The notes under the pieces were generated by a model, which worked only from the letters and a program-made list of their open reading frames with translations, was not told where the DNA came from and did no database searches. The position numbers and the translations under genes are program-made. 64,000 bases of DNA, taken from positions 4,960,001-5,024,000 of the forward strand of contig NZ_CP014546.1 in the NCBI RefSeq assembly GCF_001579805.1, read 5' to 3'. Positions 1 through 64,000 of this stretch are shown in pieces. The stretch comes from Pseudomonas azotoformans. GTDB lineage: Bacteria > Pseudomonadota > Gammaproteobacteria > Pseudomonadales > Pseudomonadaceae. The stretch's first letter is position 1; each line of letters opens with the position of its first letter.

Positions 1-2
1 TA

Positions 3-1700
3 CTTGCCACCTACCTCACCGGGTTGTTCATCGGCAGCCAGTTGATGTCAGGTCGTGTAGAACGTCTTCGCGATCCCTGGGGCGTGTTCGGCCTGCTGAT
101 CGCGGGTGCAGGCTTGGTGGCGCTGCTGGAAATCGCCCTGTTGGGGCGCTGGCTGGTACTGCTGCAAACCCAGGCTGAAGCACTGGTGCTGGGCCTGGGC
201 GCAAGCGAACTGCCGGGCATGAGCGCACGTTTTGCGGTGGCGGCACTGTGCATCGTGTTTGTGCCGACCTTGCTGCTGGGCGCAGCGTTTCCCGTGGCGT
301 TGCGCTTGAGTGTGGGCAATCGGCATGTCGGCCGTGACGTCGGCGCGGTGGTGGCCTTCAACACCTTGGGCGGGATTATCGGGGTGATGCTGTGCGGCTT
401 TGTGCTGATCCCGTGGTTGGGGTTGGTACGGACCTTGGGCGTGTTGGCGGTGGTGGCTGGCGTCGTGGGGTATCTGGCGGTACGCCGTGGCCAGGGTGTT
501 AAAAAAGGTCGGCGGCAAGCGGTGATTGCACTGGGGTTGGTGTCGCTAGCGGTCGCACTGCTGACCCCAATGGATCGCTTGGCCAAATTGCTGCCTGGTG
601 CACGCAACGCCAGCCTGGCGTTTTACCAGGAAGGCCGTGGCGCGACGGTGGCAGTCGTTACCCAGGGCCAAGGAGCGCGGGCGTTTCAGCGGCTGTATAT
701 CCAGGGCGTCTCCAACACGGGAGACGCCATGCCGTCGCTGCGTTATATGCGGGTCCAGGCGCTGTTGCCGCTGCTGATTCACAACGCCGAGCCCAAGTCT
801 GCACTGGTGATCGGCTTCGGCACCGGCATCACGGCGGGTGCGCTATTGCGCTATCCAGGCCTGGAACATCGGGTGGTCGCTGAACTCCTGCCAGCGGTGG
901 TGCAAGCCGCCCCCTTGTTCAAAGGCAACTTCAATGCCGCCAGCGATCCAGGCATCGACTTGCGCTTGCGCGACGGTCGCCAGGAACTGCTGCGCAACCC
1001 GCAAGCCTACGACCTGATCACCCTGGAACCCCCGCCACCCTCCGCTGCCGGCGTGGTGAACCTGTATTCCCAGGACTTCTATGACTTAGCGGCGACGCGC
1101 CTCGAGAAAAACGGCTTGCTCGCCCAATGGCTGCCGCTGCCGACGCAAAACATCGACGACTCCCGCGCCTTGGTGCGCAGCTTCCTCAACGTGTTCCCGT
1201 ACGCGTCGCTGTGGACCAGCGAGTTCCATGAGATGCTGCTGGTGGGCTCCCTGGAGCCGATCACCCTGGATGTACAACGCATACGCCAACGATTTGAGGA
1301 TCAGGGCGTGCGCAGCGCCCTGGCGGACGTGGGTATCGATTCGGCGGCGACTCTGCTGGCAACCTGGGTCACTGATCGCCAGGGCCTTGAACGATTTGCC
1401 GGGGATACGTTGCCGGTCACCGACGATCAACCGCGCATTGAGTACGCGCCGTGGGTGCGCAGCAAGGAAATCACCCGCGTACTGCCGGCCTTGCTCGATC
1501 TGCGCGTGCCCGTGCCGCTGATCCATGCGGATGAGACTTTCGCTCGCACACTGGCTGCCGAGCAGCAACGCCTGATGCAGTTCTACCGCGCCAGCCTGCA
1601 TGCCTACGACGGCGACCGGGATGCCTGGGGGCGGGATATGCGAGAGGTCATACGCGGGGACGGCGCCAATCCCTATTTCCGTTGGTTTGGCGGTCAGTGA
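3..1700 (+). CDS. Membrane-bound spermidine-synthase-like protein (5' partial)
   Basis: The reading frame is open to the window edge, so the true start lies upstream. The N-terminal part (to about residue 200) is a run of hydrophobic helices of the kind found in fused transporter/spermidine synthase proteins. The rest is a Rossmann methyltransferase-like fold with the SAM-type glycine loop VIGFGTGITAG. The catalytic Asp loop of true spermidine synthases (YDxIxxD) reads YDLITLEPPPP here, with Glu for Asp, so genuine putrescine aminopropyl transfer is doubtful. Such fusions are usually annotated from the fold alone. It converges on the lipoprotein gene downstream. Family assignment is good; the reaction is unknown. 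Confidence 0.8.
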   Translation, partial: LATYLTGLFIGSQLMSGRVERLRDPWGVFGLLIAGAGLVALLEIALLGRWLVLLQTQAEALVLGLGASELPGMSARFAVAALCIVFVPTLLLGAAFPVALRLSVGNRHVGRDVGAVVAFNTLGGIIGVMLCGFVLIPWLGLVRTLGVLAVVAGVVGYLAVRRGQGVKKGRRQAVIALGLVSLAVALLTPMDRLAKLLPGARNASLAFYQEGRGATVAVVTQGQGARAFQRLYIQGVSNTGDAMPSLRYMRVQALLPLLIHNAEPKSALVIGFGTGITAGALLRYPGLEHRVVAELLPAVVQAAPLFKGNFNAASDPGIDLRLRDGRQELLRNPQAYDLITLEPPPPSAAGVVNLYSQDFYDLAATRLEKNGLLAQWLPLPTQNIDDSRALVRSFLNVFPYASLWTSEFHEMLLVGSLEPITLDVQRIRQRFEDQGVRSALADVGIDSAATLLATWVTDRQGLERFAGDTLPVTDDQPRIEYAPWVRSKEITRVLPALLDLRVPVPLIHADETFARTLAAEQQRLMQFYRASLHAYDGDRDAWGRDMREVIRGDGANPYFRWFGGQ

Positions 1701-1706
1701 AGCGGT

Positions 1707-1730
1707 GGTGAGGGCGCGTAGGCCCTCACC
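1707..1730. terminator. Hairpin between convergent genes
   Basis: A perfect 9-bp inverted repeat (GGTGAGGGC / GCCCTCACC) with a 6-nt loop lies directly after the stop of the synthase-like gene and before the stop of the convergent lipoprotein gene. No clear U-tract follows, so it may act as a weak bidirectional terminator or a 3'-end stabiliser. Confidence 0.4.
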
Positions 1731-1743
1731 TCTTAAGGACTTT

Positions 1744-2415
1744 CTAGTGTTTGAGCTTGACGTATGACTGATGCAAGTCCGACGCCCAGCCGTCGATCAC
1801 GCTTTTCACATCGTCGGCCTTCATTACCTGGGACTCATTGGCCAGCGGCTTGCCAGTGCCTTTGCGCACCACCTGAGCGATCACCTTGCCGTTGGCGCCG
1901 TCGAGGAACTGCGCCTCGGTGCCCAGGGTGGTTTCCTGGTCACGATGGCCGGACGCGGTGCTGACCGTCGCGACGACCAGCGCTACGGGGATGTATTCAT
2001 ACGGAGCAAGGCCTTCGGTCTTGCTGCTCACGGCGGTGATCGCCGCCCGCACGACGATGACACCCGGCCCGGGCGCATTGGCCAGCGGCAAGGATTTTTC
2101 CAGCTCACGCTTGAGCGCCTGGTTGTAATAGGTGTTGATGCCGTTCAGGGTGCTTTCCGGGATTTTCGCGGTAGCCTGGGGCTTGGGGTAGAACTGGGTC
2201 GGTTCGACGAACACCGCGTGGTAGCGGCTGAGGTCCAGCTTGGGATCGACCCAACGCATCACCTCGGCTCCCGAAGGCGACTTGGCTTCCTTGAGTTGGC
2301 TGTAGTCGGAGAGAAAGCCGGAGTACTCATCCGGTGAAGTGACCTTGCTGGCACAACCTGCCATGGCGACCGACGCCACGCACAGCGTGCTGATCATTAG
2401 CCTTAGTTTCATCAT
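1744..2415 (-). CDS. DUF3313-type lipoprotein
   Basis: A 223-aa protein with a lipoprotein signal peptide: basic N-terminus, hydrophobic stretch and a lipobox ending AMAGC (Cys near residue 20). The body (SPDEYSGFLSDYSQLKE near the start, then VDPKLDLSRYHAVFVEP) matches the DUF3313 family of Gram-negative envelope lipoproteins, whose function is unknown. ATG start preceded by a purine-rich CAGGGAG. It is a single gene, convergent with the gene before it and divergent from the multihaem cytochrome. Confidence 0.8.
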   Translation of the reverse strand: MMKLRLMISTLCVASVAMAGCASKVTSPDEYSGFLSDYSQLKEAKSPSGAEVMRWVDPKLDLSRYHAVFVEPTQFYPKPQATAKIPESTLNGINTYYNQALKRELEKSLPLANAPGPGVIVVRAAITAVSSKTEGLAPYEYIPVALVVATVSTASGHRDQETTLGTEAQFLDGANGKVIAQVVRKGTGKPLANESQVMKADDVKSVIDGWASDLHQSYVKLKH

Positions 2416-2584
2416 TGAACTCCCTGGCGATCATCATCGAAACAGTGAGCTGTAGGTATAGCCAATCCTGGGGAATTAACCTCATTTGCGCGGCCTGTTT
2501 GACAGACCAGCACCCAGCGTCAAAGCTGCACAGAGCTTAAGCGCGCCAATAGAGCGTCCACGCATCAAGACAACGGAAGTCGGA

Positions 2585-4777
2585 ATGCCCAAGCCAAAAA
2601 AACAACACGCCGCGCCCCACCGTGAATCACCCCGTCGCTACCTCTACCCCGTTTTGATTGTGTTGCTGTTGTTGGCCATGGCAGGGGTCTGGTTCTTCCT
2701 GCAGGCCAGTACGCCTCGGTTGCCGACGCCGGTGGTAGCCGCCAAGCCGGTGGTCATGCCCCCGGCCACCCTGGTCGATGAGCAACAGTGTCAAGGCTGC
2801 CACCAAGCCCAGGCCAAGGATTGGCAAGGCTCGCACCATCAACTGGCGATGCAATTGGCCACGCCGCAGACCGTGCCGGCGGACTTCAACGATGCGAGCT
2901 TTACCGGCGAAGGTGAGACCACGCGGTTCTTCCGCCGGGGCGATGATTTCTGGGTCAACACACCAGGCAGCGACGGCAAGCTGGCCGACTTCAAGGTGGC
3001 CTACACCTTTGGCATCGCACCGTTACAGCAATACCTGATCGACGTCGGAGGCGGTCGCCTGCAAGCCCTCGGCGTGGCTTGGGATACCCCACAAAACCGC
3101 TGGTTTCACCTGTATCCCGGCCAGGGCGTGAACTTCAAGAACCCGCTGCACTGGAGCAAACCCAGCCAGAACGCCAACTTCATGTGCGTGGAATGCCACA
3201 CCACTGGCTACAAACGTAATTTCGATGCACAGAACAACACCTTCGACAGTCAATGGAACAGCCTCGGTGTCGGCTGCCAGGCGTGCCATGGCCCGGCGTC
3301 CAACCACCTGCAATGGGCCGCGAAAAAAGGCGACCTGCTGCACGCAGGCTTCGCCGTGGACCTCAAAGACAAGGACGCCACCGTCGAACTGGAAACCTGC
3401 GCCCGCTGCCATGCACGCCGTGCGCCCCTGGGCGATGGCTATACCGTGGGCAAACGCCTGATGGACGACTACCTGCCCAGCGTGCTGACCCGTGAGCTGT
3501 ATGCCCTGGACGGCAAAATCAAGGATGAGGTGTTCGAACACGGCTCCTTCGCTCAAAGCAAAATGGCCGAGAAAGGCGTGCGTTGCAGCAACTGCCATAA
3601 CCCCCACAGCAATGAACTCAAGGCGCCAGGCAATGCGGTGTGCCTGCAATGCCATAACACCGCCGGTAAAACCTCGATCACCACAGTGGATGGGCGCGGG
3701 CTACAGGCCAAAAACTACGATTCTCCTGAACACACCGGTAAACCGGGCGCGTTCTGCGTTGACTGCCATATGCCAGGCAAAGTCTATATGGGCAACGACT
3801 TGCGTCATGACCACAGCTTCAGCATCCCTGCCGGGGCAAGGGATGTACTCAAGGCACCCACTTACGCCGAGAGCATGGTGTTGATTCGCGGCGGCCAAAC
3901 CGGTGCGGCCCAGGCGCTGTATGACCAACTGGCTCGCAACAATCTACCGGCCATCCAACGCGCGACGCTGTTGGTCGAACTGCCCAACTATCCCAGTGAA
4001 CAGGCGTTGACACTGGCGACCAAGGACCTCCTCCACCCTGCCCCGCAAGTGCGGGAAAGTGCCGTGCGTGCCGTCAGCGCCCTGCTGCCGCCAGCGGAAC
4101 GCGTCACCCTGTACGCGCCCTTGCTCAGGGATCCCGTGCGCGCCGTGCGGATCATTGCCGCGCGGGACTTGTTGAGTGTGCCCGGCCAAGGGCCCGCCTG
4201 GGACAGCGCCATCGCTGAATACGAACAGGTGCAATCAAGCCTGCTGGAGCGCGCCGAAGCCAACCTCAACCTGGCGATGCTCTACCAGGCCAGCGGCCGT
4301 GGCGACAAAGTGGAAGCGCAATTGCGCACGGCGCTGCTACGCGACCCGGATTTCTTCCCGGCGCTGGTCACCCTGGCGCAGTGGCTGGAAGCCAACGGCC
4401 GTACGCCAGAAGCACGCGGCCTGATTGCTGATGAGTTGGCCCGGCACCCAGACGCCGCACTGTTACAGCACACCCAGGGCTTGATGCTGATTCGCTCGGG
4501 CGACACGGCAAAAGCCATGCCCCACCTGCGCAACGCCGCCCGCCTGGAGCCTGCCAACGGTCAGTTCACCTTTGTGCTGGCGGTGGCGTTGCATGACAGC
4601 GGCCGTGTCGACGAAGCCTGCCAGCAACTGGAAAACCTGCTCAAGCGCCAGCCGTATCACCGTAATGCGCGGCTGTCGTTGATCCAGTACTACCTGGAAA
4701 ACGGTCAGGAGCCCAAGGCGCAGGTAGTGATGCAACGTTGGAAAAAGCTCAACCCTGGTGATCCAGCGCTTAAATAA
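2585..4777 (+). CDS. Membrane-anchored multihaem c-type cytochrome with HEAT-like and TPR repeats
   Basis: About 730 residues. I chose the ATG at 2585 (MPKPKKQ) because GGAAG lies just upstream; an in-frame ATG at 2486 lacks this. There is one N-terminal transmembrane anchor (about residues 22-42), then seven CXXCH haem motifs: CQGCH, CVECH, CQACH, CARCH, CSNCH, CLQCH and CVDCH, the last near residue 395. The second half has helical repeats, first HEAT-like and then TPR. The protein should sit in the periplasm attached to the inner membrane. The haem part resembles cytochrome c554/NrfB-like electron carriers. Electron partners are unknown, and no oxidoreductase gene sits beside it. Confidence 0.8.
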   Translation: MPKPKKQHAAPHRESPRRYLYPVLIVLLLLAMAGVWFFLQASTPRLPTPVVAAKPVVMPPATLVDEQQCQGCHQAQAKDWQGSHHQLAMQLATPQTVPADFNDASFTGEGETTRFFRRGDDFWVNTPGSDGKLADFKVAYTFGIAPLQQYLIDVGGGRLQALGVAWDTPQNRWFHLYPGQGVNFKNPLHWSKPSQNANFMCVECHTTGYKRNFDAQNNTFDSQWNSLGVGCQACHGPASNHLQWAAKKGDLLHAGFAVDLKDKDATVELETCARCHARRAPLGDGYTVGKRLMDDYLPSVLTRELYALDGKIKDEVFEHGSFAQSKMAEKGVRCSNCHNPHSNELKAPGNAVCLQCHNTAGKTSITTVDGRGLQAKNYDSPEHTGKPGAFCVDCHMPGKVYMGNDLRHDHSFSIPAGARDVLKAPTYAESMVLIRGGQTGAAQALYDQLARNNLPAIQRATLLVELPNYPSEQALTLATKDLLHPAPQVRESAVRAVSALLPPAERVTLYAPLLRDPVRAVRIIAARDLLSVPGQGPAWDSAIAEYEQVQSSLLERAEANLNLAMLYQASGRGDKVEAQLRTALLRDPDFFPALVTLAQWLEANGRTPEARGLIADELARHPDAALLQHTQGLMLIRSGDTAKAMPHLRNAARLEPANGQFTFVLAVALHDSGRVDEACQQLENLLKRQPYHRNARLSLIQYYLENGQEPKAQVVMQRWKKLNPGDPALK

Positions 4778-4797
4778 ACTTGCCCACAACCGACAGT

Positions 4798-5292
4798 TCA
4801 GACACGTTCGCGTGGAATCAGGCTCTGCAACTGCGAGGCCAGGAAATTCGCGTCGAAGCCAAAGGTGTCCGGGTCTTTCAGGCCATTGGTCTTCTTCCAC
4901 AACCAATCGTTTTTGTCCGCCGGCAGCACCAGCGAAACGCTGCCGTGGCGTGCAGCGGTCAAGCCCATGACCGATACGGAGATCAACCCGCCCACACCCA
5001 TCACGTCCGGCACGAATTCCACCGGTTTACCGGTGATATTCACGGTTAGTTTCTCGGTCTTGAACGTCGATGTCTCCACCGGCACGCTGGGCCCGCTGGC
5101 GACATAGGCTTCACGATGCACCTCCAGCAAGCCGATCGTCTTCACCGGCGCAAGCCACTGCTCAATCTGGCCGAACAATTCATCGAGCTTTTGCGTCCAA
5201 CGGGCTGACTGCACATCGAATTGCTGTTTTTTATGCGCTTCGCTGTCGGCGTAATGACGAAGCATCTCGCCCAGTTGCTGTACATCGTCCAT
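4798..5292 (-). CDS. Conserved hypothetical protein
   Basis: A 164-aa soluble protein with no signal peptide. The start at 5292 (MDDVQQLG) is supported by AAGGAA eight bases upstream; the longer frame to 5334 lacks this. The N-terminal third is predicted helical and charged (EMLRHYADSEAHKKQQFD). The rest alternates strands and ends in a short LQSLIPRE segment. I do not recognise the family. It is convergent with the multihaem cytochrome and divergent from ccoN, with about 165 bp between the ccoN start and its own. Confidence 0.6.
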   Translation of the reverse strand: MDDVQQLGEMLRHYADSEAHKKQQFDVQSARWTQKLDELFGQIEQWLAPVKTIGLLEVHREAYVASGPSVPVETSTFKTEKLTVNITGKPVEFVPDVMGVGGLISVSVMGLTAARHGSVSLVLPADKNDWLWKKTNGLKDPDTFGFDANFLASQLQSLIPRERV

Positions 5293-5367
5293 TGCGGATT
5301 TCCTTGGGTGAGCCAGGTTGCGAAGCCTGATCATGGCAGATGCAGTCGTTCAACGTACGGCTTAAAA

Positions 5368-5381
5368 CTGATCCGCAACAA
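5368..5381. promoter_or_regulatory. Possible ANR/FNR-like half-matched box upstream of ccoN
   Basis: CTGAT-CCGC-AACAA matches the ANR/FNR consensus TTGAT-N4-ATCAA at 8 of 10 positions with the correct 4-bp spacer, about 80 bp before the ccoN ATG. A match this good can occur by chance. It is listed because oxygen regulation of cbb3 genes by ANR is well known in Pseudomonas. Confidence 0.3.
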
Positions 5382-5458
5382 TGAGGTTTTACTGAGCCTG
5401 TTTTGTTTTGCCCACGCTTCCTACAGTGCCGCCACTTGGAACCGTGGGAGGACTGAGC

Positions 5459-6886
<1,428 letters not shown>

Positions 6887-6887
6887 G

Positions 6888-7097
6888 ATGTGGGGCCTGC
6901 TGATGGTGGTGTGCCTGTACGGCGCGGTGGAGTATTGCCTGCGCGGCCAGTCGGACAAAAGCCTGGACGACGCCAGCCTGATGCCCTTTGCCGATGACCC
7001 GGAGGTGGCGCGGCGCGTGGAGCGGGCGACCGGCAAGCGGATCAACGCGGTGGCACCGGAGGAAGCCAAGCCGGGTTGGATCAACCTGGACATGTGA
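6888..7097 (+). CDS. CcoQ-like small membrane protein
   Basis: 69 aa starting one base after the ccoN stop, so it is translationally coupled. There is one N-terminal transmembrane helix (GLLMVVCLYGAVEYCL), then a cytosolic tail with SLMPFADDPE. The LPFADD-type motif after a single helix is the hallmark of CcoQ, the small accessory subunit of cbb3 oxidases; this version has a longer tail ending GWINLDM. An upstream in-frame ATG at 6870 would overlap ccoN and is less likely. The function is inferred from motif and position. Confidence 0.65.
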   Translation: MWGLLMVVCLYGAVEYCLRGQSDKSLDDASLMPFADDPEVARRVERATGKRINAVAPEEAKPGWINLDM

Positions 7098-7187
7098 AAC
7101 TGCACCGGTCATTTCGCGGCCAACTGCGTATGACTAATCCCCGGCCGATGGGTAAGGTGAAGCGACTTTCGTTGTCAGGAGCATCGC

Positions 7188-7877
7188 ATGCGCACCATCG
7201 GCCTTATCGGCGGCATGAGCTGGGAGTCCAGCGCCGAGTATTACCGCATCATCAACCAGCGCGTGCGCGACCAGCTCGGCCCGCTGCGCTCGGCGCAACT
7301 GTTGATGTACAGCGTGGATTTCGGCCCGGTGGAACAGGCCCAGCACGCCGGCCGTTGGGATGACGCCGCGCTGATCCTCGAAGATGCCGCGCGCCGTCTG
7401 CAAGCCGGTGGCGCCGAGTGTGTGGTTCTGTGTACCAACACCATGCATTTGGTAGCGCCGCGCATTGAAGCGGCGGTGTCGATTCCGTTCCTGCACATCG
7501 CCGATGCGGCAGGTGCAGCGGCAGTAGAGGCCGGCACGCTGACCGTCGGCCTGCTCGGCACCGCGTTTACCATGGAGCAGGACTTCCTCAAATCGCGCCT
7601 GGCGGCCCAGGGCCTGACCGTGCTGGTGCCCGAGGCGGACGAGCGCCAAGCCGTGCACCGGATTATCTATGAGGAGTTGTGCGTCGGCGTGATCAGCGAT
7701 GCGTCACGCAAGGTCTACCAAGCGGTGATCGAGTCCCTGGCCGCACGCGGCGCCCAGGCGATCATCCTCGGTTGCACGGAAATCAGCCTGTTGATCAAGC
7801 CCGAGCACAGCGACCTGCCGCTGCTGGACACCACCGAGCTGCATGCGCAGGCTGCGGTGGCGTTTGCCCTGGGCTAA
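7188..7877 (+). CDS. Aspartate/glutamate racemase family protein
   Basis: 229 aa, the typical length of YgeA-type cofactor-independent amino-acid racemases. It opens with IGLIGGMSWESS and carries both catalytic cysteine motifs: CTNTMH (about residue 84) and GCTEISLL (about residue 197). Two Cys residues act as opposing acid/base in this family. The start is supported by CAGGAG eight bases upstream. The stop overlaps the stop of the convergent GNAT gene by four bases. Substrate (Asp, Glu or a broader set) cannot be told from the sequence. Confidence 0.87.
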   Translation: MRTIGLIGGMSWESSAEYYRIINQRVRDQLGPLRSAQLLMYSVDFGPVEQAQHAGRWDDAALILEDAARRLQAGGAECVVLCTNTMHLVAPRIEAAVSIPFLHIADAAGAAAVEAGTLTVGLLGTAFTMEQDFLKSRLAAQGLTVLVPEADERQAVHRIIYEELCVGVISDASRKVYQAVIESLAARGAQAIILGCTEISLLIKPEHSDLPLLDTTELHAQAAVAFALG

Positions 7878-8386
7878 GCCGACTGGCGCAGGCGCGCCAT
7901 GCTGACGGTGTCGACAAACTGGCCGTCACGCAGCGCGTAGTCGCGCAACACGCCTTCGACCTCAAAGCCGAACTTGCGGTACAGCCTCTGTGCCGCTTCG
8001 TTGTCGGCGTACACCGTGAGTTCCACCCGGCGCAGGTTCATCCAGTTGTCGGCCACGTCCAGCGCGGCCGTCAGCAGGCGCGAGCCAACCCCTTTGCCCT
8101 GCCACGCCGTGGCCACGCCCATGCCGAATGAACCGACATGGGCCTGGCGTACCCGCAGGTACTGTTCCAGGCCAAGCTGGCCGATCACCTCCCCCCCGTG
8201 CACGGCCACCAGTTGCAGGCGCCGCTCGTTGTCCTGGACCAGTTTATTACGCCACGCCTCGACCGACTGGAAAGGCATTTGCAGCACCTGACGGCACACG
8301 GCCGGTTCGTTATAGAGCGCAGCGACGCCTTCAAGGTGGGCCTCAGTGAAGCGCTGGATCACGATATGGGGTTCAGGTGTGTGCAT
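7874..8386 (-). CDS. GNAT family N-acetyltransferase (YhhY-like)
   Basis: 170 aa with a complete GNAT fold. The acetyl-CoA pyrophosphate loop is GMGVATAWQGKGVGSRLL (motif A, V-x-x-x-x-Q/R-G-K-G-x-G), followed by NLRRVELTVYADNEAAQRLYRKFGFEVEG (motif B). It is closest in style to YhhY/AaaT amino-acid acetyltransferases, which neutralise toxic free amino acids or analogues. AAGGATG precedes the ATG. It faces the racemase tail to tail. Confidence 0.85.
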   Translation of the reverse strand: MHTPEPHIVIQRFTEAHLEGVAALYNEPAVCRQVLQMPFQSVEAWRNKLVQDNERRLQLVAVHGGEVIGQLGLEQYLRVRQAHVGSFGMGVATAWQGKGVGSRLLTAALDVADNWMNLRRVELTVYADNEAAQRLYRKFGFEVEGVLRDYALRDGQFVDTVSMARLRQSA

Positions 8387-8447
8387 TGCGTTTCATCCTT
8401 TGAAAAACAAGTGGCCGGCCAGTGTAGAGGCGCTGTGGGCCCGATGG

Positions 8448-9512
8448 CTAGGGTGCTGGCATGGTCGTCCACAACGCTGGCCAATCACCGTAGCCGACCC
8501 CGGTGCAGCGCGGCATTCTGTGGAACTCGCTGAGCTGGAAACGCTTGCCATCGAACACCCAGGAAGCCCCGCCGCCGCAATCACCGATCCCACGCTGCTT
8601 GTAGAAATAACTCAGGGTTCCGGACGCTTCGTCATACCCGACCGAGCCTTGCAGCGCGGCGTCTTCCAGGGGCAGCGGTTGCAGGTCCATTGGCGTTTGC
8701 TTGTAAGGCGCCTGGCGCTCACGGCTGCTCACATCGAACTCGCAGTTATAGGCCGCACAGTCATAACGCGTCACCGTCATGGCCTGTTGCGCTGTCAGCG
8801 CGCCAACTTTTGCCTCGGGCTCGCCTTCCTCAGGCTTCACGGCCTGCAAGGCAGCAGCCACCAGGCCAGCCTGCTCCTGGGCAGTCAGCGGCGGCGCCAC
8901 TGCAAACTTGCGCAGCACCGGCGCCGGCACGCGTGGCGCAACCTCACTGGCGGCGCCCTTTCCGGGCCGTGCCAGAGCCGTCACGTTGTCCACACGGCCC
9001 TGCACGGCATCCATCAACAGCAACGAAGCACTCAGCCCGCTGAGCGACACATGTGCCGCCTCATCGCCCGGTAACTGCAAACGCTGGCCATTGCGCAAGC
9101 GTTGCAACCAGCGCCGCGCGGCCGCCTCCTCGATCACCCCGAAGGACTGCACCTCGGGGTCGCCGCCCTGGTCATCCAGCTCGACGTGCAAGTCCTGCGT
9201 CAGTTCCAGGCCCAGCGGCTTGCCATCCAGCAGTAAATCAGACAGGTCCACCTCCTCGCCTCGATGGTCAAAACGCAAACGCAGATAGCCTTGAGGACCG
9301 GCCTGGTGCCAGAGGTGCAAGGTCAGCGAGCTGTAATCCTCTTCATCGACGCCACTCGGCGCACTGAGGGCGTGGCAATTGCGCAAGTTGTCGCAACCGA
9401 TGACCCACTGCTTGATCTCCCGCAGCAGCGGGACCGTTTCGGTAGGAGGTTGAGCGAAGGCTGGGGCGGTGGCGCCTGTCAGAAACAGAGCCAGGAGTGC
9501 GGGGCGCAGCAT
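8448..9512 (-). CDS. DUF1176 periplasmic protein
   Basis: 354 aa with a clear Sec signal peptide (MLRPALLALFLTGATAPAFA, cleavage after AFA). The mature protein has spaced cysteines (CDNLRNC near the N-terminus, YDCAAYNCEF later, and a CGGGASWVFDG motif near the C-terminus) typical of DUF1176 proteins. These are periplasmic and of unknown function. GGAGAG precedes the ATG. It stands alone between the GNAT and glycerate kinase genes, both on the same strand but with separate spacers. Confidence 0.8.
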   Translation of the reverse strand: MLRPALLALFLTGATAPAFAQPPTETVPLLREIKQWVIGCDNLRNCHALSAPSGVDEEDYSSLTLHLWHQAGPQGYLRLRFDHRGEEVDLSDLLLDGKPLGLELTQDLHVELDDQGGDPEVQSFGVIEEAAARRWLQRLRNGQRLQLPGDEAAHVSLSGLSASLLLMDAVQGRVDNVTALARPGKGAASEVAPRVPAPVLRKFAVAPPLTAQEQAGLVAAALQAVKPEEGEPEAKVGALTAQQAMTVTRYDCAAYNCEFDVSSRERQAPYKQTPMDLQPLPLEDAALQGSVGYDEASGTLSYFYKQRGIGDCGGGASWVFDGKRFQLSEFHRMPRCTGVGYGDWPALWTTMPAP

Positions 9513-9565
9513 AGGGACTCTCCGTGTCGAAAAGGCGCGGATTGTCCCATGCCTGGGGTTTTACG

Positions 9566-10705
9566 TCAGCGCCGTGTTGCCACGCGCCATACCCGCGCAA
9601 TATCCGCCGCCCGCTCCTGCAATAAACGCGGTGCCTCGCTGCATGCCTGTTCCAGGCTCATCGGGCCGCAAGGCAAGGCAAAGGCGGCGTCTACGCCGTG
9701 GGCGTACATCTGTTCGTAGCCATCACCCAAGGTGCCGGCAATCACGATCACCGGTACGTTGTGTTGTTGGGCAATGCGTGCCACGCCGAACGGGGTTTTT
9801 CCGCGCAGGGTCTGGGCGTCGAAGCGGCCTTCGCCGGTGATCACCAGGTCGGCGCCACGTACTGCTTCATCCAGGCCGACCAGCTCGGCCACCACGTCGA
9901 CACCCGCGCGGAACTGCGCGCCCAGGAAGGCCTTGGCGGCGAAGCCCAGGCCGCCCGCTGCGCCGCTGCCAGGTTCGTCGCGTACATCGTTGGGCAGGAC
10001 CTTGGCGCAGTGGTCGGCGAAGTGGCCCAGTGCAGCGTCCAGCTGTTGGACTTGCTCGGGGTTCGCGCCCTTTTGCGGGCCAAAAATCGCGGAGGCGCCG
10101 TGGGGGCCGCACAGCGGGTTGTTGACGTCGGCGGCGATTTCAAAGCGTACCTGGGCCAGGCGTGGGTCGAGGTTTTCAAGGTTGATCTGTGCCAGGCGGG
10201 CCAAGGCCAGGCCACCGGGCGGGAGTGCCTGGTGTTCGGCATCGAACAGTTGCACGCCGAGCGCCTGCATCGCCCCTGCGCCGCCATCGTTGGTGGCACT
10301 GCCGCCAATCGCCAGGATGATGCGCTGGGCGCCGGCATCCAGGGCGGCGCGGATCAGTTCGCCGGTGCCATAGGTGGTGGTTTTGCAGGCGTCGCGCTGG
10401 CCCGTTGGGACCAGTTGCAAACCGCTGGCTTCAGCCATTTCGATGATTGCGGTGTGGCTGTCGGCCAACCAGCCCCAATGCGCTTCAACTGCGACACCCA
10501 GCGGGCCGCGTACGGTGTGGTGAAGCAATTCGCCATTACAGGCGGCCAGCACCGAATCCACCGTACCTTCACCGCCATCCGCCATCGGGCACTGGATCAA
10601 ATGCGCATCCGGCCAGACCTGGGCCAAGCCGGCCGCGATGGCCTGGGCGACGCCTTCGGCACTCAGGCTGTCCTTGAACGAGTCGGGGGCGATGATGATT
10701 TTCAT
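9566..10705 (-). CDS. Glycerate kinase (GarK/GlxK family)
   Basis: 380 aa beginning MKIIIAPDSFKDSLSA, the signature opening of the class II glycerate kinases. Other family motifs are PMADGGEGTVDS, GIGGSATNDGGAGAMQALG-type loop (here AIGGSATNDGGAGAMQ), GAAGGLGFA and ITGEGRFDAQTL. It phosphorylates glycerate, giving 2-phosphoglycerate in this family. I chose 10705 because GGAG precedes it; the frame extends upstream without a ribosome site. With cdaR and the divergent MFS gene it forms a sugar-acid (glucarate/galactarate/glycerate) module. Confidence 0.9.
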   Translation of the reverse strand: MKIIIAPDSFKDSLSAEGVAQAIAAGLAQVWPDAHLIQCPMADGGEGTVDSVLAACNGELLHHTVRGPLGVAVEAHWGWLADSHTAIIEMAEASGLQLVPTGQRDACKTTTYGTGELIRAALDAGAQRIILAIGGSATNDGGAGAMQALGVQLFDAEHQALPPGGLALARLAQINLENLDPRLAQVRFEIAADVNNPLCGPHGASAIFGPQKGANPEQVQQLDAALGHFADHCAKVLPNDVRDEPGSGAAGGLGFAAKAFLGAQFRAGVDVVAELVGLDEAVRGADLVITGEGRFDAQTLRGKTPFGVARIAQQHNVPVIVIAGTLGDGYEQMYAHGVDAAFALPCGPMSLEQACSEAPRLLQERAADIARVWRVATRR

Positions 10706-10796
10706 GGGCTTTCTCCGGTTTTTATAACGCCCATGCTGCCAGTTGCCACGGCCGATGACGCCGGTCCGATGCACAAGTACCGCGGCGCTTTGTTGT

Positions 10797-11903
10797 TCAT
10801 TCCGACAAAGGCTGGGGCAGCAGCTGTACGCCCAGGTAGAGCGCGAGCATGCCGTCCAGGGTCAAGGGGTCGACGCCACTGAGTTCGGCAATCCGTTCCA
10901 TGCGGTAACGCAGGCTGTTGCGGTGAATACCCAGGGCATCGGCACAGGCCTGGCTTTGCCCGTCGTGTTCACACCAACTGCGCAATGTGGCTTGCAGCTG
11001 ACCATTGCTGTCCTTGGCCAGCACTTTGCGCAAAGGGTTGAGCAGTTCGTCGAGCGCATCGTCATTGCGATGGCGCCAGAGCATCACGGGCAAGCGATAG
11101 CGATTGAGGGTCAACAGGCGCGACTGCGGCAGTACATCACGGCCATAGGCGAGCAGATCACCCACGCGTCGATAGCAACGGCGCAGCCCGGCCAGACCAT
11201 CCGCTTGCCCGCCCACGGCGACACGCAGGATGTTCCAACCGAGACCTTCGAGTTTTTCCAGCAAACGCGGGTTGTCGACCGGCACTGCCGCTGGCCGGCA
11301 CCACAGCAATGAGTATTGCGCCGAGCTGACACACCAGCTGTCCGGATAACGCGAGGTCAGCCAGGCACTCAGGGCTTCCGCCGATTGCCCTGCGCCCAGT
11401 TCAAACAGGTACGGCGTGCGTGCCAGTTGCGGCTTGAGCCCCAGTTGCTGCGCTTCGTCCACCAGGCGCGGCGAATCGCCAGCTTCCGCCAACAGCAAGG
11501 CCAGCAGATCATCACAACGCTGGCGCCGCCATTGTTGCTCGGCCTGCTGGTGGCGATGGCTGACCAGCATCTCGGCGGTCATGCGCACCAGTTCGGCGTA
11601 AGTGCGCAGGCCTTCGGGTTCGCCGGTGATGCCAAGCACGCCGATCAGGCGCCCGTCGTGCAGCAACGGCAGGTTGATGCCCGGTTGCACGCCCTTGAGG
11701 TGCTTGGCGGTCTGGCCATCAATTTCCACCACGCGACCATTGGCCAGCACCAGTTGTGCGCCTTCATGGCGGGTGTTGATGCGCTCGGGCTCGCCGCTGC
11801 CGAGAATCAGGCCTTGGCTGTCCATGACGTTGACGTTGTAGGGCAGGATCGCCATGGTCCGATCGACGATATCCTGCGCCAGGTCATGATCCAGCTCGAA
11901 CAT
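10797..11903 (-). CDS. cdaR: CdaR-type sugar diacid regulator
   Basis: 368 aa. The N-terminal half is a sugar-diacid recognition domain (MFELDHDLAQDIVDRTMAI... start, then a GEPERINTRHEGA segment and GVLGITGEPE). The C-terminal HTH contains the family signature ALGIHRNSLRYRMERI. CdaR activates genes for glucarate, galactarate and glycerate use. ATG at 11903 has AAGGAA upstream; the frame runs to 11978 without support. It is transcribed with the glycerate kinase and diverges from the MFS transporter, so the 160-bp gap 11904-12065 probably holds its operator. Confidence 0.85.
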   Translation of the reverse strand: MFELDHDLAQDIVDRTMAILPYNVNVMDSQGLILGSGEPERINTRHEGAQLVLANGRVVEIDGQTAKHLKGVQPGINLPLLHDGRLIGVLGITGEPEGLRTYAELVRMTAEMLVSHRHQQAEQQWRRQRCDDLLALLLAEAGDSPRLVDEAQQLGLKPQLARTPYLFELGAGQSAEALSAWLTSRYPDSWCVSSAQYSLLWCRPAAVPVDNPRLLEKLEGLGWNILRVAVGGQADGLAGLRRCYRRVGDLLAYGRDVLPQSRLLTLNRYRLPVMLWRHRNDDALDELLNPLRKVLAKDSNGQLQATLRSWCEHDGQSQACADALGIHRNSLRYRMERIAELSGVDPLTLDGMLALYLGVQLLPQPLSE

Positions 11904-12065
11904 GGGGCTAAATTCCTTGAAAGCGATGGGTTGTTCATAGGCACAGCGCAAAGCCGGGTTCGCTGTGCGCAAGCACAAAGACAGCAGCCTGCCAGGTGGC
12001 CGAGACTCAGTGGGCGATCAACGTTACCCTCGCATCGCGAAAAATCATAATAAAGAGAGACTGCC

Positions 12066-13376
12066 ATGTCACAGAGCGCCACGACCCCACTGGCCACCGA
12101 TGACGATAAAAACGCCATCTACAAGCGCATTACCCTGCGCCTGATCCCCTTCATTTTCATCTGCTATCTGTTCAACTACCTCGACCGGGTAAACGTTGGC
12201 TTTGCCAAGTTGCAGATGCTCGATGCGTTGAAATTCAGCGAAACCGTATACGGCCTCGGTGCCGGGATCTTCTTCATCGGCTACGTGCTGTGTGGCGTAC
12301 CGAGCAACCTGGCGCTGACCAAGTTCGGTCCACGGCGCTGGATTGCGTTGATGATGATCGTCTGGGGCACGCTGTCCACCTGCCTGCTGTTCGTCACCAC
12401 GCCGACACACTTCTACACCTTGCGCCTATTCACCGGTGCCGCCGAAGCGGGCTTCTTCCCCGGCGTGGTGCTGTACCTCTCGCAGTGGTTCCCGACCTTC
12501 CGCCGTGGGCGGATCATGGCGCTGTTCATGTCGGCGATCCCGGTTTCCGGGTTGCTCGGCAGCCCGTTCTCCGGCTGGATCCTCAACCACTTCGCCGCTG
12601 GCCAAGGCGGCCTCGCGGGCTGGCAGTGGATGTTCCTGCTGCAAGGCATCCCGACCGTCGTGCTGGGCGCCCTCGCCTACTTCCTGCTCAGCGACAGCTT
12701 TGCCAACGCCAAGTGGCTCAAGCCCCACGAACGCGCAGTACTGGAAGCCGATCAGGCGACCGACCTGGCGAACAAGCCGAAGACCACCACCGATTCCCTC
12801 GCGGAGGTGTTCAAGAACCCTGCCATCTGGGCGTTCGGCCTGATCTACTTCTGCATCCAGAGCGGCGTGTACGCCATCAACTTCTGGCTGCCGTCGATCA
12901 TCAAGAACCTGGGGTTCAGCGATAACCTGGTGATCGGCTGGCTGAGTGCGATCCCTTACCTGCTGGCGGCAGTCTTCATGTTGCTGGTGGGCCGCTCCGC
13001 CGACTTGCGCAAGGAGCGTCGCTGGCACTTGGTGGTGCCGATGCTGATGGGCGCTGTCGGCCTGGTGATCGCAGTGAACTTCGCGACCACACCGGCCATT
13101 GCAATCCTCGGCCTGACCATCGCCACCATGGGCGCCCTCACCGGCCTGCCGATGTTCTGGCCGGTGCCGACCGCCATGCTCAGTGCCGGCGCGGCGGCAG
13201 GTGGCCTGGCGTTGATCAACTCCATGGGCCAGATGGCCGGCTTCCTCAGCCCGTATATCGTCGGCTTTGTGAAGGATGCCACCGGGTCCACGGACGTGGC
13301 GTTGTACCTGCTGGCGGCGGTGATCGTGGCCGGTAGTGTGTTGGCGCTACGAATGACGCGCACCCTGAAGGCTTAA
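12066..13376 (+). CDS. MFS transporter, sugar-acid (anion:cation symporter) family
   Basis: 436 aa with 12 predicted helices. The first loop LDRVNVGFAKLQM and the motif GPRRWIALMM are typical of the ACS family (GudP, GarP, tartrate and 4-hydroxyphenylacetate carriers). AGAGAGACTGCC precedes the ATG. It is divergent from cdaR and glycerate kinase, which suggests uptake of a sugar acid that is degraded to glycerate. The precise substrate (glucarate, tartrate, glycerate) cannot be read from the sequence. Confidence 0.85.
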   Translation: MSQSATTPLATDDDKNAIYKRITLRLIPFIFICYLFNYLDRVNVGFAKLQMLDALKFSETVYGLGAGIFFIGYVLCGVPSNLALTKFGPRRWIALMMIVWGTLSTCLLFVTTPTHFYTLRLFTGAAEAGFFPGVVLYLSQWFPTFRRGRIMALFMSAIPVSGLLGSPFSGWILNHFAAGQGGLAGWQWMFLLQGIPTVVLGALAYFLLSDSFANAKWLKPHERAVLEADQATDLANKPKTTTDSLAEVFKNPAIWAFGLIYFCIQSGVYAINFWLPSIIKNLGFSDNLVIGWLSAIPYLLAAVFMLLVGRSADLRKERRWHLVVPMLMGAVGLVIAVNFATTPAIAILGLTIATMGALTGLPMFWPVPTAMLSAGAAAGGLALINSMGQMAGFLSPYIVGFVKDATGSTDVALYLLAAVIVAGSVLALRMTRTLKA

Positions 13377-13389
13377 AACGCTCCAGCCA

Positions 13390-14094
13390 TCAGAGCAGAC
13401 CGCCGCCGTCGATATCAATGACGGCGCCGGTCATAAAGCCATTTTCCATGACCAGTACATACCCGGCCCCAACCTCCTCCGCCTGCCCCACTCGCCCCAC
13501 CGGCAGCGCACCGCCGGCCTTGGCAAACATCGCCAAGCGCTGATCGTCTGCAAGCCCGGCATAGGCCGGCGTATCAATCACCCCCGGACTGATCGCATTG
13601 ACCCGGCGTGGCGCCAGTTCCTTGGCCAATTGCTTGACCAGCGCTTCGGTCGCAGCGTTGATACCGGTCTTGATGAATTGCCCCGCCACGGATTTACGCC
13701 CCAATTGCCCGGAGGTCAGGCTGATACTGCCGTGCTCGCTCAAAAATGGCAGTGCCAACTGGATGGCCCGCAGTGAGCCCCACAGTTTTACGTTGAAGTT
13801 TTCCTGGGCTTCGCTCAGGTCGGTTTCGATCAAGGTCTTGGCGCGTACGCTCGGCCCCGAGGTGTAGACCAGGTGATCAAAGCGCCCCACCGTTTCGTAC
13901 AGGCGTTGCAGGGAAGCTGCATCAGTGACGTCAACCGGCTCGCTGCGCAAGCCGTTTTCTACGCCGGGCACCAGGCGCCGCCCGGCCAACACCACCTGCG
14001 CACCCCGCGCGGCAGCAGCCTTAGCCACGGCGGCACCGATGCCGCTGCTGCCGCCGATCACGATGACGGTTTTGCCATTGAGGGAAGAAGTCAT
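13390..14094 (-). CDS. Short-chain dehydrogenase/reductase with atypical active site
   Basis: 234 aa. The nucleotide-binding loop is intact (GGSSGIGAAVAKAAAARG, then AGRR favouring NADP(H)), as are the NxxG-like region and VNAISPGVIDTP. The catalytic YxxxK position, just before NAATEALVKQLA, reads KTGIN, so both the Tyr and the Lys are absent; the Ser (SLTSGQ) remains. A subgroup of SDRs with this feature is known, with uncertain chemistry. Start at 14094 is supported by AGGAATC. It is divergent from the LysR gene, its probable regulator, and convergent with the MFS gene. Confidence 0.85.
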   Translation of the reverse strand: MTSSLNGKTVIVIGGSSGIGAAVAKAAAARGAQVVLAGRRLVPGVENGLRSEPVDVTDAASLQRLYETVGRFDHLVYTSGPSVRAKTLIETDLSEAQENFNVKLWGSLRAIQLALPFLSEHGSISLTSGQLGRKSVAGQFIKTGINAATEALVKQLAKELAPRRVNAISPGVIDTPAYAGLADDQRLAMFAKAGGALPVGRVGQAEEVGAGYVLVMENGFMTGAVIDIDGGGLL

Positions 14095-14195
14095 GGAAGA
14101 GATTCCTGATTGAGAAAGTGAGTGTTTATCTTCCCAGCTTGGCAATCCGCGAAAAATCCCGGTAAAACGACAAGATCTTTAAAGGATTTTTACAA

Positions 14196-15098
14196 ATGAG
14201 CTCGATCCTCGATCTTGAAGTCTTCGTGCGCACCGCCGATACCGGTAGCTTGTCCGCCGCCGCCCGTGGCCTGGGCTTGACGCCGGCGGCAGCGAGCATC
14301 GCCCTCAAGCGCTTGGAAACCCGCCTGGGTATTCGCTTGCTGGCACGCTCCACGCGCAGCATGCGCCTGACCGAGGAAGGCCGGCGTTACCTCGACAGCG
14401 TGCGCGTGGCACTGGCAGCGCTGTCCGAAGGCGAACAAGCGCTCAAACAGCAAAGCCAGGGCTTGAGCGGGTTGCTGCAACTGGCCGCGCCGTCGGATTT
14501 CGGGCGCAATGTAGTGCTGGGCTGGCTGGACGAGTTCAAGGCGGAGCACCCGAATATCCGCCTGCAGTTGATGCTGAACGACAGCAATGCCGACCTGTTC
14601 CGCGAAACCGTGGACATCGCCCTGCGCTTTGGCGTGCCCCAGGACTCCAGCCTGGTTGCTTTGCCGATTGCCCCAGATCACCACCGCGTCGCCTGCGCCA
14701 GCCCCGCTTACCTGGCACGCCACGGCACACCGCGCGAGCCTATGGAATTGTCCGGACACAGTACGCTGCGGTACATGCGCCAGGGCCAGGTGAGTAAGAC
14801 GTGGCGGTTTCGCCAGGGTGATCAGCTACAGGAGGTCGAGGTGTCAGGGGATTTCCTCAGCAACGACGGTGAAATCGTCCGCCGTTGGGCGCTTGGCGGG
14901 CATGGTATCGCCTACAAGGCCAGGCTCGACGTGATCGGCGATATCGCGGCCGGTCGACTGGTGCCGCTGTTTGAGGATTGGCAAGGCGAGCCTGCCCCGT
15001 TCAACCTGATGTGCCCTCACCGCCTGCAGGTGTCGGAACGGGTGAAGGTGCTGCATCGATTTCTACAGGCACGTTGCCAGGCGTTGCTGGGTTCATGA
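14196..15098 (+). CDS. LysR family transcriptional regulator
   Basis: 300 aa. N-terminal winged HTH (residues 1-60, VRTADTGSLSAAARGLGLTPAAASIALKRLE pattern) and a C-terminal periplasmic-binding-like effector domain. It resembles the DmlR/YafC subgroup. AAGGATTTTTACAA precedes the ATG. The 100-bp gap to the divergent SDR gene is the likely binding region, as LysR proteins commonly control the adjacent divergent gene. Confidence 0.9.
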   Translation: MSSILDLEVFVRTADTGSLSAAARGLGLTPAAASIALKRLETRLGIRLLARSTRSMRLTEEGRRYLDSVRVALAALSEGEQALKQQSQGLSGLLQLAAPSDFGRNVVLGWLDEFKAEHPNIRLQLMLNDSNADLFRETVDIALRFGVPQDSSLVALPIAPDHHRVACASPAYLARHGTPREPMELSGHSTLRYMRQGQVSKTWRFRQGDQLQEVEVSGDFLSNDGEIVRRWALGGHGIAYKARLDVIGDIAAGRLVPLFEDWQGEPAPFNLMCPHRLQVSERVKVLHRFLQARCQALLGS

Positions 15099-15177
15099 AG
15101 AAACGCGCGCGGGGCTTGTCCCAGAGCGGCTGAGTCTGGTATTGCAGGGGTACATTTCCCGCCTTGAGGAGTTATCC

Positions 15178-16188
15178 ATGATTTACCGCACATTGGGCCA
15201 GTCCGGGTTGAAGGTCAGCGCCTTGACCCTGGGCACCATGATGTTTGGCGAACAGACCAACACCGAGGACTCGCTGCGCATCATCGACAAGGCCTGGGAC
15301 CAGGGCATCAATTTTATCGACACGGCGGACGTCTACACCGGTGGGCGTTCCGAGGAAATCGTCGGCGAAGCCATTGTGCGCAATCGCCAGGATTGGGTGG
15401 TGGCATCCAAGGTCGGCATCGGCCCGGCGGACGGCTTGCCCAACCGCAGCGGCTTGAGCCGCAAGCGTATTTTCAATGCGCTGGAAGCCAGCCTGACACG
15501 CCTCGATACCGACTACCTGGACATTTACTACCTGCACCGCGAAGACCACAATACGCCGCTGGAAGTGACGGTGTCGGCGATTGGCGACCTGATCCGCCAG
15601 GGCAAGATCCGTTATTGGGGCCTGTCCAATTATCGTGGCTGGCGCATTGCCGAGGTGATTCGTGTGGCGGAGCGCCTGGGCGTCGACAAGCCGGTGATCA
15701 GCCAACCGCTTTACAACATCGTCAACCGCCAGGCCGAGGTGGAGCAGATTACCGCGGCAGCCGCCTACGGCCTCGGCGTGGTGCCTTACAGCCCACTGGC
15801 CCGCGGCGTGCTCAGCGGTAAATACGCCCCGGACGTTACCCCCGAGGCCGGCAGCCGCGCGGCGCGCCAGGACAAACGCATCCTGGAAACCGAATGGCGT
15901 GTGGAGTCGCTGCGCATCGCCCAGCAGATCCAGCAGTACACCCAAGGACGTGGCGTAGGGATTGTTGAGTTTGCGATTGCCTGGGTATTGAACAACTCGG
16001 CGGTCAGTTCGGCGATTGTCGGGCCGCGTACCGAGGCGCAATGGGACGCTTACATCGGCGCGCTGGAGGTGAAGATCAGCGCAGAAGATGAGGCGTTTAT
16101 CGATTCGCTGGTGACGCCAGGGCATTCGTCCACGCCGGGGTTCAATGATGTCGGGCATTTTGTATCGGGGCGTGTGGCGCACCTTTAA
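15178..16188 (+). CDS. Aldo/keto reductase
   Basis: 336 aa TIM-barrel oxidoreductase of the YajO/IolS type. It has the catalytic Asp-Tyr-Lys-His set: DTADVYTGGRSEEIVGE (Asp, Tyr), VASKVGIG (Lys) and YYLHREDHNTP (His). NADPH-binding features near the C-terminus include SAIVGPRTEAQW. ATG at 15178 is preceded by TTGAGGAGTTATCC, a strong ribosome site; the longer frame from 15142 is not needed. It probably reduces an aldehyde or ketone; the substrate is unknown. A long palindromic repeat follows the gene. Confidence 0.9.
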   Translation: MIYRTLGQSGLKVSALTLGTMMFGEQTNTEDSLRIIDKAWDQGINFIDTADVYTGGRSEEIVGEAIVRNRQDWVVASKVGIGPADGLPNRSGLSRKRIFNALEASLTRLDTDYLDIYYLHREDHNTPLEVTVSAIGDLIRQGKIRYWGLSNYRGWRIAEVIRVAERLGVDKPVISQPLYNIVNRQAEVEQITAAAAYGLGVVPYSPLARGVLSGKYAPDVTPEAGSRAARQDKRILETEWRVESLRIAQQIQQYTQGRGVGIVEFAIAWVLNNSAVSSAIVGPRTEAQWDAYIGALEVKISAEDEAFIDSLVTPGHSSTPGFNDVGHFVSGRVAHL

Positions 16189-16202
16189 GCCTGAAAAACT
16201 GG

Positions 16203-16305
16203 TGTGGCGAGGGAGCTTGCTCCCGCTGGGTCGCGAAGCGGCCCCGGCTTTTTTGAAAGACTGGGGCTGCTACGCAGTCCAGCGGGAGCAAGCTCCCTCG
16301 CCACA
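16203..16305. repeat. Palindromic REP/REPIN-like repeat
   Basis: Perfect 27-bp inverted arms at 16203-16229 and 16279-16305, each beginning TGTGGCGAGGGAGCTTGCTC. They enclose about 49 bp that can itself partly pair (GCGGCCCC against GGGGCTGC). Each arm contains the smaller dyad GGGAGCTTGCTCCC. The sequence is like the abundant extragenic palindromes of P. fluorescens-group genomes. It lies in the gap after the aldo/keto reductase. Confidence 0.8.
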
Positions 16306-16446
16306 AGGTTTGATCTGAACCAGTACTCCGCGATAAGCCCTCTGAAAAACGCCCCAAAACAGCGCAACCTTCTCCCGCCAAAAAGCTCCATAATCCCCTC
16401 CTGAAATTCCCCTTCTTTTGTATCAATGGTTTTTCGCGAGGACAGT

Positions 16447-17328
16447 GTGTCTAAAGGTGTTGTTTTATCGGTCTTGGCCTCGGTGCTGTTTGCCGTGATG
16501 TATTACTTCACATCATTGCTCACGCCCTTGAGCGGGCTGGAAATTTTCGGCTGGCGCATGTTGCTGACCGTGCCGTGCATGACAATTTTCATGATCGTCA
16601 GCGGCGAATGGCGGCGCGTGTGGGAGTTGGTACAGCTGTTGGCGGCCAAGCCGCGTTTGATTGCGGGTGTGTTGTTGTCTTCCGCGTTGTTGGGCGTGCA
16701 ATTGTGGCTGTTCATGTGGGCGCCGCTGAATGGGCGCAGCCTGGATGTGTCGGTGGGTTACTTCCTGTTGCCGCTGACCATGGTACTGACCGGGCGCCTG
16801 GTGTGGGGTGAACAGCTGTCCTACCTGCAACGGATCGCCGTGTTTTTTGCCGCCCTCGGTGTACTCAACGAGTTATACCAGGCTGGTGGATTCTCTTGGG
16901 CAACGCTGGTGGTGATCATTGGTTATCCGGTTTACTTCATCGTGCGCAAATACCTCAAGACCGACCATCTGGGCGGGCTTTGGCTGGATATGGCGCTGAT
17001 GCTGCCGGTGGCCTGGTGGTTTGTGCAGAGTGGCGAGCAAGGCTTTGCGGTCATGGATGCCCACCCGAAACTGTACGCACTGATCCCGACGCTGGGGCTG
17101 ATCAGTGCCTCGGCGCTGGTGAGCTACATCATCGCCAGCCGCTTGCTGGCGTTCAGCCTGTTCGGGTTGCTCAGCTACGTTGAGCCGGTCCTGCTGTTAG
17201 GCGTGGCGCTGATCTTGGGTGAAGGGATCAAGGGTGGCGAATGGTTCACCTACATCCCGATCTGGCTGGCGGTGATGGTGCTGGTGTTTGAAGGCTTCAA
17301 ACACTTGGTGCGCCAACGCAAAGCCTGA
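16447..17328 (+). CDS. rarD: RarD-type EamA permease
   Basis: About 293 aa, ten predicted transmembrane helices in two EamA halves. Sequence features such as EIFGWRMLLTVP, LNGRSLDVSVGYFLLPL and FGLLSYVEPVLL match RarD of the drug/metabolite transporter superfamily. I prefer the GTG at 16447 (MSKGVVLSV) because GCGAGGAC lies five bases upstream; an ATG at 16426 gives a seven-residue extension. Substrate unknown; the name chloramphenicol-sensitive protein is historical. A strong terminator follows. Confidence 0.85.
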   Translation: MSKGVVLSVLASVLFAVMYYFTSLLTPLSGLEIFGWRMLLTVPCMTIFMIVSGEWRRVWELVQLLAAKPRLIAGVLLSSALLGVQLWLFMWAPLNGRSLDVSVGYFLLPLTMVLTGRLVWGEQLSYLQRIAVFFAALGVLNELYQAGGFSWATLVVIIGYPVYFIVRKYLKTDHLGGLWLDMALMLPVAWWFVQSGEQGFAVMDAHPKLYALIPTLGLISASALVSYIIASRLLAFSLFGLLSYVEPVLLLGVALILGEGIKGGEWFTYIPIWLAVMVLVFEGFKHLVRQRKA

Positions 17329-17340
17329 TGCGCAGGCAAT

Positions 17341-17378
17341 AAAAAGCCCGGCCGGGGTCGCCCTCGGCCGGGCTTTTC
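17341..17378. terminator. Bidirectional rho-independent terminator
   Basis: AAAAAGCCCGGCC-type stem pairs with GGCCGGGCTTTT around a short loop. Runs of A and T on both sides let it serve rarD on the plus strand and hppD on the minus strand. Confidence 0.9.
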
Positions 17379-17383
17379 TACGC

Positions 17384-18460
17384 TTAGTCGGCGGTCAATA
17401 CACCACGACGCACCTGGTCGCGTTCGATGGACTCGAACAGCGCCTTGAAGTTGCCCTCGCCAAACCCATCATCGCCCTTGCGCTGGATGAATTCGAAGAA
17501 CACCGGGCCCATCAGGGTTTCCGAGAAAATCTGCAGCAGCAGGCGCTTGTCGCCTTCCACCGAAGAACCGTCCAGCAGAATCCCGCGTGCCTGCAATTGA
17601 TCCACCGGCTCGCCGTGGTTCGGCAGGCGGCCTTCGAGCATTTCGTAATAGGTGTCCGGCGGTGCGGTCATGAAGCGCATGCCGATCTTCTTCAACGCGT
17701 CCCAGGTCTTGACCAGGTCGTCGGTGAGGAACGCCACGTGCTGGATGCCTTCGCCGTTGAACTGCATCAGGAACTCTTCGATCTGCCCTGCGCCCTTGGA
17801 CGACTCTTCGTTGAGCGGGATGCGGATCATGCCGTCCGGCGCGCTCATGGCCTTGGAGGTCAGGCCGGTGTATTCGCCCTTGATGTCGAAGTAGCGCGCT
17901 TCACGGAAGTTGAACAGTTTTTCGTAGAAGTTGGCCCAGTAGGCCATGCGACCGCGATAAACGTTGTGGGTCAGGTGGTCGATGACCTTGAGGTTTGCAC
18001 CGACCGGGTTGCGCTCCACGCCTTCGAGGTATACGAAGTCGATGTCATAGATCGAGCTGCCTTCGCCAAAACGGTCGATCAGGTACAGCGGTGCACCGCC
18101 GATGCCCTTGATCGCCGGCAGGTTCAATTCCATCGGGCCAGTTTCGATATGGATCGGTTGGGCACCGAGTTCCAGGGCGCGGTTGTAGGCTTTTTGCGAG
18201 TCCTTGACGCGGAACGCCATGCCGCACACCGATGGGCCATGTTCGGCCGCAAAGTAGGAGGCGATGCTGTTGGGCTCGTTGTTGAGGATCAGGTTGATCT
18301 CGCCCTGGCGGTACAGGTGCACGTTCTTGGAGCGGTGGGTCGCGACTTTGGTAAAGCCCATGATCTCGAAGATCGGCTCCAGGGTGCCCGGCGTCGGCGA
18401 CGCGAATTCGATGAATTCAAAGCCCATCAGGCCCATTGGGTTTTCGTATAGATCTGCCAT
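17384..18460 (-). CDS. hppD: 4-hydroxyphenylpyruvate dioxygenase
   Basis: 358 aa, the standard bacterial length. It converts 4-hydroxyphenylpyruvate to homogentisate in tyrosine breakdown. The three iron ligands are visible: His in VIDHLTHNV (about residue 161), His in GIQHVAFLT (about 240) and Glu in FFEFIQRKG (about 322). The protein closely resembles the crystallised P. fluorescens enzyme. GAGGTGCCACC precedes the ATG. It is a single-gene unit; no homogentisate genes are in this window. The 245-bp upstream gap holds the likely promoter. Confidence 0.96.
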
Positions 18461-18627
18461 GGTGGCACCTCATCATTCTTGTAATAGACACAGTATTAGT
18501 GGCGAGCAAGGATGAGGTTGCAGGGTGGCGCACAGGAAAGGCCTCGCACGCTGCGGGCGAGGAAGTCACCAAAGATGAGGGGGGAGCCGAGTAGCTTCAT
18601 GGGGTCATCAGTCTCTGACGGCTTAGG

Positions 18628-18643
18628 CTTGCGTGAGCGCAAG
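18628..18643. promoter_or_regulatory. Small dyad in the hppD upstream gap
   Basis: CTTGCG-TGAG-CGCAAG is a perfect 6-bp inverted repeat in the otherwise geneless stretch 18461-18705 between hppD and the DMT exporter stop. Position suggests an operator for hppD, but nothing else in the gap was recognised. Confidence 0.3.
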
Positions 18644-18705
18644 TCCATATTCTTGTATGCGTAAATCGATTCTACACAGCGTAACCACGTTTGTCCGTAC
18701 TCTTA

Positions 18706-19629
18706 TCAAATCCCCATTGCCCTCGCGCGTGCAAGGGGTTTGTTGCACAGGTAGATGCCCAGCAGGATCAGCGCACCGCCGGTCAGCATGGAAAGGGTCA
18801 ACTGTTCGTCCAGCAACAAGGCGCCACAGATCACCGCTGTCAGCGGATTCAGCGCGATGAAGACGCCGGAGCGCGTCGCGCCGATACGCCGGATGCCATC
18901 GTAGTAGCCGATATAGGCCAGCGCCGAACCCAGCACGCCGAGGTATATCAGGCTCAGCCCTTGCGCGAGATGCACGCGGCCCATCGCCTCCAGCGTAAAG
19001 CGCCCCATGACCAGTGTGGTGACGGTCAGCATGAGCGTGCCCAGCAGTATCGACCACGTAACCGTCTGCAGCGGCCCCAGGCTCTGATTCAAACCACGGG
19101 AAAACAGTGAGTAGATGCCCCACCCCGCGACACACCCGAATATCAGCACATCCCCACGCCAAGTGCTGGTTGCGTCGTTAAATACCTGGGGGTTGCGACT
19201 GACGATGACCACGGCGGCCCCCGCCAGACACAGCACGATCCCTGCGATTTTGCCGACACCGAGGCGCTCCTTGAACAACCACCAGGACGCCAGGCCGATC
19301 ACCGCCGGGTTCAGCGCCACGATCAATGAAGCGCGCGACGCGTTGATGAACTGCAACCCGTAGAAGAAACACAGGTTGTAGAAAAAGATGCCGAAGAAAC
19401 CCAGCATCGCCAGTTGCAGTAGCTGCCGAGGGTTTGGCCGGACCAACCGGATGCGTGCCAAGCCCAGGAAGGCCAGCAACGCCAGGCTGGCCAGCGCAAA
19501 CCGCAGGCTGGCCGCCAGCAAAGGGTCGAGCGTCCCGCTCAGGTAGCGACCGGCCACAAAGGTGCCGCCCCAGATCATGGTGACGGCGGCCAGCTTCATA
19601 TAAGTGATGCGATCTGAACTTGAATGCAC
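18706..19629 (-). CDS. DMT/EamA family exporter
   Basis: About 307 aa with ten hydrophobic helices in two EamA repeats (MIWGGTFVAGRYLSG near the start, SALAYIGYYDGIRRIGATRSG in the second half). The start is uncertain: the frame is open to an ATG at 19686, but that leaves 20 bp to the divergent LysR gene and has no ribosome site. A GTG at 19629 or the ATG at 19599 are alternatives. It is probably a metabolite or amino-acid exporter, and it is divergent from its likely LysR regulator. Confidence 0.82.
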   Translation of the reverse strand: MHSSSDRITYMKLAAVTMIWGGTFVAGRYLSGTLDPLLAASLRFALASLALLAFLGLARIRLVRPNPRQLLQLAMLGFFGIFFYNLCFFYGLQFINASRASLIVALNPAVIGLASWWLFKERLGVGKIAGIVLCLAGAAVVIVSRNPQVFNDATSTWRGDVLIFGCVAGWGIYSLFSRGLNQSLGPLQTVTWSILLGTLMLTVTTLVMGRFTLEAMGRVHLAQGLSLIYLGVLGSALAYIGYYDGIRRIGATRSGVFIALNPLTAVICGALLLDEQLTLSMLTGGALILLGIYLCNKPLARARAMGI

Positions 19630-19706
19630 GGGACAGGGCTCTGATGGCTTGAGATTGCCTGCATTCTTCTGGTAATACGGTGTCATCGTAAAATGAGTGA
19701 TTACTC

Positions 19707-20576
19707 ATGACCCTGACTCAACTCGAAATCTTCTCACTCGTTGCCGAGCTGCAAGGCTTTACCAGCGCCGCGCACCGCCTCGGCATCAGCCAATCAGCGG
19801 TCTCTCACGCCATCAAAGGCCTGGAGCAGGAACTGGGGGTGACGCTGTTCAGGCGCCATCAGGCTCAGGTCGAACTCAGCGACATCGGCACGCAGTTGCT
19901 GGGGCGTGCACGGGCGATGTTGGGGCTGGCCAACACGCTGCAACAGGAAGCGGCGGATGCGCGCGGCATGAAACGCGGGACACTGCGAATCGGCTCATTC
20001 GGCCCCACCTCCTCGACCTACTTGCTGCCGAAGATCCTCAACCGGTTCCGCCTGGAGTATCCGGGCATTGAAGTCCACGTGGACGAAGGACCCGACAGGC
20101 AGGTCATCCAATGGCTCGACGAACGCCGGATCGATGTTGGTTTCGTGGTGCTCGACCAGGAACGCTTCGACACTTTCCCACTGTTCGAGGACCAGATGGT
20201 CGCACTGCTGCCGGCCGAGCATAAGCTGGCTGCCCGTGAACACGTGAGCCTCAAGGATTTGTGCAGCGATCCTTTCGCGCTGACCGAGGCCGGCTCTACT
20301 GAATTGGTGATGCGCCTGTTCAACCAGGCGCGGCTGACCCCGAAGGTACGTTATCGCTGTTCGCAATTGCTGAGCACCCTGGAGACCGTCAGTCGGGGTG
20401 ATGCGGTCAGCGTGGTGGCACAGGCCTCATTGCCGGCTGGACGCGATCCTCGGTATGTACAGCGCGCATTATCTCCCCGTGTGCTGCGCCAAGTTGGCCT
20501 CGCCGTGCTCGACCGACGCCAGTCTTCCCCTGCTGCACTCGCCTTTATTCGCATTGCCCAAGGCCTGGAGCTATAG
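19707..20576 (+). CDS. LysR family transcriptional regulator
   Basis: 289 aa. HTH at residues 1-60 (LQGFTSAAHRLGISQSAVSHAIKGLEQELG), then the LysR substrate-binding fold starting GTLRIGSFGPTSSTYLLP. It is close in style to regulators of divergent DMT exporter genes such as the one next door. No clear ribosome site precedes the ATG, which begins ATGACCCTGACTCAA. Confidence 0.9.
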   Translation: MTLTQLEIFSLVAELQGFTSAAHRLGISQSAVSHAIKGLEQELGVTLFRRHQAQVELSDIGTQLLGRARAMLGLANTLQQEAADARGMKRGTLRIGSFGPTSSTYLLPKILNRFRLEYPGIEVHVDEGPDRQVIQWLDERRIDVGFVVLDQERFDTFPLFEDQMVALLPAEHKLAAREHVSLKDLCSDPFALTEAGSTELVMRLFNQARLTPKVRYRCSQLLSTLETVSRGDAVSVVAQASLPAGRDPRYVQRALSPRVLRQVGLAVLDRRQSSPAALAFIRIAQGLEL

Positions 20577-20673
20577 CGGCGCATACTGGCCAAATGGCTA
20601 GGCTCGCGAGCTTATTTCAGTCGAGCCATCTATCATCGACTCAATCTGATCCCTGTAACAGGCCGTTCACCCC

Positions 20674-22215
20674 ATGCCCCTGACCGTCAACGGCCCGCGA
20701 AAACGCGCCACTCGCTACTTGATCACCTCGCTGAGTGCGCTGCTGCCGATTGCGCTTGGGGTCGTGATCCTGCACTGGCAAGCCGAACGTACCTTGCAGC
20801 AAAGCACGGCCCAGACCGCCCAGGAGGCGGTGCGCCAATTCGACCTGATGCTCGACAACACCGCACTTGCCGCCAAGGCCTTGCTGCCACTGGCGGGGCA
20901 ACCCTGTGATAACGGCGCACAACTGGCCCTGCGCGAACAAGTCACACGTCGCCCGTTTGTGCGTGCGACCACCCTGTCCTGGCAAAAAAACATCTATTGC
21001 AGCTCGTTGTTTGGCAGCAACTACGAATCGCCGGTCAACCCGGATGATTACGTAGATGGCCGCTTATGGCTGATGAACGGCAACCCGGTGACACCCGATA
21101 CCGCGCTGCTGGTCTACCGGTTGGTTGAGGGCGACAAGGCGGCTTTTGCGTCGATTGATGGCTACCACCTGACCAACGCCCTGCGCCTGATCAGCCGATA
21201 CGCCCACCTGGTGCTGCAAGTGGGCCCCAATTGGCTCGGGGCTGATGGCAAGGTGCATGACACTGCGGTGCCAGCGTTCGCAGTGGCCCACCATCACTTG
21301 GCGTCCGCACGCTATCACTACAGCGTCGACGCAGGCATGCCGTCCGGTGAAGTGTGGCGCTACATGCAGGCCCGATACCCGGCAATGTTCAGCCTGATCG
21401 TGTTTTTTGGCGTGCTGGCAGGCCTTTTGGCGCACTGGCTGCAAAAGCGCTCATCGGCACCGACTCACGAATTGCAGCGGGCATTGGGCGCCAATGAATT
21501 CATTCCGTATTTCCAACCGGTGGTCCGAGGCGATACTCGCGAGTGGGCGGGATGTGAAGTGCTGATGCGCTGGCAACACCCTAAAGAAGGCCTGGTACGC
21601 CCTGACCTGTTTATCCCCCTGGCCGAGCATTCGGGTCTGATCGTACCGATGACCCGCGCCCTGCTGCGCCAGACCGCCGCGCAACTGGCGCCCTATGCGG
21701 CGCGTTTCAGCCCTGGGTTTCATATCGGCGTGAATATCACCGCACGCCATTGCCAGGATTTGGCCTTGGTGGATGACTGCCGTGAGTTTCTGGCCGCCTT
21801 TCCCGTGGGCCAGGTGACGTTGGTGCTGGAGTTGACCGAGCGCGAGCTGATCGTGCCCACTGACATTACCCGCCAGCTGTTCGACGCCCTGCATCAACTG
21901 GGGGTAATGATCGCTATTGATGACTTCGGCACCGGCCACTCCAGCCTGGGCTATTTGCGTAACTTCAATGTCGACTACTTGAAGATCGACCAGAGTTTTG
22001 TCGCCATGATCGGTGCAGATGCACTCTCGCGGCATATTCTCGACAGCATCATTGAACTGTCCGGCAAACTCGATTTGGGCATTGTTGCAGAAGGTGTGGA
22101 AACGCCTGAACAGTCCGATTACCTGGCCGCTCAAGGCGTGGATTTCCTGCAGGGTTACCTGTTTGGAAAGCCTTTGCCGTGCGATGAATTTATTAAATCA
22201 CTGGCCAGCCATTGA
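20674..22215 (+). CDS. CSS-motif/EAL c-di-GMP phosphodiesterase
   Basis: 513 aa. A transmembrane helix at about residues 12-34, a periplasmic CSS sensor domain containing YCSSLFGS, a second helix at about 230-250, then a cytosolic EAL domain. The EAL signature reads EVLMRW, an accepted variant. The catalytic residues appear intact: NITARH (Asn), LELTERE (Glu), IAIDDFGTGHSSL (Asp-Asp), LKIDQSF (Lys) and EGVET (Glu). It should hydrolyse c-di-GMP in response to periplasmic redox or disulfide state, as known for CSS-EAL proteins of E. coli. A single gene. Confidence 0.9.
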   Translation: MPLTVNGPRKRATRYLITSLSALLPIALGVVILHWQAERTLQQSTAQTAQEAVRQFDLMLDNTALAAKALLPLAGQPCDNGAQLALREQVTRRPFVRATTLSWQKNIYCSSLFGSNYESPVNPDDYVDGRLWLMNGNPVTPDTALLVYRLVEGDKAAFASIDGYHLTNALRLISRYAHLVLQVGPNWLGADGKVHDTAVPAFAVAHHHLASARYHYSVDAGMPSGEVWRYMQARYPAMFSLIVFFGVLAGLLAHWLQKRSSAPTHELQRALGANEFIPYFQPVVRGDTREWAGCEVLMRWQHPKEGLVRPDLFIPLAEHSGLIVPMTRALLRQTAAQLAPYAARFSPGFHIGVNITARHCQDLALVDDCREFLAAFPVGQVTLVLELTERELIVPTDITRQLFDALHQLGVMIAIDDFGTGHSSLGYLRNFNVDYLKIDQSFVAMIGADALSRHILDSIIELSGKLDLGIVAEGVETPEQSDYLAAQGVDFLQGYLFGKPLPCDEFIKSLASH

Positions 22216-22413
22216 ATAGCCATGCACTACCTGCTCTGAAATAATGTTATTTAGACAAAAGACATGATTTACTCGTAGCAAATTAACTACTACAATTTTT
22301 CCAGCCTGTGCAGAACTCGCGGGACGGCTTCTTTCTTGAGTCGCCTTAAAGCGCTTGGCTTATAGCTTTGTCTGCAGTTGATATCAGCCAAACACACTAT
22401 TGGAGTACCTATT

Positions 22414-22779
22414 TTGTCCAGACTCGCCGAATTTCGCGCAGCCGAAAAAGCCCTTCAAGAGCAGCTTGCCCAGCTGGAATCCCTGAAGAACGACGCCGGC
22501 CTGAAGAAAGAAATCGAATTCGAAGAAAAGCTCCAGGGCCTGATGAAGACCTACGGCAAAGGCCTGCGCGACATCATTTCCATCCTTGATCCAAACCCGG
22601 GCAAGTCCAGTGCTACTGCCGTCAGCGCACCAAAACAGCGCCGCGCACGTGTGGTCAAGGTTTACCAGAACCCGCACACTGGTGAGCTGATCGAAACCAA
22701 AGGTGGCAACCACCGCGGCCTCAAGGCCTGGAAAGAACAGTACGGTGCAGCCACTGTAGATTCCTGGCTTCGCGGCTGA
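22414..22779 (+). CDS. mvaT: MvaT/MvaU family H-NS-like nucleoid protein
   Basis: 121 aa starting at a TTG (22414, MSRLAEFRAAEKALQ) with GGAGTACC correctly spaced upstream; the in-frame ATG at 22378 is not supported. There is an N-terminal coiled-coil oligomerisation part (residues 1-60), a linker, then the DNA-binding part KVYQNPHTGELIETKGGNHRG. The family silences AT-rich DNA in Pseudomonas. Whether this is MvaT, MvaU or another paralogue cannot be settled here. It ends in a strong terminator. The upstream gap 22216-22413 is AT-rich, which may allow autoregulation. Confidence 0.9.
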   Translation: MSRLAEFRAAEKALQEQLAQLESLKNDAGLKKEIEFEEKLQGLMKTYGKGLRDIISILDPNPGKSSATAVSAPKQRRARVVKVYQNPHTGELIETKGGNHRGLKAWKEQYGAATVDSWLRG

Positions 22780-22798
22780 TTGCACGGCACTAACAAAG

Positions 22799-22824
22799 AG
22801 CCCCGCTTATGCGGGGCTTTTTTA
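22799..22824 (+). terminator. Rho-independent terminator of mvaT
   Basis: AGCCCCGC-TTAT-GCGGGGCT followed by a run of T, 20 bp after the mvaT stop. Confidence 0.9.
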
Positions 22825-22891
22825 ATTCTGCGGTTCGAAAGCGAACTTAAATAACGTTTCATTATGTTCACAATCGACAGGCATTACACAC

Positions 22892-23428
22892 TTAAAGTTT
22901 CAGGCTATCGCGCACCGAACTGACCTCATCCTTGCTTGCTTCGTACGCCTCGGCCTGCCCTGCGTATGAAAAAACATAGGCCTTATCGGCATCAACCGCG
23001 CCCACCAATGTTTGCGAAAGCACGTGACGCCCATTTTCGGTTATCACACAAGTAGTTTCCAACGCCTCAAGACGGCTCAATGTTGTAGGGTGCATCTTGC
23101 TGCACACACTTTGATAACCGCCCTGGGCAAAATCTTTCTGGATGGACTTGCGCATCTCCAGCAATACACCTTGAAGATTAACCTTATGCCCCGCTTCAAT
23201 CGGTGTACCGGTCAACTCCATTACCATCAAGGTCGTGCCATTTTCATCATTCTTGATTGCACGCTGGCGCGACACCGCCTGGGGTTTAACAGGTGCTTCA
23301 TCATCCGGTACCACCTCTTCAACCTGCCAGCCACTGGGCCAGTGAATTTCGGGGTCCGCCGCCAGTACGCAGGAACTGCCGACCAACAAACACACAGCGC
23401 TCAACAGCGGTTTACGAAATGCGATCAT
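22892..23428 (-). CDS. Secreted/periplasmic hypothetical protein (DUF4946-like)
   Basis: 178 aa. Start taken at 23428 (MIAFRKPLLS), which gives a proper signal peptide ending around CVLAAD; the open frame upstream reads through unlikely sequence. The mature part (HWPSGWQVEEV, then TTLMVMELTGTPIEAG and a C-terminal YVFSYAGQAEAYEAS) looks like the Pseudomonas DUF4946 family, recalled rather than checked. Two Cys (SVCSKM, TTCVIT) may form a disulfide. It is divergent from gloA. Confidence 0.65.
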   Translation of the reverse strand: MIAFRKPLLSAVCLLVGSSCVLAADPEIHWPSGWQVEEVVPDDEAPVKPQAVSRQRAIKNDENGTTLMVMELTGTPIEAGHKVNLQGVLLEMRKSIQKDFAQGGYQSVCSKMHPTTLSRLEALETTCVITENGRHVLSQTLVGAVDADKAYVFSYAGQAEAYEASKDEVSSVRDSLKL

Positions 23429-23624
23429 TGCGAAAAATACCCAAGGTTCAAGCGTCAAAGTTTGAGCCCCGGCGCCCCTGTGTCGCAAGGCCTGCATGGG
23501 CTTTTTCATTTGGCGCCTGGGGCGAGCCTTGCGTATCATGGACCGGCTGCACGGATGCCAGCCGCAAGCCAAGGAACCGCTCACATTTCAGAGCTGCGTT
23601 TGCCCCATTTTTTCTGGAGGGCCC

Positions 23625-24146
23625 ATGAGCCTGCACGAACTGAACACTTTCCCGGGCGTTACCGCCCAACCGGACACCGCCACCACGAACTTCGTGTTCA
23701 ACCACACCATGCTGCGGGTCAAGGACATCACCAAGTCGCTGGACTTCTACACCCGCGTCCTGGGTTTTTCCCTGGTTGAAAAGCGCGACTTCCCGGAAGC
23801 CGAATTCAGCCTGTACTTCCTGGCCCTGGTGGACAAATCCCAGATCCCGGCCGATGCCGCCGAGCGCACCCAGTGGATGAAGTCGATCCCAGGCATCCTG
23901 GAGCTGACCCACAACCACGGCACCGAAAACGATGCCGACTTTGCCTACCACAACGGTAATACCGACCCGCGTGGCTTTGGCCATATCTGCATCTCGGTGC
24001 CGGATATCGTCGCTGCCTGCGAACGTTTCGAAGCCCTGGGCTGCGACTTCCAGAAGCGCCTGAGTGATGGCCGCATGAAGAGCCTGGCCTTCATCAAGGA
24101 CCCGGACGCGTACTGGGTCGAGATTATCCAGCCCGCACCGCTGTAA
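23625..24146 (+). CDS. gloA: Lactoylglutathione lyase (glyoxalase I)
   Basis: 173 aa, the longer form of GloA common in Pseudomonas. It isomerises the methylglyoxal-glutathione hemithioacetal to S-lactoylglutathione. Metal-ligand segments are visible: NHTMLRVKD (His), LELTHNHG (Glu), [11 protein letters not shown] (His) and WVEIIQPAP (Glu). CTGGAGGGCCC precedes the ATG at 23625; the in-frame ATG upstream at 23496 is unsupported. A bidirectional terminator separates it from ahpF. Confidence 0.94.
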
Positions 24147-24148
24147 CG

Positions 24149-24179
24149 AAAAAACCCCATGATCACTCATGGGGTTTTT
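24149..24179. terminator. Bidirectional terminator between gloA and ahpF
   Basis: AAAAACCCCATGA and TCATGGGGTTTTT form a clean stem with A and T tracts on both flanks, placed between the two convergent stops. Confidence 0.9.
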
Positions 24180-24196
24180 CATTTCCGGCTCCGGAT

Positions 24197-25762
24197 TTAC
24201 GCCGGGGCGGAAGTCCGGATCAAGTGATCGAAAGCGCTCAGGGAAGCCTTGGCGCCCTCGCCCACTGCAATCACGATCTGCTTGTACGGCACCGTCGTCA
24301 CGTCGCCGGCGGCGAATACGCCTGGCAGTGAAGTCTCACCCCGCGCATCGACGATAATCTCGCCGCGTGGCGTCAGTTCCACGGTGCCTTTGAGCCAATC
24401 GGTGTTGGGCAGCAAACCGATCTGTACAAAGATCCCTTCCAGATCGATGGTCTTGAACTCGCCGCTGTCGCGATCCTTATACGCCAGGCCGGTGACTTTC
24501 TGGCCATCGCCTTTCACTTCGCTAGTCAACGCACTGGTGATCACGTCAACGTTCGGCAGGCTGTAGAGCTTGCGTTGCAGCACGGCGTCGGCGCGCAATT
24601 TGCTGTCGAACTCAAGCAAGGTCACGTGGCTGACGATACCGGCCAGGTCGATGGCCGCCTCAACGCCGGAGTTACCACCGCCGATCACCGCCACACGCTT
24701 GCCCTTGAACAGCGGACCGTCGCAGTGTGGGCAGAAGCACACGCCTTTAGCCTTGTATTCCTGCTCGCCCGGCACACCCATTTCGCGCCAGCGGGCGCCG
24801 GTGGCCAGGATCACGGTCTTGGACTTCAGGGTCGCACCGCTTTCAAAACGAATTTCGTGCAAGTCGCCGGCGTTTTTCGCAGGCACCAGGCTGCTGGCGC
24901 GCTGCAGGTTCATGATGTCCACGTCGTATTGACGCACGTGGGCTTCCAGTGCGCTGGCCAGTTTCGGCCCTTCGGTCTCTTGTACCGAGATGAAGTTCTC
25001 GATGGACATGGTGTCCAGCACTTGGCCGCCAAAACGCTCGGCAGCAACGCCGGTACGGATGCCTTTACGTGCAGCGTAGATCGCGGCCGCAGAACCGGCT
25101 GGGCCGCCGCCGACGACAAGTACATCAAAGGCGTCTTTGGCGCTGATTTTCTCGGCGGCTTTTTCAATGCCACTGGTGTCGAGCTTGGCAAGAATCTCTT
25201 CCAGGCCCATACGGCCCTGACCGAAGTTCACACCGTTCAAGTAAACACTCGGTACCGCCATGATCTGGCGCTCGTCGACTTCAGCCTGGAACAGCGCGCC
25301 GTCGATGGCGACGTGGCGGATGTTCGGGTTGAGCACGGCCATCAGGTTCAGCGCCTGGACCACGTCCGGGCAGTTCTGGCAGGACAGCGAGAAGTAAGTC
25401 TCGAAGCTGAACTCACCTTTGAGGGTGCGGATCTGTTCAATGACTTCGACACTGGCCTTCGACGGGTGGCCACCGACTTGCAGCAGGGCCAGCACCAACG
25501 AAGTGAATTCATGGCCCATCGGGATGCCGGCGAAACGCAGGCTGATCTCGGCACCTGGGCGGTTGATGGAGAACGACGGCTTGCGCGCATCATCACCATC
25601 GGTTTTCAGGGTAATCAGCGTCGTGAGGCTGACCACATCCTGCAAAAGGGCAAGCATTTCCTGGGATTTCGCACCGTCGTCGAGGGAGGCGACGATCTCG
25701 ATCGGCTGGGTGACCCGTTCCAGGTATGACTTCAACTGAGCTTTAAGATTGGCGTCCAACAT
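24197..25762 (-). CDS. ahpF: Alkyl hydroperoxide reductase subunit F
   Basis: 521 aa flavoprotein that passes electrons from NAD(P)H to AhpC. The N-terminal tandem thioredoxin-like domain carries CQNC (about residue 129). The FAD loop is [19 protein letters not shown], the redox disulfide CPHC (about 346) and the nucleotide loop [13 protein letters not shown]. ahpF lies downstream of ahpC on the same strand, with a terminator-like hairpin in the 129-bp gap. Expression is probably partly read-through. Confidence 0.96.
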
Positions 25763-25798
25763 ACGGGCGATTTCCTATAAATTTCGGTTTATTGCAGA

Positions 25799-25836
25799 CA
25801 AAAAAACGCCCGAGCGAATCTCGCCCGGGCGTTTTG
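25799..25836 (-). terminator. Terminator-like hairpin between ahpC and ahpF
   Basis: A 12-bp stem (ACGCCCGGGCGA / TCGCTCGGGCGT with one mismatch, minus-strand reading) is followed by seven T on the minus strand. It should end most ahpC transcripts and limit ahpF expression relative to ahpC. Confidence 0.85.
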
Positions 25837-25891
25837 GGGGGCGGATGCAGCTTAATTCAGTGCGGAATACCGCCCTTGAGACTTCACAGAC

Positions 25892-26455
25892 TTAGATCTT
25901 GCCGACCAGGTCCAGGGATGGAGCCAGGGTGGCTTCGCCTTCTTTCCACTTGGCTGGGCATACTTCGCCTGGGTGGGCAGCAACGTATTGAGCGGCCTTG
26001 ATTTTGCGCAGCAGCTCGGAAGCGTCACGGCCAACACCGCCGTCGTTCAGCTCAACGATCTTGATCTGACCTTCTGGGTTGATCACGAAAGTACCGCGGT
26101 CTGCCAGGCCAGCTTCTTCGATCAGTACGTCGAAGTTGCGGGAGATGGTCAGGGTTGGGTCGCCGATCATGGTGTACTGGATCTTGCCGATGGCTGGCGA
26201 AGTGTTGTGCCAGGCAGCGTGGGCGAAGTGGGTGTCGGTGGAAACGCTGTAGATCTCGACGCCCAGCTTCTGGAATTCGGCGTAGTTGTCAGCCAGGTCT
26301 TCCAGCTCGGTTGGGCAAACGAAGGTGAAGTCGGCTGGGTAGAAGAACACAACGGACCACTTGCCTTTCAGGTCGGCGTCGGACACATCGACGAAGTTGC
26401 CGTTTTTGTAGGCGGTAGCTTTGAACGGTTTTACTTGGCTGTTGATGATAGGCAT
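25892..26455 (-). CDS. ahpC: Alkyl hydroperoxide reductase subunit C (peroxiredoxin)
   Basis: 187 aa typical 2-Cys peroxiredoxin. Peroxidatic Cys47 in FTFVCPTE and resolving Cys near 166 in [11 protein letters not shown]. It reduces H2O2 and organic peroxides in the cytoplasm and is recharged by AhpF. Its codon use is strongly biased to preferred codons, as expected for an abundant protein. ACGGAGAG precedes the ATG. An OxyR-like box lies about 80-120 bp upstream. Confidence 0.97.
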
Positions 26456-26535
26456 CGTTGACTCTCCGTCAGGTTTGTAGAAGGGCTTAGTAAGTTGATG
26501 AGGTGAATCCTACCCACTCTCTCGACCGATGGCTC

Positions 26536-26572
26536 ATTGGCAAACCTGATGCTGACGATTGGTTTTCCCTAT
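26536..26572 (-). promoter_or_regulatory. Predicted OxyR binding site of ahpC
   Basis: Four tetranucleotides with exact 7-bp spacing, ATTG-N7-TGAT-N7-ATTG-N7-CTAT, match the OxyR pattern ATAG-N7-CTAT-N7-ATAG-N7-CTAT at 12 of 16 defined bases. The spacing and the position upstream of ahpC, a classic OxyR target, support the call. Confidence 0.6.
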
Positions 26573-26599
26573 CAGGTGACTGTATTAATAGAAGAAATC

Positions 26600-27526
26600 T
26601 CAAAGCAGCGGTTGCGTCGCCAGGGTCATGCCAAGAAAGGGCGTCGCTTCAACATAGCGCATGGCGGATTTCATGTCGCTCCAGCCGACGTAACTCATCA
26701 ATGACTTCAAATCCCAGCCACTGCGGTGAGCCCACGTGGCAAACCCACGGCGCAGCGAGTGACTGGTGTAGTGCTCGGCGGGGATGCCGGCGCGCCTCAG
26801 CGCCTGGCGCAGCAACGGGATCACACTGTTGGGGTGCAACCCCTCCTCCCCCAGGTTGCCCCAACGATCAATGCCGCGAAACACCGGGCCACGCACCAAT
26901 GCCGAGGCGCTGAGCCATTCGCTGTAGGCCTGCACCGGGCACAGGCGCAGCAACGCCGGGGTGTGATAGGTCTTGCCGAGGTTGTCACGGTCGCTTTTGC
27001 TGCGCGGCAGATACAGGCTGATCCCGGCACCGGGCGTCGCCTGCACATGCTCAATCTCGAGCCGACACAGTTCATCGCTGCGAAAGCCGCGCCAGAAGCC
27101 CAGTAGAATCAGTGCAGTGTCGCGCTTGGCGCGCAGTAGCCGAGGCAAGTCGTGGGCCGCGTCTTTCGCCTCGTTTTCAAGGGAAGCCACCACCTGTTCA
27201 AGGTGTTTGAGTTGCAAGGGCTCGGCTTGCTTCTCCCGCACCGGGTGTACGGCACGGATGCCCTTCAGCACCTTACGCACCACCGGCGCCTTGGTCGGAT
27301 CGGGAAAGCCCTGACTCGTATGCCACTGCGCCAGTGCCGAAAGCCGTAGCTTCAGCGTGTTGACCGCCAAGACGCCGGCATGTGCTACCAGATAACGCGC
27401 CACGCTGTCGCTGGTCGCGGGCAGGAACCCTCCCCAGCTCACTTCGAAATGCTCGATGGCCGCACGGTAACTGCGTCGCGTGTTATCGCGGGTGGCGGCG
27501 TTGAGGTAACGATCCAGATCGCTCAT
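26600..27526 (-). CDS. Tyrosine recombinase/integrase
   Basis: 308 aa. The N-terminal SAM-like core-binding domain (about residues 1-90) is followed by a catalytic domain with Arg in FWRGFRSDELCRLE, Lys in LPRSKSDRD, HxxR in TSHSLRRGFATW, Trp in the second His position (YVGWSD) and Tyr in AMRYVEAT. All needed residues are therefore present. Start at 27526 (MSDLDRYL) is supported by AGGCCTC; the upstream frame is weaker. No att site, tRNA or phage gene lies nearby. It is divergent from a KfrA-like gene and probably works with it, which is inference. Confidence 0.85.
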   Translation of the reverse strand: MSDLDRYLNAATRDNTRRSYRAAIEHFEVSWGGFLPATSDSVARYLVAHAGVLAVNTLKLRLSALAQWHTSQGFPDPTKAPVVRKVLKGIRAVHPVREKQAEPLQLKHLEQVVASLENEAKDAAHDLPRLLRAKRDTALILLGFWRGFRSDELCRLEIEHVQATPGAGISLYLPRSKSDRDNLGKTYHTPALLRLCPVQAYSEWLSASALVRGPVFRGIDRWGNLGEEGLHPNSVIPLLRQALRRAGIPAEHYTSHSLRRGFATWAHRSGWDLKSLMSYVGWSDMKSAMRYVEATPFLGMTLATQPLL

Positions 27527-27612
27527 GAGAGGCCTATTCGTACTGCTGGCGGTGGCTTTCACGGGTCCAACCCGCATGACACGGGATAATACGCCAATAT
27601 CCCATCTGTTAA

Positions 27613-27662
27613 ATCATGAATTCAAACGATATTTTATTCATGATATAGTATGTATATACATA
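27613..27662. promoter_or_regulatory. AT-rich palindromic control region between integrase and KfrA-like genes
   Basis: Two dyads in a clearly AT-rich island: ATCATGAAT (27613-27621) with ATTCATGAT (27636-27644), and the perfect 14-bp palindrome TATGTATATACATA (27649-27662). They sit about 35-85 bp before the KfrA-like ATG. KfrA proteins repress their own promoters by binding repeats there, so these are likely operators. Confidence 0.6.
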
Positions 27663-27696
27663 ATACGTACCACAGTACTAAATCGACGGAGACCCC

Positions 27697-28704
27697 ATGG
27701 CTCGCGGCGGCATTAATAAAGCGGTAGTTCAAACGGCACGCCTGGCGATCCTCGCTCGCGGCGAAAACCCCAGCATCGACGCTGTACGCATCGAAATGGG
27801 CAACACCGGCTCGAAAACCACGATTCATCGCTATCTGAAGGAGCTGGATGAGAGCGAAACCCGAGTCACCATCACCGAGGCCCCCATCGACGACGAGCTT
27901 GGCGAGCTGGTGGCGCGCCTGGCGCAACGCCTGAAGGACAAAGCCCAGGAGCCTATAGACCTGGCTTTGGCGCAGTTCGAGCAACAGAAAGGCGCCCTGC
28001 TCGCCCAGCTGGAGTCCCTTGATGAAACCCATGGTCAACTCAAGCAACAATTTGATATCCAGGCCGCCGCCCTGGCAGAAGAAAGCGCGGCCCTGCAAAC
28101 CACCAGCACCAGCCTGCAGACCGAACAAACCCGTAACGCCGGGTTGAGCCAGGCGTGCAGTGATTACGAGCTACGGATCAACGACAAGGACGAGCAGATC
28201 CGTTCGCTGGAAGAAAAGCACCTGCACGCAAGGGACGCTTTGGAGCATTACCGTAATGCGATCAAGGAGCAGCGCGAGCAGGAACAGCGTCGCCATGAAG
28301 GCCAGTTGCAACAGGTACAGGCAGAATTGCGCCAGGCCCAGCAGAGCGCCATGGTGCGTCAGGATGAAATCACCCAGCTGCATCGCGACAACGAGCGGCT
28401 GCTGATCGAGCATCGGATGACATCGAAAGAGTTGACGGCGCTGCAGGAACAATCCCGCAAAGACCAGGCCCAGCAGCTCAAGCTGAGCGAACAGGTGAGC
28501 CTGATTGACAGCGAGCGCACCCTGCTTCAGGAGCGCCTGCGCGTTGCCGTGCTGGAAAGTCAGTCACGCCAGGAAGCGTTGACCGAACACCAGCACTCCA
28601 ACAAAACCCTGGAATTGGAACTGATCAAAGCCCAGGCCAGTATCGAGGCATTGCGCCTGGCGGCCGCCGTTGCGAAGGCGCCAGAGGCAACGCCCGAGCG
28701 CTGA
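27697..28704 (+). CDS. KfrA-like DNA-binding coiled-coil protein
   Basis: 335 aa. Residues 1-60 are a KfrA_N-type DNA-binding domain (ARGGINKAVVQTARLAILA, NPSIDAVRIEMGNTGSKTTIHRYL). The remaining 270 residues are a long Gln/Glu/Leu-rich coiled coil. KfrA was described from IncP plasmids as an autoregulated filament-forming protein helping plasmid stability. A chromosomal version beside a recombinase is notable. CGGAGACCCC precedes the ATG. Its stop abuts the stop of the convergent gor gene. Confidence 0.85.
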   Translation: MARGGINKAVVQTARLAILARGENPSIDAVRIEMGNTGSKTTIHRYLKELDESETRVTITEAPIDDELGELVARLAQRLKDKAQEPIDLALAQFEQQKGALLAQLESLDETHGQLKQQFDIQAAALAEESAALQTTSTSLQTEQTRNAGLSQACSDYELRINDKDEQIRSLEEKHLHARDALEHYRNAIKEQREQEQRRHEGQLQQVQAELRQAQQSAMVRQDEITQLHRDNERLLIEHRMTSKELTALQEQSRKDQAQQLKLSEQVSLIDSERTLLQERLRVAVLESQSRQEALTEHQHSNKTLELELIKAQASIEALRLAAAVAKAPEATPER

Positions 28705-30063
28705 TCAGCTCGCCACAGGCGTGCGCATGGTGACGAACTCTTCCGCCGCCGTAGGGTGCACGCCGATGGTGTCGTCGAAATGCTGCTTGGTCGCGCCCGC
28801 CTTGAGCGCGATCGCCAGGCCCTGGACGATCTCGCCAGCATCCGGGCCGACCATGTGGCAACCCAGCACCTGGTCGGTGTCAGCGTCGACCACCAGCTTC
28901 ATCAGGGTTTTTTCCTGGCACTCGGTCAGGGTCAGCTTCATTGGCCGGAAACGGCTTTCGAAGATCTGCACTTTATGGCCCTTCTCTTTCGCCTCTTCTT
29001 CAGTCAGGCCAACCGTGCCGATGTTGGGCAGGCTGAACACCGCCGTCGGGATCATGGCGTAATCCACCGGACGATATTGCTCAGGCTTGAACAGCCGACG
29101 CGCCACGGCCATGCCTTCGGCCAGGGCCACCGGTGTCAGTTGCACACGACCAATCACGTCGCCGATGGCCAGGATTGACGATTCGGCGGTCTGGTACAGA
29201 TCGTCCACTTCGACGAAACCACGCTTATCGAGCTTCACGCCGGTGTTTTCCAACCCAAGGTTGTCCAGCATCGGGCGGCGACCCGTGGCGTAGAACACAC
29301 AGTCCGCTTCCAGCACGCGACCGTCTTTTAGCGTGGCTTTGAGGCTGCCATCGGCTTGCTTGTCGATACGCTCGATATCGGCATTGAATTGCAGGTCGAG
29401 GCCACGCTTGGTCAGCTCTTCTTTCAGATGTGTACGCACCGAACCGTCGAAGCCACGCAGGAACAAGTCACCGCGATACAGCAGGGTTGTCTGTGCGCCC
29501 AAGCCATGGAAAATCCCTGCGAACTCGACGGCAATATAGCCACCACCGACCACCAGTACACGCTTTGGTAATTCCTTGAGGAAGAACGCCTCATTGGAGC
29601 CGATAGCGTGTTCACGCCCTGGAATCTCCGGAATCTGCGGCCAGCCACCCGTCGCGATGAGGATGTGCTTGGCGGTAAAGCGCTCGCCATTGATCTCGAC
29701 TTGATGCGCATCTACCAGGCGCGCATGCCCTTCATGCAGCGTCACACCACTGTTAACCAGCAGGTTGCGGTAGATGCCATTGAGGCGATTGATCTCGCGA
29801 TCTTTATTGGCGATCAGAGTGGCCCAATCAAAATTCGCCTCGCCCAGTGACCAACCAAACCCGCTGGCCTGATCAAAATCCTCGGCAAAGTGTGCGCCAT
29901 ACACCAACAGTTTTTTCGGCACGCAGCCGACGTTGACGCAGGTACCACCCAGGTAGCGGCTTTCCGCCACGGCCACTTTGGCACCAAAGCCTGCGGCAAA
30001 ACGCGCCGCACGAACACCGCCGGAACCGGCGCCAATCACATACAGGTCAAAATCGTAAGCCAT
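28705..30063 (-). CDS. gor: Glutathione reductase
   Basis: 452 aa FAD/NADPH disulfide reductase. FAD loop [16 protein letters not shown], redox-active [13 protein letters not shown] (Cys about 42 and 47), NADPH loop [13 protein letters not shown] and the C-terminal catalytic HPTAAEE. It keeps glutathione reduced and belongs with gloA and ahpCF in stress defence. The ATG at 30063 (MAYDFDLY) has GAGGAGAG upstream, so the slightly longer frame is not needed. Confidence 0.96.
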
Positions 30064-30117
30064 TTCACTCTCCTCGGCAGGCAACCAGCATACCGACTTA
30101 CATGGGGCTGAAAAACG

Positions 30118-30144
30118 AAAAAGCCACCCGAAGGTGGCTTTTTT
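30118..30144. terminator. Terminator between galU and gor
   Basis: AAGCCACC-CGAA-GGTGGCTT with A/T runs on both sides, just after the galU stop on the minus strand. Confidence 0.9.
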
Positions 30145-30168
30145 GGAACAGGCCGCTTACAGCGTGAA

Positions 30169-31008
30169 TCAGTAAGCCTTGCCAGTCTTGTAGAAGTGCT
30201 CGTAGCAGAAGTTGGTCGCCTCGATGTAGCCTTCAGCGCCACCGCAGTCGAAACGCTGGCCCTTGAACTTGTAGGCAATGACGCAGCCGTCTTTAGCTTG
30301 CTTGAGCAGAGCGTCGGTGATCTGGATTTCGCCGCCCTTGCCTGGCTCGGTTTCTTCGATCAACTTGAAGATGTCCGGGGTCAGGATGTAACGGCCGATG
30401 ATCGCCAGGTTCGACGGGGCATCTTCCGGCGCTGGCTTTTCAACCATGTCACGTACGCGGATCAGGCCATCGCCGATTTCGTCGCCCGCGATCACGCCGT
30501 ATTTGTTGGTTTCCTGTGGGTCCACTTCCTGGACTGCCACGATGGTGCAACGGTATTTCTTGTACAGATCAACCATCTGCTCCAGAACACCCTTGCCTTC
30601 CAGATTGACGCACAGGTCATCCGCCAGCACCACGGCGAACGGTTCGTCGCCGATCAGCGGGCGGCCAGTCAGGATGGCGTGGCCGAGGCCTTTCATCTGG
30701 GTCTGGCGGGTGTAAGAGAACGAGCACTCGTCCAGCAGCTTGCGGATGCCGACCAGGTATTTTTCCTTGTCGGTGCCCTTGATCTGGTTTTCCAGCTCAT
30801 AGCTGATGTCAAAGTGGTCTTCCAGCGCGCGCTTACCACGGCCGGTCACGATGGAGATTTCGTTCAGACCGGCATCCAGTGCCTCTTCGACGCCGTACTG
30901 AATCAGTGGCTTGTTCACCACCGGCAGCATCTCTTTGGGCATGGCCTTGGTCGCTGGCAAGAAGCGAGTGCCGTAACCGGCTGCTGGGAACAAGCATTTC
31001 TTGATCAT
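30169..31008 (-). CDS. galU: UTP-glucose-1-phosphate uridylyltransferase
   Basis: 279 aa. The nucleotidyltransferase loop AAGYGTRFLPATKAMPKEMLP, the VVLADDLCV metal site and VEKPAPEDAPSN are all conserved. It makes UDP-glucose from UTP and glucose-1-phosphate for LPS, exopolysaccharide and trehalose-type pathways. AAGGACCCAT precedes the ATG. It is upstream of gor on the same strand with a terminator between, so the two are separate units. Confidence 0.97.
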   Translation of the reverse strand: MIKKCLFPAAGYGTRFLPATKAMPKEMLPVVNKPLIQYGVEEALDAGLNEISIVTGRGKRALEDHFDISYELENQIKGTDKEKYLVGIRKLLDECSFSYTRQTQMKGLGHAILTGRPLIGDEPFAVVLADDLCVNLEGKGVLEQMVDLYKKYRCTIVAVQEVDPQETNKYGVIAGDEIGDGLIRVRDMVEKPAPEDAPSNLAIIGRYILTPDIFKLIEETEPGKGGEIQITDALLKQAKDGCVIAYKFKGQRFDCGGAEGYIEATNFCYEHFYKTGKAY

Positions 31009-31315
31009 ATGGGTCCTTACAAAGGGCTGTGCGTACGGAATTCGGCGCAGTCTAATCAGGCCGCAGTCACCTTACAATGGGTCCTGCTGGCGTTGCGATG
31101 TCATCATAGAGAAAAAATGTCGGCGTAAGTTCCGCTGGTCTCGCGAAGAGCCTCCACACCGGCACGGCAAAAACTGCCTGCACCTCAGGATTTCAAAGGG
31201 CTGCACCCTTTTTAGCACGCTTTTGCACCCAGGACACTGACCTAGAATAACCTGCGCGCACCTGCCGCATTTGGCGCTATCATTACGCCCTTGAATCACA
31301 CCATGAGATTGATAG
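31009..31315. other. Intergenic gap between divergent galU and small-protein gene
   Basis: No coding signal recognised in these 307 bases. They should contain the divergent promoters of galU and of the 61-aa gene. A short dyad AAAGGGCTGCACCCTTTT lies at about 31194-31211. Confidence 0.5.
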
Positions 31316-31501
31316 ATGTCAGAACCAAAAGGCGTAAACGGCTACTTGATCACGAAGCGAGCGGACGGCTGGCACCTGATCAACTTCCACGGTGACAGCG
31401 TCGCCGGGGTCTTCCCCACCGAGAGCCAGGCGATCGCCGTGGCCGAAGTGTTTGTGGACGAAGCAGGCCATGCGTCGAGCAAACGACCGAAAACCAAGTA
31501 A
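31316..31501 (+). CDS. Small conserved hypothetical protein
   Basis: 61 aa (MSEPKGVNGYLITKRADG...). Soluble, with a strand-rich first half (WHLINFHGDSVAGVFPTE) and a basic tail (SSKRPKTK). I do not recognise a named family; this type of short protein is common in Pseudomonas. A strong terminator follows 20 bases after the stop, which supports a real monocistronic gene. It lies just before the fimbrial region. Confidence 0.7.
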   Translation: MSEPKGVNGYLITKRADGWHLINFHGDSVAGVFPTESQAIAVAEVFVDEAGHASSKRPKTK

Positions 31502-31521
31502 GTTCTGCTGCCCTGTCATCA

Positions 31522-31545
31522 AGCCCCGTTCACCGGGGCTTTTTT
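31522..31545 (+). terminator. Rho-independent terminator
   Basis: AGCCCCG-TTCAC-CGGGGCT followed by six T, ending the 61-aa gene. Confidence 0.9.
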
Positions 31546-32010
31546 GTGGGCGCTCATTTCATGCAAGCGGCCCGCTGAAACCGCGCCGTGGCCGTTACAT
31601 AGCGACATCTATCGATGTTTGCATCATTAATCTCTGTAATTCTATTCTTACAGAAATCATAACGTTCAAAACACCCTCTCCCTTAATGATGGTAGTCCAT
31701 CTCTTACAGCTAATTATTGTTTTTTGGCAAAATGCCATATCCCTCTTACACATCCTGACATAACCGGCTACGCAACTAGGCGAATCAGGCGACTTACTTT
31801 TGTCCACGCAAACCCAACAATGGCCTGAGTTCGAACGCCGCTGAAACTTGCAATGCAAATAGTTGGAAAAATCAAATTCCTCCTCACTGCAACTTGGTCG
31901 GCGTCGAACCAAGTTCCCTGCGTGCTTTACATGTCAGTAATGAACGGTAGGTGCACACCTGCCTGCGGGGTTTCTTTATGACGTTCATTAATATAGATGG
32001 GTCTTAGCTG
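31546..32010 (+). promoter_or_regulatory. AT-rich leader region of the fimbrial operon with several dyads
   Basis: About 465 geneless bases, clearly richer in A+T than the flanks. Perfect inverted repeats include TCTGTAA/TTACAGA (31633-31654) and AACTTGGT/ACCAAGTT (31891-31915), and GGTAGGTG/CACCTGCC (31946-31963) pairs at 7 of 8 positions. It must carry the fimbrial promoter. Such a region is a plausible MvaT silencing target. No FimS-type long flanking inverted repeats were seen. Confidence 0.5.
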
Positions 32011-32532
32011 ATGAAAACTGAAATCAAAACTGCACTGTTGTCTATTGGGCTGCTGATGGGGTCGATGTCCGTCGCGCAAGCCGCAGATGGCACTATCACC
32101 TTCTTAGGATCGGTCCACTCAGGTGCTTGTTCTATCAAGCCAGACTCTGTCGATCAGTCCGTTCATCTGGGTGCAATCGCAAAACATCAATTGCAAACGG
32201 GAGGCAAGTCCGAAGCCCGCCGCGTATTGATCGAGCTTGAAGGTTGCGATCTCACCGGCCTGACCGACAACACCGTAACCACCACCTTCACGGCTGCGCC
32301 ATCGTCCGTTGTTCCGGGTGCAATCGGCACCGTGGGTGGCGCGGGCAACATCGGCATCATGATGACCCACGGCAGCAAACTCGTTGAATTGGGTGTACCT
32401 ACCACCCCTCAGGCCATCGTCGCTGGTGATAACACGTTGGAGTTCGGGGCCTACGTTCAAGGTGCAGCGACGGGCAACGTCGTGCCTGGCGATTTCAGTG
32501 CGACCACCAATTTCACCCTGGCTTATCAGTAA
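32011..32532 (+). CDS. Major fimbrial subunit (chaperone-usher pilin)
   Basis: 173 aa. Signal peptide ending SVAQAADG, then the pilin fold with its disulfide: Cys in SGACSIKP and Cys in LEGCDLTG. It ends with the typical donor-strand/chaperone C-terminus FTLAYQ. As the first gene, with the longest upstream region, it is the probable main shaft pilin. The ribosome site is weak (GGGTCTTAGCTG). First of nine same-strand genes. Confidence 0.9.
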   Translation: MKTEIKTALLSIGLLMGSMSVAQAADGTITFLGSVHSGACSIKPDSVDQSVHLGAIAKHQLQTGGKSEARRVLIELEGCDLTGLTDNTVTTTFTAAPSSVVPGAIGTVGGAGNIGIMMTHGSKLVELGVPTTPQAIVAGDNTLEFGAYVQGAATGNVVPGDFSATTNFTLAYQ

Positions 32533-32582
32533 GCAATTCCCCCCCGCCACCAACGTGGCGGGGGAACTGATGGGAGATAACG

Positions 32583-33140
32583 GTGAAAACATTAATAAGC
32601 CTCGCAATTACCTCTTCGTTGGCGGTCATCAGCCCCGGGGTTGTCGCGAAGACATCCGGTCAGGGCGATGGAGTGGTCACGCTGGGTGGAGAAGTCATTG
32701 ACTCGGCGTGCGGGCTGGAACTGGCGAGTGCCGACCAGTCCATCGAAATGCCACCCGAACCTATTGGCCGGCTTTTGCGCAACACGATCGGCGAGCCGCA
32801 TCCCTTCCAACTGCGCCTGGTCAATTGCTCATTGACTCGCCCGGACCCTCTGCGCCCTGGGTTAACGCTGCCCGACTGGGAGCATCTGCGCGTGACATTT
32901 GACGGGGCCAGCGACCGGCAAGGCCGCTCATTCGCCGCCGCTGGGCTTTCCCAGGGGGTCGCATTTCATATCTGGGATTCGCTTGGCCAGGAGAGTGTTC
33001 CAGGTGAGCCGATGCCGCTGGTACCCCTGAATGAAGGCGACATGACCCTTCACTACACGGTCCGCCTGATCGGTAACGGATTGCAACTGATGCCTGGGGA
33101 TCACCGCGCGGCAGTGCGGTTCAAGTTGGAATACTTCTGA
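32583..33140 (+). CDS. Fimbrial subunit, minor pilin
   Basis: 185 aa with a GTG start preceded by GGGAGATAAC. Signal peptide ending GVVAKTSG. Pilin disulfide Cys in DSACGLEL and Cys in LVNCSLTR; C-terminal FKLEYF. Its position between the main pilin and the usher matches MrpB of MR/P-type operons; that parallel is inference. Confidence 0.85.
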   Translation: MKTLISLAITSSLAVISPGVVAKTSGQGDGVVTLGGEVIDSACGLELASADQSIEMPPEPIGRLLRNTIGEPHPFQLRLVNCSLTRPDPLRPGLTLPDWEHLRVTFDGASDRQGRSFAAAGLSQGVAFHIWDSLGQESVPGEPMPLVPLNEGDMTLHYTVRLIGNGLQLMPGDHRAAVRFKLEYF

Positions 33141-33159
33141 ACATTGATGGGTTGCTTTC

Positions 33160-35763
33160 ATGTTGAATGCGTCGAAGATCAAACATTCGCTCTGCCCTAC
33201 CCTGTTTGGAGGGTTGATATCCGTGGCGGGCACTGCATTGGGTGCAGGGGATATCGAGTTCAATACTGACGTTCTGGATCTGAGTGATCGCACTAATATT
33301 GACTTGTCCCAGTTTGCCCGCAGCGGCTTTATTCTGCCCGGCACTTATTCAATGGTGGTGCAACTAAACAACCAGCCACTGCCTGAACAATCCGTCGCAT
33401 TTTACCCTCCCGATAACGATCCCAAAGGCAGTGAAGCCTGCTTGTCTCCCGCTATCGTGGAGCAATTGGGCCTGAAGGAATCCGGCGCCACTGAGTTGAC
33501 TTGGTGGAAAGGCGGGGAATGCCTGGATATCCGGGCGCTGCCCGGCATGGAGGTAAGGGGTGACCTGACCACCAGCACGCTGAACATCAACCTGCCGCAC
33601 GCTTACCTTGAGTACAGCGCGATCAACTGGGATCCGCCTTCACGTTGGGATGAAGGGATCCCTGGGCTGCTGCTCGACTACAACATGACGGCACAAACCA
33701 GCCACCAGAGGAATGACCGCACCCGCAACGACGTCAGCGGTAACGGCACGTTGGGAGCCAACGCCGGCGCTTGGCGCCTGAGGGCGGATTGGCAGGGCCG
33801 GGTCGACCAGGACCGCGAGGCGTCGGCCAGGCGTTCGCGTCTGGAATGGAGTCGTTACTATGCCTATCGCGCCATTCCATCGCTGAAGGCACGTCTGGTA
33901 CTGGGAGAAAACTACCTGTATTCGGACCTGTTCGACAGCTTCCGTTTTACCGGCGCTGCACTCAACTCCGATCAGAGTCAACTGCCACCGAATCTGCGCG
34001 GTTATGCACCGGAGGTGGTCGGCGTCGCCAAGACCAATGCAAGAGTCATCATCAGCCAGCAGGGCCGCGTACTGTATGAAACCCTGGTGGCCGCGGGACC
34101 TTTTCGTATCCAGGACCTGAATGACGCGGTGAGCGGCAAGCTCGACGCGCGGGTAGAGGAACAGGATGGTTCGGTCCACACCTCCCAGATCGATACCGCT
34201 GGCGTACCTTACCTCACTCGCCCTGGCCACATCCGTTACAAGGTCGCGGCGGGACGACCGTCCAATCTTCAATATGGCGCGGATGGCGACTTCTTCACTA
34301 CCGGGGAGTTCTCATGGGGCGTCAGCAATGGTTGGTCGCTGTTTGGCGGCGCAATTACCGATAACAACTACCGCGCGTTATCGGTTGGGGTAGGTCGTGA
34401 CTTGTTGTCATTCGGCGCCCTCTCGCTGGATACAACCCAGGCCCAGGCCAATGTCTGGAATGACACACTGTCGGGCAAATCCTACCGCCTGCAATATTCG
34501 AAGCACTTCGAGCAGTACGACAGCCAGATAACCTTTGCTGGCTATCGGTTTTCTGAACAGAACTACTTGAGCATGAGCGAATACCTCGATGCGCGTCATT
34601 ACGGCAGGAACGGTGAACTCGCCGGGCGCTACAGGTACGACGAATACACAGAAAGTTGGAAGCCTATTGGTGGCAGTAAAGCCTTGTATACCGCGACGAT
34701 CAATAAGCAATTCCGCGATTTGGGCACCACCGTTTACTTGAGTTACAACAAACAGACTTATTGGGAACGCGCGGCCACGCAACGTTGGAACTTGGCGGTA
34801 TCGCGTTACTTTAATCTTGGGACGGTCAAAAACATGAGCCTGTCCCTGAACATACACCGGACCCTGGACTACAACTACAAGGATAACGGCGTTGCATTGA
34901 CCGTCAGCCTACCGTTGGGGAGGACCGGTACGTTGTCGATGGATGCCGATAGAACCCGTGGCGATAACGGTTTTTCAACGCGCTACAGTGATCGCCTGGA
35001 TGAACGTAACGGCTACCAACTCAGTGCCAGTGACAAATCTGTCAGTGGTTACCTGAATCATATCGGTGACCAGGCGGACATCGATCTTGCGGCCAGTCAG
35101 CAAAGGGACGGCTACAGCACGTTGAGTGTGTCTGCGCGTGGCGGCGCTACGCTTACGCCCCAAGGGGCAGCCCTGCATCGGGCCAACAGCATGGGTGGCA
35201 CTCGGCTGATGGTCGACACCGGCGGCGTGGCTGATGTTCCGGTGCGCGGTTACGGCGCACCGACACGCAGTAACGCCTTTGGCAAAGCAGTCATTTCCGA
35301 CATTGGCAGCTATCAGCGGATGGCCGCGAGCGTCGACCTGGAAAGTTTGCCCAGCAATGTCGAAGCCACCCAATCCGTCACGCAACTCACACTGACCGAA
35401 GGCGCCATCGGCTATCGATCCTTGCCTGTGATTGCCGGCGAAAAAGCCATGGCTGTGCTGCGTCTGCCGGACGGCAGTGCACCGCCGTTCGGTGCGACGG
35501 TGAAGAACCTCAAACAACAAGACACCGGCATTGTGAATGATGGCGGCAACGTCTACCTGAGCGGTATCCAGCCTGGCGCTCAGATGACCGTCAGCTGGGG
35601 AGGTGCAGAGCGATGCACCCTCACCCTCCCTGCCGTGTTACCCGCTGATGCCTTGACTGACGCGCTGCAACTGGGCTGCCGAATGGTAGCCAATGATCAA
35701 TCCCTGCCCGAGCAAGAAACGTTGACCGGGAAGCGTACCAATACGGAGAAAACATCCTCATGA
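33160..35763 (+). CDS. Outer-membrane fimbrial usher
   Basis: 867 aa, standard for FimD/PapC ushers. Signal peptide ending ALGAGDIEFN. N-terminal periplasmic chaperone-binding domain (FNTDVLDLSDRTNIDLSQF), a 24-strand barrel with plug in the middle, and C-terminal domains containing CTLTLP and a final Cys (LQLGCRMV). It threads pilins across the outer membrane. Its stop overlaps the chaperone start by ATGA, so the two are coupled. Confidence 0.95.
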   Translation: MLNASKIKHSLCPTLFGGLISVAGTALGAGDIEFNTDVLDLSDRTNIDLSQFARSGFILPGTYSMVVQLNNQPLPEQSVAFYPPDNDPKGSEACLSPAIVEQLGLKESGATELTWWKGGECLDIRALPGMEVRGDLTTSTLNINLPHAYLEYSAINWDPPSRWDEGIPGLLLDYNMTAQTSHQRNDRTRNDVSGNGTLGANAGAWRLRADWQGRVDQDREASARRSRLEWSRYYAYRAIPSLKARLVLGENYLYSDLFDSFRFTGAALNSDQSQLPPNLRGYAPEVVGVAKTNARVIISQQGRVLYETLVAAGPFRIQDLNDAVSGKLDARVEEQDGSVHTSQIDTAGVPYLTRPGHIRYKVAAGRPSNLQYGADGDFFTTGEFSWGVSNGWSLFGGAITDNNYRALSVGVGRDLLSFGALSLDTTQAQANVWNDTLSGKSYRLQYSKHFEQYDSQITFAGYRFSEQNYLSMSEYLDARHYGRNGELAGRYRYDEYTESWKPIGGSKALYTATINKQFRDLGTTVYLSYNKQTYWERAATQRWNLAVSRYFNLGTVKNMSLSLNIHRTLDYNYKDNGVALTVSLPLGRTGTLSMDADRTRGDNGFSTRYSDRLDERNGYQLSASDKSVSGYLNHIGDQADIDLAASQQRDGYSTLSVSARGGATLTPQGAALHRANSMGGTRLMVDTGGVADVPVRGYGAPTRSNAFGKAVISDIGSYQRMAASVDLESLPSNVEATQSVTQLTLTEGAIGYRSLPVIAGEKAMAVLRLPDGSAPPFGATVKNLKQQDTGIVNDGGNVYLSGIQPGAQMTVSWGGAERCTLTLPAVLPADALTDALQLGCRMVANDQSLPEQETLTGKRTNTEKTSS

Positions 35764-36518
35764 AGCTGAATACGCGTCTTACCCAAGCCAGCGCGTGGCT
35801 GGCCCTGGTCTTGAGCCAGAGCTCCAACGCCGCGATTGGCCTGGATCGTACCCGAGTGATTTTTGATGGTGGCAAAGATGCCACCAGCGTAAGCATCACC
35901 AATAACAACACCCAGTTACCGTATCTGGCTCAGGGCTGGATCGAAGACGAAGCCGGTGAAAAAATCACCAGCCCCTTGATCGTGCTGCCGCCGGTCCAAC
36001 GTGTGGAACCCGGCAAACAAAGCCAGGTAAAGGTTCAGGCGTTACCGGCGGCCAAATCGTTGCCCCAGGACCGAGAGACGGTCTACTACTTCAATTTGCG
36101 AGAAATTCCGCCACGCAGTGACAAAGCCAACACCCTGCAAATTGCGCTGCAGACCCGGATCAAACTGTTCTACCGGCCGCAAGCCATTGCGCCCAGCCAA
36201 CAGGACTTGTCCACCCCCTGGCAGGAAAAACTCACCCTCACCCGCGATGGCGAGCGTTACCAGGTGAATAACCCGACGCCTTACTACGTGACGCTGGTGG
36301 ATGCGCGCAGCACCAAGGACGGCAAGACCGTGTCGGGCTTCGAGCCACTGATGGTCCCACCAAAAGGCAAGTTGACCCTGGGCGTCACCGCCAAGGCGCT
36401 CGGCACCACCCCGCATCTGGCTTACGTAAATGATTACGGCGGACGTCCATTGATGGCCTTCACCTGCAGTGGCAACACCTGCACGGTGAATGCACAAACC
36501 TCCCCCTCAAATCAGTAG
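35760..36518 (+). CDS. Periplasmic fimbrial chaperone
   Basis: 252 aa, two Ig-like domains. After the signal peptide (SSNAAIGL) come GLDRTRVIFDGG, the hydrophobic G1-adjacent signature YYFNLREIPPRSD and RIKLFYRP, which define PapD-like chaperones. It carries pilins to the usher by donor-strand complementation. Start codon lies inside the usher stop (ATGA). Two C-terminal cysteines (FTCSGNTCTV) are unusual in position. Confidence 0.94.
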   Translation: MKLNTRLTQASAWLALVLSQSSNAAIGLDRTRVIFDGGKDATSVSITNNNTQLPYLAQGWIEDEAGEKITSPLIVLPPVQRVEPGKQSQVKVQALPAAKSLPQDRETVYYFNLREIPPRSDKANTLQIALQTRIKLFYRPQAIAPSQQDLSTPWQEKLTLTRDGERYQVNNPTPYYVTLVDARSTKDGKTVSGFEPLMVPPKGKLTLGVTAKALGTTPHLAYVNDYGGRPLMAFTCSGNTCTVNAQTSPSNQ

Positions 36519-36539
36519 CACCAGCCGCTGGAGAACACC

Positions 36540-37112
36540 ATGAAGTGGCACATTGTGAAGGGCTTAGGCGGACTGTTATTGGCCGCGCCATGGGTCGCAC
36601 AGGCCGAGGACGTCGAGGGCATGAACGGGATGCTGAACATTTCCGGGAGCATGCATGAAATCCCCTGCGCGCTGGAGATGAATTCACTGCATCAAACCAT
36701 CGACCTTGGCGCCGTATCAGCCAGCCAGCTGCAACGCCCCGGCGATCAAGCAAGGCCTGTGGCATTCCAATTGCGGTTTGCCGATTGCCAGCGCACCGCT
36801 GGCACCATCCGCAGCGAACGCACGGGCAACCTGACGTGGAGCGCCTTTCAACCGGTGCTGTCGGTCATGTTTGTTGCCCCTGCCGATGCCGATGACCCAA
36901 GGCTCGTCAAAGTGCAGGGCATAACAGGAATGGGCCTGCGCCTGGCCGACGCTCTGGGACGCGATGTACAGCTGGGATCGCGGGGTGAACCGCTGTTTTT
37001 GCCACTGGGCAGTAACACCCAGACCTGGACTGTTCAGCCCACACGCACCACCGCACCGCTGACCAGCGGCGCGTTTCGTGCCGTGGTGGATTTCAAGCTC
37101 AATTATGAGTAA
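36540..37112 (+). CDS. Fimbrial subunit, minor pilin
   Basis: 190 aa. Signal peptide ending VAQAEDVEG, pilin disulfide Cys in HEIPCALEM and Cys in FADCQRTA, C-terminal VDFKLNYE. GGAGAACACC precedes the ATG. First of four minor subunits between the chaperone and the adhesin-like gene. Confidence 0.85.
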   Translation: MKWHIVKGLGGLLLAAPWVAQAEDVEGMNGMLNISGSMHEIPCALEMNSLHQTIDLGAVSASQLQRPGDQARPVAFQLRFADCQRTAGTIRSERTGNLTWSAFQPVLSVMFVAPADADDPRLVKVQGITGMGLRLADALGRDVQLGSRGEPLFLPLGSNTQTWTVQPTRTTAPLTSGAFRAVVDFKLNYE

Positions 37113-37122
37113 GGGCGTGACA

Positions 37123-37617
37123 ATGGCTAAGCCAACCGGCCCATGGGCCGTTCTTATCAGTGGCGGCCTGTTTTTGGCCGTCAGCCAGGGTGTCAAGGCC
37201 GACACCAACCTGACTATCCGTGCGGTGATTATCGCACCACCGCCCTGCGTGATTAACAGCGGCGCCACACTCGACGTGCCATTTGGTAATGACCTTCAGA
37301 CCTCACGGGTTGACGGCATCAATTATCGTCGGGGGGTGCCTTACACCGTCACCTGCAATTCACCTGTCAGCAACGCGATGAAGCTGGAACTCAAGGGCAC
37401 GGCCGCTGCGTTTGACAATCGTGTGCTGATGACCCGCAAACCGGACCTGGGGGTAAAGCTGTTCGTGAATGGCGCTGATTGGCCAATCAATACCCCCGTG
37501 AACTTTACCCACCCGAACTTTCCGGTGGTACAGGCGGTGCCGGTCAAACGCGCGGGCAGCACCTTGACCGGAGGGGCCTTTGATGCGGCCGCCACCCTGG
37601 TGGTCGATTATCAATGA
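37123..37617 (+). CDS. Fimbrial subunit, minor pilin (paralogue 1)
   Basis: 164 aa, start at 37123 with AAGGGCG upstream; an ATG at 37105 overlapping the previous stop is the alternative. Signal peptide ending GVKADTN. Pattern APPPCVI...VDGINYRRGVPYTVTC resembles the next gene's EPPPCTI...VDGVKYRKAVPYTINC, so the two look like a tandem duplication. C-terminus LVVDYQ. Tip or adaptor pilin of the PapF/MrpF kind is likely. Confidence 0.85.
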   Translation: MAKPTGPWAVLISGGLFLAVSQGVKADTNLTIRAVIIAPPPCVINSGATLDVPFGNDLQTSRVDGINYRRGVPYTVTCNSPVSNAMKLELKGTAAAFDNRVLMTRKPDLGVKLFVNGADWPINTPVNFTHPNFPVVQAVPVKRAGSTLTGGAFDAAATLVVDYQ

Positions 37618-37630
37618 AGAGGAATAATCA

Positions 37631-38110
37631 ATGACTGGTTGGCAGCAGCGAGCGTTGCTCGCCTTGTGCTCCCTGGGCCTTTGCGGTGGCGCGATGGCGA
37701 ACCTGACGTTCAGCGGAACGCTGAATGAACCACCGCCTTGCACCATTGATGCAGGCAACACGATTGAAGTCGACTTTGGCGATGTGGGCGTAAAGCGCGT
37801 AGACGGCGTGAAGTACCGCAAAGCGGTGCCTTACACCATCAACTGTGGCGCAGCCACCCTGCCCTGGGCGCTGAAGTTGAGTGTCAACGGCACGCCGACG
37901 GCATTTGATGGCGCGGCGGTGCAAACCAACGTATCGGCGCTGGGGATTCGGCTCTTCCAGAACAACGTGCCATTTCCACTCAATACGCCAATGGACATCG
38001 TCCTCTCGTCTCCGCCGAGATTGGAAGTGGTGCCCATCAAACAACCGGGCGCAACCCTGCCCCCCGCACCGTTTTCAGCAGTGGCCACGCTGTTGGCTGA
38101 ATACGAGTAG
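37631..38110 (+). CDS. Fimbrial subunit, minor pilin (paralogue 2)
   Basis: 159 aa with GAGGAATAATCA before the ATG. Signal peptide ending GGAMANLT. Shares the PPPC...VDGxxYRxxVPYT layout and the disulfide with the gene before it. C-terminus LLAEYE. The spacing (13 bases) and shared layout suggest origin by tandem duplication followed by divergence. Confidence 0.85.
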   Translation: MTGWQQRALLALCSLGLCGGAMANLTFSGTLNEPPPCTIDAGNTIEVDFGDVGVKRVDGVKYRKAVPYTINCGAATLPWALKLSVNGTPTAFDGAAVQTNVSALGIRLFQNNVPFPLNTPMDIVLSSPPRLEVVPIKQPGATLPPAPFSAVATLLAEYE

Positions 38111-38121
38111 GAGCCGCGTCG

Positions 38122-38670
38122 ATGCGACATGAAATGGATCATAAACGAGGGGCATGCGCCTGGCTGGCGTTACTGCTGAGCTTCGGACTGACGCCCAATG
38201 CGGATGCTGCGGACAACCTTCGCTTCAAGGGCAACCTGGTGGAAGAGGCCTGCACGATCCGCCCAGGCGACGACGCAATCACCCTGGAACTCTGGGACGT
38301 GACCAGCAAGCACCTCTACCTCAATACGCGCACCCAGGGAAGGGGCTTCAAGGTGCACCTGGAGAACTGCGACACCACGATTGGTGACACGGTCACCATC
38401 CTGCTCGGTGGCACGGAAAACGTGAAGCTGCCGGGGTTGTTCGCACTGGACGGTGGCAGCGGCGCAACGGGAATCGGCCTTGGCATAGAGACACCGGACA
38501 ACAAGCCTTTCCCCGTGAATACCGTCAGCGACAAACAGGTGTTGAGCACTGGCAGCAACGTCATCGAGCTCAAAGCCTATGTGCAGGGCGAGCCGGATGC
38601 GATCAGGGATCAGACCATCGGGCACGGCCGGTACACGGTGACCTCGACTTTTACGCTGGACTATCCGTAA
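38122..38670 (+). CDS. Fimbrial subunit, minor pilin
   Basis: 182 aa, ATG at 38122 with TAGGAG upstream. Signal peptide ending NADAADN. Pilin fold with Cys in EEACTIRP and Cys in LENCDTTI; C-terminal FTLDYP. It looks closer to the first pilin of the operon than to the paralogous pair. Its place before the adhesin-like gene fits MrpG. Confidence 0.85.
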   Translation: MRHEMDHKRGACAWLALLLSFGLTPNADAADNLRFKGNLVEEACTIRPGDDAITLELWDVTSKHLYLNTRTQGRGFKVHLENCDTTIGDTVTILLGGTENVKLPGLFALDGGSGATGIGLGIETPDNKPFPVNTVSDKQVLSTGSNVIELKAYVQGEPDAIRDQTIGHGRYTVTSTFTLDYP

Positions 38671-38734
38671 CAGTCCCAGACAAAACTCAAATCTCTCCTG
38701 AGTAATTCCAGTAGAGAGGCAACGAGAGATCAAC

Positions 38735-39706
38735 ATGAAACGACTTTATGGCGCCATGGTGCTGCTTGCCTTGGTGGGTATTACAACAAATGTGAACGCT
38801 GCCCAGTGCCGGGTCAATGGCGGCCCGTGGCAACAAGTGGACACTGGCGGCACGCTGCCCCTAGAGGTTCCCGTAACCGTCCAATTAGGTTCTGACACAA
38901 GCCGCATCCTTCTGGAAGGCGTAAGGCTTGAGTGCAGATTCACGCCTTATCCGGGTTGGCCATCCCATTACGAAGACTACTGGTCAACATCGGTCCTAGC
39001 CGGGCCAGCCTGGACACCCGGTCCTAAATTTGTCAACCAGGGTACAGGTTTAAGAATAAACGGGGGGTACTACAACACCCCAGTACCGACCAACATTCGA
39101 ATTGCAACCATGCCCAATAACGCCATCGGTGTTGCCGTCAACGTGACGCCTTACATCCTGAATCGCAACGATCCGGCGAACCCGATCAACGTCGTCATAA
39201 ATGACATCCTTGGCACGTTGCGCCTGAGCCAGACAAACAATTATGACTCAGGTAGGGCAGGTCTTTCGCTCGTATACAGGGCCGCCAACAATTTCTCCAT
39301 CTCTCCCTCAACCTGCACGATCAACAATAACAACCCCATTGAGGTCAACTTTGGCAACGTCCACCAACGACAAATCGGTACGGATCCGCTGACAACGCCT
39401 ATCCAGAGCAACCGCAGGCTCACCTACTCATGCCCGAACGCCGGGATCACCACGCCTATCACCATCACTTATAAAGGCAACGCGACGTCGTTCGACAACC
39501 GCCTGCTGCTGATGACCAACCCGAATGTCGGCACAGCGATGGTCCGGGCGGGGTCTGCGGTGGCTGTGAACGGCAGGTTCCTGACCCAGATCACCAACAG
39601 TGTCGGAGGGGATGACGTGACGTTTTCCCTGGTTCAGCGACCGGGCTCGCTGCCTGCCGCGGGGCCTGTGACTGGGAGCGGCGTACTCGTGATGGGAGTT
39701 CCGTGA
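38735..39706 (+). CDS. Fimbrial tip adhesin-like protein
   Basis: 323 aa, about twice the pilin length. Signal peptide ending NVNAAQCRV. The N-terminal 180 residues (AQCRVNGGPWQQV, then aromatic-rich PYPGWPSHYEDYW) form a separate putative binding domain. The C-terminal 140 residues are a pilin domain with Cys in PSTCTIN and Cys in YSCPNAG. This two-domain plan is that of tip adhesins. The first half is richer in A+T and rarer codons than the neighbouring genes. The receptor cannot be predicted. Confidence 0.8.
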   Translation: MKRLYGAMVLLALVGITTNVNAAQCRVNGGPWQQVDTGGTLPLEVPVTVQLGSDTSRILLEGVRLECRFTPYPGWPSHYEDYWSTSVLAGPAWTPGPKFVNQGTGLRINGGYYNTPVPTNIRIATMPNNAIGVAVNVTPYILNRNDPANPINVVINDILGTLRLSQTNNYDSGRAGLSLVYRAANNFSISPSTCTINNNNPIEVNFGNVHQRQIGTDPLTTPIQSNRRLTYSCPNAGITTPITITYKGNATSFDNRLLLMTNPNVGTAMVRAGSAVAVNGRFLTQITNSVGGDDVTFSLVQRPGSLPAAGPVTGSGVLVMGVP

Positions 39707-39783
39707 CACAGAAAAACCGCTGAGGGCAAGAGCGCGCAGTTGCGAAGTGTATTTCTGTGACTGCGCACAGTGTGGCATTTCGC

Positions 39784-39789
39784 TATAAT
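39784..39789 (+). promoter_or_regulatory. Likely -10 element
   Basis: A perfect TATAAT lies 62 bp before the start of the small lipoprotein gene. No good TTGACA -35 is at the usual spacing. Confidence 0.4.
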
Positions 39790-39851
39790 TCTGCGCCAAC
39801 GCCCCACGACCGTGTCAGCGTCCCCTCCCACACCCTCGACGATGAACCCCT

Positions 39852-40133
39852 ATGAACAAGTTTCTGGCACTGACTGCAGTCCTGGCGCTCGCCGGGTGCA
39901 CCACCACGTCTGACGTCTACCTGAAAAACGGTGAGCAAGGCCTGACCATCGACTGTTCCGGCGAGGCCAATTCCTGGGCCAGTTGCTACGAAAAGGCCGA
40001 CGCCTCATGTGCCGGCACCGGCTACCGTATCGTCGGCACCGAAGGCACGCCGTCGCTCCAGGAAAGTGACAAGACCCTGGGCAAGGACGTGGGCAACTTC
40101 AAAAGCCGCAGTGTGGTCGTCGTGTGCAAGTGA
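39852..40133 (+). CDS. Small lipoprotein, hypothetical
   Basis: 93 aa with a type II signal peptide: MNKFLALTAVLALAGC, lipobox LAGC. The mature part has four Cys (DCSG, SCYE, SCAG, VVCK), enough for two disulfides, and no family I recognise. Own promoter signal upstream. The gene is not part of the fimbrial operon by spacing (145 bp). Confidence 0.7.
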   Translation: MNKFLALTAVLALAGCTTTSDVYLKNGEQGLTIDCSGEANSWASCYEKADASCAGTGYRIVGTEGTPSLQESDKTLGKDVGNFKSRSVVVVCK

Positions 40134-40142
40134 GCGTCATGC

Positions 40143-40373
40143 TCACAGCTGAATATCGGCAAACTTGATACCCAGGCCCCGGATGGTCTCCACCAGGTCA
40201 TCCAGCCGCTGGAACGACTCGACTTCGTCCTGATCGTCCACCAGGAAAAAACTGCGGCCGCCGCTTTTTTTGAAAAATACGATCCACTCGCCCAAGTCGG
40301 CCGGGTTCTGGATGATGTGCGTCGCTGATATCTGGCCTTCGGCCTGGCGAGCCCTGACGTGTTCACGCTTCAT
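40143..40373 (-). CDS. Conserved hypothetical protein
   Basis: 76-aa soluble protein (MKREHVRARQAEGQISATH...). Segment EWIVFFKKSGGRSFFLVDDQDEVESF suggests an alpha/beta fold. The start at 40373 has a weak ribosome site (GGGAAGTTATTC). Convergent with the small lipoprotein gene, nine bases away. No family recognised. Confidence 0.6.
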   Translation of the reverse strand: MKREHVRARQAEGQISATHIIQNPADLGEWIVFFKKSGGRSFFLVDDQDEVESFQRLDDLVETIRGLGIKFADIQL

Positions 40374-40393
40374 GAATAACTTCCCAAAAAGAC

Positions 40394-40430
40394 AAATGCC
40401 GCACAGACCGAGGGTTTGCGCGGCATTTTT
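40394..40430. terminator. Rho-independent terminator after tsdA
   Basis: AAATGCCGC and GCGGCATTT form a 9-bp stem around a 16-nt loop, with T runs on both strands. It lies 20 bases after the tsdA stop on the minus strand. Confidence 0.75.
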
Positions 40431-40449
40431 GCATTGATCGGGTAACAGT

Positions 40450-41364
40450 TTAACGGATGCCCTGCCCGATCAACACGCCTTCTACGGTTTGGCCGTAGAG
40501 ATTGACGCCGTCATTGGCGTGGAACTTGAGCCGGGTTTTCTCCACGGAACCGTCAACCAGGCGCGGATCCTGCGGCCGTTCATGGCTGTTGACATAGGCG
40601 GCCACGTCCCAGGCTTGCTGGTCACTCAAACTACCGCCCTTGCCCAGCGGCATGTTGTGCTTGATGAAGGACGCCGCCGTATTGATGCGGTGCATGCCCG
40701 CGCCCCAGTTGTAGGAGTCTTTACCCCACAACGGCGGCATCACATAGTGGTCACCGACCTTCTGGCCCTGCCCTTCGGCGCCATGGCAGACAGCGCATTG
40801 GCCTTCATAAACCTGGGCGCCCTGCCTCAAGTCGTAACCCTTGGCCGGTTGCGCAACGTCCGGATAGCCGCGCCCCGGCAATTCAACACCCAGTGGCGCC
40901 TTGCTCGCCAACCAATAAGCGTAAACCGAGAGCGCGGTGATCTCGGGGCTATCTGCGGCTGGAGGTGTGCCGCCATTCATGCTGAACTGGAAGCAGCCCT
41001 GCAATCGCTCGGCAAAGGTGTTGACCTTGTCGTTTTTCTTCCGATAGGCCGGGTACATCGGGTAGGCAGCCCACAAGGGCGCCGAGTTGGCGAGGCGGCC
41101 CTGGTCCAGGTGGCAGTTGCTGCAGTTGAGTCCGTTACCGACATAGTTCGGCGCCAGACGTTTGGTATCCACGAACAGCGCGTAACCCTCCTTCACCAGC
41201 TTGCCGTAGGCGTTGTCGGGCAGTTCGCTTTCTTGAGGAGGCTGGAATGGGCTGGCCGCAGCGTGGCTGGCAGGTTGCAACTGCGATTGGTCCTCCATGG
41301 CGATCGTGGCGGCGTGGACCGAGGTTGGACCCAACAGGCCCAAGGCCAATATCAACGGGTTCAT
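40450..41364 (-). CDS. tsdA: Thiosulfate dehydrogenase (tetrathionate-forming), dihaem
   Basis: 304 aa with a signal peptide. Haem 1 motif CSNCH in NGLNCSNCHLDQGRL, followed by APLWAAYPMYPAYRKKND and ERLQGCFQFSMNG. In characterised TsdA enzymes the Cys of this QGCF segment is the unusual axial ligand of the active haem. Haem 2 motif is CAVCH. It oxidises two thiosulfates to tetrathionate in the periplasm and can run in reverse in some species. It overlaps tsdB by ATGA and should take its electrons through TsdB. Confidence 0.85.
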   Translation of the reverse strand: MNPLILALGLLGPTSVHAATIAMEDQSQLQPASHAAASPFQPPQESELPDNAYGKLVKEGYALFVDTKRLAPNYVGNGLNCSNCHLDQGRLANSAPLWAAYPMYPAYRKKNDKVNTFAERLQGCFQFSMNGGTPPAADSPEITALSVYAYWLASKAPLGVELPGRGYPDVAQPAKGYDLRQGAQVYEGQCAVCHGAEGQGQKVGDHYVMPPLWGKDSYNWGAGMHRINTAASFIKHNMPLGKGGSLSDQQAWDVAAYVNSHERPQDPRLVDGSVEKTRLKFHANDGVNLYGQTVEGVLIGQGIR

Positions 41365-42011
41365 GGCTTGGCCTCCAGTTTCAGCGAGGCGAAATACTGG
41401 GCCACGCCCTGCACTTCTTCTGCCGTAAGGGACTTGGCGATGTGCCCCATCAAGTCATTCGGATCATTGTGGCGGGTGCCGCTTTGCCAAGCCGTCAACT
41501 GCGCTTCCAGGTAAGCGGCGGGTTGGCCGGCCAGGGGTGGGAACGCGTCGCCGACGCCTGTCCCTGCTGGGCCGTGGCAACTGGCGCACGCCGGAATCTG
41601 CCGCTCCCAGGCGCCCTGTTGTGCGAGCTTTTGGGCGGCGTTGATCGGCATTTCGCTGCGATAGACCACCTGGGGAACAGGAGCCGGCATTGCCGCCAGC
41701 ACCTGGCTGACCGCCTCTATTTCGGCATCCGTGAGCGCATTCGCCAACGGTTGCATCACCGGATTCGTACGGCTGCCACTTTTAAAGTCTTCCAGCTGTT
41801 TGCGCACATACGTCGCGGGCAATCCCGCTAATCGGGGAAAGCCAGCTGCGGCCATCCCCGCGCCATCGGCACCATGACAGGCTATACAGGGCATGGCGCC
41901 CGGCTGCGAACCGCCCTCGGCAAAGATTTTTCTCCCCTCCAGCGCATGGGCATTGCCCAATAACAGCATCAGCGCACTGCCCATCAGTACTCGTTCCAGA
42001 GACATCATCAC
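41361..42011 (-). CDS. tsdB: Dihaem cytochrome c electron acceptor of TsdA
   Basis: 216 aa with signal peptide (GNAHALEG). Two class I cytochrome domains: CIACHGADGAG near residue 42 and CASCHGPAGTG near 141, each with a distal Met (NPVMQPL and NDLMGHI). The layout and the ATGA overlap with tsdA match the tsdBA operon of P. stutzeri, where TsdB is the electron acceptor. First gene of the operon. Confidence 0.8.
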   Translation of the reverse strand: MMMSLERVLMGSALMLLLGNAHALEGRKIFAEGGSQPGAMPCIACHGADGAGMAAAGFPRLAGLPATYVRKQLEDFKSGSRTNPVMQPLANALTDAEIEAVSQVLAAMPAPVPQVVYRSEMPINAAQKLAQQGAWERQIPACASCHGPAGTGVGDAFPPLAGQPAAYLEAQLTAWQSGTRHNDPNDLMGHIAKSLTAEEVQGVAQYFASLKLEAKP

Positions 42012-42109
42012 GGCTCCATTTTATAGTTATATGCTTAGACGCTTACGGCATAAGCCTACAAATGGTAGGGGAATGACCCCGTCGCGACAACTCCAAAAAC
42101 ACAGCGTAA

Positions 42110-42148
42110 AAAAAGCCCGGCATTACGCTTACGCGGCCAGGCTTTTTT
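42110..42148 (-). terminator. Imperfect terminator hairpin
   Basis: AAAAAGCCCGGC pairs with GGCCAGGCTTTTTT with one mismatch, 36 bases after the stop of the minus-strand lipoprotein gene. Confidence 0.7.
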
Positions 42149-42183
42149 ATCGGATTGGAAGTCGCTGGGTTGAAGAGGCCAGA

Positions 42184-42537
42184 TCAGCCGGAAATGCAGT
42201 CCTCGCCAGCCTTCTTCACATCACCCGGACGGATCGGCACATTGGACATGCTCTCGTAGAGCTTGATGCTGCTACCGCTGGAGCGCTCATCGATCTCGAA
42301 GATCGCTGAAGGGTCGGCGGAAAACTTCTGCGGCACAATCACCTGCACACCGCCATCCTTATGCGGTTCGATCTGCGACGGCCGACGGGTCGCAGAGAGT
42401 TTTTTCACCACACACGCGGCATATTCCTGGGGTTTCTTCCCGGAAATGACGGCCAGGGTCGGAGGGGTCTGCTTGATATCTGCAACCGAAGCACACCCAC
42501 CAATCGCCAGGGCCAGAACCAACACACTCCACTTCAT
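42184..42537 (-). CDS. Small lipoprotein, paralogue of the one at 54259-54612
   Basis: 117 aa from the ATG at 42537, which has GGAGG eight bases upstream. Lipobox IGGC after MKWSVLVLALA. The C-terminal half contains RSSGSSIKLYESMSNVP and ends in a Cys-containing tail. The same pattern (GSSIKYYAAEDNMP...TC) is found in the lipoprotein at 54259-54612, so the two are members of one family of unknown function. Confidence 0.7.
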   Translation of the reverse strand: MKWSVLVLALAIGGCASVADIKQTPPTLAVISGKKPQEYAACVVKKLSATRRPSQIEPHKDGGVQVIVPQKFSADPSAIFEIDERSSGSSIKLYESMSNVPIRPGDVKKAGEDCISG

Positions 42538-42751
42538 ACACAAACCTCCGATAAAGACCCTACGACAGCGGGGATGGTAATTTTCTCCCGCCCACGTAGG
42601 ATTTATCCCTGATAACTCGGTAAATAACTGTTTTAAATTGTCGACGTCATTGAAGACGGGCCGATAATAAACGCGCTGGGGCTGATAAACTCCATCTTAA
42701 CCTACGTATCGTTCTGATTTTTCAGAAAAAGCCCTTCTGGAGCCCCCACCC

Positions 42752-43054
42752 ATGAAATTCATCCACCAGCGTGAGCACCTCAACGAGGGCGACATTGTCG
42801 TCATCGAATGCTCGCAGACTTGTAATATTCGTCTGATGAGCGACGCGAATTTTCGTAGTTTCAAGAATGGCGGCCGTCATACCTATCACGGCGGTGCCTT
42901 CGATAAGTTTCCCGCCAAAATCACCGCACCGAGCACCGGGTTCTGGAACATTACCCTGGACGTCGTCACGCGCCGCGCCATCAGCGTGACCCGCAAACCC
43001 GCGTTGTCCCACAAGATCCGCATCGTGCGTCGCACCAGCTCCAAGCTGAGCTGA
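42752..43054 (+). CDS. DUF1883 protein
   Basis: 100 aa beginning MKFIHQREHLNEGDIVVIECSQTCN, the pattern of the DUF1883 family. A compact beta-rich protein ending in basic residues (HKIRIVRRTSSK). GGAGCCCCC precedes the ATG. It is followed 25 bases later by the 55-aa gene and alkB, so it may be in one transcript with them. Function unknown. Confidence 0.8.
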   Translation: MKFIHQREHLNEGDIVVIECSQTCNIRLMSDANFRSFKNGGRHTYHGGAFDKFPAKITAPSTGFWNITLDVVTRRAISVTRKPALSHKIRIVRRTSSKLS

Positions 43055-43079
43055 TCCGCACACTTCACAGGAAATAGCC

Positions 43080-43247
43080 GTGAACACCACTACAAAATAC
43101 GTGATCAAGTACAAGCTCAACGGCGAACGCCGTTTTGAGTTCGCCCAACTGCAGACCAACAGCGTAGAAGAAGCCAAACAAGCCCTGGCGAAAATTCACG
43201 ATGCCAGTGATGAAATCACCGACATCAATGTGAGCAAGGCGCTGTAA
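43080..43247 (+). CDS. Small unannotated-type gene upstream of alkB
   Basis: 55 aa from a GTG start (MNTTTKYVIKYKLNGERRF...), with ACAGGAAAT upstream and a stop four bases before the alkB ATG. The predicted fold is a beta-hairpin followed by a helix (SVEEAKQALAKIH) and a strand (EITDINVSKAL). The codon use is fully Pseudomonas-like. Family not recognised. Too short and with a non-ATG start, it is easily missed. Confidence 0.65.
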   Translation: MNTTTKYVIKYKLNGERRFEFAQLQTNSVEEAKQALAKIHDASDEITDINVSKAL

Positions 43248-43251
43248 GCCG

Positions 43252-43917
43252 ATGCCCGGCCCCACCGCTGACCTGTTTGCCGACGACGCCCTGCAGCAAC
43301 CCCCAGGGCGTGAGCAAATTGGCGAGCAGTCCTACGTATTACGGGGCTATGCCCTACCTTGGATTGAGCACGTTCTGCCAGAACTACGGCGTGTTCTGGC
43401 TCAATCACCGTTCCGGCAAATGGTCACACCCGGCGGCTTTACCATGTCGGCGGCATTGAGCAGTTGCGGCGACCTGGGCTGGACCACCGACACCTCCGGC
43501 TACCGCTACTCGCCGCTCGACCCGCGCAGCCAACAGCCATGGCCGCAGATGCCAGACGTTTTGCGTCAATTGGCGGTGCAGGCGGCGGCAGAGGCCGGCT
43601 TTCCCGACTTTGCCCCCGACGCCTGCCTGATCAACCGCTATGTGCCTGGCGCCAAGATGTCGCTGCACCAGGACAAAAACGAACGTCGCTATAGCGAGCC
43701 GGTTGTATCCGTGTCACTCGGCTTGCCGGCGATTTTCCTGTTTGGCGGACATGAGCGCAGTGACAAAACCCGCAAAGTCTCGCTGTTCCACGGCGACGTG
43801 GTGGTGTGGGGCGGCGTGGACCGCTTGCGCTTCCACGGGGTGATGCCGATCAAGGAAGGCGTACATCCGGTCATGGGCCCGCAACGCATCAACCTCACGT
43901 TTCGCGCCGCCGGCTGA
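43252..43917 (+). CDS. alkB: Alpha-ketoglutarate-dependent DNA dealkylase AlkB
   Basis: 221 aa. Iron ligands HxD in MSLHQDKNE and His in LRFHGVMP (about residues 140, 142 and 196). The 2-oxoglutarate/arginine motif RINLTFR closes the protein. It removes methyl groups from 1-methyladenine and 3-methylcytosine oxidatively. ada follows 75 bases later, so the two adaptive-response genes are neighbours. Start at 43252 fits the tight spacing after the small gene. Confidence 0.95.
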   Translation: MPGPTADLFADDALQQPPGREQIGEQSYVLRGYALPWIEHVLPELRRVLAQSPFRQMVTPGGFTMSAALSSCGDLGWTTDTSGYRYSPLDPRSQQPWPQMPDVLRQLAVQAAAEAGFPDFAPDACLINRYVPGAKMSLHQDKNERRYSEPVVSVSLGLPAIFLFGGHERSDKTRKVSLFHGDVVVWGGVDRLRFHGVMPIKEGVHPVMGPQRINLTFRAAG

Positions 43918-43992
43918 TTTGACCGCAAGCTTCAGAGTGCCAGGTGTGCATGGCGCGATTAGTCTGAATGGAATCCGTCAAGAGTACCGAGC

Positions 43993-45039
43993 ATGACCAA
44001 CGAACAAGACCCCCGCTGGGCGGCCATCCTCGCCCGAGACCCCAAGGCCGATACGTTGTTCGTCTATGGTGTAAAAACCACCGGTGTGTACTGCCGCGCC
44101 AGCAGCGTTTCACGCTTGCCACGCCCTGAAAACATCGAGTTCTTCGACACCCCCGCGCAGGCCGAGGCCGCCGGGTATCGCGCCAGCAAACGCGTAAGCG
44201 CAGACCAGACCCAGTTGGTTGCGCACCATGCGCAACTGGTGGCGGACGCGTGCCGGCATATCGAACAGGCGGACACTGCGCCCAGCCTGCATGTGCTGGC
44301 CACGCAAGCCAACCTGAGCCCGTTTCATTTTCATCGTGTGTTCAAAGCCGTCACCGGCCTGACCCCCAAGGGCTATGCCACTGCGCACCGTTCGCGCAAG
44401 GTACGCGATGGGCTCAAAGGCTCGCACTCGGTGACCGATGCCTTGTATGACGCAGGCTTCAACTCCAACAGCCGCTTTTATGAGTCGGCTGACCAGCTGC
44501 TTGGCATGAAACCCAGCGACTACAAAGCCGGAGGGACTAACTCGGCGATCCTGTTTGCCGTCGGGCAGTGCTCGCTGGGGGCGATTCTGGTGGCACAAAG
44601 TGCGCGTGGCGTGTGCGCGATTCTGCTGGGGGACGACCCTGACAAGCTGGTACGCGATCTTCAGGATCAATTTCCCAAGGCGGAACTGGTAGGCGCCGAC
44701 CAGCGCTTCGAGCAGTTGGTCGCGCAGGTCGTGGGCTTTATCGAAGCGCCTGCGCTCGGCCTGGACCTGCCGTTGGACTTGCGCGGCACCGCATTTCAGG
44801 AGCGGGTGTGGCAAGCCTTGCGCGATATTCCAGCGGGAAGCACGGCCAGCTACGCGCAAATAGCCGCGCGAATCGGTGCGCCGAAGTCGTTCCGCGCGGT
44901 GGCTCAAGCCTGTGGCGCGAACAGCCTCGCGGTCGCCATTCCTTGCCACCGGGTGGTGCGCAGTAATGGCGACCTGTCGGGCTACCGCTGGGGTGTAGAA
45001 CGTAAGCAGCAGTTGCTGGAGCGTGAGAGCAAGGCTTAA
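43993..45039 (+). CDS. ada: Ada-type regulator/O6-alkylguanine-DNA alkyltransferase with degenerate zinc motif
   Basis: 348 aa in three parts. The N-terminal Ada zinc domain (residues 1-75) keeps the acceptor Cys in VYCRASSVSR, but the second Cys of CxxxC reads Ser. The later CxxC region (usually FRPCKRC) reads YRASKRV. Three of the four zinc ligands are therefore missing. The AraC-type HTH (residues about 85-180, LATQANLSPFHFHRVFKAVTGLTPKGY) and the C-terminal methyltransferase with active PCHRVV look intact. It should repair O6-methylguanine; methylation-switched activation is doubtful. Confidence 0.9.
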   Translation: MTNEQDPRWAAILARDPKADTLFVYGVKTTGVYCRASSVSRLPRPENIEFFDTPAQAEAAGYRASKRVSADQTQLVAHHAQLVADACRHIEQADTAPSLHVLATQANLSPFHFHRVFKAVTGLTPKGYATAHRSRKVRDGLKGSHSVTDALYDAGFNSNSRFYESADQLLGMKPSDYKAGGTNSAILFAVGQCSLGAILVAQSARGVCAILLGDDPDKLVRDLQDQFPKAELVGADQRFEQLVAQVVGFIEAPALGLDLPLDLRGTAFQERVWQALRDIPAGSTASYAQIAARIGAPKSFRAVAQACGANSLAVAIPCHRVVRSNGDLSGYRWGVERKQQLLERESKA

Positions 45040-45614
45040 CCCAACTTGCGCTTGCGAAACTCAGCAACTTTGTGTCGGTTGCCACACAGCGCCATGCTGC
45101 ACCAACGGCGTTTATGCGCCTTGGTGCGGTCGTAGAACCACAACACGCATTCGGGATGTTCGCAGGTGCGGATCAGGTTGAAATCCCCGTCTACCAGCAA
45201 ACGCGCTGCGGCTTCTGCAATCATCGAGAGAAATTGCTCCGGGGTCTGCTGCTTGCGCTGACGCTCAACGCGTAACTCCCCCGACGCCGGCCAAGCCAAC
45301 TGCGGATGGCTGACGGCCTTGCGCAAAAAGCCATTCAGCGCGGCGGGATCGCCCCGCGTTCCCTCCTTGCGCGACTCCAGCAATACACGGATTACCTCGC
45401 GCAGTTCCCGGCCCACCCGAAGCAATGCGCCCGGTTCAAATGCAGGCACCTGCCCTTCCTTCACCCACTCCAGGCGCACCAGCCAACGCTCGACATCGGC
45501 ATCGGACTGCCAGAAGTCGTGGGGTTGCGCGTCCACATTGGCGCGCGTGTTGAGCATGTCCAGCACCGGGTCATCGGCGAGGACATAAGGCTCAAGGGGG
45601 GCAGGGATAGTCAT
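45036..45614 (-). CDS. CGNR zinc-finger (ABATE-like) regulator
   Basis: 192 aa; start at 45614 with GAGGAATGACC upstream. The C-terminal zinc finger is clear: RTCEHPECVLWFYDRTKAHKRRWCSMALCGNRHK, with CGNR motif. The N-terminal part is the associated ABATE stress domain. Such proteins act as small transcription factors. It is convergent with ada by four bases and divergent from the alpha/beta hydrolase, which it may control. Confidence 0.88.
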   Translation of the reverse strand: MTIPAPLEPYVLADDPVLDMLNTRANVDAQPHDFWQSDADVERWLVRLEWVKEGQVPAFEPGALLRVGRELREVIRVLLESRKEGTRGDPAALNGFLRKAVSHPQLAWPASGELRVERQRKQQTPEQFLSMIAEAAARLLVDGDFNLIRTCEHPECVLWFYDRTKAHKRRWCSMALCGNRHKVAEFRKRKLG

Positions 45615-45787
45615 GGTCATTCCTCTTATAAGCGTCGACATAGTAACCGCTATCTAAGCACACGGATAGTTACACACGACAAAATTGAAACCTCTATAAA
45701 TAGTTTGACAGGTTACTTATTTGAGCGCAGATTTTGAAAACGGTAACCCGTATATCCATCCAATCAAGTTACAAAGGCACCTTCATC

Positions 45788-46666
45788 ATGACCACTCCAA
45801 CCTCCGTCGTTCACTACCGCCATGTCGATGCCGACGGCGTAAGCATGTTCTACCGCGAAGCCGGCGACCCCTCGGCGCCGGTCATGTTGCTGCTGCATGG
45901 CTTCCCCAGTTCTTCGCATATGTACCGTGACCTGATCCCGTTGCTCGCTACGCGCTTTCGGGTAATCGCTCCGGATTTGCCGGGATTCGGTTTTACCGAG
46001 GTACCAGCCGAGCGCGACTACCACTACAGCTTCGATAACCTGGCGATCACCGTCGGGCATTTTGTCGACGCGCTGGAATTGACGCGGTACGCGTTGTACG
46101 TCTTCGACTACGGCGCACCCGTAGGTCTGCGCCTGGCAGTGGCACACCCTGAACGGGTCACCGCACTTGTCTCGCAAAACGGTAACGCCTACCTGGAAGG
46201 CCTGGGGGATGCCTGGGCACCGATTCGCGCCTATTGGGCCGAACCAAGCCAGGCCAACCGCGAGGTGATCCGCAATGCGGTCATCAGCCTTGAAGGCACG
46301 CGCTACCAATACCTGCACGGTGTCCATCAGCCCGAACTGGTTGCGCCGGAGTCCTACATGCTCGACGTACTGCTCATGCAGCGCCCCGGCAATGACGAGA
46401 TCCAGTTGGACCTGTTCCTCGACTATCGCAACAACCTGACGCTGTACCCGGCGTTCCAGGCCTTCTTCAGGGCCAAACAGGTGCCGACGCTGGTGATCTG
46501 GGGCCAGAACGATCCGTTCTTCATCCCACCAGGGGCTCACGCCTACCAGACCGACAACCCGAACGCGGTGGTGGAACTGCTCGACACCGGCCACTTCGCC
46601 CTGGAAACCCATGCGGCCCACATCGCCGAACGGATTCACGCGGTACTGGGCGACGCCATCAACTGA
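45788..46666 (+). CDS. Alpha/beta hydrolase, dehalogenase/epoxide-hydrolase-like
   Basis: 292 aa. HGFPSSSHMYRDLIP (oxyanion region) is followed by the nucleophile elbow YVFDYGAPVGLRLA. The nucleophile position holds Asp in place of the usual Ser, as in haloalkane dehalogenases and epoxide hydrolases. The catalytic His is in DTGHFALETH and the acid region in WGQNDPFF. AAAGGCACC precedes the ATG. The substrate is unknown. The gap 45615-45787 has the AT-rich divergent promoter region it shares with the CGNR regulator. Confidence 0.85.
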   Translation: MTTPTSVVHYRHVDADGVSMFYREAGDPSAPVMLLLHGFPSSSHMYRDLIPLLATRFRVIAPDLPGFGFTEVPAERDYHYSFDNLAITVGHFVDALELTRYALYVFDYGAPVGLRLAVAHPERVTALVSQNGNAYLEGLGDAWAPIRAYWAEPSQANREVIRNAVISLEGTRYQYLHGVHQPELVAPESYMLDVLLMQRPGNDEIQLDLFLDYRNNLTLYPAFQAFFRAKQVPTLVIWGQNDPFFIPPGAHAYQTDNPNAVVELLDTGHFALETHAAHIAERIHAVLGDAIN

Positions 46667-46775
46667 TGGCACACCACGAAACGTGCCGTTCGTCCAGTGA
46701 ATAAAACAGAGTGGCCGGGGCACATGGGCCCTGTTAAAACAGCGTAAAGCCTCACTAACGCTGGAGAGACATCCC

Positions 46776-47837
46776 ATGAGCACCTGGCCAGACACCCGCA
46801 TTATCGACCTGCTGGGGATCGAACTGCCCATCATCCAGGCGCCCATGGCCGTGGGTACGACCACGGCCATGGTCATCGAGGCCAGTAAAGCCGGGGCGCT
46901 GGGCTCATTGCCGGCGGCTGCACTGAGCCTCGCGCAATTGCGCGAAGCCCTGGCCGCCATCCGTGAGGCCAGCCCGCGCCCGATCAACGTCAACTTCTTC
47001 TGCCACCAACCGCCAGCCCCCGACGCTGCGCGTGATCGGCGCTGGAAGGACTTGCTGGAACCCTACTACCGCGAATTGGGTGCCGATTTTGAAGCGCCGA
47101 CGCCTGTGTCCAACCGCGAACCGTTTAACGAAGCGGCTTGCCAAGTCATCGAGGAATTCTGTCCCGAAGTCGTCAGTTTTCACTTCGGCCTGCCGGAAAA
47201 AGCCCTGCTGGATCGGGTAAAAGCCACAGGCGCGAAGGTGTTGTCCTCGGCCACCACGGTGGAAGAAGCGATCTGGCTGGAGCAGCACGGCTGCGACGCA
47301 ATCATCGCCATGGGCAGTGAAGCGGGCGGCCATCGTGGCTTGTTTCTCAGCGATGACCTCAATACCCAGATAGGCCTGTTCGCCCTGCTGCCGCAAGTGG
47401 TTGACGCCGTGAGCGTGCCGGTGATTGCCGCCGGGGGAATCGGTGACGCACGCGGAATTGTCGCGGCCTTTGCCCTGGGCGCCTCGGCGGTGCAAATCGG
47501 TACGGCTTACCTGTTTACACCTGAAGCCAATGTCACCCCTTCGCACCACCACGCACTGCGCCATGCCCAGGCCAGCGAAACCGCACTGACCAACCTGTTC
47601 ACCGGTCGCCCGGCACGGGGCATCGTCAACCGTGTGATGCGTGAGTTGGGCGCAATCAACCCAGCAGCTCCGGCCTTCCCCACCTCCGGCGGCGCGTTGA
47701 TACCGCTCAAAGCCAAGGATGAAGCAGGTTTCAGTAACCTGTGGTCTGGCCAGGCACTGCGCCTGGGCAAAGACACCACCACCTATGAGTTGACGCGTGA
47801 ACTGGCGCAGCAGGCGCTGGCCAAACTCAACCCATAG
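46776..47837 (+). CDS. Nitronate monooxygenase, class I
   Basis: 353 aa FMN-dependent TIM barrel. Class I motifs are visible: QAPMAVGTTT, NVNFFCHQPP, SFHFGLPEK and GSEAGGHRG. It oxidises propionate-3-nitronate and other alkyl nitronates, giving protection against these toxins. CTGGAGAGACATCCC precedes the ATG. It is a separate gene between the hydrolase and modA. Confidence 0.92.
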   Translation: MSTWPDTRIIDLLGIELPIIQAPMAVGTTTAMVIEASKAGALGSLPAAALSLAQLREALAAIREASPRPINVNFFCHQPPAPDAARDRRWKDLLEPYYRELGADFEAPTPVSNREPFNEAACQVIEEFCPEVVSFHFGLPEKALLDRVKATGAKVLSSATTVEEAIWLEQHGCDAIIAMGSEAGGHRGLFLSDDLNTQIGLFALLPQVVDAVSVPVIAAGGIGDARGIVAAFALGASAVQIGTAYLFTPEANVTPSHHHALRHAQASETALTNLFTGRPARGIVNRVMRELGAINPAAPAFPTSGGALIPLKAKDEAGFSNLWSGQALRLGKDTTTYELTRELAQQALAKLNP

Positions 47838-47873
47838 AACCTGTGGCAACTTTGCACTGTACCGGCAATGGCC

Positions 47874-47903
47874 AACCGCTATATATTCCCATACATAGCG
47901 GTT
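47874..47903. promoter_or_regulatory. ModE-like operator
   Basis: Inverted repeat with perfect 9-bp outer arms AACCGCTAT / ATAGCGGTT; extended to 13 bp each side it matches 12 of 13. The CGCTATAT core is the ModE recognition pattern. It sits about 48 bp before modA, where molybdate-bound ModE would repress. No modE is in the window. Confidence 0.7.
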
Positions 47904-47920
47904 AAGCCTTCTACCTATAA

Positions 47921-48709
<789 letters not shown>

Positions 48710-49390
48710 ATGCCGTTATCGAGTGCCGATTTTTCCGCTATCTGGTTGACCATCAAACTGGCGTCACTGACTACCGTGATCCTGCTGGTCATCGGCACTC
48801 CGATTGCCCTGTGGTTGTCGCGCACCCGCTCCTGGTGGCGCGGCCCCATTGGCGCCATCGTCGCGTTGCCGTTGGTGTTGCCACCGACGGTGATCGGTTT
48901 CTACCTGCTGTTGACCATGGGCCCTAATGGCTACTTCGGCCAGTTCACCCAATGGCTGGGCCTGGGCACCCTCACCTTCAGCTTCGCCGGGCTGGTCATT
49001 GGCTCGGTGATCTATTCCATGCCGTTTGTGGTGCAGCCGTTGCAAAACGCCTTCTCCGCCATCGGCACACGCCCGCTGGAAGTGGCCGCGACCTTGCGGG
49101 CCAATCCTTGGGACACATTCTTCACAGTGATTTTGCCCCTGGCGCGGCCAGGGTTTATCACCGCCTCCATCCTGGGTTTTGCGCACACCGTCGGAGAATT
49201 CGGCGTGGTGCTGATGATCGGCGGCAACATCCCGGACAAGACCCGGGTGGTGTCCGTGCAAATCTACGACCACGTGGAAGCCATGGAATATGCTCAGGCC
49301 CACTGGCTGGCCGGCTCGATGGTGGTGTTCGCGTTCCTGGTGTTGCTGGCGCTGTATTCCAGCCGTAAAACCAAGATGGGCTGGAGTTGA
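48710..49390 (+). CDS. modB: Molybdate ABC transporter permease
   Basis: 226 aa, about five membrane helices. The ABC-permease EAA loop reads [25 protein letters not shown]. The start ATG directly abuts the modA stop, and its own stop overlaps the modC ATG by one base. Translational coupling is therefore likely along the whole operon. Confidence 0.95.
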
Positions 49391-50475
49391 TGTCGATGAT
49401 TGATGTACGCCTGAAACTTGAGTACTCGGGCTTTGCCCTGGATGTGGACTTGCACTTGCCCGGTCGCGGTGTGACGGCGCTGTATGGGCATTCCGGTTCC
49501 GGCAAGACCACGTGCCTGCGTTGCATCGCCGGGCTGGAGCGCGCCGAAGACGGTTTTATCCAGATCAATGATGAAGTCTGGCAAGACAGTCGCAACAGGT
49601 TGTTCGTACCGCCCCATAAACGCGCGCTGGGCTACGTGTTTCAGGAGGCCAGCCTGTTCCCTCATCTGTCGGTGCGGGCCAACCTGGAGTTCGGCCTCAA
49701 GCGCATTCCTCGTCAGCAGCGCCGTGTGGATATGGCCCATGCCACCGAGTTGCTGGGCATCGGCCACCTGCTCGATCGCCATCCCCAGCACCTTTCCGGC
49801 GGTGAGCGCCAGCGCATCGGCATCGCCCGCGCCTTGCTCACCAGCCCCAGTCTGTTGTTGATGGACGAACCCCTGGCAGCCCTCGACAGCCAGCGCAAAA
49901 GCGAGATCCTGCCGTACCTCGAACGCCTGCACGATGAACTGGATATCCCGGTGCTGTACGTCAGCCATGCCCAGGATGAAGTAGCGCGCCTGGCCGACCA
50001 CATCGTCTTGCTCAGCGACGGCAAGGCCCTGGCCAGCGGCCCCATCGGCGAAACCCTGGCGCGGCTCGACCTGCCCCTGGCGCTGGGTGACGATGCAGGG
50101 GTGGTGATCAACGGCGCGGTCAGCGCCTACGACGACCACTATCAGTTGCTCACCCTGCAACTGCCTGCCAGCGCCTTGCACATGCGTGTGGCCCATGCAC
50201 CGCTGGCCGTGGGCAAAGCGTTGCGTATCAAGGTGCAAGCGCGGGATGTGAGCCTCAGCCTGCAAGCGGAGGAGCACAGCAGCATCCTCAACCGCTTGCC
50301 GGTGACGGTTACCCAGGAGATTTCGGCGGACAATAACGCCCACGTGCTGGTGCGACTGGACGCGGGTGGGACGCCGTTGCTGGCGCGCATCACGCGGTTC
50401 TCCCGCGACCAACTGCAACTGCACCCCGGCCAGAGTCTCTGGGCGCAAATCAAGGCCGTCGCGGTGTTGGCGTAA
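49390..50475 (+). CDS. modC: Molybdate ABC transporter ATP-binding protein
   Basis: 361 aa. Walker [13 protein letters not shown], signature [16 protein letters not shown], Walker [13 protein letters not shown]. The C-terminal TOBE/MOP-type domain (about residues 280-360, [14 protein letters not shown]) senses molybdate in this family. Start at 49390 overlaps the modB stop; a TTG three bases earlier is possible but not needed. Confidence 0.96.
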
Positions 50476-50553
50476 GCAACCTTTTGGCACGACCGCACAC
50501 CGCTGCGGTCCATCAGACATACCGGCCTGATTTGTTGCCAAGGAACCCGCCTC

Positions 50554-51591
50554 ATGTCCGACTCTGCGCTACCCCGCGACCTGCATTACGTTGACGACAC
50601 CCAGCCCGGCATCCGCCGCAAGACGCTGCGGGGCAAGTTCCAGTATTTCGACCCCAAGGGTGAGCGCATCCACGACGCCGACGAGATCAAGCGCCTGAAC
50701 GCCCTCGCCGTCCCGCCGGCTTACACTGACGTGTGGATCTGCGCCGACCCGCGCGGCCACCTGCAGGCCACCGGCCGCGACGCCCGTGGACGCAAGCAAT
50801 ACCGTTATCACCCGCGCTGGCGCGAAGTGCGGGACACCGACAAGTACTCGCGGCTGCAGGAATTTGGCAGTGCACTGCCGAAATTGCGCAAACAGCTCGA
50901 AGCGCAAATCGCCGAACCCGGATTTACCCGCGAAAAGGTGCTGGCCACCGTGGTGACGCTGCTCGACGCTACGCTGATCCGCGTCGGTAATACCCAGTAC
51001 GCCCGCGACAACAAGTCCTATGGATTGACCACCCTGCGCACCCGCCATGTGGATGTCAAAGGCAGCGAAATCAAGTTCCAGTTTCGCGGCAAGAGCGGCG
51101 TCGAGCACCAAATCAGCGTTAAAGACCGGCGACTGGCAACCGTGGTCAAACGCTGCCTGGAATTGCCGGGCCAGAACCTGTTCCAGTACCTCGATGAAGA
51201 CGGCGAGCGGCACACCGTCAGCTCCCACGACGTGAATGACTATCTGCACAGCCTCACCGGCGCCGATTTCACCGCCAAGGACTACCGCACCTGGGCCGGC
51301 ACTGCCATGGCGCTGGCCGTGTTGCGGGAGTTGGAGTGGCAGCCTGAGTCCGATGCCAAAAGGCATGTTGTGTCGATGGTCAAGGATGTCGCCAAACAGC
51401 TTGGCAACACCCCAGCGGTGTGCCGCAAGTGCTACATCCACCCTGCCGTGCTGGAGCATTTCAGCCTCGGCGAACTCTCCAAGCTGCCCAAGCCGCGCAT
51501 CCGCAAAGGGCTCAAGGCCGAAGAAGTGGCCTTGGCGATGTTTCTTGAGCAACTGGCGGCGCACTTGCCGAAAAAAGCCAAGACGGGTTAG
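50554..51591 (+). CDS. DNA topoisomerase IB
   Basis: 345 aa, the poxvirus-like monomeric type IB enzyme found in Pseudomonas. Catalytic features: RVGNTQYARDNKSYGLTTLR (Arg), KSGVEHQISVKD (Lys), FTAKDYRTWAGT (Arg/His region) and NTPAVCRKCYIHP with the DNA-linking Tyr. It relaxes supercoils without ATP. AAGGAACCCGCCTC precedes the ATG. It is not part of the mod operon by function. Confidence 0.93.
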   Translation: MSDSALPRDLHYVDDTQPGIRRKTLRGKFQYFDPKGERIHDADEIKRLNALAVPPAYTDVWICADPRGHLQATGRDARGRKQYRYHPRWREVRDTDKYSRLQEFGSALPKLRKQLEAQIAEPGFTREKVLATVVTLLDATLIRVGNTQYARDNKSYGLTTLRTRHVDVKGSEIKFQFRGKSGVEHQISVKDRRLATVVKRCLELPGQNLFQYLDEDGERHTVSSHDVNDYLHSLTGADFTAKDYRTWAGTAMALAVLRELEWQPESDAKRHVVSMVKDVAKQLGNTPAVCRKCYIHPAVLEHFSLGELSKLPKPRIRKGLKAEEVALAMFLEQLAAHLPKKAKTG

Positions 51592-51715
51592 GCTTTGCCT
51601 CCCTTCTGATCCGCAGGACGACCGCCGACGTGAACCACTAAGCCTTCCAAAATGTATCTGCAACGAGCCGCCTGGCGCGCTTGTTGGCCTGTCCGACATT
51701 TTTTTGGAGGTGCTG

Positions 51716-53338
51716 ATGACTGACGTCAACCGGCTGCCCGTCCTTGTTTCCCTGCAACACTTGAGTTTCCAGTTCGCCAATGGCGAGACCTTGCTGGATG
51801 ACCTGACCCTGTCCATCGATCACACACCCACCGGCATTGTGGGGCGCAATGGTCGCGGCAAAAGCATTCTCGCCCGGTTGATCGCGGGGCTGCTGCCACC
51901 CTCCTCCGGATCGCTGAATGGCCCTGGCCGTGTGATCTACGTGGCGCAGAGCATCACGGTTGCGCCAGGGGAGACGGTCGCCGATCTCACCGGGACCGCA
52001 GTGATATTGGCCGCCCTTGAACGCATGGTTCGAGGCGCCGCACGGATCGAAGATCTGGAGTTGATCGACGACCGTTGGGACCTGGCCGAGCGTTTGCGCA
52101 GCGCCCTGGATGGCGCGGGGCTGGCGCAGCTGTCCTTTGATACCCCTGCCGACCAACTCAGCGGCGGCCAGTTGGCCAGAGTCGCGATCATCGGTGCGCT
52201 GCTGGCCGCGCCGCCGTTGCTGGTGCTCGATGAGCCCACCAACCACCTCGACAGCGATGGTCGCGCCTGGCTGCTGCGTGTGCTCGACGCTTGGCGGGAT
52301 GGCCTGGTGGTGGTCAGCCATGATCGGCAATTGCTCAACGCCATGGCGCGCATCATTGAACTGTCGCCCCTCGGCGTAAACGTCTATGGCGGCAACTACG
52401 ATGCCTATCGGCTGCAGCGTGATGCCGAACAACAGGCCGCCAGCGCCGCGCTCGACCATGCACGCCTGGAGCGCAGTCGCGAACGGCGGCGGCTGCAAAA
52501 AGACCACGACAGCCTGCAACGCAATGCCGCGCGCTCACGCAAGCATGCAGAAACCGCCAACGTCGACCGCTTCACCAAGGCGCGCTGGAAAGGTGCCGCC
52601 ACCGAGATCGTCAGCACCGTGCGTAGCGCGCATTGGCAACATAAACACGAACTGGATGCCCAGGTGCGCCAGGCTTATGAACGGGTCGAAGATGAAACGC
52701 CGACCTTGTTGGCATTGCCCGCCTCAGCGGTGCCCAACGGGCGACAGGTGCTGTCGTTGGTGGACGCACAGTTACCGTGGCTGCCGTCGACCTGTCTGAA
52801 TGTGCATCTTGCAGGTCCGGTGCGCGTCGCCGTACGTGGGCCCAACGGCTGCGGCAAGTCCACGTTGCTGAAGGTACTGGCCGGTCAATGGCAGGTCGTC
52901 GCGGGTGAATGCAACCTGCCTCTGCCCTGCGCCTACATCGATCAACACCTTGCGTTGCTGGACGATCAACGCTCCATCGTTGAACAGCTCAACCTGCTCG
53001 ATACACCCCTGGCCGAAGCCGAACTGCGCACGCGCCTGGCGTTGCTGCAACTGGATGCCTTGCGCGTCACCCAACCCACCGGGCAACTCAGCGGCGGCGA
53101 ACGCTTGAAAGCCGCGATGGCGATTGCCTTGTGGCGCGAAGTACCGGCGCAACTGCTGTTACTGGACGAACCGACCAACCATTTGGACCTGGAGTCGGTG
53201 ATGGCTTTCGAGCAAGCGCTGCAAGGTTTCAATGGGGCGATGGTGGTGGTGTCCCATGACGCGACGTTCCTCCAATCGATCAAGCCCACCCATTTCCTGG
53301 ATTGGCACGACACAGGTTGGTCGCTGGAGCCTGTCTGA
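51716..53338 (+). CDS. ABC-F family ATPase
   Basis: 540 aa, two ABC domains and no membrane segments. First: Walker A GRNGRGKS, signature LSGGQLARVAI, Walker B LLVLDEPTNHLD. Second: Walker A GPNGCGKS, signature LSGGERLKAAMA, Walker B LLLLDEPTNHLD. The linker (about residues 225-310) is rich in Arg, Lys and His. ABC-F proteins act on ribosomes. The TTTGGAGGTGCTG before the ATG at 51716 is a strong ribosome site and fixes the start, although the frame is open much further upstream through the topoisomerase gene. Confidence 0.92.
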   Translation: MTDVNRLPVLVSLQHLSFQFANGETLLDDLTLSIDHTPTGIVGRNGRGKSILARLIAGLLPPSSGSLNGPGRVIYVAQSITVAPGETVADLTGTAVILAALERMVRGAARIEDLELIDDRWDLAERLRSALDGAGLAQLSFDTPADQLSGGQLARVAIIGALLAAPPLLVLDEPTNHLDSDGRAWLLRVLDAWRDGLVVVSHDRQLLNAMARIIELSPLGVNVYGGNYDAYRLQRDAEQQAASAALDHARLERSRERRRLQKDHDSLQRNAARSRKHAETANVDRFTKARWKGAATEIVSTVRSAHWQHKHELDAQVRQAYERVEDETPTLLALPASAVPNGRQVLSLVDAQLPWLPSTCLNVHLAGPVRVAVRGPNGCGKSTLLKVLAGQWQVVAGECNLPLPCAYIDQHLALLDDQRSIVEQLNLLDTPLAEAELRTRLALLQLDALRVTQPTGQLSGGERLKAAMAIALWREVPAQLLLLDEPTNHLDLESVMAFEQALQGFNGAMVVVSHDATFLQSIKPTHFLDWHDTGWSLEPV

Positions 53339-53407
53339 GGTCATTGCACCGACGCGTAAAGCGTCCTACGGTAGTGGCCGGATAATCTCATCGAGGAACC
53401 CGACCCT

Positions 53408-54112
53408 ATGCTGCCATCGCCTCGCAAGCCTTACGCCAATGCTGCACTCGCCCACCGACAGCGTTGGCGTGGCCGGGTCGGGCTGATGCTGGTGGCCAGT
53501 CTTTCAGTTCTGGCGGGGATGACCGATGCCATCGGCTTCATGGCGAGCGGCGACTTCGTTTCATTCATGAGCGGCAACACCACGCGCCTGGCGGTGGCGA
53601 TCAGCGCGGGTGATCTTGGGCTGACCGGGCGGCTGTTGTTGCTAGTAGCAACATTTGTGGTCGGTAACGCACTGGGTGTGCTGGTCAGTCGACTCAGCCG
53701 TCGTCATGCCCTGCCTTTGCTGCTGTGTATTGCGGCGTTGTTGTGCGGTGCGGCATGGCTGCCTTTCGCTGACACACTGCTCGCGCTGCTGGCGGCAATC
53801 ATTGCGATGGGCATGCTGAATGCGGCTGTGGAAGAGGTCAACGGACTCCCCGTAGGGCTGACCTACGTCACTGGCGCGCTGTCACGCTTTGGTCGTGGGC
53901 TGGGACGCTGGTTGCTCGGAGAACGACGCACGGGCTGGCGCGTGCAGTTGATCCCATGGACCGGCATGTTCGTGGGCGCGGTGATTGGCGCATTGCTGGA
54001 GCAGCAGATGGGCTTGAAGGCGCTGATGGTCAGCGGCGTGTTGGCGGGTTTGTTGGGGTTGCTGTCACTGAAGATTCCCCGTCGCTGGCACCTGGGTTAC
54101 ATGCCGCGTTGA
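53408..54112 (+). CDS. DUF1275 (YoaK-like) membrane protein
   Basis: 234 aa, six predicted helices. Early motifs SVLAGMTDAIGFMASGDFVSFMSGNTTRLA match the DUF1275/YoaK family of inner-membrane proteins with unknown function. The start at 53408 lacks a strong ribosome site. It stands alone 70 bases after the ABC-F gene. Confidence 0.85.
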   Translation: MLPSPRKPYANAALAHRQRWRGRVGLMLVASLSVLAGMTDAIGFMASGDFVSFMSGNTTRLAVAISAGDLGLTGRLLLLVATFVVGNALGVLVSRLSRRHALPLLLCIAALLCGAAWLPFADTLLALLAAIIAMGMLNAAVEEVNGLPVGLTYVTGALSRFGRGLGRWLLGERRTGWRVQLIPWTGMFVGAVIGALLEQQMGLKALMVSGVLAGLLGLLSLKIPRRWHLGYMPR

Positions 54113-54126
54113 AGAAAAGGAGGGAT

Positions 54127-54189
54127 GCTCGCCCGACGTTTAGGCCTCGACGTCCGTGTACTGGTAAAGAGCCATCATGTCGGGCGAGC
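54127..54189. repeat. 11-bp inverted repeat
   Basis: GCTCGCCCGAC at 54127-54137 and its perfect complement at 54179-54189, separated by 41 bases, just after the DUF1275 stop. It may fold in the transcript's 3' end. It is not the same sequence as the repeat at 16203. Confidence 0.6.
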
Positions 54190-54258
54190 GGGTGAATCAT
54201 AAGCTAATGCCGGGCGGCTGTCGTGCCAGGCATTTCCTAAATCGACTAAGGCAATGGA

Positions 54259-54612
54259 TTACAGGCAGGTCGCGAGTGCAGCCAAACGACGCTTGGCGGG
54301 CATATTGTCTTCTGCGGCGTAGTACTTGATGGAGGAGCCGGCACCCGCGCTTTGCACGTCGACGAAGTAATCGCCAGCGGTGGTGTAGACGGTGTAGCCG
54401 CCCGCCGCGATCGGCTCCTTGAAGCCACCGGCATCAACGCCGAACACGCTTTCGTCCTGCCAGCCGAACTGCACGCATTCGGCAACAACCAGGGTGGCCT
54501 TATCCGAAGCCAGGGTCTTGTAGGGCGTGCCTGCGCGCGCTTCTTTCATCTTCGAACCCGCGCAACCGGCCAGGGCCGCCAATACCAGTGCGCCAATTAC
54601 CACCTTGTGCAT
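54259..54612 (-). CDS. Small lipoprotein, paralogue of the one at 42184-42537
   Basis: 117 aa. Lipobox LAGC after MHKVVIGALVLAA. The mature part is small, with AECVQFGWQDES, GAGSSIKYYAAEDNMP and a terminal ATCL. The two Cys are placed as in the other family member and may pair. The same length, the GSSIKxY motif and the Cys spacing link the two genes. CGGAGCA precedes the ATG. Confidence 0.7.
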   Translation of the reverse strand: MHKVVIGALVLAALAGCAGSKMKEARAGTPYKTLASDKATLVVAECVQFGWQDESVFGVDAGGFKEPIAAGGYTVYTTAGDYFVDVQSAGAGSSIKYYAAEDNMPAKRRLAALATCL

Positions 54613-54712
54613 GCCATTGCTCCGTTGGAAAAAAACGCGACTGTACCATTGCCACAGTCTCTACTGACGGCTGTATGAACTTTGTTTCACTGTAAAGAGA
54701 GCAGGCGCCGCC

Positions 54713-54774
54713 TATAGTGGCGACGCTCATTTTTAGAAGTCTCCCTTCGGCCCGCTCTCCCGCGGGCTTTTTTT
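54713..54774 (+). terminator. Orphan plus-strand terminator, possible short RNA
   Basis: GCCCGC-TCTCCC-GCGGGC followed by seven T (54750-54774) terminates on the plus strand, yet both flanking genes run on the minus strand. A TATAGT 30 bases upstream (54713-54718) could be a -10 element for a transcript of about 50 nt. No good -35 was seen, so the RNA is only a possibility. Confidence 0.45.
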
Positions 54775-54784
54775 CGCCTGGGTT

Positions 54785-55096
54785 TTAGAGCAACCAGCGG
54801 AACAGATAGAACAACGCCATGCTCAGCAACACCGTGACCAGCACATTTCTCGTCCAGAACATCAACGCCACTGCGCTGATACCCGCCAACAGGTAGGGGT
54901 TGGCCGGACTGAGATTCAGATGATGGTCCGCCAGGAAAATGATCGGCCCGCAAATCGCCGTGAGCATGCCGGGCACGGCAAACCCAAGAAACTCCCGCGC
55001 GCCACGGTTGAGGCGCACCGGCAGGCGCGGCTCGATAAACAGGTAACGGTTGAGAAAAACCGCCAGGCCCATTATCACAATCATCAGGAAGATCAT
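54785..55096 (-). CDS. azlD: AzlD family branched-chain amino-acid exporter subunit
   Basis: 103 aa, three or four hydrophobic helices (FLMIVIMGLAVFLNRYLF, FLGFAVPGMLTAICGPI). Start at 55096 overlaps the azlC stop by ATGA, so the longer frame upstream is not used. AzlD is the small partner of AzlC in exporting branched-chain amino acids. Confidence 0.9.
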   Translation of the reverse strand: MIFLMIVIMGLAVFLNRYLFIEPRLPVRLNRGAREFLGFAVPGMLTAICGPIIFLADHHLNLSPANPYLLAGISAVALMFWTRNVLVTVLLSMALFYLFRWLL

Positions 55097-55788
55097 GGCT
55101 GCCCTACTCCCAATCGCTTGCAGGCGTAACCCGCGCTCATGCCCAACAGGCCGGACACCACCACCGCCGATTCCCAGTGCAGGAAGCTCAACCACACCGA
55201 AAACAGCAGTGAGACCGCCACGCAGACCACCGTGGGAATATCCCGCACCACCGGCGTGATCAACGCGATGAAGGTGGCGGCAATGGAAAACTCCAGCCCC
55301 AGTTGATCAAGGCCGGGAATGCTTTTGCCGAGCACAATGCCCGCCAGGGTGAACAGGTTCCAGGCGATGTAGAACGTCAGCCCGACGCCTAGCGCATACC
55401 AACGGTTAAAGGTCTCGCGGTCGTAGTGGTTGACCAGTGCGAAGAATTCGTCGGTCAACAGAAAGCCCAGGCTGATACGCCAGCGGGTCTTGAGGGGAGA
55501 AAGGATTGGCCGCAGGTGCATGCCATACAGCAGATGCTGGGAGGTCAGCAGCAAGGTGGTCAGCACGATGGAAATCAGGCTGGCGCCAGTCTTGACCATC
55601 CCAATGGCAACCAGTTGCGCCGCACCGGCAAACACGATGGCGGATAAGCCCTGGGCTTCCAACGGGCTGAATTGCGCATCGATGGCCATGGAACCGGCCA
55701 GCAGGCCCCAAGGCGCGCAGGCCAGGGACAAGGGAATAACGGCAATGGCGCCGCGAGCAAAGGCGTAATGAGGTAAGGCAGTAGGCAT
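55093..55788 (-). CDS. azlC: AzlC family branched-chain amino-acid exporter subunit
   Basis: 231 aa. ALACAPWGLLAGSMAIDAQFSPLEAQG and FAGAAQLVAIGMV are typical of AzlC. Several helices follow. It forms the large subunit of the two-part exporter with azlD. It is the first gene of this minus-strand pair. No ribosome site better than TTTCC was seen. Confidence 0.9.
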   Translation of the reverse strand: MPTALPHYAFARGAIAVIPLSLACAPWGLLAGSMAIDAQFSPLEAQGLSAIVFAGAAQLVAIGMVKTGASLISIVLTTLLLTSQHLLYGMHLRPILSPLKTRWRISLGFLLTDEFFALVNHYDRETFNRWYALGVGLTFYIAWNLFTLAGIVLGKSIPGLDQLGLEFSIAATFIALITPVVRDIPTVVCVAVSLLFSVWLSFLHWESAVVVSGLLGMSAGYACKRLGVGQP

Positions 55789-55859
55789 GGAAACGGCTCA
55801 TCGACAGACAGTCGACAAGCATGCCAGCGCAACAACGAGCTTGTCTTGAACGATCTTGC

Positions 55860-56075
55860 TCAGGCGAGCCTGACCGACACCTGCTCCACCGAATCACGCG
55901 CTTCGCGCAACTCATAGGCATCCTGGTTGAGCCTGTGAATGGTATTGAGCAGACGCTGGCGCAGCACTTCATCGCCGAGTTTTTCGACGGCGCGCATCAG
56001 GTCGAACGCAGCGGTTTCGTTATTTTCCGCGACGGAATCGAGGGTCTTGCGCAGGTTGCGAGTGGCACGGGTCAC
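55860..56075 (-). CDS. Small conserved hypothetical protein
   Basis: 71 aa with a GTG start (GGAAGACCCC upstream). Entirely helical by composition: TRATRNLRKTLDSVAENNETAAFDLMRAVEKLGDE and ELREARDSVEQVSVRLA. No membrane segment. Family not recognised. Located just before the divergent arsR gene. Confidence 0.6.
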   Translation of the reverse strand: MTRATRNLRKTLDSVAENNETAAFDLMRAVEKLGDEVLRQRLLNTIHRLNQDAYELREARDSVEQVSVRLA

Positions 56076-56192
56076 GCGGGGTCTTCCTTCATCAGCAATG
56101 GGCAGGCACTTTAGGACATTCGTGTTTCATTTTAATTTCAAACACTTGTGGCGGATTTCAAGGCATTTGATCCATATCAATTGAAACAGGGT

Positions 56193-56235
56193 TTGACTGA
56201 TACATATGGAAATACGTATATTCGGATAACCATAT
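56193..56235 (+). promoter_or_regulatory. Predicted promoter and ArsR operator
   Basis: TTGACT (56193-56198), 18-bp spacer, TATATT (56217-56222). The dyad ATATGG (56204-56209) / CCATAT (56230-56235) straddles the -10, the usual place for ArsR repression. It is 18 to 60 bases before the arsR ATG. Confidence 0.6.
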
Positions 56236-56252
56236 ATATAAAGGCCTTGGCC

Positions 56253-56609
56253 ATGTCGGACTCCCTCTCCCCGCCCACCCTCTTCAAATGCCTGGCCGAT
56301 GCCACCCGTGCCCGCCTGACATTACTGATCCTGCGTGAAGGCGAACTTTGCGTGTGCGAACTGATCCATGCCTTGGACGACAGCCAGCCGAAAATCTCCC
56401 GGCACCTGGCGCAACTGCGCAGTTGCGGGTTGCTGCAGGACCGTCGTCAGGGTCAGTGGATCTACTACCGCATCAACCCCGCGTTGCCCGAGTGGGTGAC
56501 GCAGGTGCTGCACACCACCTTGCAAGCCAACCAGCCATGGTTGCACAGCGACGCACAGCGTCTGGATGCAATGGGCGACAGACCACAACGGGCCAGCACT
56601 TGCTGCTGA
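56253..56609 (+). CDS. arsR: Arsenical-resistance repressor ArsR
   Basis: 118 aa winged-helix metalloregulator. Metal-binding [11 protein letters not shown] is followed by the [23 protein letters not shown]-terminal Cys pair (TCC) may add a ligand. As(III) binding releases it from the operator upstream. The ATG at 56253 has AAAGG; an in-frame start at 56148 is upstream of the promoter. First gene of arsRBCH. Confidence 0.94.
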
Positions 56610-56628
56610 GCCATCGGAGCCTTTATTC

Positions 56629-57913
56629 ATGCTTGTCGCAATTGCCATTTTTATCTTCACCATCGTCCTGGTCATCTGGCAACCCAAGGGTCTGGGCGTT
56701 GGCTGGAGCGCCACGATGGGCGCGATCCTGGCCCTGGCCTGCGGCGTGATCAGCCTGGCTGACATTCCGGTGGTGTGGCACATCATCTGGAATGCTACGG
56801 GGACCTTTGTCGCGCTGATCATCATCAGCCTGTTGCTTGACGAAGCCGGCTTCTTCGCCTGGACCGCACTCCACGTCGCACGCTGGGGACGTGGACGAGG
56901 CCGACGCTTGTTTGCCTATATGGTGCTGCTCGGCGCCTTGGTCTCGGCGCTGTTCGCCAACGACGGCGCGGCACTGATCCTCACGCCCATCGTAATGTCG
57001 ATGCTGCTGGCGCTGCGCTTTTCTCCGGCGGCCACCCTGGCGTTCGTCATGGGCGCAGGTTTTATCGCCGACACGGCGAGCCTGCCGCTGGTGGTGTCGA
57101 ACCTGGTGAATATCGTCTCGGCGGATTACTTCAAGATCGGCTTCAACGAATACGCCGCCGTGATGGTCCCAGTGAACTTCGTCAGCGTTGCGGCCACACT
57201 GGCGGTGCTGCTGTGGTTCTTTCGTCGTGATATTCCGCAGACCTACGACCCGGGCCGACCTCGCAGACCCTGCCAGTGCCATCCACGACCGCGCGACGTT
57301 CCGCGCCGGCTGGTGGGTGCTCGGCATCCTGCTAGTGGGCTGCTTTGCCCTGGAACCACTGGGTATCCCGATCAGCGCGATTTCCGCCGTGTGCGCCGTG
57401 CTCCTGCTGGTGATCGCCGCCAAGGGCCACAAGATCTCCACGCGTAAAGTGCTCAAAGAAGCACCCTGGCAGATCGTGATCTTTTCCCTCGGCATGTACC
57501 TGGTGGTCTACGGCTTGCGTAACGCCGGCCTCACCACCTACCTGGCCACCTGGCTCGACACTTTCGCCACTTACGGCGTGTGGGGCGCGGCCATGGGCAC
57601 CGGCGTGCTGACGGCACTGCTGTCATCGGCGATGAACAACCTGCCGACCGTGTTGATCGGCGCGCTGTCCATCGAGTCCAGCCATGCCGTGGGCGTGGTC
57701 AAGGACGCGATGATCTACGCCAACGTGATCGGCAGCGACCTGGGCCCGAAAATCACCCCTATCGGCAGCCTCGCTACCTTGCTGTGGCTGCACATCCTGG
57801 CGCGCAAAGGCATCACCATCACCTGGGGCTACTACTTCAAGGTCGGCATTGTGCTGACCTTGCCGGTGCTGTTGATCACCCTCGCCGCCCTTGCCTTGCG
57901 ACTGAGTATCTAA
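56629..57913 (+). pseudogene. arsB: Arsenite efflux pump arsB with a one-base frameshift
   Basis: The first frame runs from the ATG at 56629 through normal ArsB sequence ([36 protein letters not shown]) to [11 protein letters not shown]. It then turns to nonsense ending at 57447. The second frame resumes the protein at [19 protein letters not shown] and continues to a normal C-terminus at 57913. Removing one G of the GGG at 57252-57254 restores a 427-aa protein, the usual ArsB length. So there is a single +1 insertion, either real or a sequencing error in a short homopolymer. As written, the pump is broken. Confidence 0.9.
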
Positions 57914-57915
57914 CG

Positions 57916-58386
57916 ATGAAAGTCCTGTTCATGTGTACCGCCAACAGCTGCCGCAGCATCTTGTCCGAAGCGATGTTCAATCACCTGGCGCCGGAAGGTT
58001 TCGAGGCGATCAGCTCCGGCAGCTTTCCCAAGGGCCAGGTCCTGCCGCGCAGCCTGAGCACCTTGCAGGCCGCCGGCATCAGCACCGACGGCTTGTACAG
58101 CAAGGGCAACGACGCGTTCGAAGACAGCCCGCCGGACGTGGTGATTACCGTATGCGACAAGGCCGCCGGCGAAGCGTGCCCGGTGTATTTCGGGCCAGCG
58201 GTAAAAGCGCACTGGGGGTTGGAAGACCCATCGGATGTACAGGGCGACGATGCGAGAGTGCAGGCGGCATTCGACGCCACGCTGAAGACCATTGCCACTC
58301 GCTGCCGGGCGTTTTTTATCCTGCCGTTTGCCGAACTCAGCCCAACTGAACTCAAGGCAGAACTCGCTCGAATTGCCGAGCTGTAA
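57916..58386 (+). CDS. arsC: Arsenate reductase (low-molecular-weight phosphatase type)
   Basis: 156 aa starting [14 protein letters not shown], the CX5R loop (Cys7, Arg13) of thioredoxin/glutaredoxin-linked ArsC. The second and third Cys lie in [14 protein letters not shown]. It reduces As(V) to As(III), which ArsB should export. It starts two bases after the arsB stop, suggesting coupling. Intact in sequence. Confidence 0.94.
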
Positions 58387-58397
58387 TCGGAGGCCCC

Positions 58398-59084
58398 ATG
58401 ACCACCCTGCCCAACCTGGACCTGTCGCTGTTCCCGTCAAACGCGGACGGCTCGTCCCAACCACCGCGTATCCTGCTGCTCTACGGATCGACCCGAGAGC
58501 GCTCGTTCAGCCGCCTGCTGGTGGAAGAAGCCGCGCGCCTGTTGCAGCACTTCGGCGCGCAAACGCGCATCTTCAACCCCAGCGGTTTACCACTGCCGGA
58601 TGACGCCCCCAGCGATCACCCCAAGGTACAAGAACTGCTGGAACTGATGCAGTGGTCTGAAGGCCAGGTGTGGTGCTCGCCCGAGCGCCACGGTTCAATG
58701 TCAGCGGTGTTCAAGGCACAGCTCGACTGGGTGCCGCTGGCCCTTGGCGCGGTGCGCCCGACCCAAGGTAAAACCCTGGCGGTGATGCAGGTGTCCGGCG
58801 GCTCCCAGTCCTTCAATACGGTTAATCAGTTGCGCGTGCTGGGGCGCTGGATGCGCATGTTCACCATCCCCAATCAATCCTCGGTGCCCAAGGCCTTCAT
58901 GGAGTTCGACGATCAGGACCGCATGAAACCTTCCATCCTGTACGACCGCGTGGTCGATGTAATGGAGGAACTGGTGAAGTTCACCTTGCTGCTGCGCGAA
59001 CGCCCGGACCTGGTAGACCGCTATTCGGAGCGCAAGGAAAGCGCCGACGAACTCTCGCAGCGTGTCAATCAACGGTCGATTTGA
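58398..59084 (+). CDS. arsH: ArsH flavoprotein
   Basis: 228 aa NADPH-FMN reductase family. FMN loop [23 protein letters not shown] and [19 protein letters not shown] are characteristic. In Pseudomonas ArsH oxidises trivalent organoarsenicals. AATCGGAGGCCCC precedes the ATG, 11 bases after arsC. It closes the arsRBCH operon. Confidence 0.94.
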
Positions 59085-59134
59085 GCCCGCTTGCCAGCGT
59101 ATGCTCGTGCCTGTCTCCTGACCGAGTTGAATCG

Positions 59135-59926
59135 ATGAGCGCCGTGCGACACGCCTGGCTGGGCCACTATGAAATCAGCAGCACCGCCTGCACCGGCCTG
59201 ACCTTTGCCCGCCATAGCCATGATGAATGCGTGATCGGCGTGAACCTGCTGGGCGAAGAGAAAGTCTGGCTCGACCGTCGGGAATTCAACGCCGGGCCCG
59301 GCTCCATCACCTTGTACAACCCCGGCCAGATTCAGGGCGGCGGCGCGGCGGACGGCGCGCCCTGGCACTTTGTGAGCCTGTACGCCACGGCGGATCAATT
59401 AGCGGCGGACGTTGGGCTGGGGCACTTGGAGTTTGATCGTTCACTGTGCTTCCAACCCGACCTTGCGCTGCGACTGGCGCCGGCGATCAAGGGCGCGTTG
59501 AGTAACGACACGCTGGTTCGCGAACTGAATGAAGAGGCGTTGGTGCTGCTGTTGGGGGAAGTGGTGAATATCAGCGGTGTGCGTCTGCCAGGCAGCACCG
59601 GCACCGGCAAGCCTCTGATCAGTCGCGCCCAGGAACTGCTTTCCGAGCAACTGCATCAACCCTTGACGCTGGACCACCTTGGCGCTGAAGTGGGCCTCTC
59701 CAAATTCCACCTGCTGCGCGCCTTCCAGAAAGAAACCGGGCTGACGCCCCGTGAGTGGGCCATGCAACTGCGCACGCGCCGCGCCAAGGGCCTATTGCGC
59801 AACGGCATGGCCGCTTCCGAGGTCGCTCATCAGCTGGGCTTTGCCGATCAAAGCCACCTCAATCGGCACTTTCGCTCCGCCTACGGCATCACGCCGGGCC
59901 TTTATCAAAACGCTGTTAAACGCTGA
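59135..59926 (+). CDS. AraC family transcriptional regulator
   Basis: 263 aa. N-terminal cupin-like sensing domain (SHDECVIGVNLLGEE, FNAGPGSITLYNPGQIQGG) and C-terminal double HTH (LDHLGAEVGLSKFHLLRAFQKETGLTPREW, then SEVAHQLGFADQSHLNRHFRSAYGITPG). Start taken at 59135 (MSAVRHAW). The LysE exporter follows 75 bases later and is the likely target, as in many such pairs. Confidence 0.88.
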   Translation: MSAVRHAWLGHYEISSTACTGLTFARHSHDECVIGVNLLGEEKVWLDRREFNAGPGSITLYNPGQIQGGGAADGAPWHFVSLYATADQLAADVGLGHLEFDRSLCFQPDLALRLAPAIKGALSNDTLVRELNEEALVLLLGEVVNISGVRLPGSTGTGKPLISRAQELLSEQLHQPLTLDHLGAEVGLSKFHLLRAFQKETGLTPREWAMQLRTRRAKGLLRNGMAASEVAHQLGFADQSHLNRHFRSAYGITPGLYQNAVKR

Positions 59927-60000
59927 ACAGCGCAATCTGGTCCAAGACACCGCCTCGGCTCATCCTCACACTGCCTGCCATCTCTTGAAGGAATGTGGGC

Positions 60001-60612
60001 ATGTTGACGATCTTCTTTTACGCAGTGGTATTCGGTTTTGTGTTCTGCCTCTCACCCGGCGCGGTGTTGGCAGAGACTTTGCGCCGTGGCTTGCTGCACG
60101 GCTTCACACCGGCCCTGCTGGTGCAGTTTGGCTCACTGGTGGGCGATGCGGTGTGGGCAGTGATCGGCCTGACCGGGATCGCTTTGCTGATCCAACATGA
60201 TGCCGTGCGCGTGCCGCTGACGGTGGTCTGTGCGGTGTACCTGGCCTGGCTCGGCATTCGCAGCCTGATCGACGCCTGGAAGCTACCTGAGTCAGACGAT
60301 GCACCCGCCAGCACTCGGCAAAACGCACTGGCCACCGGGGCGGCGATCTCCCTGGCCAACCCGAAAAACATTGTTTACTGGGGCGCGTTGGGCAGCGCGT
60401 TGTCGGGCATCGTCGGCACCACGCCCAGCCACGGGCAGACGCTGATGTTCTTTGCTGGGTTCATGCTCGCGTCGGTGTTGTCGTGCTTTCTGATCGCGGG
60501 GCTGGTCAATATGTTGCGCCAGAACGCGTCACCGTTGTGGCAACGTATCAGTTATGGCACCTGTGGCGTGGTATTGATCTATCTGGCCGTTCTGGCCGCA
60601 CAGGGTATCTAA
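60001..60612 (+). CDS. LysE family amino-acid exporter
   Basis: 203 aa with six predicted helices. SPGAVLAETLRRGLLHGFTPALLVQFGSLVGDAVWA and LANPKNIVYWGALG are LysE/RhtB signatures. GAAGGA precedes the ATG at 60001. It is downstream of an AraC regulator, suggesting inducible export of an amino acid or analogue. Substrate unknown. Confidence 0.88.
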   Translation: MLTIFFYAVVFGFVFCLSPGAVLAETLRRGLLHGFTPALLVQFGSLVGDAVWAVIGLTGIALLIQHDAVRVPLTVVCAVYLAWLGIRSLIDAWKLPESDDAPASTRQNALATGAAISLANPKNIVYWGALGSALSGIVGTTPSHGQTLMFFAGFMLASVLSCFLIAGLVNMLRQNASPLWQRISYGTCGVVLIYLAVLAAQGI

Positions 60613-60689
60613 AGTTATATACCCACTAACTTTCGAATGCCGATTATCTGAATGAACTCTGAACACCGGACAATTTAATTAATCATGCG

Positions 60690-60718
60690 TTGACATTTTG
60701 TAACCGTCTGAGTAGATT
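60690..60718 (+). promoter_or_regulatory. Strong sigma-70-like promoter of the mgtA leader
   Basis: Perfect TTGACA (60690-60695), 17-bp spacer, TAGATT (60713-60718). It lies in the 318-bp gap 60613-60930, before three upstream ORFs and mgtA, giving a leader of about 735 nt. Confidence 0.6.
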
Positions 60719-60766
60719 GCCCGTGCCTGCAACTGGGGCCTTTTTTAAACCTCACAAAAGAAGCCA

Positions 60767-60862
60767 ATGGACACAGTATCTAGTCGCTGTCCGAGCACCG
60801 CTTACGCGGGCATCGGGCGCCAAACCCAGAATATGACAGGACTCGCCTCCCCGGTCCGGTAA
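60767..60862 (+). CDS. Possible 31-aa upstream ORF in the mgtA leader
   Basis: ATG with AAAGAAGCC upstream, then MDTVSSRCPSTAYAG... to a TAA at 60860-60862. It starts about 45 bases after the predicted transcription start. It may be a leader peptide. Coding evidence is only the ribosome site, the position and the open frame. Confidence 0.4.
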   Translation: MDTVSSRCPSTAYAGIGRQTQNMTGLASPVR

Positions 60863-60930
60863 GCTGCGCTAGAGCTCGATGCTCCACCGTAACTGCCTCG
60901 CCGGTCGCCTGTCCGGTCCCGAGGTGTGTT

Positions 60931-61224
60931 ATGACCTTCCAAGCCTTTGTTTTGCCTGATGTACGCACACTAGCGGCCGCCCTGCGCGCCAAGCTGTGCC
61001 GTGAGCCCGTAGGCTTTTCCCCTACCCGCTCAGCGTTTGCTGCACCCTCCCCTCAAGTGCGCCCGGCCTACCCGCTGGCGCATTGGCGTATCTGCCCGGA
61101 AAGCGGCCAACTGGTGCAGCACTGGGATCACGCCGACCCTCAAGACCCGCAGAGACCCAAGGTTTCCAGCCTGGCACAGGCCAGCTTGATGCTCGGTCTT
61201 TATGTGAGCGCTCGCGCCGCCTGA
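60931..61224 (+). CDS. 97-aa hypothetical protein in the mgtA leader
   Basis: ATG preceded by CCGAGGTGTGTT, a good ribosome site. It opens MTFQAFVLPDVRTLAAALRAK and contains a Pro-rich middle (FSPTRSAFAAPSPQVRPAYP) and the motif HWRICPESGQLVQHW. No signal peptide or membrane helix is clear. Proline-rich leader ORFs that sense translation speed are known before mgtA and mgtC in enterobacteria. Whether this one is a leader or a stable protein is open. It is followed by a second short ORF and mgtA. Confidence 0.6.
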   Translation: MTFQAFVLPDVRTLAAALRAKLCREPVGFSPTRSAFAAPSPQVRPAYPLAHWRICPESGQLVQHWDHADPQDPQRPKVSSLAQASLMLGLYVSARAA

Positions 61225-61270
61225 CCCGGCTGGAAACAGCAACTTCCTGATCCCTATTCTGGAGTTCTTT

Positions 61271-61309
61271 ATGAACACGTCCAGTAGTAGCCCGCTGCGC
61301 GCTAGTTAA
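61271..61309 (+). CDS. Possible 12-aa leader peptide of mgtA
   Basis: ATTCTGGAGTTCTTT provides a ribosome site for ATG at 61271. The peptide is MNTSSSSPLRAS, and its stop falls in the loop of the hairpin 61290-61329. This is the arrangement of translation-dependent attenuators. Confidence 0.5.
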   Translation: MNTSSSSPLRAS

Positions 61310-61329
61310 CTAACGCGCTGTAAGCGGGC
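61290..61329 (+). promoter_or_regulatory. Strong hairpin overlapping the leader peptide end
   Basis: Outer arms GCCCGCT (61290-61296) and AGCGGGC (61323-61329); inner arms GCGCGCTAGTT and AACTAACGCGC with one mismatch. No U-tract follows directly, so it may act through Rho or by masking, not as an intrinsic terminator. A second small dyad TGTCG/CGACA at 61430-61447 abuts the mgtA ribosome site. Confidence 0.6.
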
Positions 61330-61459
61330 GATATAGAAGTTATGTGAACACCTTATTTAAACCGATCGCGAAGTTAGCGACTCGGCATGCTTTCGCTCGC
61401 CTGTCTTCAGGTAAGTACTGGGTATGTTTTGTCGAAAATTGGCGACAGGAGTACAGACA

Positions 61460-64000
61460 ATGAGCGCCGTAAAAAACCCGCCTCTGCACAAAAAGAATGG
61501 CACCGACGCCGACACCAAACTGTCGATGCGTGCCGCCCGCGAAGCCCACAACGGCCTGTCGGCCACCCTGGCGAACGTACGTGCCACCCAGGACGGCTTG
61601 ACCGAACTGGACGCCTCCGCTCGCCTGCAACGCGAAGGCTACAACGAAGTCGCCCACGACAAGCCGCCTCACGCCATCGTCCAGTTCCTGCAGGCACTGA
61701 ATAACCCCTTTATCTACGTGCTGCTGACACTGGCCGGTATCAGTTTCTTCACCGACTGCTGGCTGCCGATGCAGGAAGGCGAAGACGCCGACCCGACCAA
61801 AGTCATCATCATCATGACCATGGTGCTGCTCAGCAGCCTGTTGCGCTTCTGGCAGGAACACCGTTCGGCTAAATCTGCCGAAGCCCTGAAAGCCATGGTT
61901 CGCACCACGGCCACCGTGTTGCGCCGTGAGCAGGTAGGTTCGCAACCGACCCTGCGCGAAGTGCCGATGCGCGAATTGGTGGCCGGCGATATCGTGCAGC
62001 TGTCGGCCGGCGACATGATCCCGGCGGACATCCGCCTGATCGAATCCCGCGACCTGTTCATCAGCCAGGCCGTGCTGACCGGCGAAGCCTTGCCGGTGGA
62101 AAAGTACGACACCCTGGGTAATGTCACGCAGAAATCCGCCGGACCGGTGGTGGCCGACCAGGGCAACCTGCTGGACCTGCCGAACATTTGCTTCATGGGC
62201 ACCAACGTGGTCAGTGGCCGTGCAAAAGCGGTGGTAGTCGCCACCGGGCCGCGCACCTACTTTGGCTCCCTGGCCAAGGCAATTGTCGGTTCGCGGGTGC
62301 AAACCGCGTTCGACCGCGGGGTAAACAGCGTCAGCTGGTTGCTGATCCGTTTCATGCTGGTGATGGTGCCGATCGTGTTCCTGCTCAACGGCTTCTCCAA
62401 GGGCGACTGGGGCGATGCCTTCCTGTTTGCCCTGGCGGTGGCCGTCGGCCTCACCCCGGAAATGCTGCCGATGATCGTCAGCGCCAACCTGGCCAAGGGC
62501 GCCACCGCCATGGCCAAGCGCAAAGTGGTGGTCAAGCGCCTCAACGCAATCCAGAACTTTGGTTCGATGGACGTGCTGTGCACCGACAAGACCGGCACCC
62601 TGACCCAGGACAAGATCATCCTCGAACATCACGTCAACGCCTTTGGTCAACGTGATGATGCGGTGCTGTCCCTGGCCTGGCTCAACAGCCATCACCAGAG
62701 CGGCATGAAGAACCTGATGGACCAGGCGGTGGTGGAGTTTTCGGAGCAGAACCCGAAGTTCAAGGTGCCGTTCGCCTACAGCAAGATCGATGAATTGCCG
62801 TTCGACTTCGTGCGTCGTCGCCTGTCGATCGTGGTCAAGGATGCCGCCGACGACCAACTGCTGGTGTGCAAAGGCGCTGTGGAAGAGATGCTGAGCATTT
62901 CCACTCACGTCATGGAGGCCGGCGCCGCCGTGCCGCTGGATGATCGTCGCCGTGAAGAACTGCTCGCGATTGCCAACGACTATAACGAAGACGGGTTCCG
63001 TGTGCTGGTGGTCGCCACCCGCCACATTCCTAAATCCATGGCACGTCAGCAGTACACCACTGCCGATGAGCGCAACCTGGTGATCCAGGGCTTCCTGACC
63101 TTCCTTGATCCACCGAAGGAAACTGCCGGCCCTGCGATTGCGGCACTGCAACAGATCGGCGTGGCGATCAAGGTACTGACCGGCGACAACGCCGTGGTCA
63201 CCAGCAAGATCTGCCGCCAGGTCGGTCTCGATCCAGGCCAGCCGCTGCTGGGGGCTGAAATCGAAGCCATGGACGACGCCACGCTGCTGCGCCGTGTGGA
63301 AGAACGCACCGTGTTCGCCAAGCTGACACCGCTGCAGAAGTCACGCGTGCTCAAGGCGCTGCAAGCCAACGGCCACACTGTGGGTTTCCTGGGTGATGGG
63401 ATCAACGATGCACCGGCACTGCGCGACGCCGACGTGGGTATCTCGGTCGACACGGCCACCGATATCGCCAAGGAATCGGCCGACATCATCCTGCTGGAAA
63501 AGAGCCTGATGGTGCTGGAAGAAGGCGTGCTCAAGGGCCGCGAAACCTTCGGTAATATCATGAAGTACCTGAACATGACCGCCAGCTCCAACTTCGGCAA
63601 CGTGTTCTCGGTGCTGGTGGCCAGTGCATTCATCCCATTCCTGCCGATGCTGTCGATTCACCTGTTGCTGCAGAACCTGATGTACGACATCTCCCAGCTG
63701 GCTTTGCCGTGGGACAAGATGGACAAGGAGTACCTGGCCAAGCCGCGTAAGTGGGATGCGAAGAACATCGGCCGGTTCATGATCTGGATCGGGCCGACCT
63801 CGTCGATCTTCGACATCACCACCTTTGCGCTGATGTGGTTCGTGTTCGCGGCCAACAGTGTGGAAGTGCAGACCCTGTTCCAGTCCGGCTGGTTCATCGA
63901 GGGGCTGCTCTCGCAAACCCTGGTCGTGCACATGCTGCGGACCCGCAAGATCCCGTTCTTCCAGAGCACCGCCGCGTGGCCGGTGTTGATGATGACCTGT
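61460..64000 (+). CDS. mgtA: Magnesium-translocating P-type ATPase (3' partial)
   Basis: 847 codons are present; the frame is open at the window end and about 50 residues are missing. ATG follows GACAGGAGTACAGACA. Motifs: actuator loop TGEALPV, phosphorylated Asp in CTDKTGTLT (about residue 376), hinge GDGINDAPALRDADVG and C-terminal helices LPMLSIHLLLQNLMYDISQ typical of MgtA/MgtB. It imports Mg2+ across the inner membrane under Mg2+ shortage. The leader in front suggests control by translation of small ORFs, as in enterobacteria. Confidence 0.95.
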   Translation, partial: MSAVKNPPLHKKNGTDADTKLSMRAAREAHNGLSATLANVRATQDGLTELDASARLQREGYNEVAHDKPPHAIVQFLQALNNPFIYVLLTLAGISFFTDCWLPMQEGEDADPTKVIIIMTMVLLSSLLRFWQEHRSAKSAEALKAMVRTTATVLRREQVGSQPTLREVPMRELVAGDIVQLSAGDMIPADIRLIESRDLFISQAVLTGEALPVEKYDTLGNVTQKSAGPVVADQGNLLDLPNICFMGTNVVSGRAKAVVVATGPRTYFGSLAKAIVGSRVQTAFDRGVNSVSWLLIRFMLVMVPIVFLLNGFSKGDWGDAFLFALAVAVGLTPEMLPMIVSANLAKGATAMAKRKVVVKRLNAIQNFGSMDVLCTDKTGTLTQDKIILEHHVNAFGQRDDAVLSLAWLNSHHQSGMKNLMDQAVVEFSEQNPKFKVPFAYSKIDELPFDFVRRRLSIVVKDAADDQLLVCKGAVEEMLSISTHVMEAGAAVPLDDRRREELLAIANDYNEDGFRVLVVATRHIPKSMARQQYTTADERNLVIQGFLTFLDPPKETAGPAIAALQQIGVAIKVLTGDNAVVTSKICRQVGLDPGQPLLGAEIEAMDDATLLRRVEERTVFAKLTPLQKSRVLKALQANGHTVGFLGDGINDAPALRDADVGISVDTATDIAKESADIILLEKSLMVLEEGVLKGRETFGNIMKYLNMTASSNFGNVFSVLVASAFIPFLPMLSIHLLLQNLMYDISQLALPWDKMDKEYLAKPRKWDAKNIGRFMIWIGPTSSIFDITTFALMWFVFAANSVEVQTLFQSGWFIEGLLSQTLVVHMLRTRKIPFFQSTAAWPVLMMTC

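Follow-up and report, generated by a model that had tools for sequence, protein, structure and literature searches.

Among the closest described counterparts of the locus studied here is the enterobacterial mgtA leader of Escherichia coli and Salmonella with its short ORF MgtL, for which Rfam includes a family of its own (Mg2+-II). Salmonella also carries an mgtCBR leader in which two short ORFs, mgtM and mgtP, are combined with RNA folding and the output is transcription. According to the available parts of PMC11282234, MgtL has an early EPDP/proline-rich, destabilizing motif and enterobacterial mgtA employs Rho. For Pseudomonas, the available parts of PMC11218974 report that Mg2+ supply influences polymyxin susceptibility, that mgtA matters in fungal competition and that expression of P. 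aeruginosa PA4824–PA4826, which include mgtA, is altered by Mg2+ supplementation; in these parts PA4826–PA4825–PA4824 are described as genes and the sole leader named is that of Salmonella. Our literature search found no description of the leader reported below.

Our study analysed a window of 64 000 nt from Pseudomonas azotoformans (NZ_CP014546.1, positions 4 960 001 to 5 024 000), to which all coordinates refer (Table 1). A sequence-only reading of this window had proposed that a TTGACA-17-TAGATT promoter is followed by about 735 nt before mgtA, holding ORFs of 31, 97 and 12 aa, a strong hairpin in which the last of these ends and a dyad next to the mgtA ribosome site, and each of these is present on the sequence. 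Transcription is predicted to start at about 60725, ~735 nt from the mgtA ATG, and the 5′ hairpin found there is weak in the window (−4.7 kcal/mol). TTGAC with a −10-like hexamer, defined loosely as at least 3 of 6 positions, precedes uORF1 in 111/111 distinct copies, with a spacer of 17 nt in 97 and 16 nt in 14. A scan of 60100–61700 returned no other sigma-70-type site, which speaks, short of proof, against an mgtA transcription start downstream of 61330.

Table 1. Features of the mgtA leader and their positions in the window
Feature	Position	Strand	Remarks
mgtA leader	promoter 60690–60718 to mgtA start 61460	+	two RNA modules
Sigma-70-type promoter TTGACA-17-TAGATT	60690..60718	+	TTGACA 60690–60695, 17-nt spacer, TAGATT 60713–60718
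5′ hairpin and T run	60725..60746	+	at expected transcription start; seen in alignment
Module 1 RNA element, 183 nt	60751..60933	+	match of models R1 and R2
uORF1, 31 aa	60767..60862	+	stop within left strand of helix A
Helix P2 (GUCCGA/UCGGGC) and inner hairpin	60789..60818	+	95.6 % of cells paired
Helix P3 (ACUCG/CCGGU)	60841..60860	+	92.6 % of cells paired; one mismatch in the window's clade
Helix A, left strand	60858..60868	+	when paired, would leave the ORF2 ribosome site free
Helix P4	60872..60884	+	between helix A strands; 98.1 % of cells paired, mostly invariant
Shared strand	60888..60897	+	takes part in either helix A or helix B
Helix B, right strand	60921..60933	+	holds the ORF2 start codon and its ribosome site, GAGG
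ORF2, 97-aa leader protein	60931..61224	+	conserved family
ORF3, 12 aa in window	61271..61309	+	ends within hairpin 61290–61329
Hairpin H3	61290..61329	+	lengthened in window by TAGTTAACTAA palindrome
Helix A′ of module 2	61384..61427	+	GGCAUGC 61384–61390 with GGUAUGU 61421–61427; window pairing read by eye
Hairpin including mgtA ribosome site	61422..61454	+	window local fold; AGGAG at 61447–61451
mgtA, P-type Mg2+ importer	61460..64000, extends beyond window end	+	Pfam E1-E2_ATPase, Cation_ATPase_N/C

Comparison across the genus gives good support to a conserved, structured, multi-ORF leader that is linked to mgtA, and this leader is probably a magnesium control device common to many Pseudomonas species. 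Module 1, a structured RNA that reaches the start of the 97-aa ORF (ORF2), was found in 114 of 398 genomes and mgtA in 117, with both in 112. Rows with a split ORF2 (L045, L047), a decayed copy (L121) and repeat fetches (L145, L146) were dropped, leaving 114 loci with 111 distinct module 1 elements, 52 of which form alignment A3. Identity between species averaged 80 % for module 1, compared to 77 % for the first 300 nt of mgtA, 60 % for the 97-aa ORF and 61 % for upstream DNA (250 random pairs). Both sides of the helix had changed in 3/7 pairs of P2 and 2/6 pairs of P3 (A3). No known RNA family was detected by Rfam in the window at gathering scores; searched to E 10, the leader at 60650–61480 gave three matches only, all far below the cut-offs and none to the M-box or Mg2+-II families, and other loci (8 to E 1, 7 to E 0.5) gave only prophage antisense RNAs in L071.

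The first ORF, uORF1, starts inside module 1 and is 25–39 aa long in 111/111 distinct copies, a count for which ATGGACA doubled as the anchor, compared to 0.17–0.19 such ORFs per sequence in shuffles of five copies; the 111 copies are related and therefore not independent. Its N-terminus reads MDTVSSRC in 75/111 and MDTVSRRC in 22/111, its C-terminal part shifts frame from clade to clade, and what lasts of the 31-aa ORF first noted is its start and rough length, not a peptide of exactly 31 aa. No EPDP or Pro run of the MgtL kind was found in uORF1 of the 111 copies. The stop lies 46–80 nt 5′ of the next ATG (111 copies), and in 107/111 a ribosome positioned there would, on an assumed footprint, lie over half or more of helix A's left strand; in 67/111, the window not among them, the stop falls between that strand and the shared strand.

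Helix A and helix B are mutually exclusive, as they compete for one strand, whose partner either lies upstream or contains the ORF2 ribosome site and start codon. In local folds of the 111 copies this ribosome site was paired with a mean probability of 0.95 and below 0.5 in none, and the AUG was paired (>0.5) in 109. Duplex energies were near equal (mean −9.5 kcal/mol for helix A and −9.6 for helix B; 111 copies), and whole-element folds favoured B in 86/111 and A in 25/111. The three strands covary between clades, reading GGCAAGC/GCUUGCC/GGCAAGC in one, GGCGAGCC/GGCUUGCC/GGCAAGCC in a second and GGUuGAG/CUCACC/GGUGAG in a third. When fixed windows were used, partners exchanged between copies paired less stably than native ones, by a modest gap for helix A (native −9.27 vs −8.88, sd 0.16; 2/200 swaps as low) and for helix B by −9.79 vs −8.36 (sd 0.20; 0/200 as low); these values supersede an earlier swap test (−10.0 vs −7.7), which was biased because stretches had been chosen for pairing with their own partner. 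Helix B was assessed copy by copy because MAFFT misplaced it in A3 (58 % of cells), where double-change pairs of the B state were not above shuffles (6 vs 4.8; 134/500) and slid versions of that structure reached 8.

Module 2 follows a logic like that of module 1, with one strand pairing either with its upstream partner, in helix A′, or with the mgtA ribosome site, in helix B′. Alignment A5 (37 of 54 eligible loci, none with the window's short ORF3) had 97.7 % of cells paired and 15/22 pairs changed on both sides; shuffles averaged 6.3 such pairs and 0/500 reached 15. In these 37 other loci both sides had changed in 8/11 pairs of H3 (99 % of cells paired) and in 5/7 pairs of helix A′, and the ribosome site of mgtA lies under B′. 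Covariation scores of both modules exceeded all 500 shuffles; in the shuffles of the pair counts, the relatedness of the sequences stays in place. Among 108 loci surveyed (L023, L059 and L090 yielded no mgtA start), the mgtA ribosome site had a mean paired probability of 0.65, above 0.5 in 96, and an ORF3-like start was found in 88, the search pattern missing 20. ORF3 is 40–46 aa long in 54/88 loci and 11–12 aa in 32/88, the latter being relatives of the window and a small number of further loci; the 12-aa ORF of the window is this short form, and is not conserved as a peptide of exactly that length. On the idea that one module is a duplicate of the other, model R2 matched module 2 over its full length, though weakly, at a single locus, L048 (E 0.0043; 217 kb, 70 loci).

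Two arrangements around ORF3 were rejected: its ATG at 61271 is out of frame with a 39-aa GTG ORF, and an ATGA overlap with mgtA is trivial (108/108), since codon 2 of mgtA begins with A. The 39-aa ORF itself (61344–61463) has protein-level matches in many close relatives, and the open length of its frame differs among loci.

In each module, then, one strand has two exclusive, conserved pairings of which one lies over a ribosome site, as in a translational RNA switch. The sequence-only reading had seen a three-ORF control layout; the refuting outcome it had named, a lack of conservation of the ORFs or hairpin, was not seen, as conservation is strong, and the multi-ORF leader stands, while the main feature is the two ribosome-site-hiding switches. 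We give an even chance to a two-stage leader whose two RNA folds would be selected by ribosomes translating the short ORFs. A ribosome reading uORF1 to its stop would sit on or beside the left strand of helix A, leaving the shared strand to close helix B over the ORF2 ribosome site and start (off); where ribosomes fail on uORF1, helix A would form and ORF2 would open (on). Translation of ORF2, perhaps through a block on Rho, would carry the signal on to module 2, and the same choice would be repeated there with ORF3 and mgtA. The ribosomes would set the switch with Mg2+ as the signal, and low Mg2+, by weakening translation, would turn mgtA on. Indirect support for a response to Mg2+ comes from the P. 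aeruginosa operon, whose expression is altered by Mg2+ supplementation (PMC11218974). Counting against this reading are the clade-dependent frame in which uORF1 ends, its lack of an MgtL-like motif, the modest helix A gap in the swap test and the slight C>G richness of ORF2 described below.

The main rival, which we hold to be rather unlikely, sees module 1 as a riboswitch in which Mg2+ or some other ligand is bound directly by an aptamer made up of the conserved uORF1-start strand, P2, P3 and possibly a CUAG/CUAG contact, while A/B serves as the expression platform and uORF1 is incidental or accessory. Such an exclusive platform exists, and identity along the 35-nt strand that surrounds the uORF1 ATG is 90 % (250 random pairs), with third codon positions conserved too, which an aptamer fits better than a plain reading frame. 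The tentative long-range CUAG/CUAG contact is kept, by eye, as CCAG/CUGG in L143 and UUAG/CUAA in L142 and L147, but contains a mismatch in copies of the putida type and in certain others (L063), and two in L083. Against a ligand-binding role, the 25–39-codon frame stays open in every copy, including two nucleotide-diverged P. aeruginosa-type copies.

ORF2 has 120 homologues and, at E≤6e-6, matches in 92/398 genomes, varies in length from 36 to 104 aa, and is under coding selection as judged by a median dN/dS of ~0.41, with dN<dS in 99 % of 2118 pairs. A conserved core, W-R-x-C-P-x-x-G-x-L, is predicted as a beta hairpin (residues 51–60, mean pLDDT 86). These features would suit a functional small protein, for example an MgtA partner or regulator, whose level the leader sets with mgtA co-transcribed. 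We consider this improbable, however, as the whole model is of low confidence (mean pLDDT 63.9, pTM 0.23, from 56 sequences), length varies widely as given above, copies are split or frameshifted at two loci, and deletion of PA4826, which is probably ORF2 in P. aeruginosa, had no co-culture fitness effect, whereas deletion of mgtA had one (PMC11218974, available parts). A 26-aa ORF at 60879–60959 overlaps ORF2. A Rho site in ORF2 was examined as a candidate and found weak: the C-rich stretch in the window's ORF2 ranks among the highest 0.5 % when 80-nt windows are compared, the same maximum is reached by 6.8 % of 294-nt segments, and C>G richness scarcely exceeds that of the mgtA start (0.24 vs 0.22; higher in 64/97 loci).

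Attenuation at the level of transcription only, by Rho or intrinsic termination, where the targets of the pairings would be Rho or RNA polymerase and not translation starts, is likewise improbable: that C-rich stretch and the Rho of enterobacterial mgtA (PMC11282234, available parts) would agree with it, but helix B covers the ORF2 ribosome site in 111/111 copies and the AUG in 109/111 and B′ covers the mgtA site, which points to translation, and the + strand of 60100–61700 holds no terminator-like site.

Returning to the two-stage leader, a wider and more tentative reading, to which we give somewhat less than an even chance, is that the Pseudomonadaceae mgtA leader is double-gated, with two serial ORF-plus-switch modules, perhaps duplicates, joined by a fast-evolving PA4826-family protein, and that, as a cis-regulatory RNA sensing Mg2+, it forms a new class which evolved independently of M-box and MgtL. 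If true, this would be a third, unrelated RNA/ORF solution for one importer, implying that mgtA leaders evolve repeatedly, and it would explain the gene adjoining mgtA, annotated only as hypothetical. The pairings of one strand with two partners make the mechanism directly testable with few compensatory mutants.

Compared to known systems, P. aeruginosa PA4826–PA4825(mgtA)–PA4824 appears to be the same locus, and L177 and L178 have uORF1, the A/B switch, an ORF2 relative, ORF3 and mgtA. The Salmonella mgtCBR leader likewise joins short ORFs to RNA folding, but serves another gene and acts on transcription. The M-box (ykoK, Mg2+-I) riboswitch is likewise a structured RNA of ~200 nt 5′ of Mg2+ transport genes, whereas the Pseudomonas element contains a conserved ORF. 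With the MgtL system our locus shares a long leader of the same Mg2+ importer gene, mgtA, and, as proposed here, a short ORF whose translation decides the RNA fold. It differs in having no Rfam match and no EPDP in uORF1, although ORF3 of L177 reads MDEPPSR, so that module 2 in that lineage may carry an EPDP-related motif. It also differs in that its exclusive folds hide the ribosome sites of two serial ORFs, in its extra leader protein of 36–104 aa, and in a second ORF-plus-switch module that adjoins mgtA itself.

The leader between the promoter and mgtA, about 735 nt long in the window, carries a conserved element of 183 nt (module 1) that reaches the start codon of the 97-aa ORF2. Both the promoter and the long leader claimed by the sequence-only reading were found in the window, and every one of its ORFs and dyads was located there. 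A direct repeat ahead of the promoter is present in many relatives of the window and is a possible activator site.

Features of the mgtA leader region in the window
Feature	Position	Remark
LysE-type exporter gene	ends 60612	upstream of leader
Direct repeat TCTGAAtgaacTCTGAAC	60647-60664	upstream of promoter
Sigma-70-like promoter	60690-60718	single one between LysE-type gene and mgtA
Module 1	60751-60933	structured RNA
uORF1	60767-60862	31 aa
A-left	60858-60868	strand of module 1
Shared strand	60888-60897	strand of module 1
B-right	60921-60933	strand of module 1
ORF2	60931-61224	97 aa
ORF3	61271-61309	12 aa
mgtA	ATG 61460	first 2.5 kb inside window, up to window end; P-type cation ATPase domains

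A covariance model built from 40 copies of module 1 (R1) found 114 of the 398 genus genomes, with a single match in each except for one marginal extra match (E 0.005). These comprised 92 strong and 22 divergent matches, the latter from genomes lacking a clear relative of ORF2, and 21 of the 22 divergent copies stood before mgtA; the remaining locus (L121:300-700) is decayed, with module 1 truncated after P4, ORF2 missing and only a remnant of mgtA. At E<=1e-60 mgtA was detected in 117 genomes, and together with the element in 112. Five genomes were called mgtA-only, although G003 does carry the element (L147), which the fast filter overlooked; G134 and G278 have lost the leader (L148/L149), and in G195 and G068 the match is a paralogous MgtA-like ATPase of 54-55% identity, preceded by a different leader (L150/L151). 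The element alone was seen in G279 (decayed) and G354. In L148 and L149, where mgtA is kept and module 1 and ORF2 were not seen, a hairpin-like stretch remains at the mgtA ribosome site. The paralogue leaders (L150:1100-1480, L151:1080-1450) are similar in both loci, contain a GTG-started short ORF (GTGGGTACTTGTTCGAGTGACAG...) and matched nothing in Rfam up to E 0.5.

Searches beyond the genus used strict filters, by which weak matches are lost. A second model (R2), run on a family-level sample of 398 genomes, matched 46, including two outside the genus (G511, E 2e-5; G523, E 3e-4), both with the element before mgtA. The ORF2 of G511 is probably the counterpart of PA4826, since it is 99% identical to a protein of P. 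paraeruginosa and 78% identical to one of P. aeruginosa. An order-level sample of 390 genomes gave three matches, two within the genus and one marginal (53 nt, E 0.008). A 24-mer of the element occurred in 111 stretches of named species genomes, and all 80 listed were Pseudomonas. One 3.3-kb stretch with the mgtA leader also holds a prophage C4 antisense RNA (L071:488-676) together with its a1/b1 targets and an isrK-like match below threshold.

ORF2 is genuine, and the 97-aa ORF proposed earlier proved to be conserved, with relatives in 92 of the 398 genus genomes at E<=6e-6 (115 at E<=0.01), 120 homologues from a protein search and a median dN/dS of 0.41 (2118 pairs with dS 0.15-1.2, from 87 sequences no shorter than 70 codons); the opening 250 codons of mgtA gave 0.20. 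Of the 90 loci in the initial set, 88 carry mgtA 176-305 nt downstream in the same orientation; the exceptions were L090, cut by a contig end, and L059, where a further 6 kb downstream likewise revealed no mgtA. Both L059 and L152 have the element and ORF2, yet mgtA was not found in about 8 kb downstream. The window's ORF2 protein has no Pfam domain, and AlphaFold models it poorly (mean pLDDT 63.9, pTM 0.23) except for a beta hairpin in the core, which is conspicuous in the alignment as W-R-x-C-P-x-[ST]-G-x-L...D-x-Q-[DE]-P-[PQ]. Most putida-type loci have an ORF2 recognisable by little beyond an acidic/proline tail, e.g. DDSREPPSR or LEPPSR, which in several directly precedes the stop; L142 is without this tail. 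In L177 an S-R or PPSR-like pattern is common to uORF1, ORF3 (MDEPPSR) and the ORF2 tail, and could be a repeated stalling motif.

The central feature of module 1, which also contains covarying helices P2 and P3, is the shared strand, which can pair in two ways: with GGUAAGCUGCG and equivalents just upstream to form helix A, or with the AUG and ribosome site of ORF2 to form helix B. The three strands co-change between clades, being GGCAAGC / GCUUGCC / GGCAAGC in the putida type, GGCGAGCCACG / CGUGGCUUGCC / GGCAAGCCAUG in L142 and GGUuGAG / CUCACC / GGUGAG in the P. aeruginosa type. Local folds paired the ORF2 ribosome site with a mean probability of 0.95 (0/111 copies below 0.5) and the AUG in 109/111, with L177 and L090 as the exceptions. 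The A and B duplex energies are close to equal. In fixed, unpicked windows, native pairs were slightly but clearly stabler than swapped ones for helix A (2/200 swaps as low) and strongly so for helix B (0/200). Covariation scores of 0.213 and 0.187 for the two nested structures exceeded all 500 shuffles, and slid versions scored 0.04-0.15. Double-change pairs were in modest excess for the A state (8 vs 5.3 shuffled; 24/500 shuffles reach this) and not above shuffles for the B state (6 vs 4.8; 134/500). Relatedness among the copies is not removed by any of these shuffles.

From its ATGGACA start, a motif that doubled as the anchor for locating copies, the uORF1 frame stops after 25-39 codons in 111/111 distinct copies. 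The start and length range of the 31-aa ORF held, but its C-terminal part showed no peptide-level conservation between clades and ends in differing frames (CARA 43, FQVR 11, RARA 11, SPVR 9, others). In 67 copies the stop lies past A-left and ahead of the shared strand, in 36, the window's among them, it is inside or touching A-left, and in eight it precedes A-left; given a footprint assumed to span -18 to +14, a ribosome there overlays at least half of A-left in 107/111. What uORF1 preserves is the position at which a ribosome would stop. The MD[ST]... start persists in two P. aeruginosa-type loci despite different nucleotides; outside such loci, third codon positions of the start region are almost unchanged, which indicates constraint at the RNA level too. 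This constraint is the main argument for an alternative in which module 1 is a riboswitch binding Mg2+ or another ligand directly; the probabilities assigned to the explanations overlap, and their total may differ from one.

Before mgtA itself, an ORF3-like start was present in 88/108 loci, in agreement with the 12-aa ORF of the sequence-only reading, whose length was not general: 11-12 aa in 32 loci (relatives of the window plus a few more), 40-46 aa in 54, with the stop 41-53 nt upstream of mgtA, and 74 aa in two. In an alignment of 37 loci with the longer ORF3, module 2 (hairpin H3, helix A' and the core of the mgtA hairpin) was paired in 97.7% of cells (slid versions 23-50%), and both sides had changed in 15/22 pairs (6.3 on average in shuffles, 0/500). 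The A' strand has an alternative partner in the mgtA ribosome site (B'), paired in 93.7% of cells, with 13 double-change cells vs 2.6 shuffled (0/500); the number of B' pair types was not above shuffles. Column 166 of the shared strand has C for U in seven rows, where partner 122 is G in six and partner 189 is G in five. In the window, A' was assigned by eye and the mgtA ribosome site lies within a predicted stem. R2 weakly matches module 2 at full length in L048:1505-1709, a hint that the modules may have arisen by duplication.

Rfam 15 gave nothing convincing for the mgtA leader in the window or the other loci scanned. A 2017 survey reportedly covers 224 RNAs. The accessible portions of a 104-RNA survey (PMC2864571) and a riboswitch review (PMC7266159) do not mention mgtA. 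Among the matches listed by full-text searches, outside which most subscription papers fall, there was no description of a Pseudomonas mgtA, PA4825 or PA4826 leader, and an earlier description is possible.

Taken together, the leader anatomy is consistent with serial translational gating, in which ribosome position on uORF1 and ORF3 would be the likely input and ORF2 translation would relay the signal onward, possibly through protection from Rho; a C>G skew test for a Rho site in ORF2 gave a weak result. Mg2+ is the proposed signal because the gene is mgtA and because of published P. aeruginosa data. In the available text of one study, Mg2+ supplementation altered PA4824-PA4826 expression, and in co-culture Tn insertions in PA4826 lowered fitness and its deletion did not (PMC11218974); the accessible part of another transcriptome reports a joint decrease of all three genes (PMC7044273). 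The nearest precedent is enterobacterial MgtL, where, according to the text available, in low Mg2+ ribosomes fall off at EPDP and the RNA takes a fold away from a Rho site (PMC11282234).
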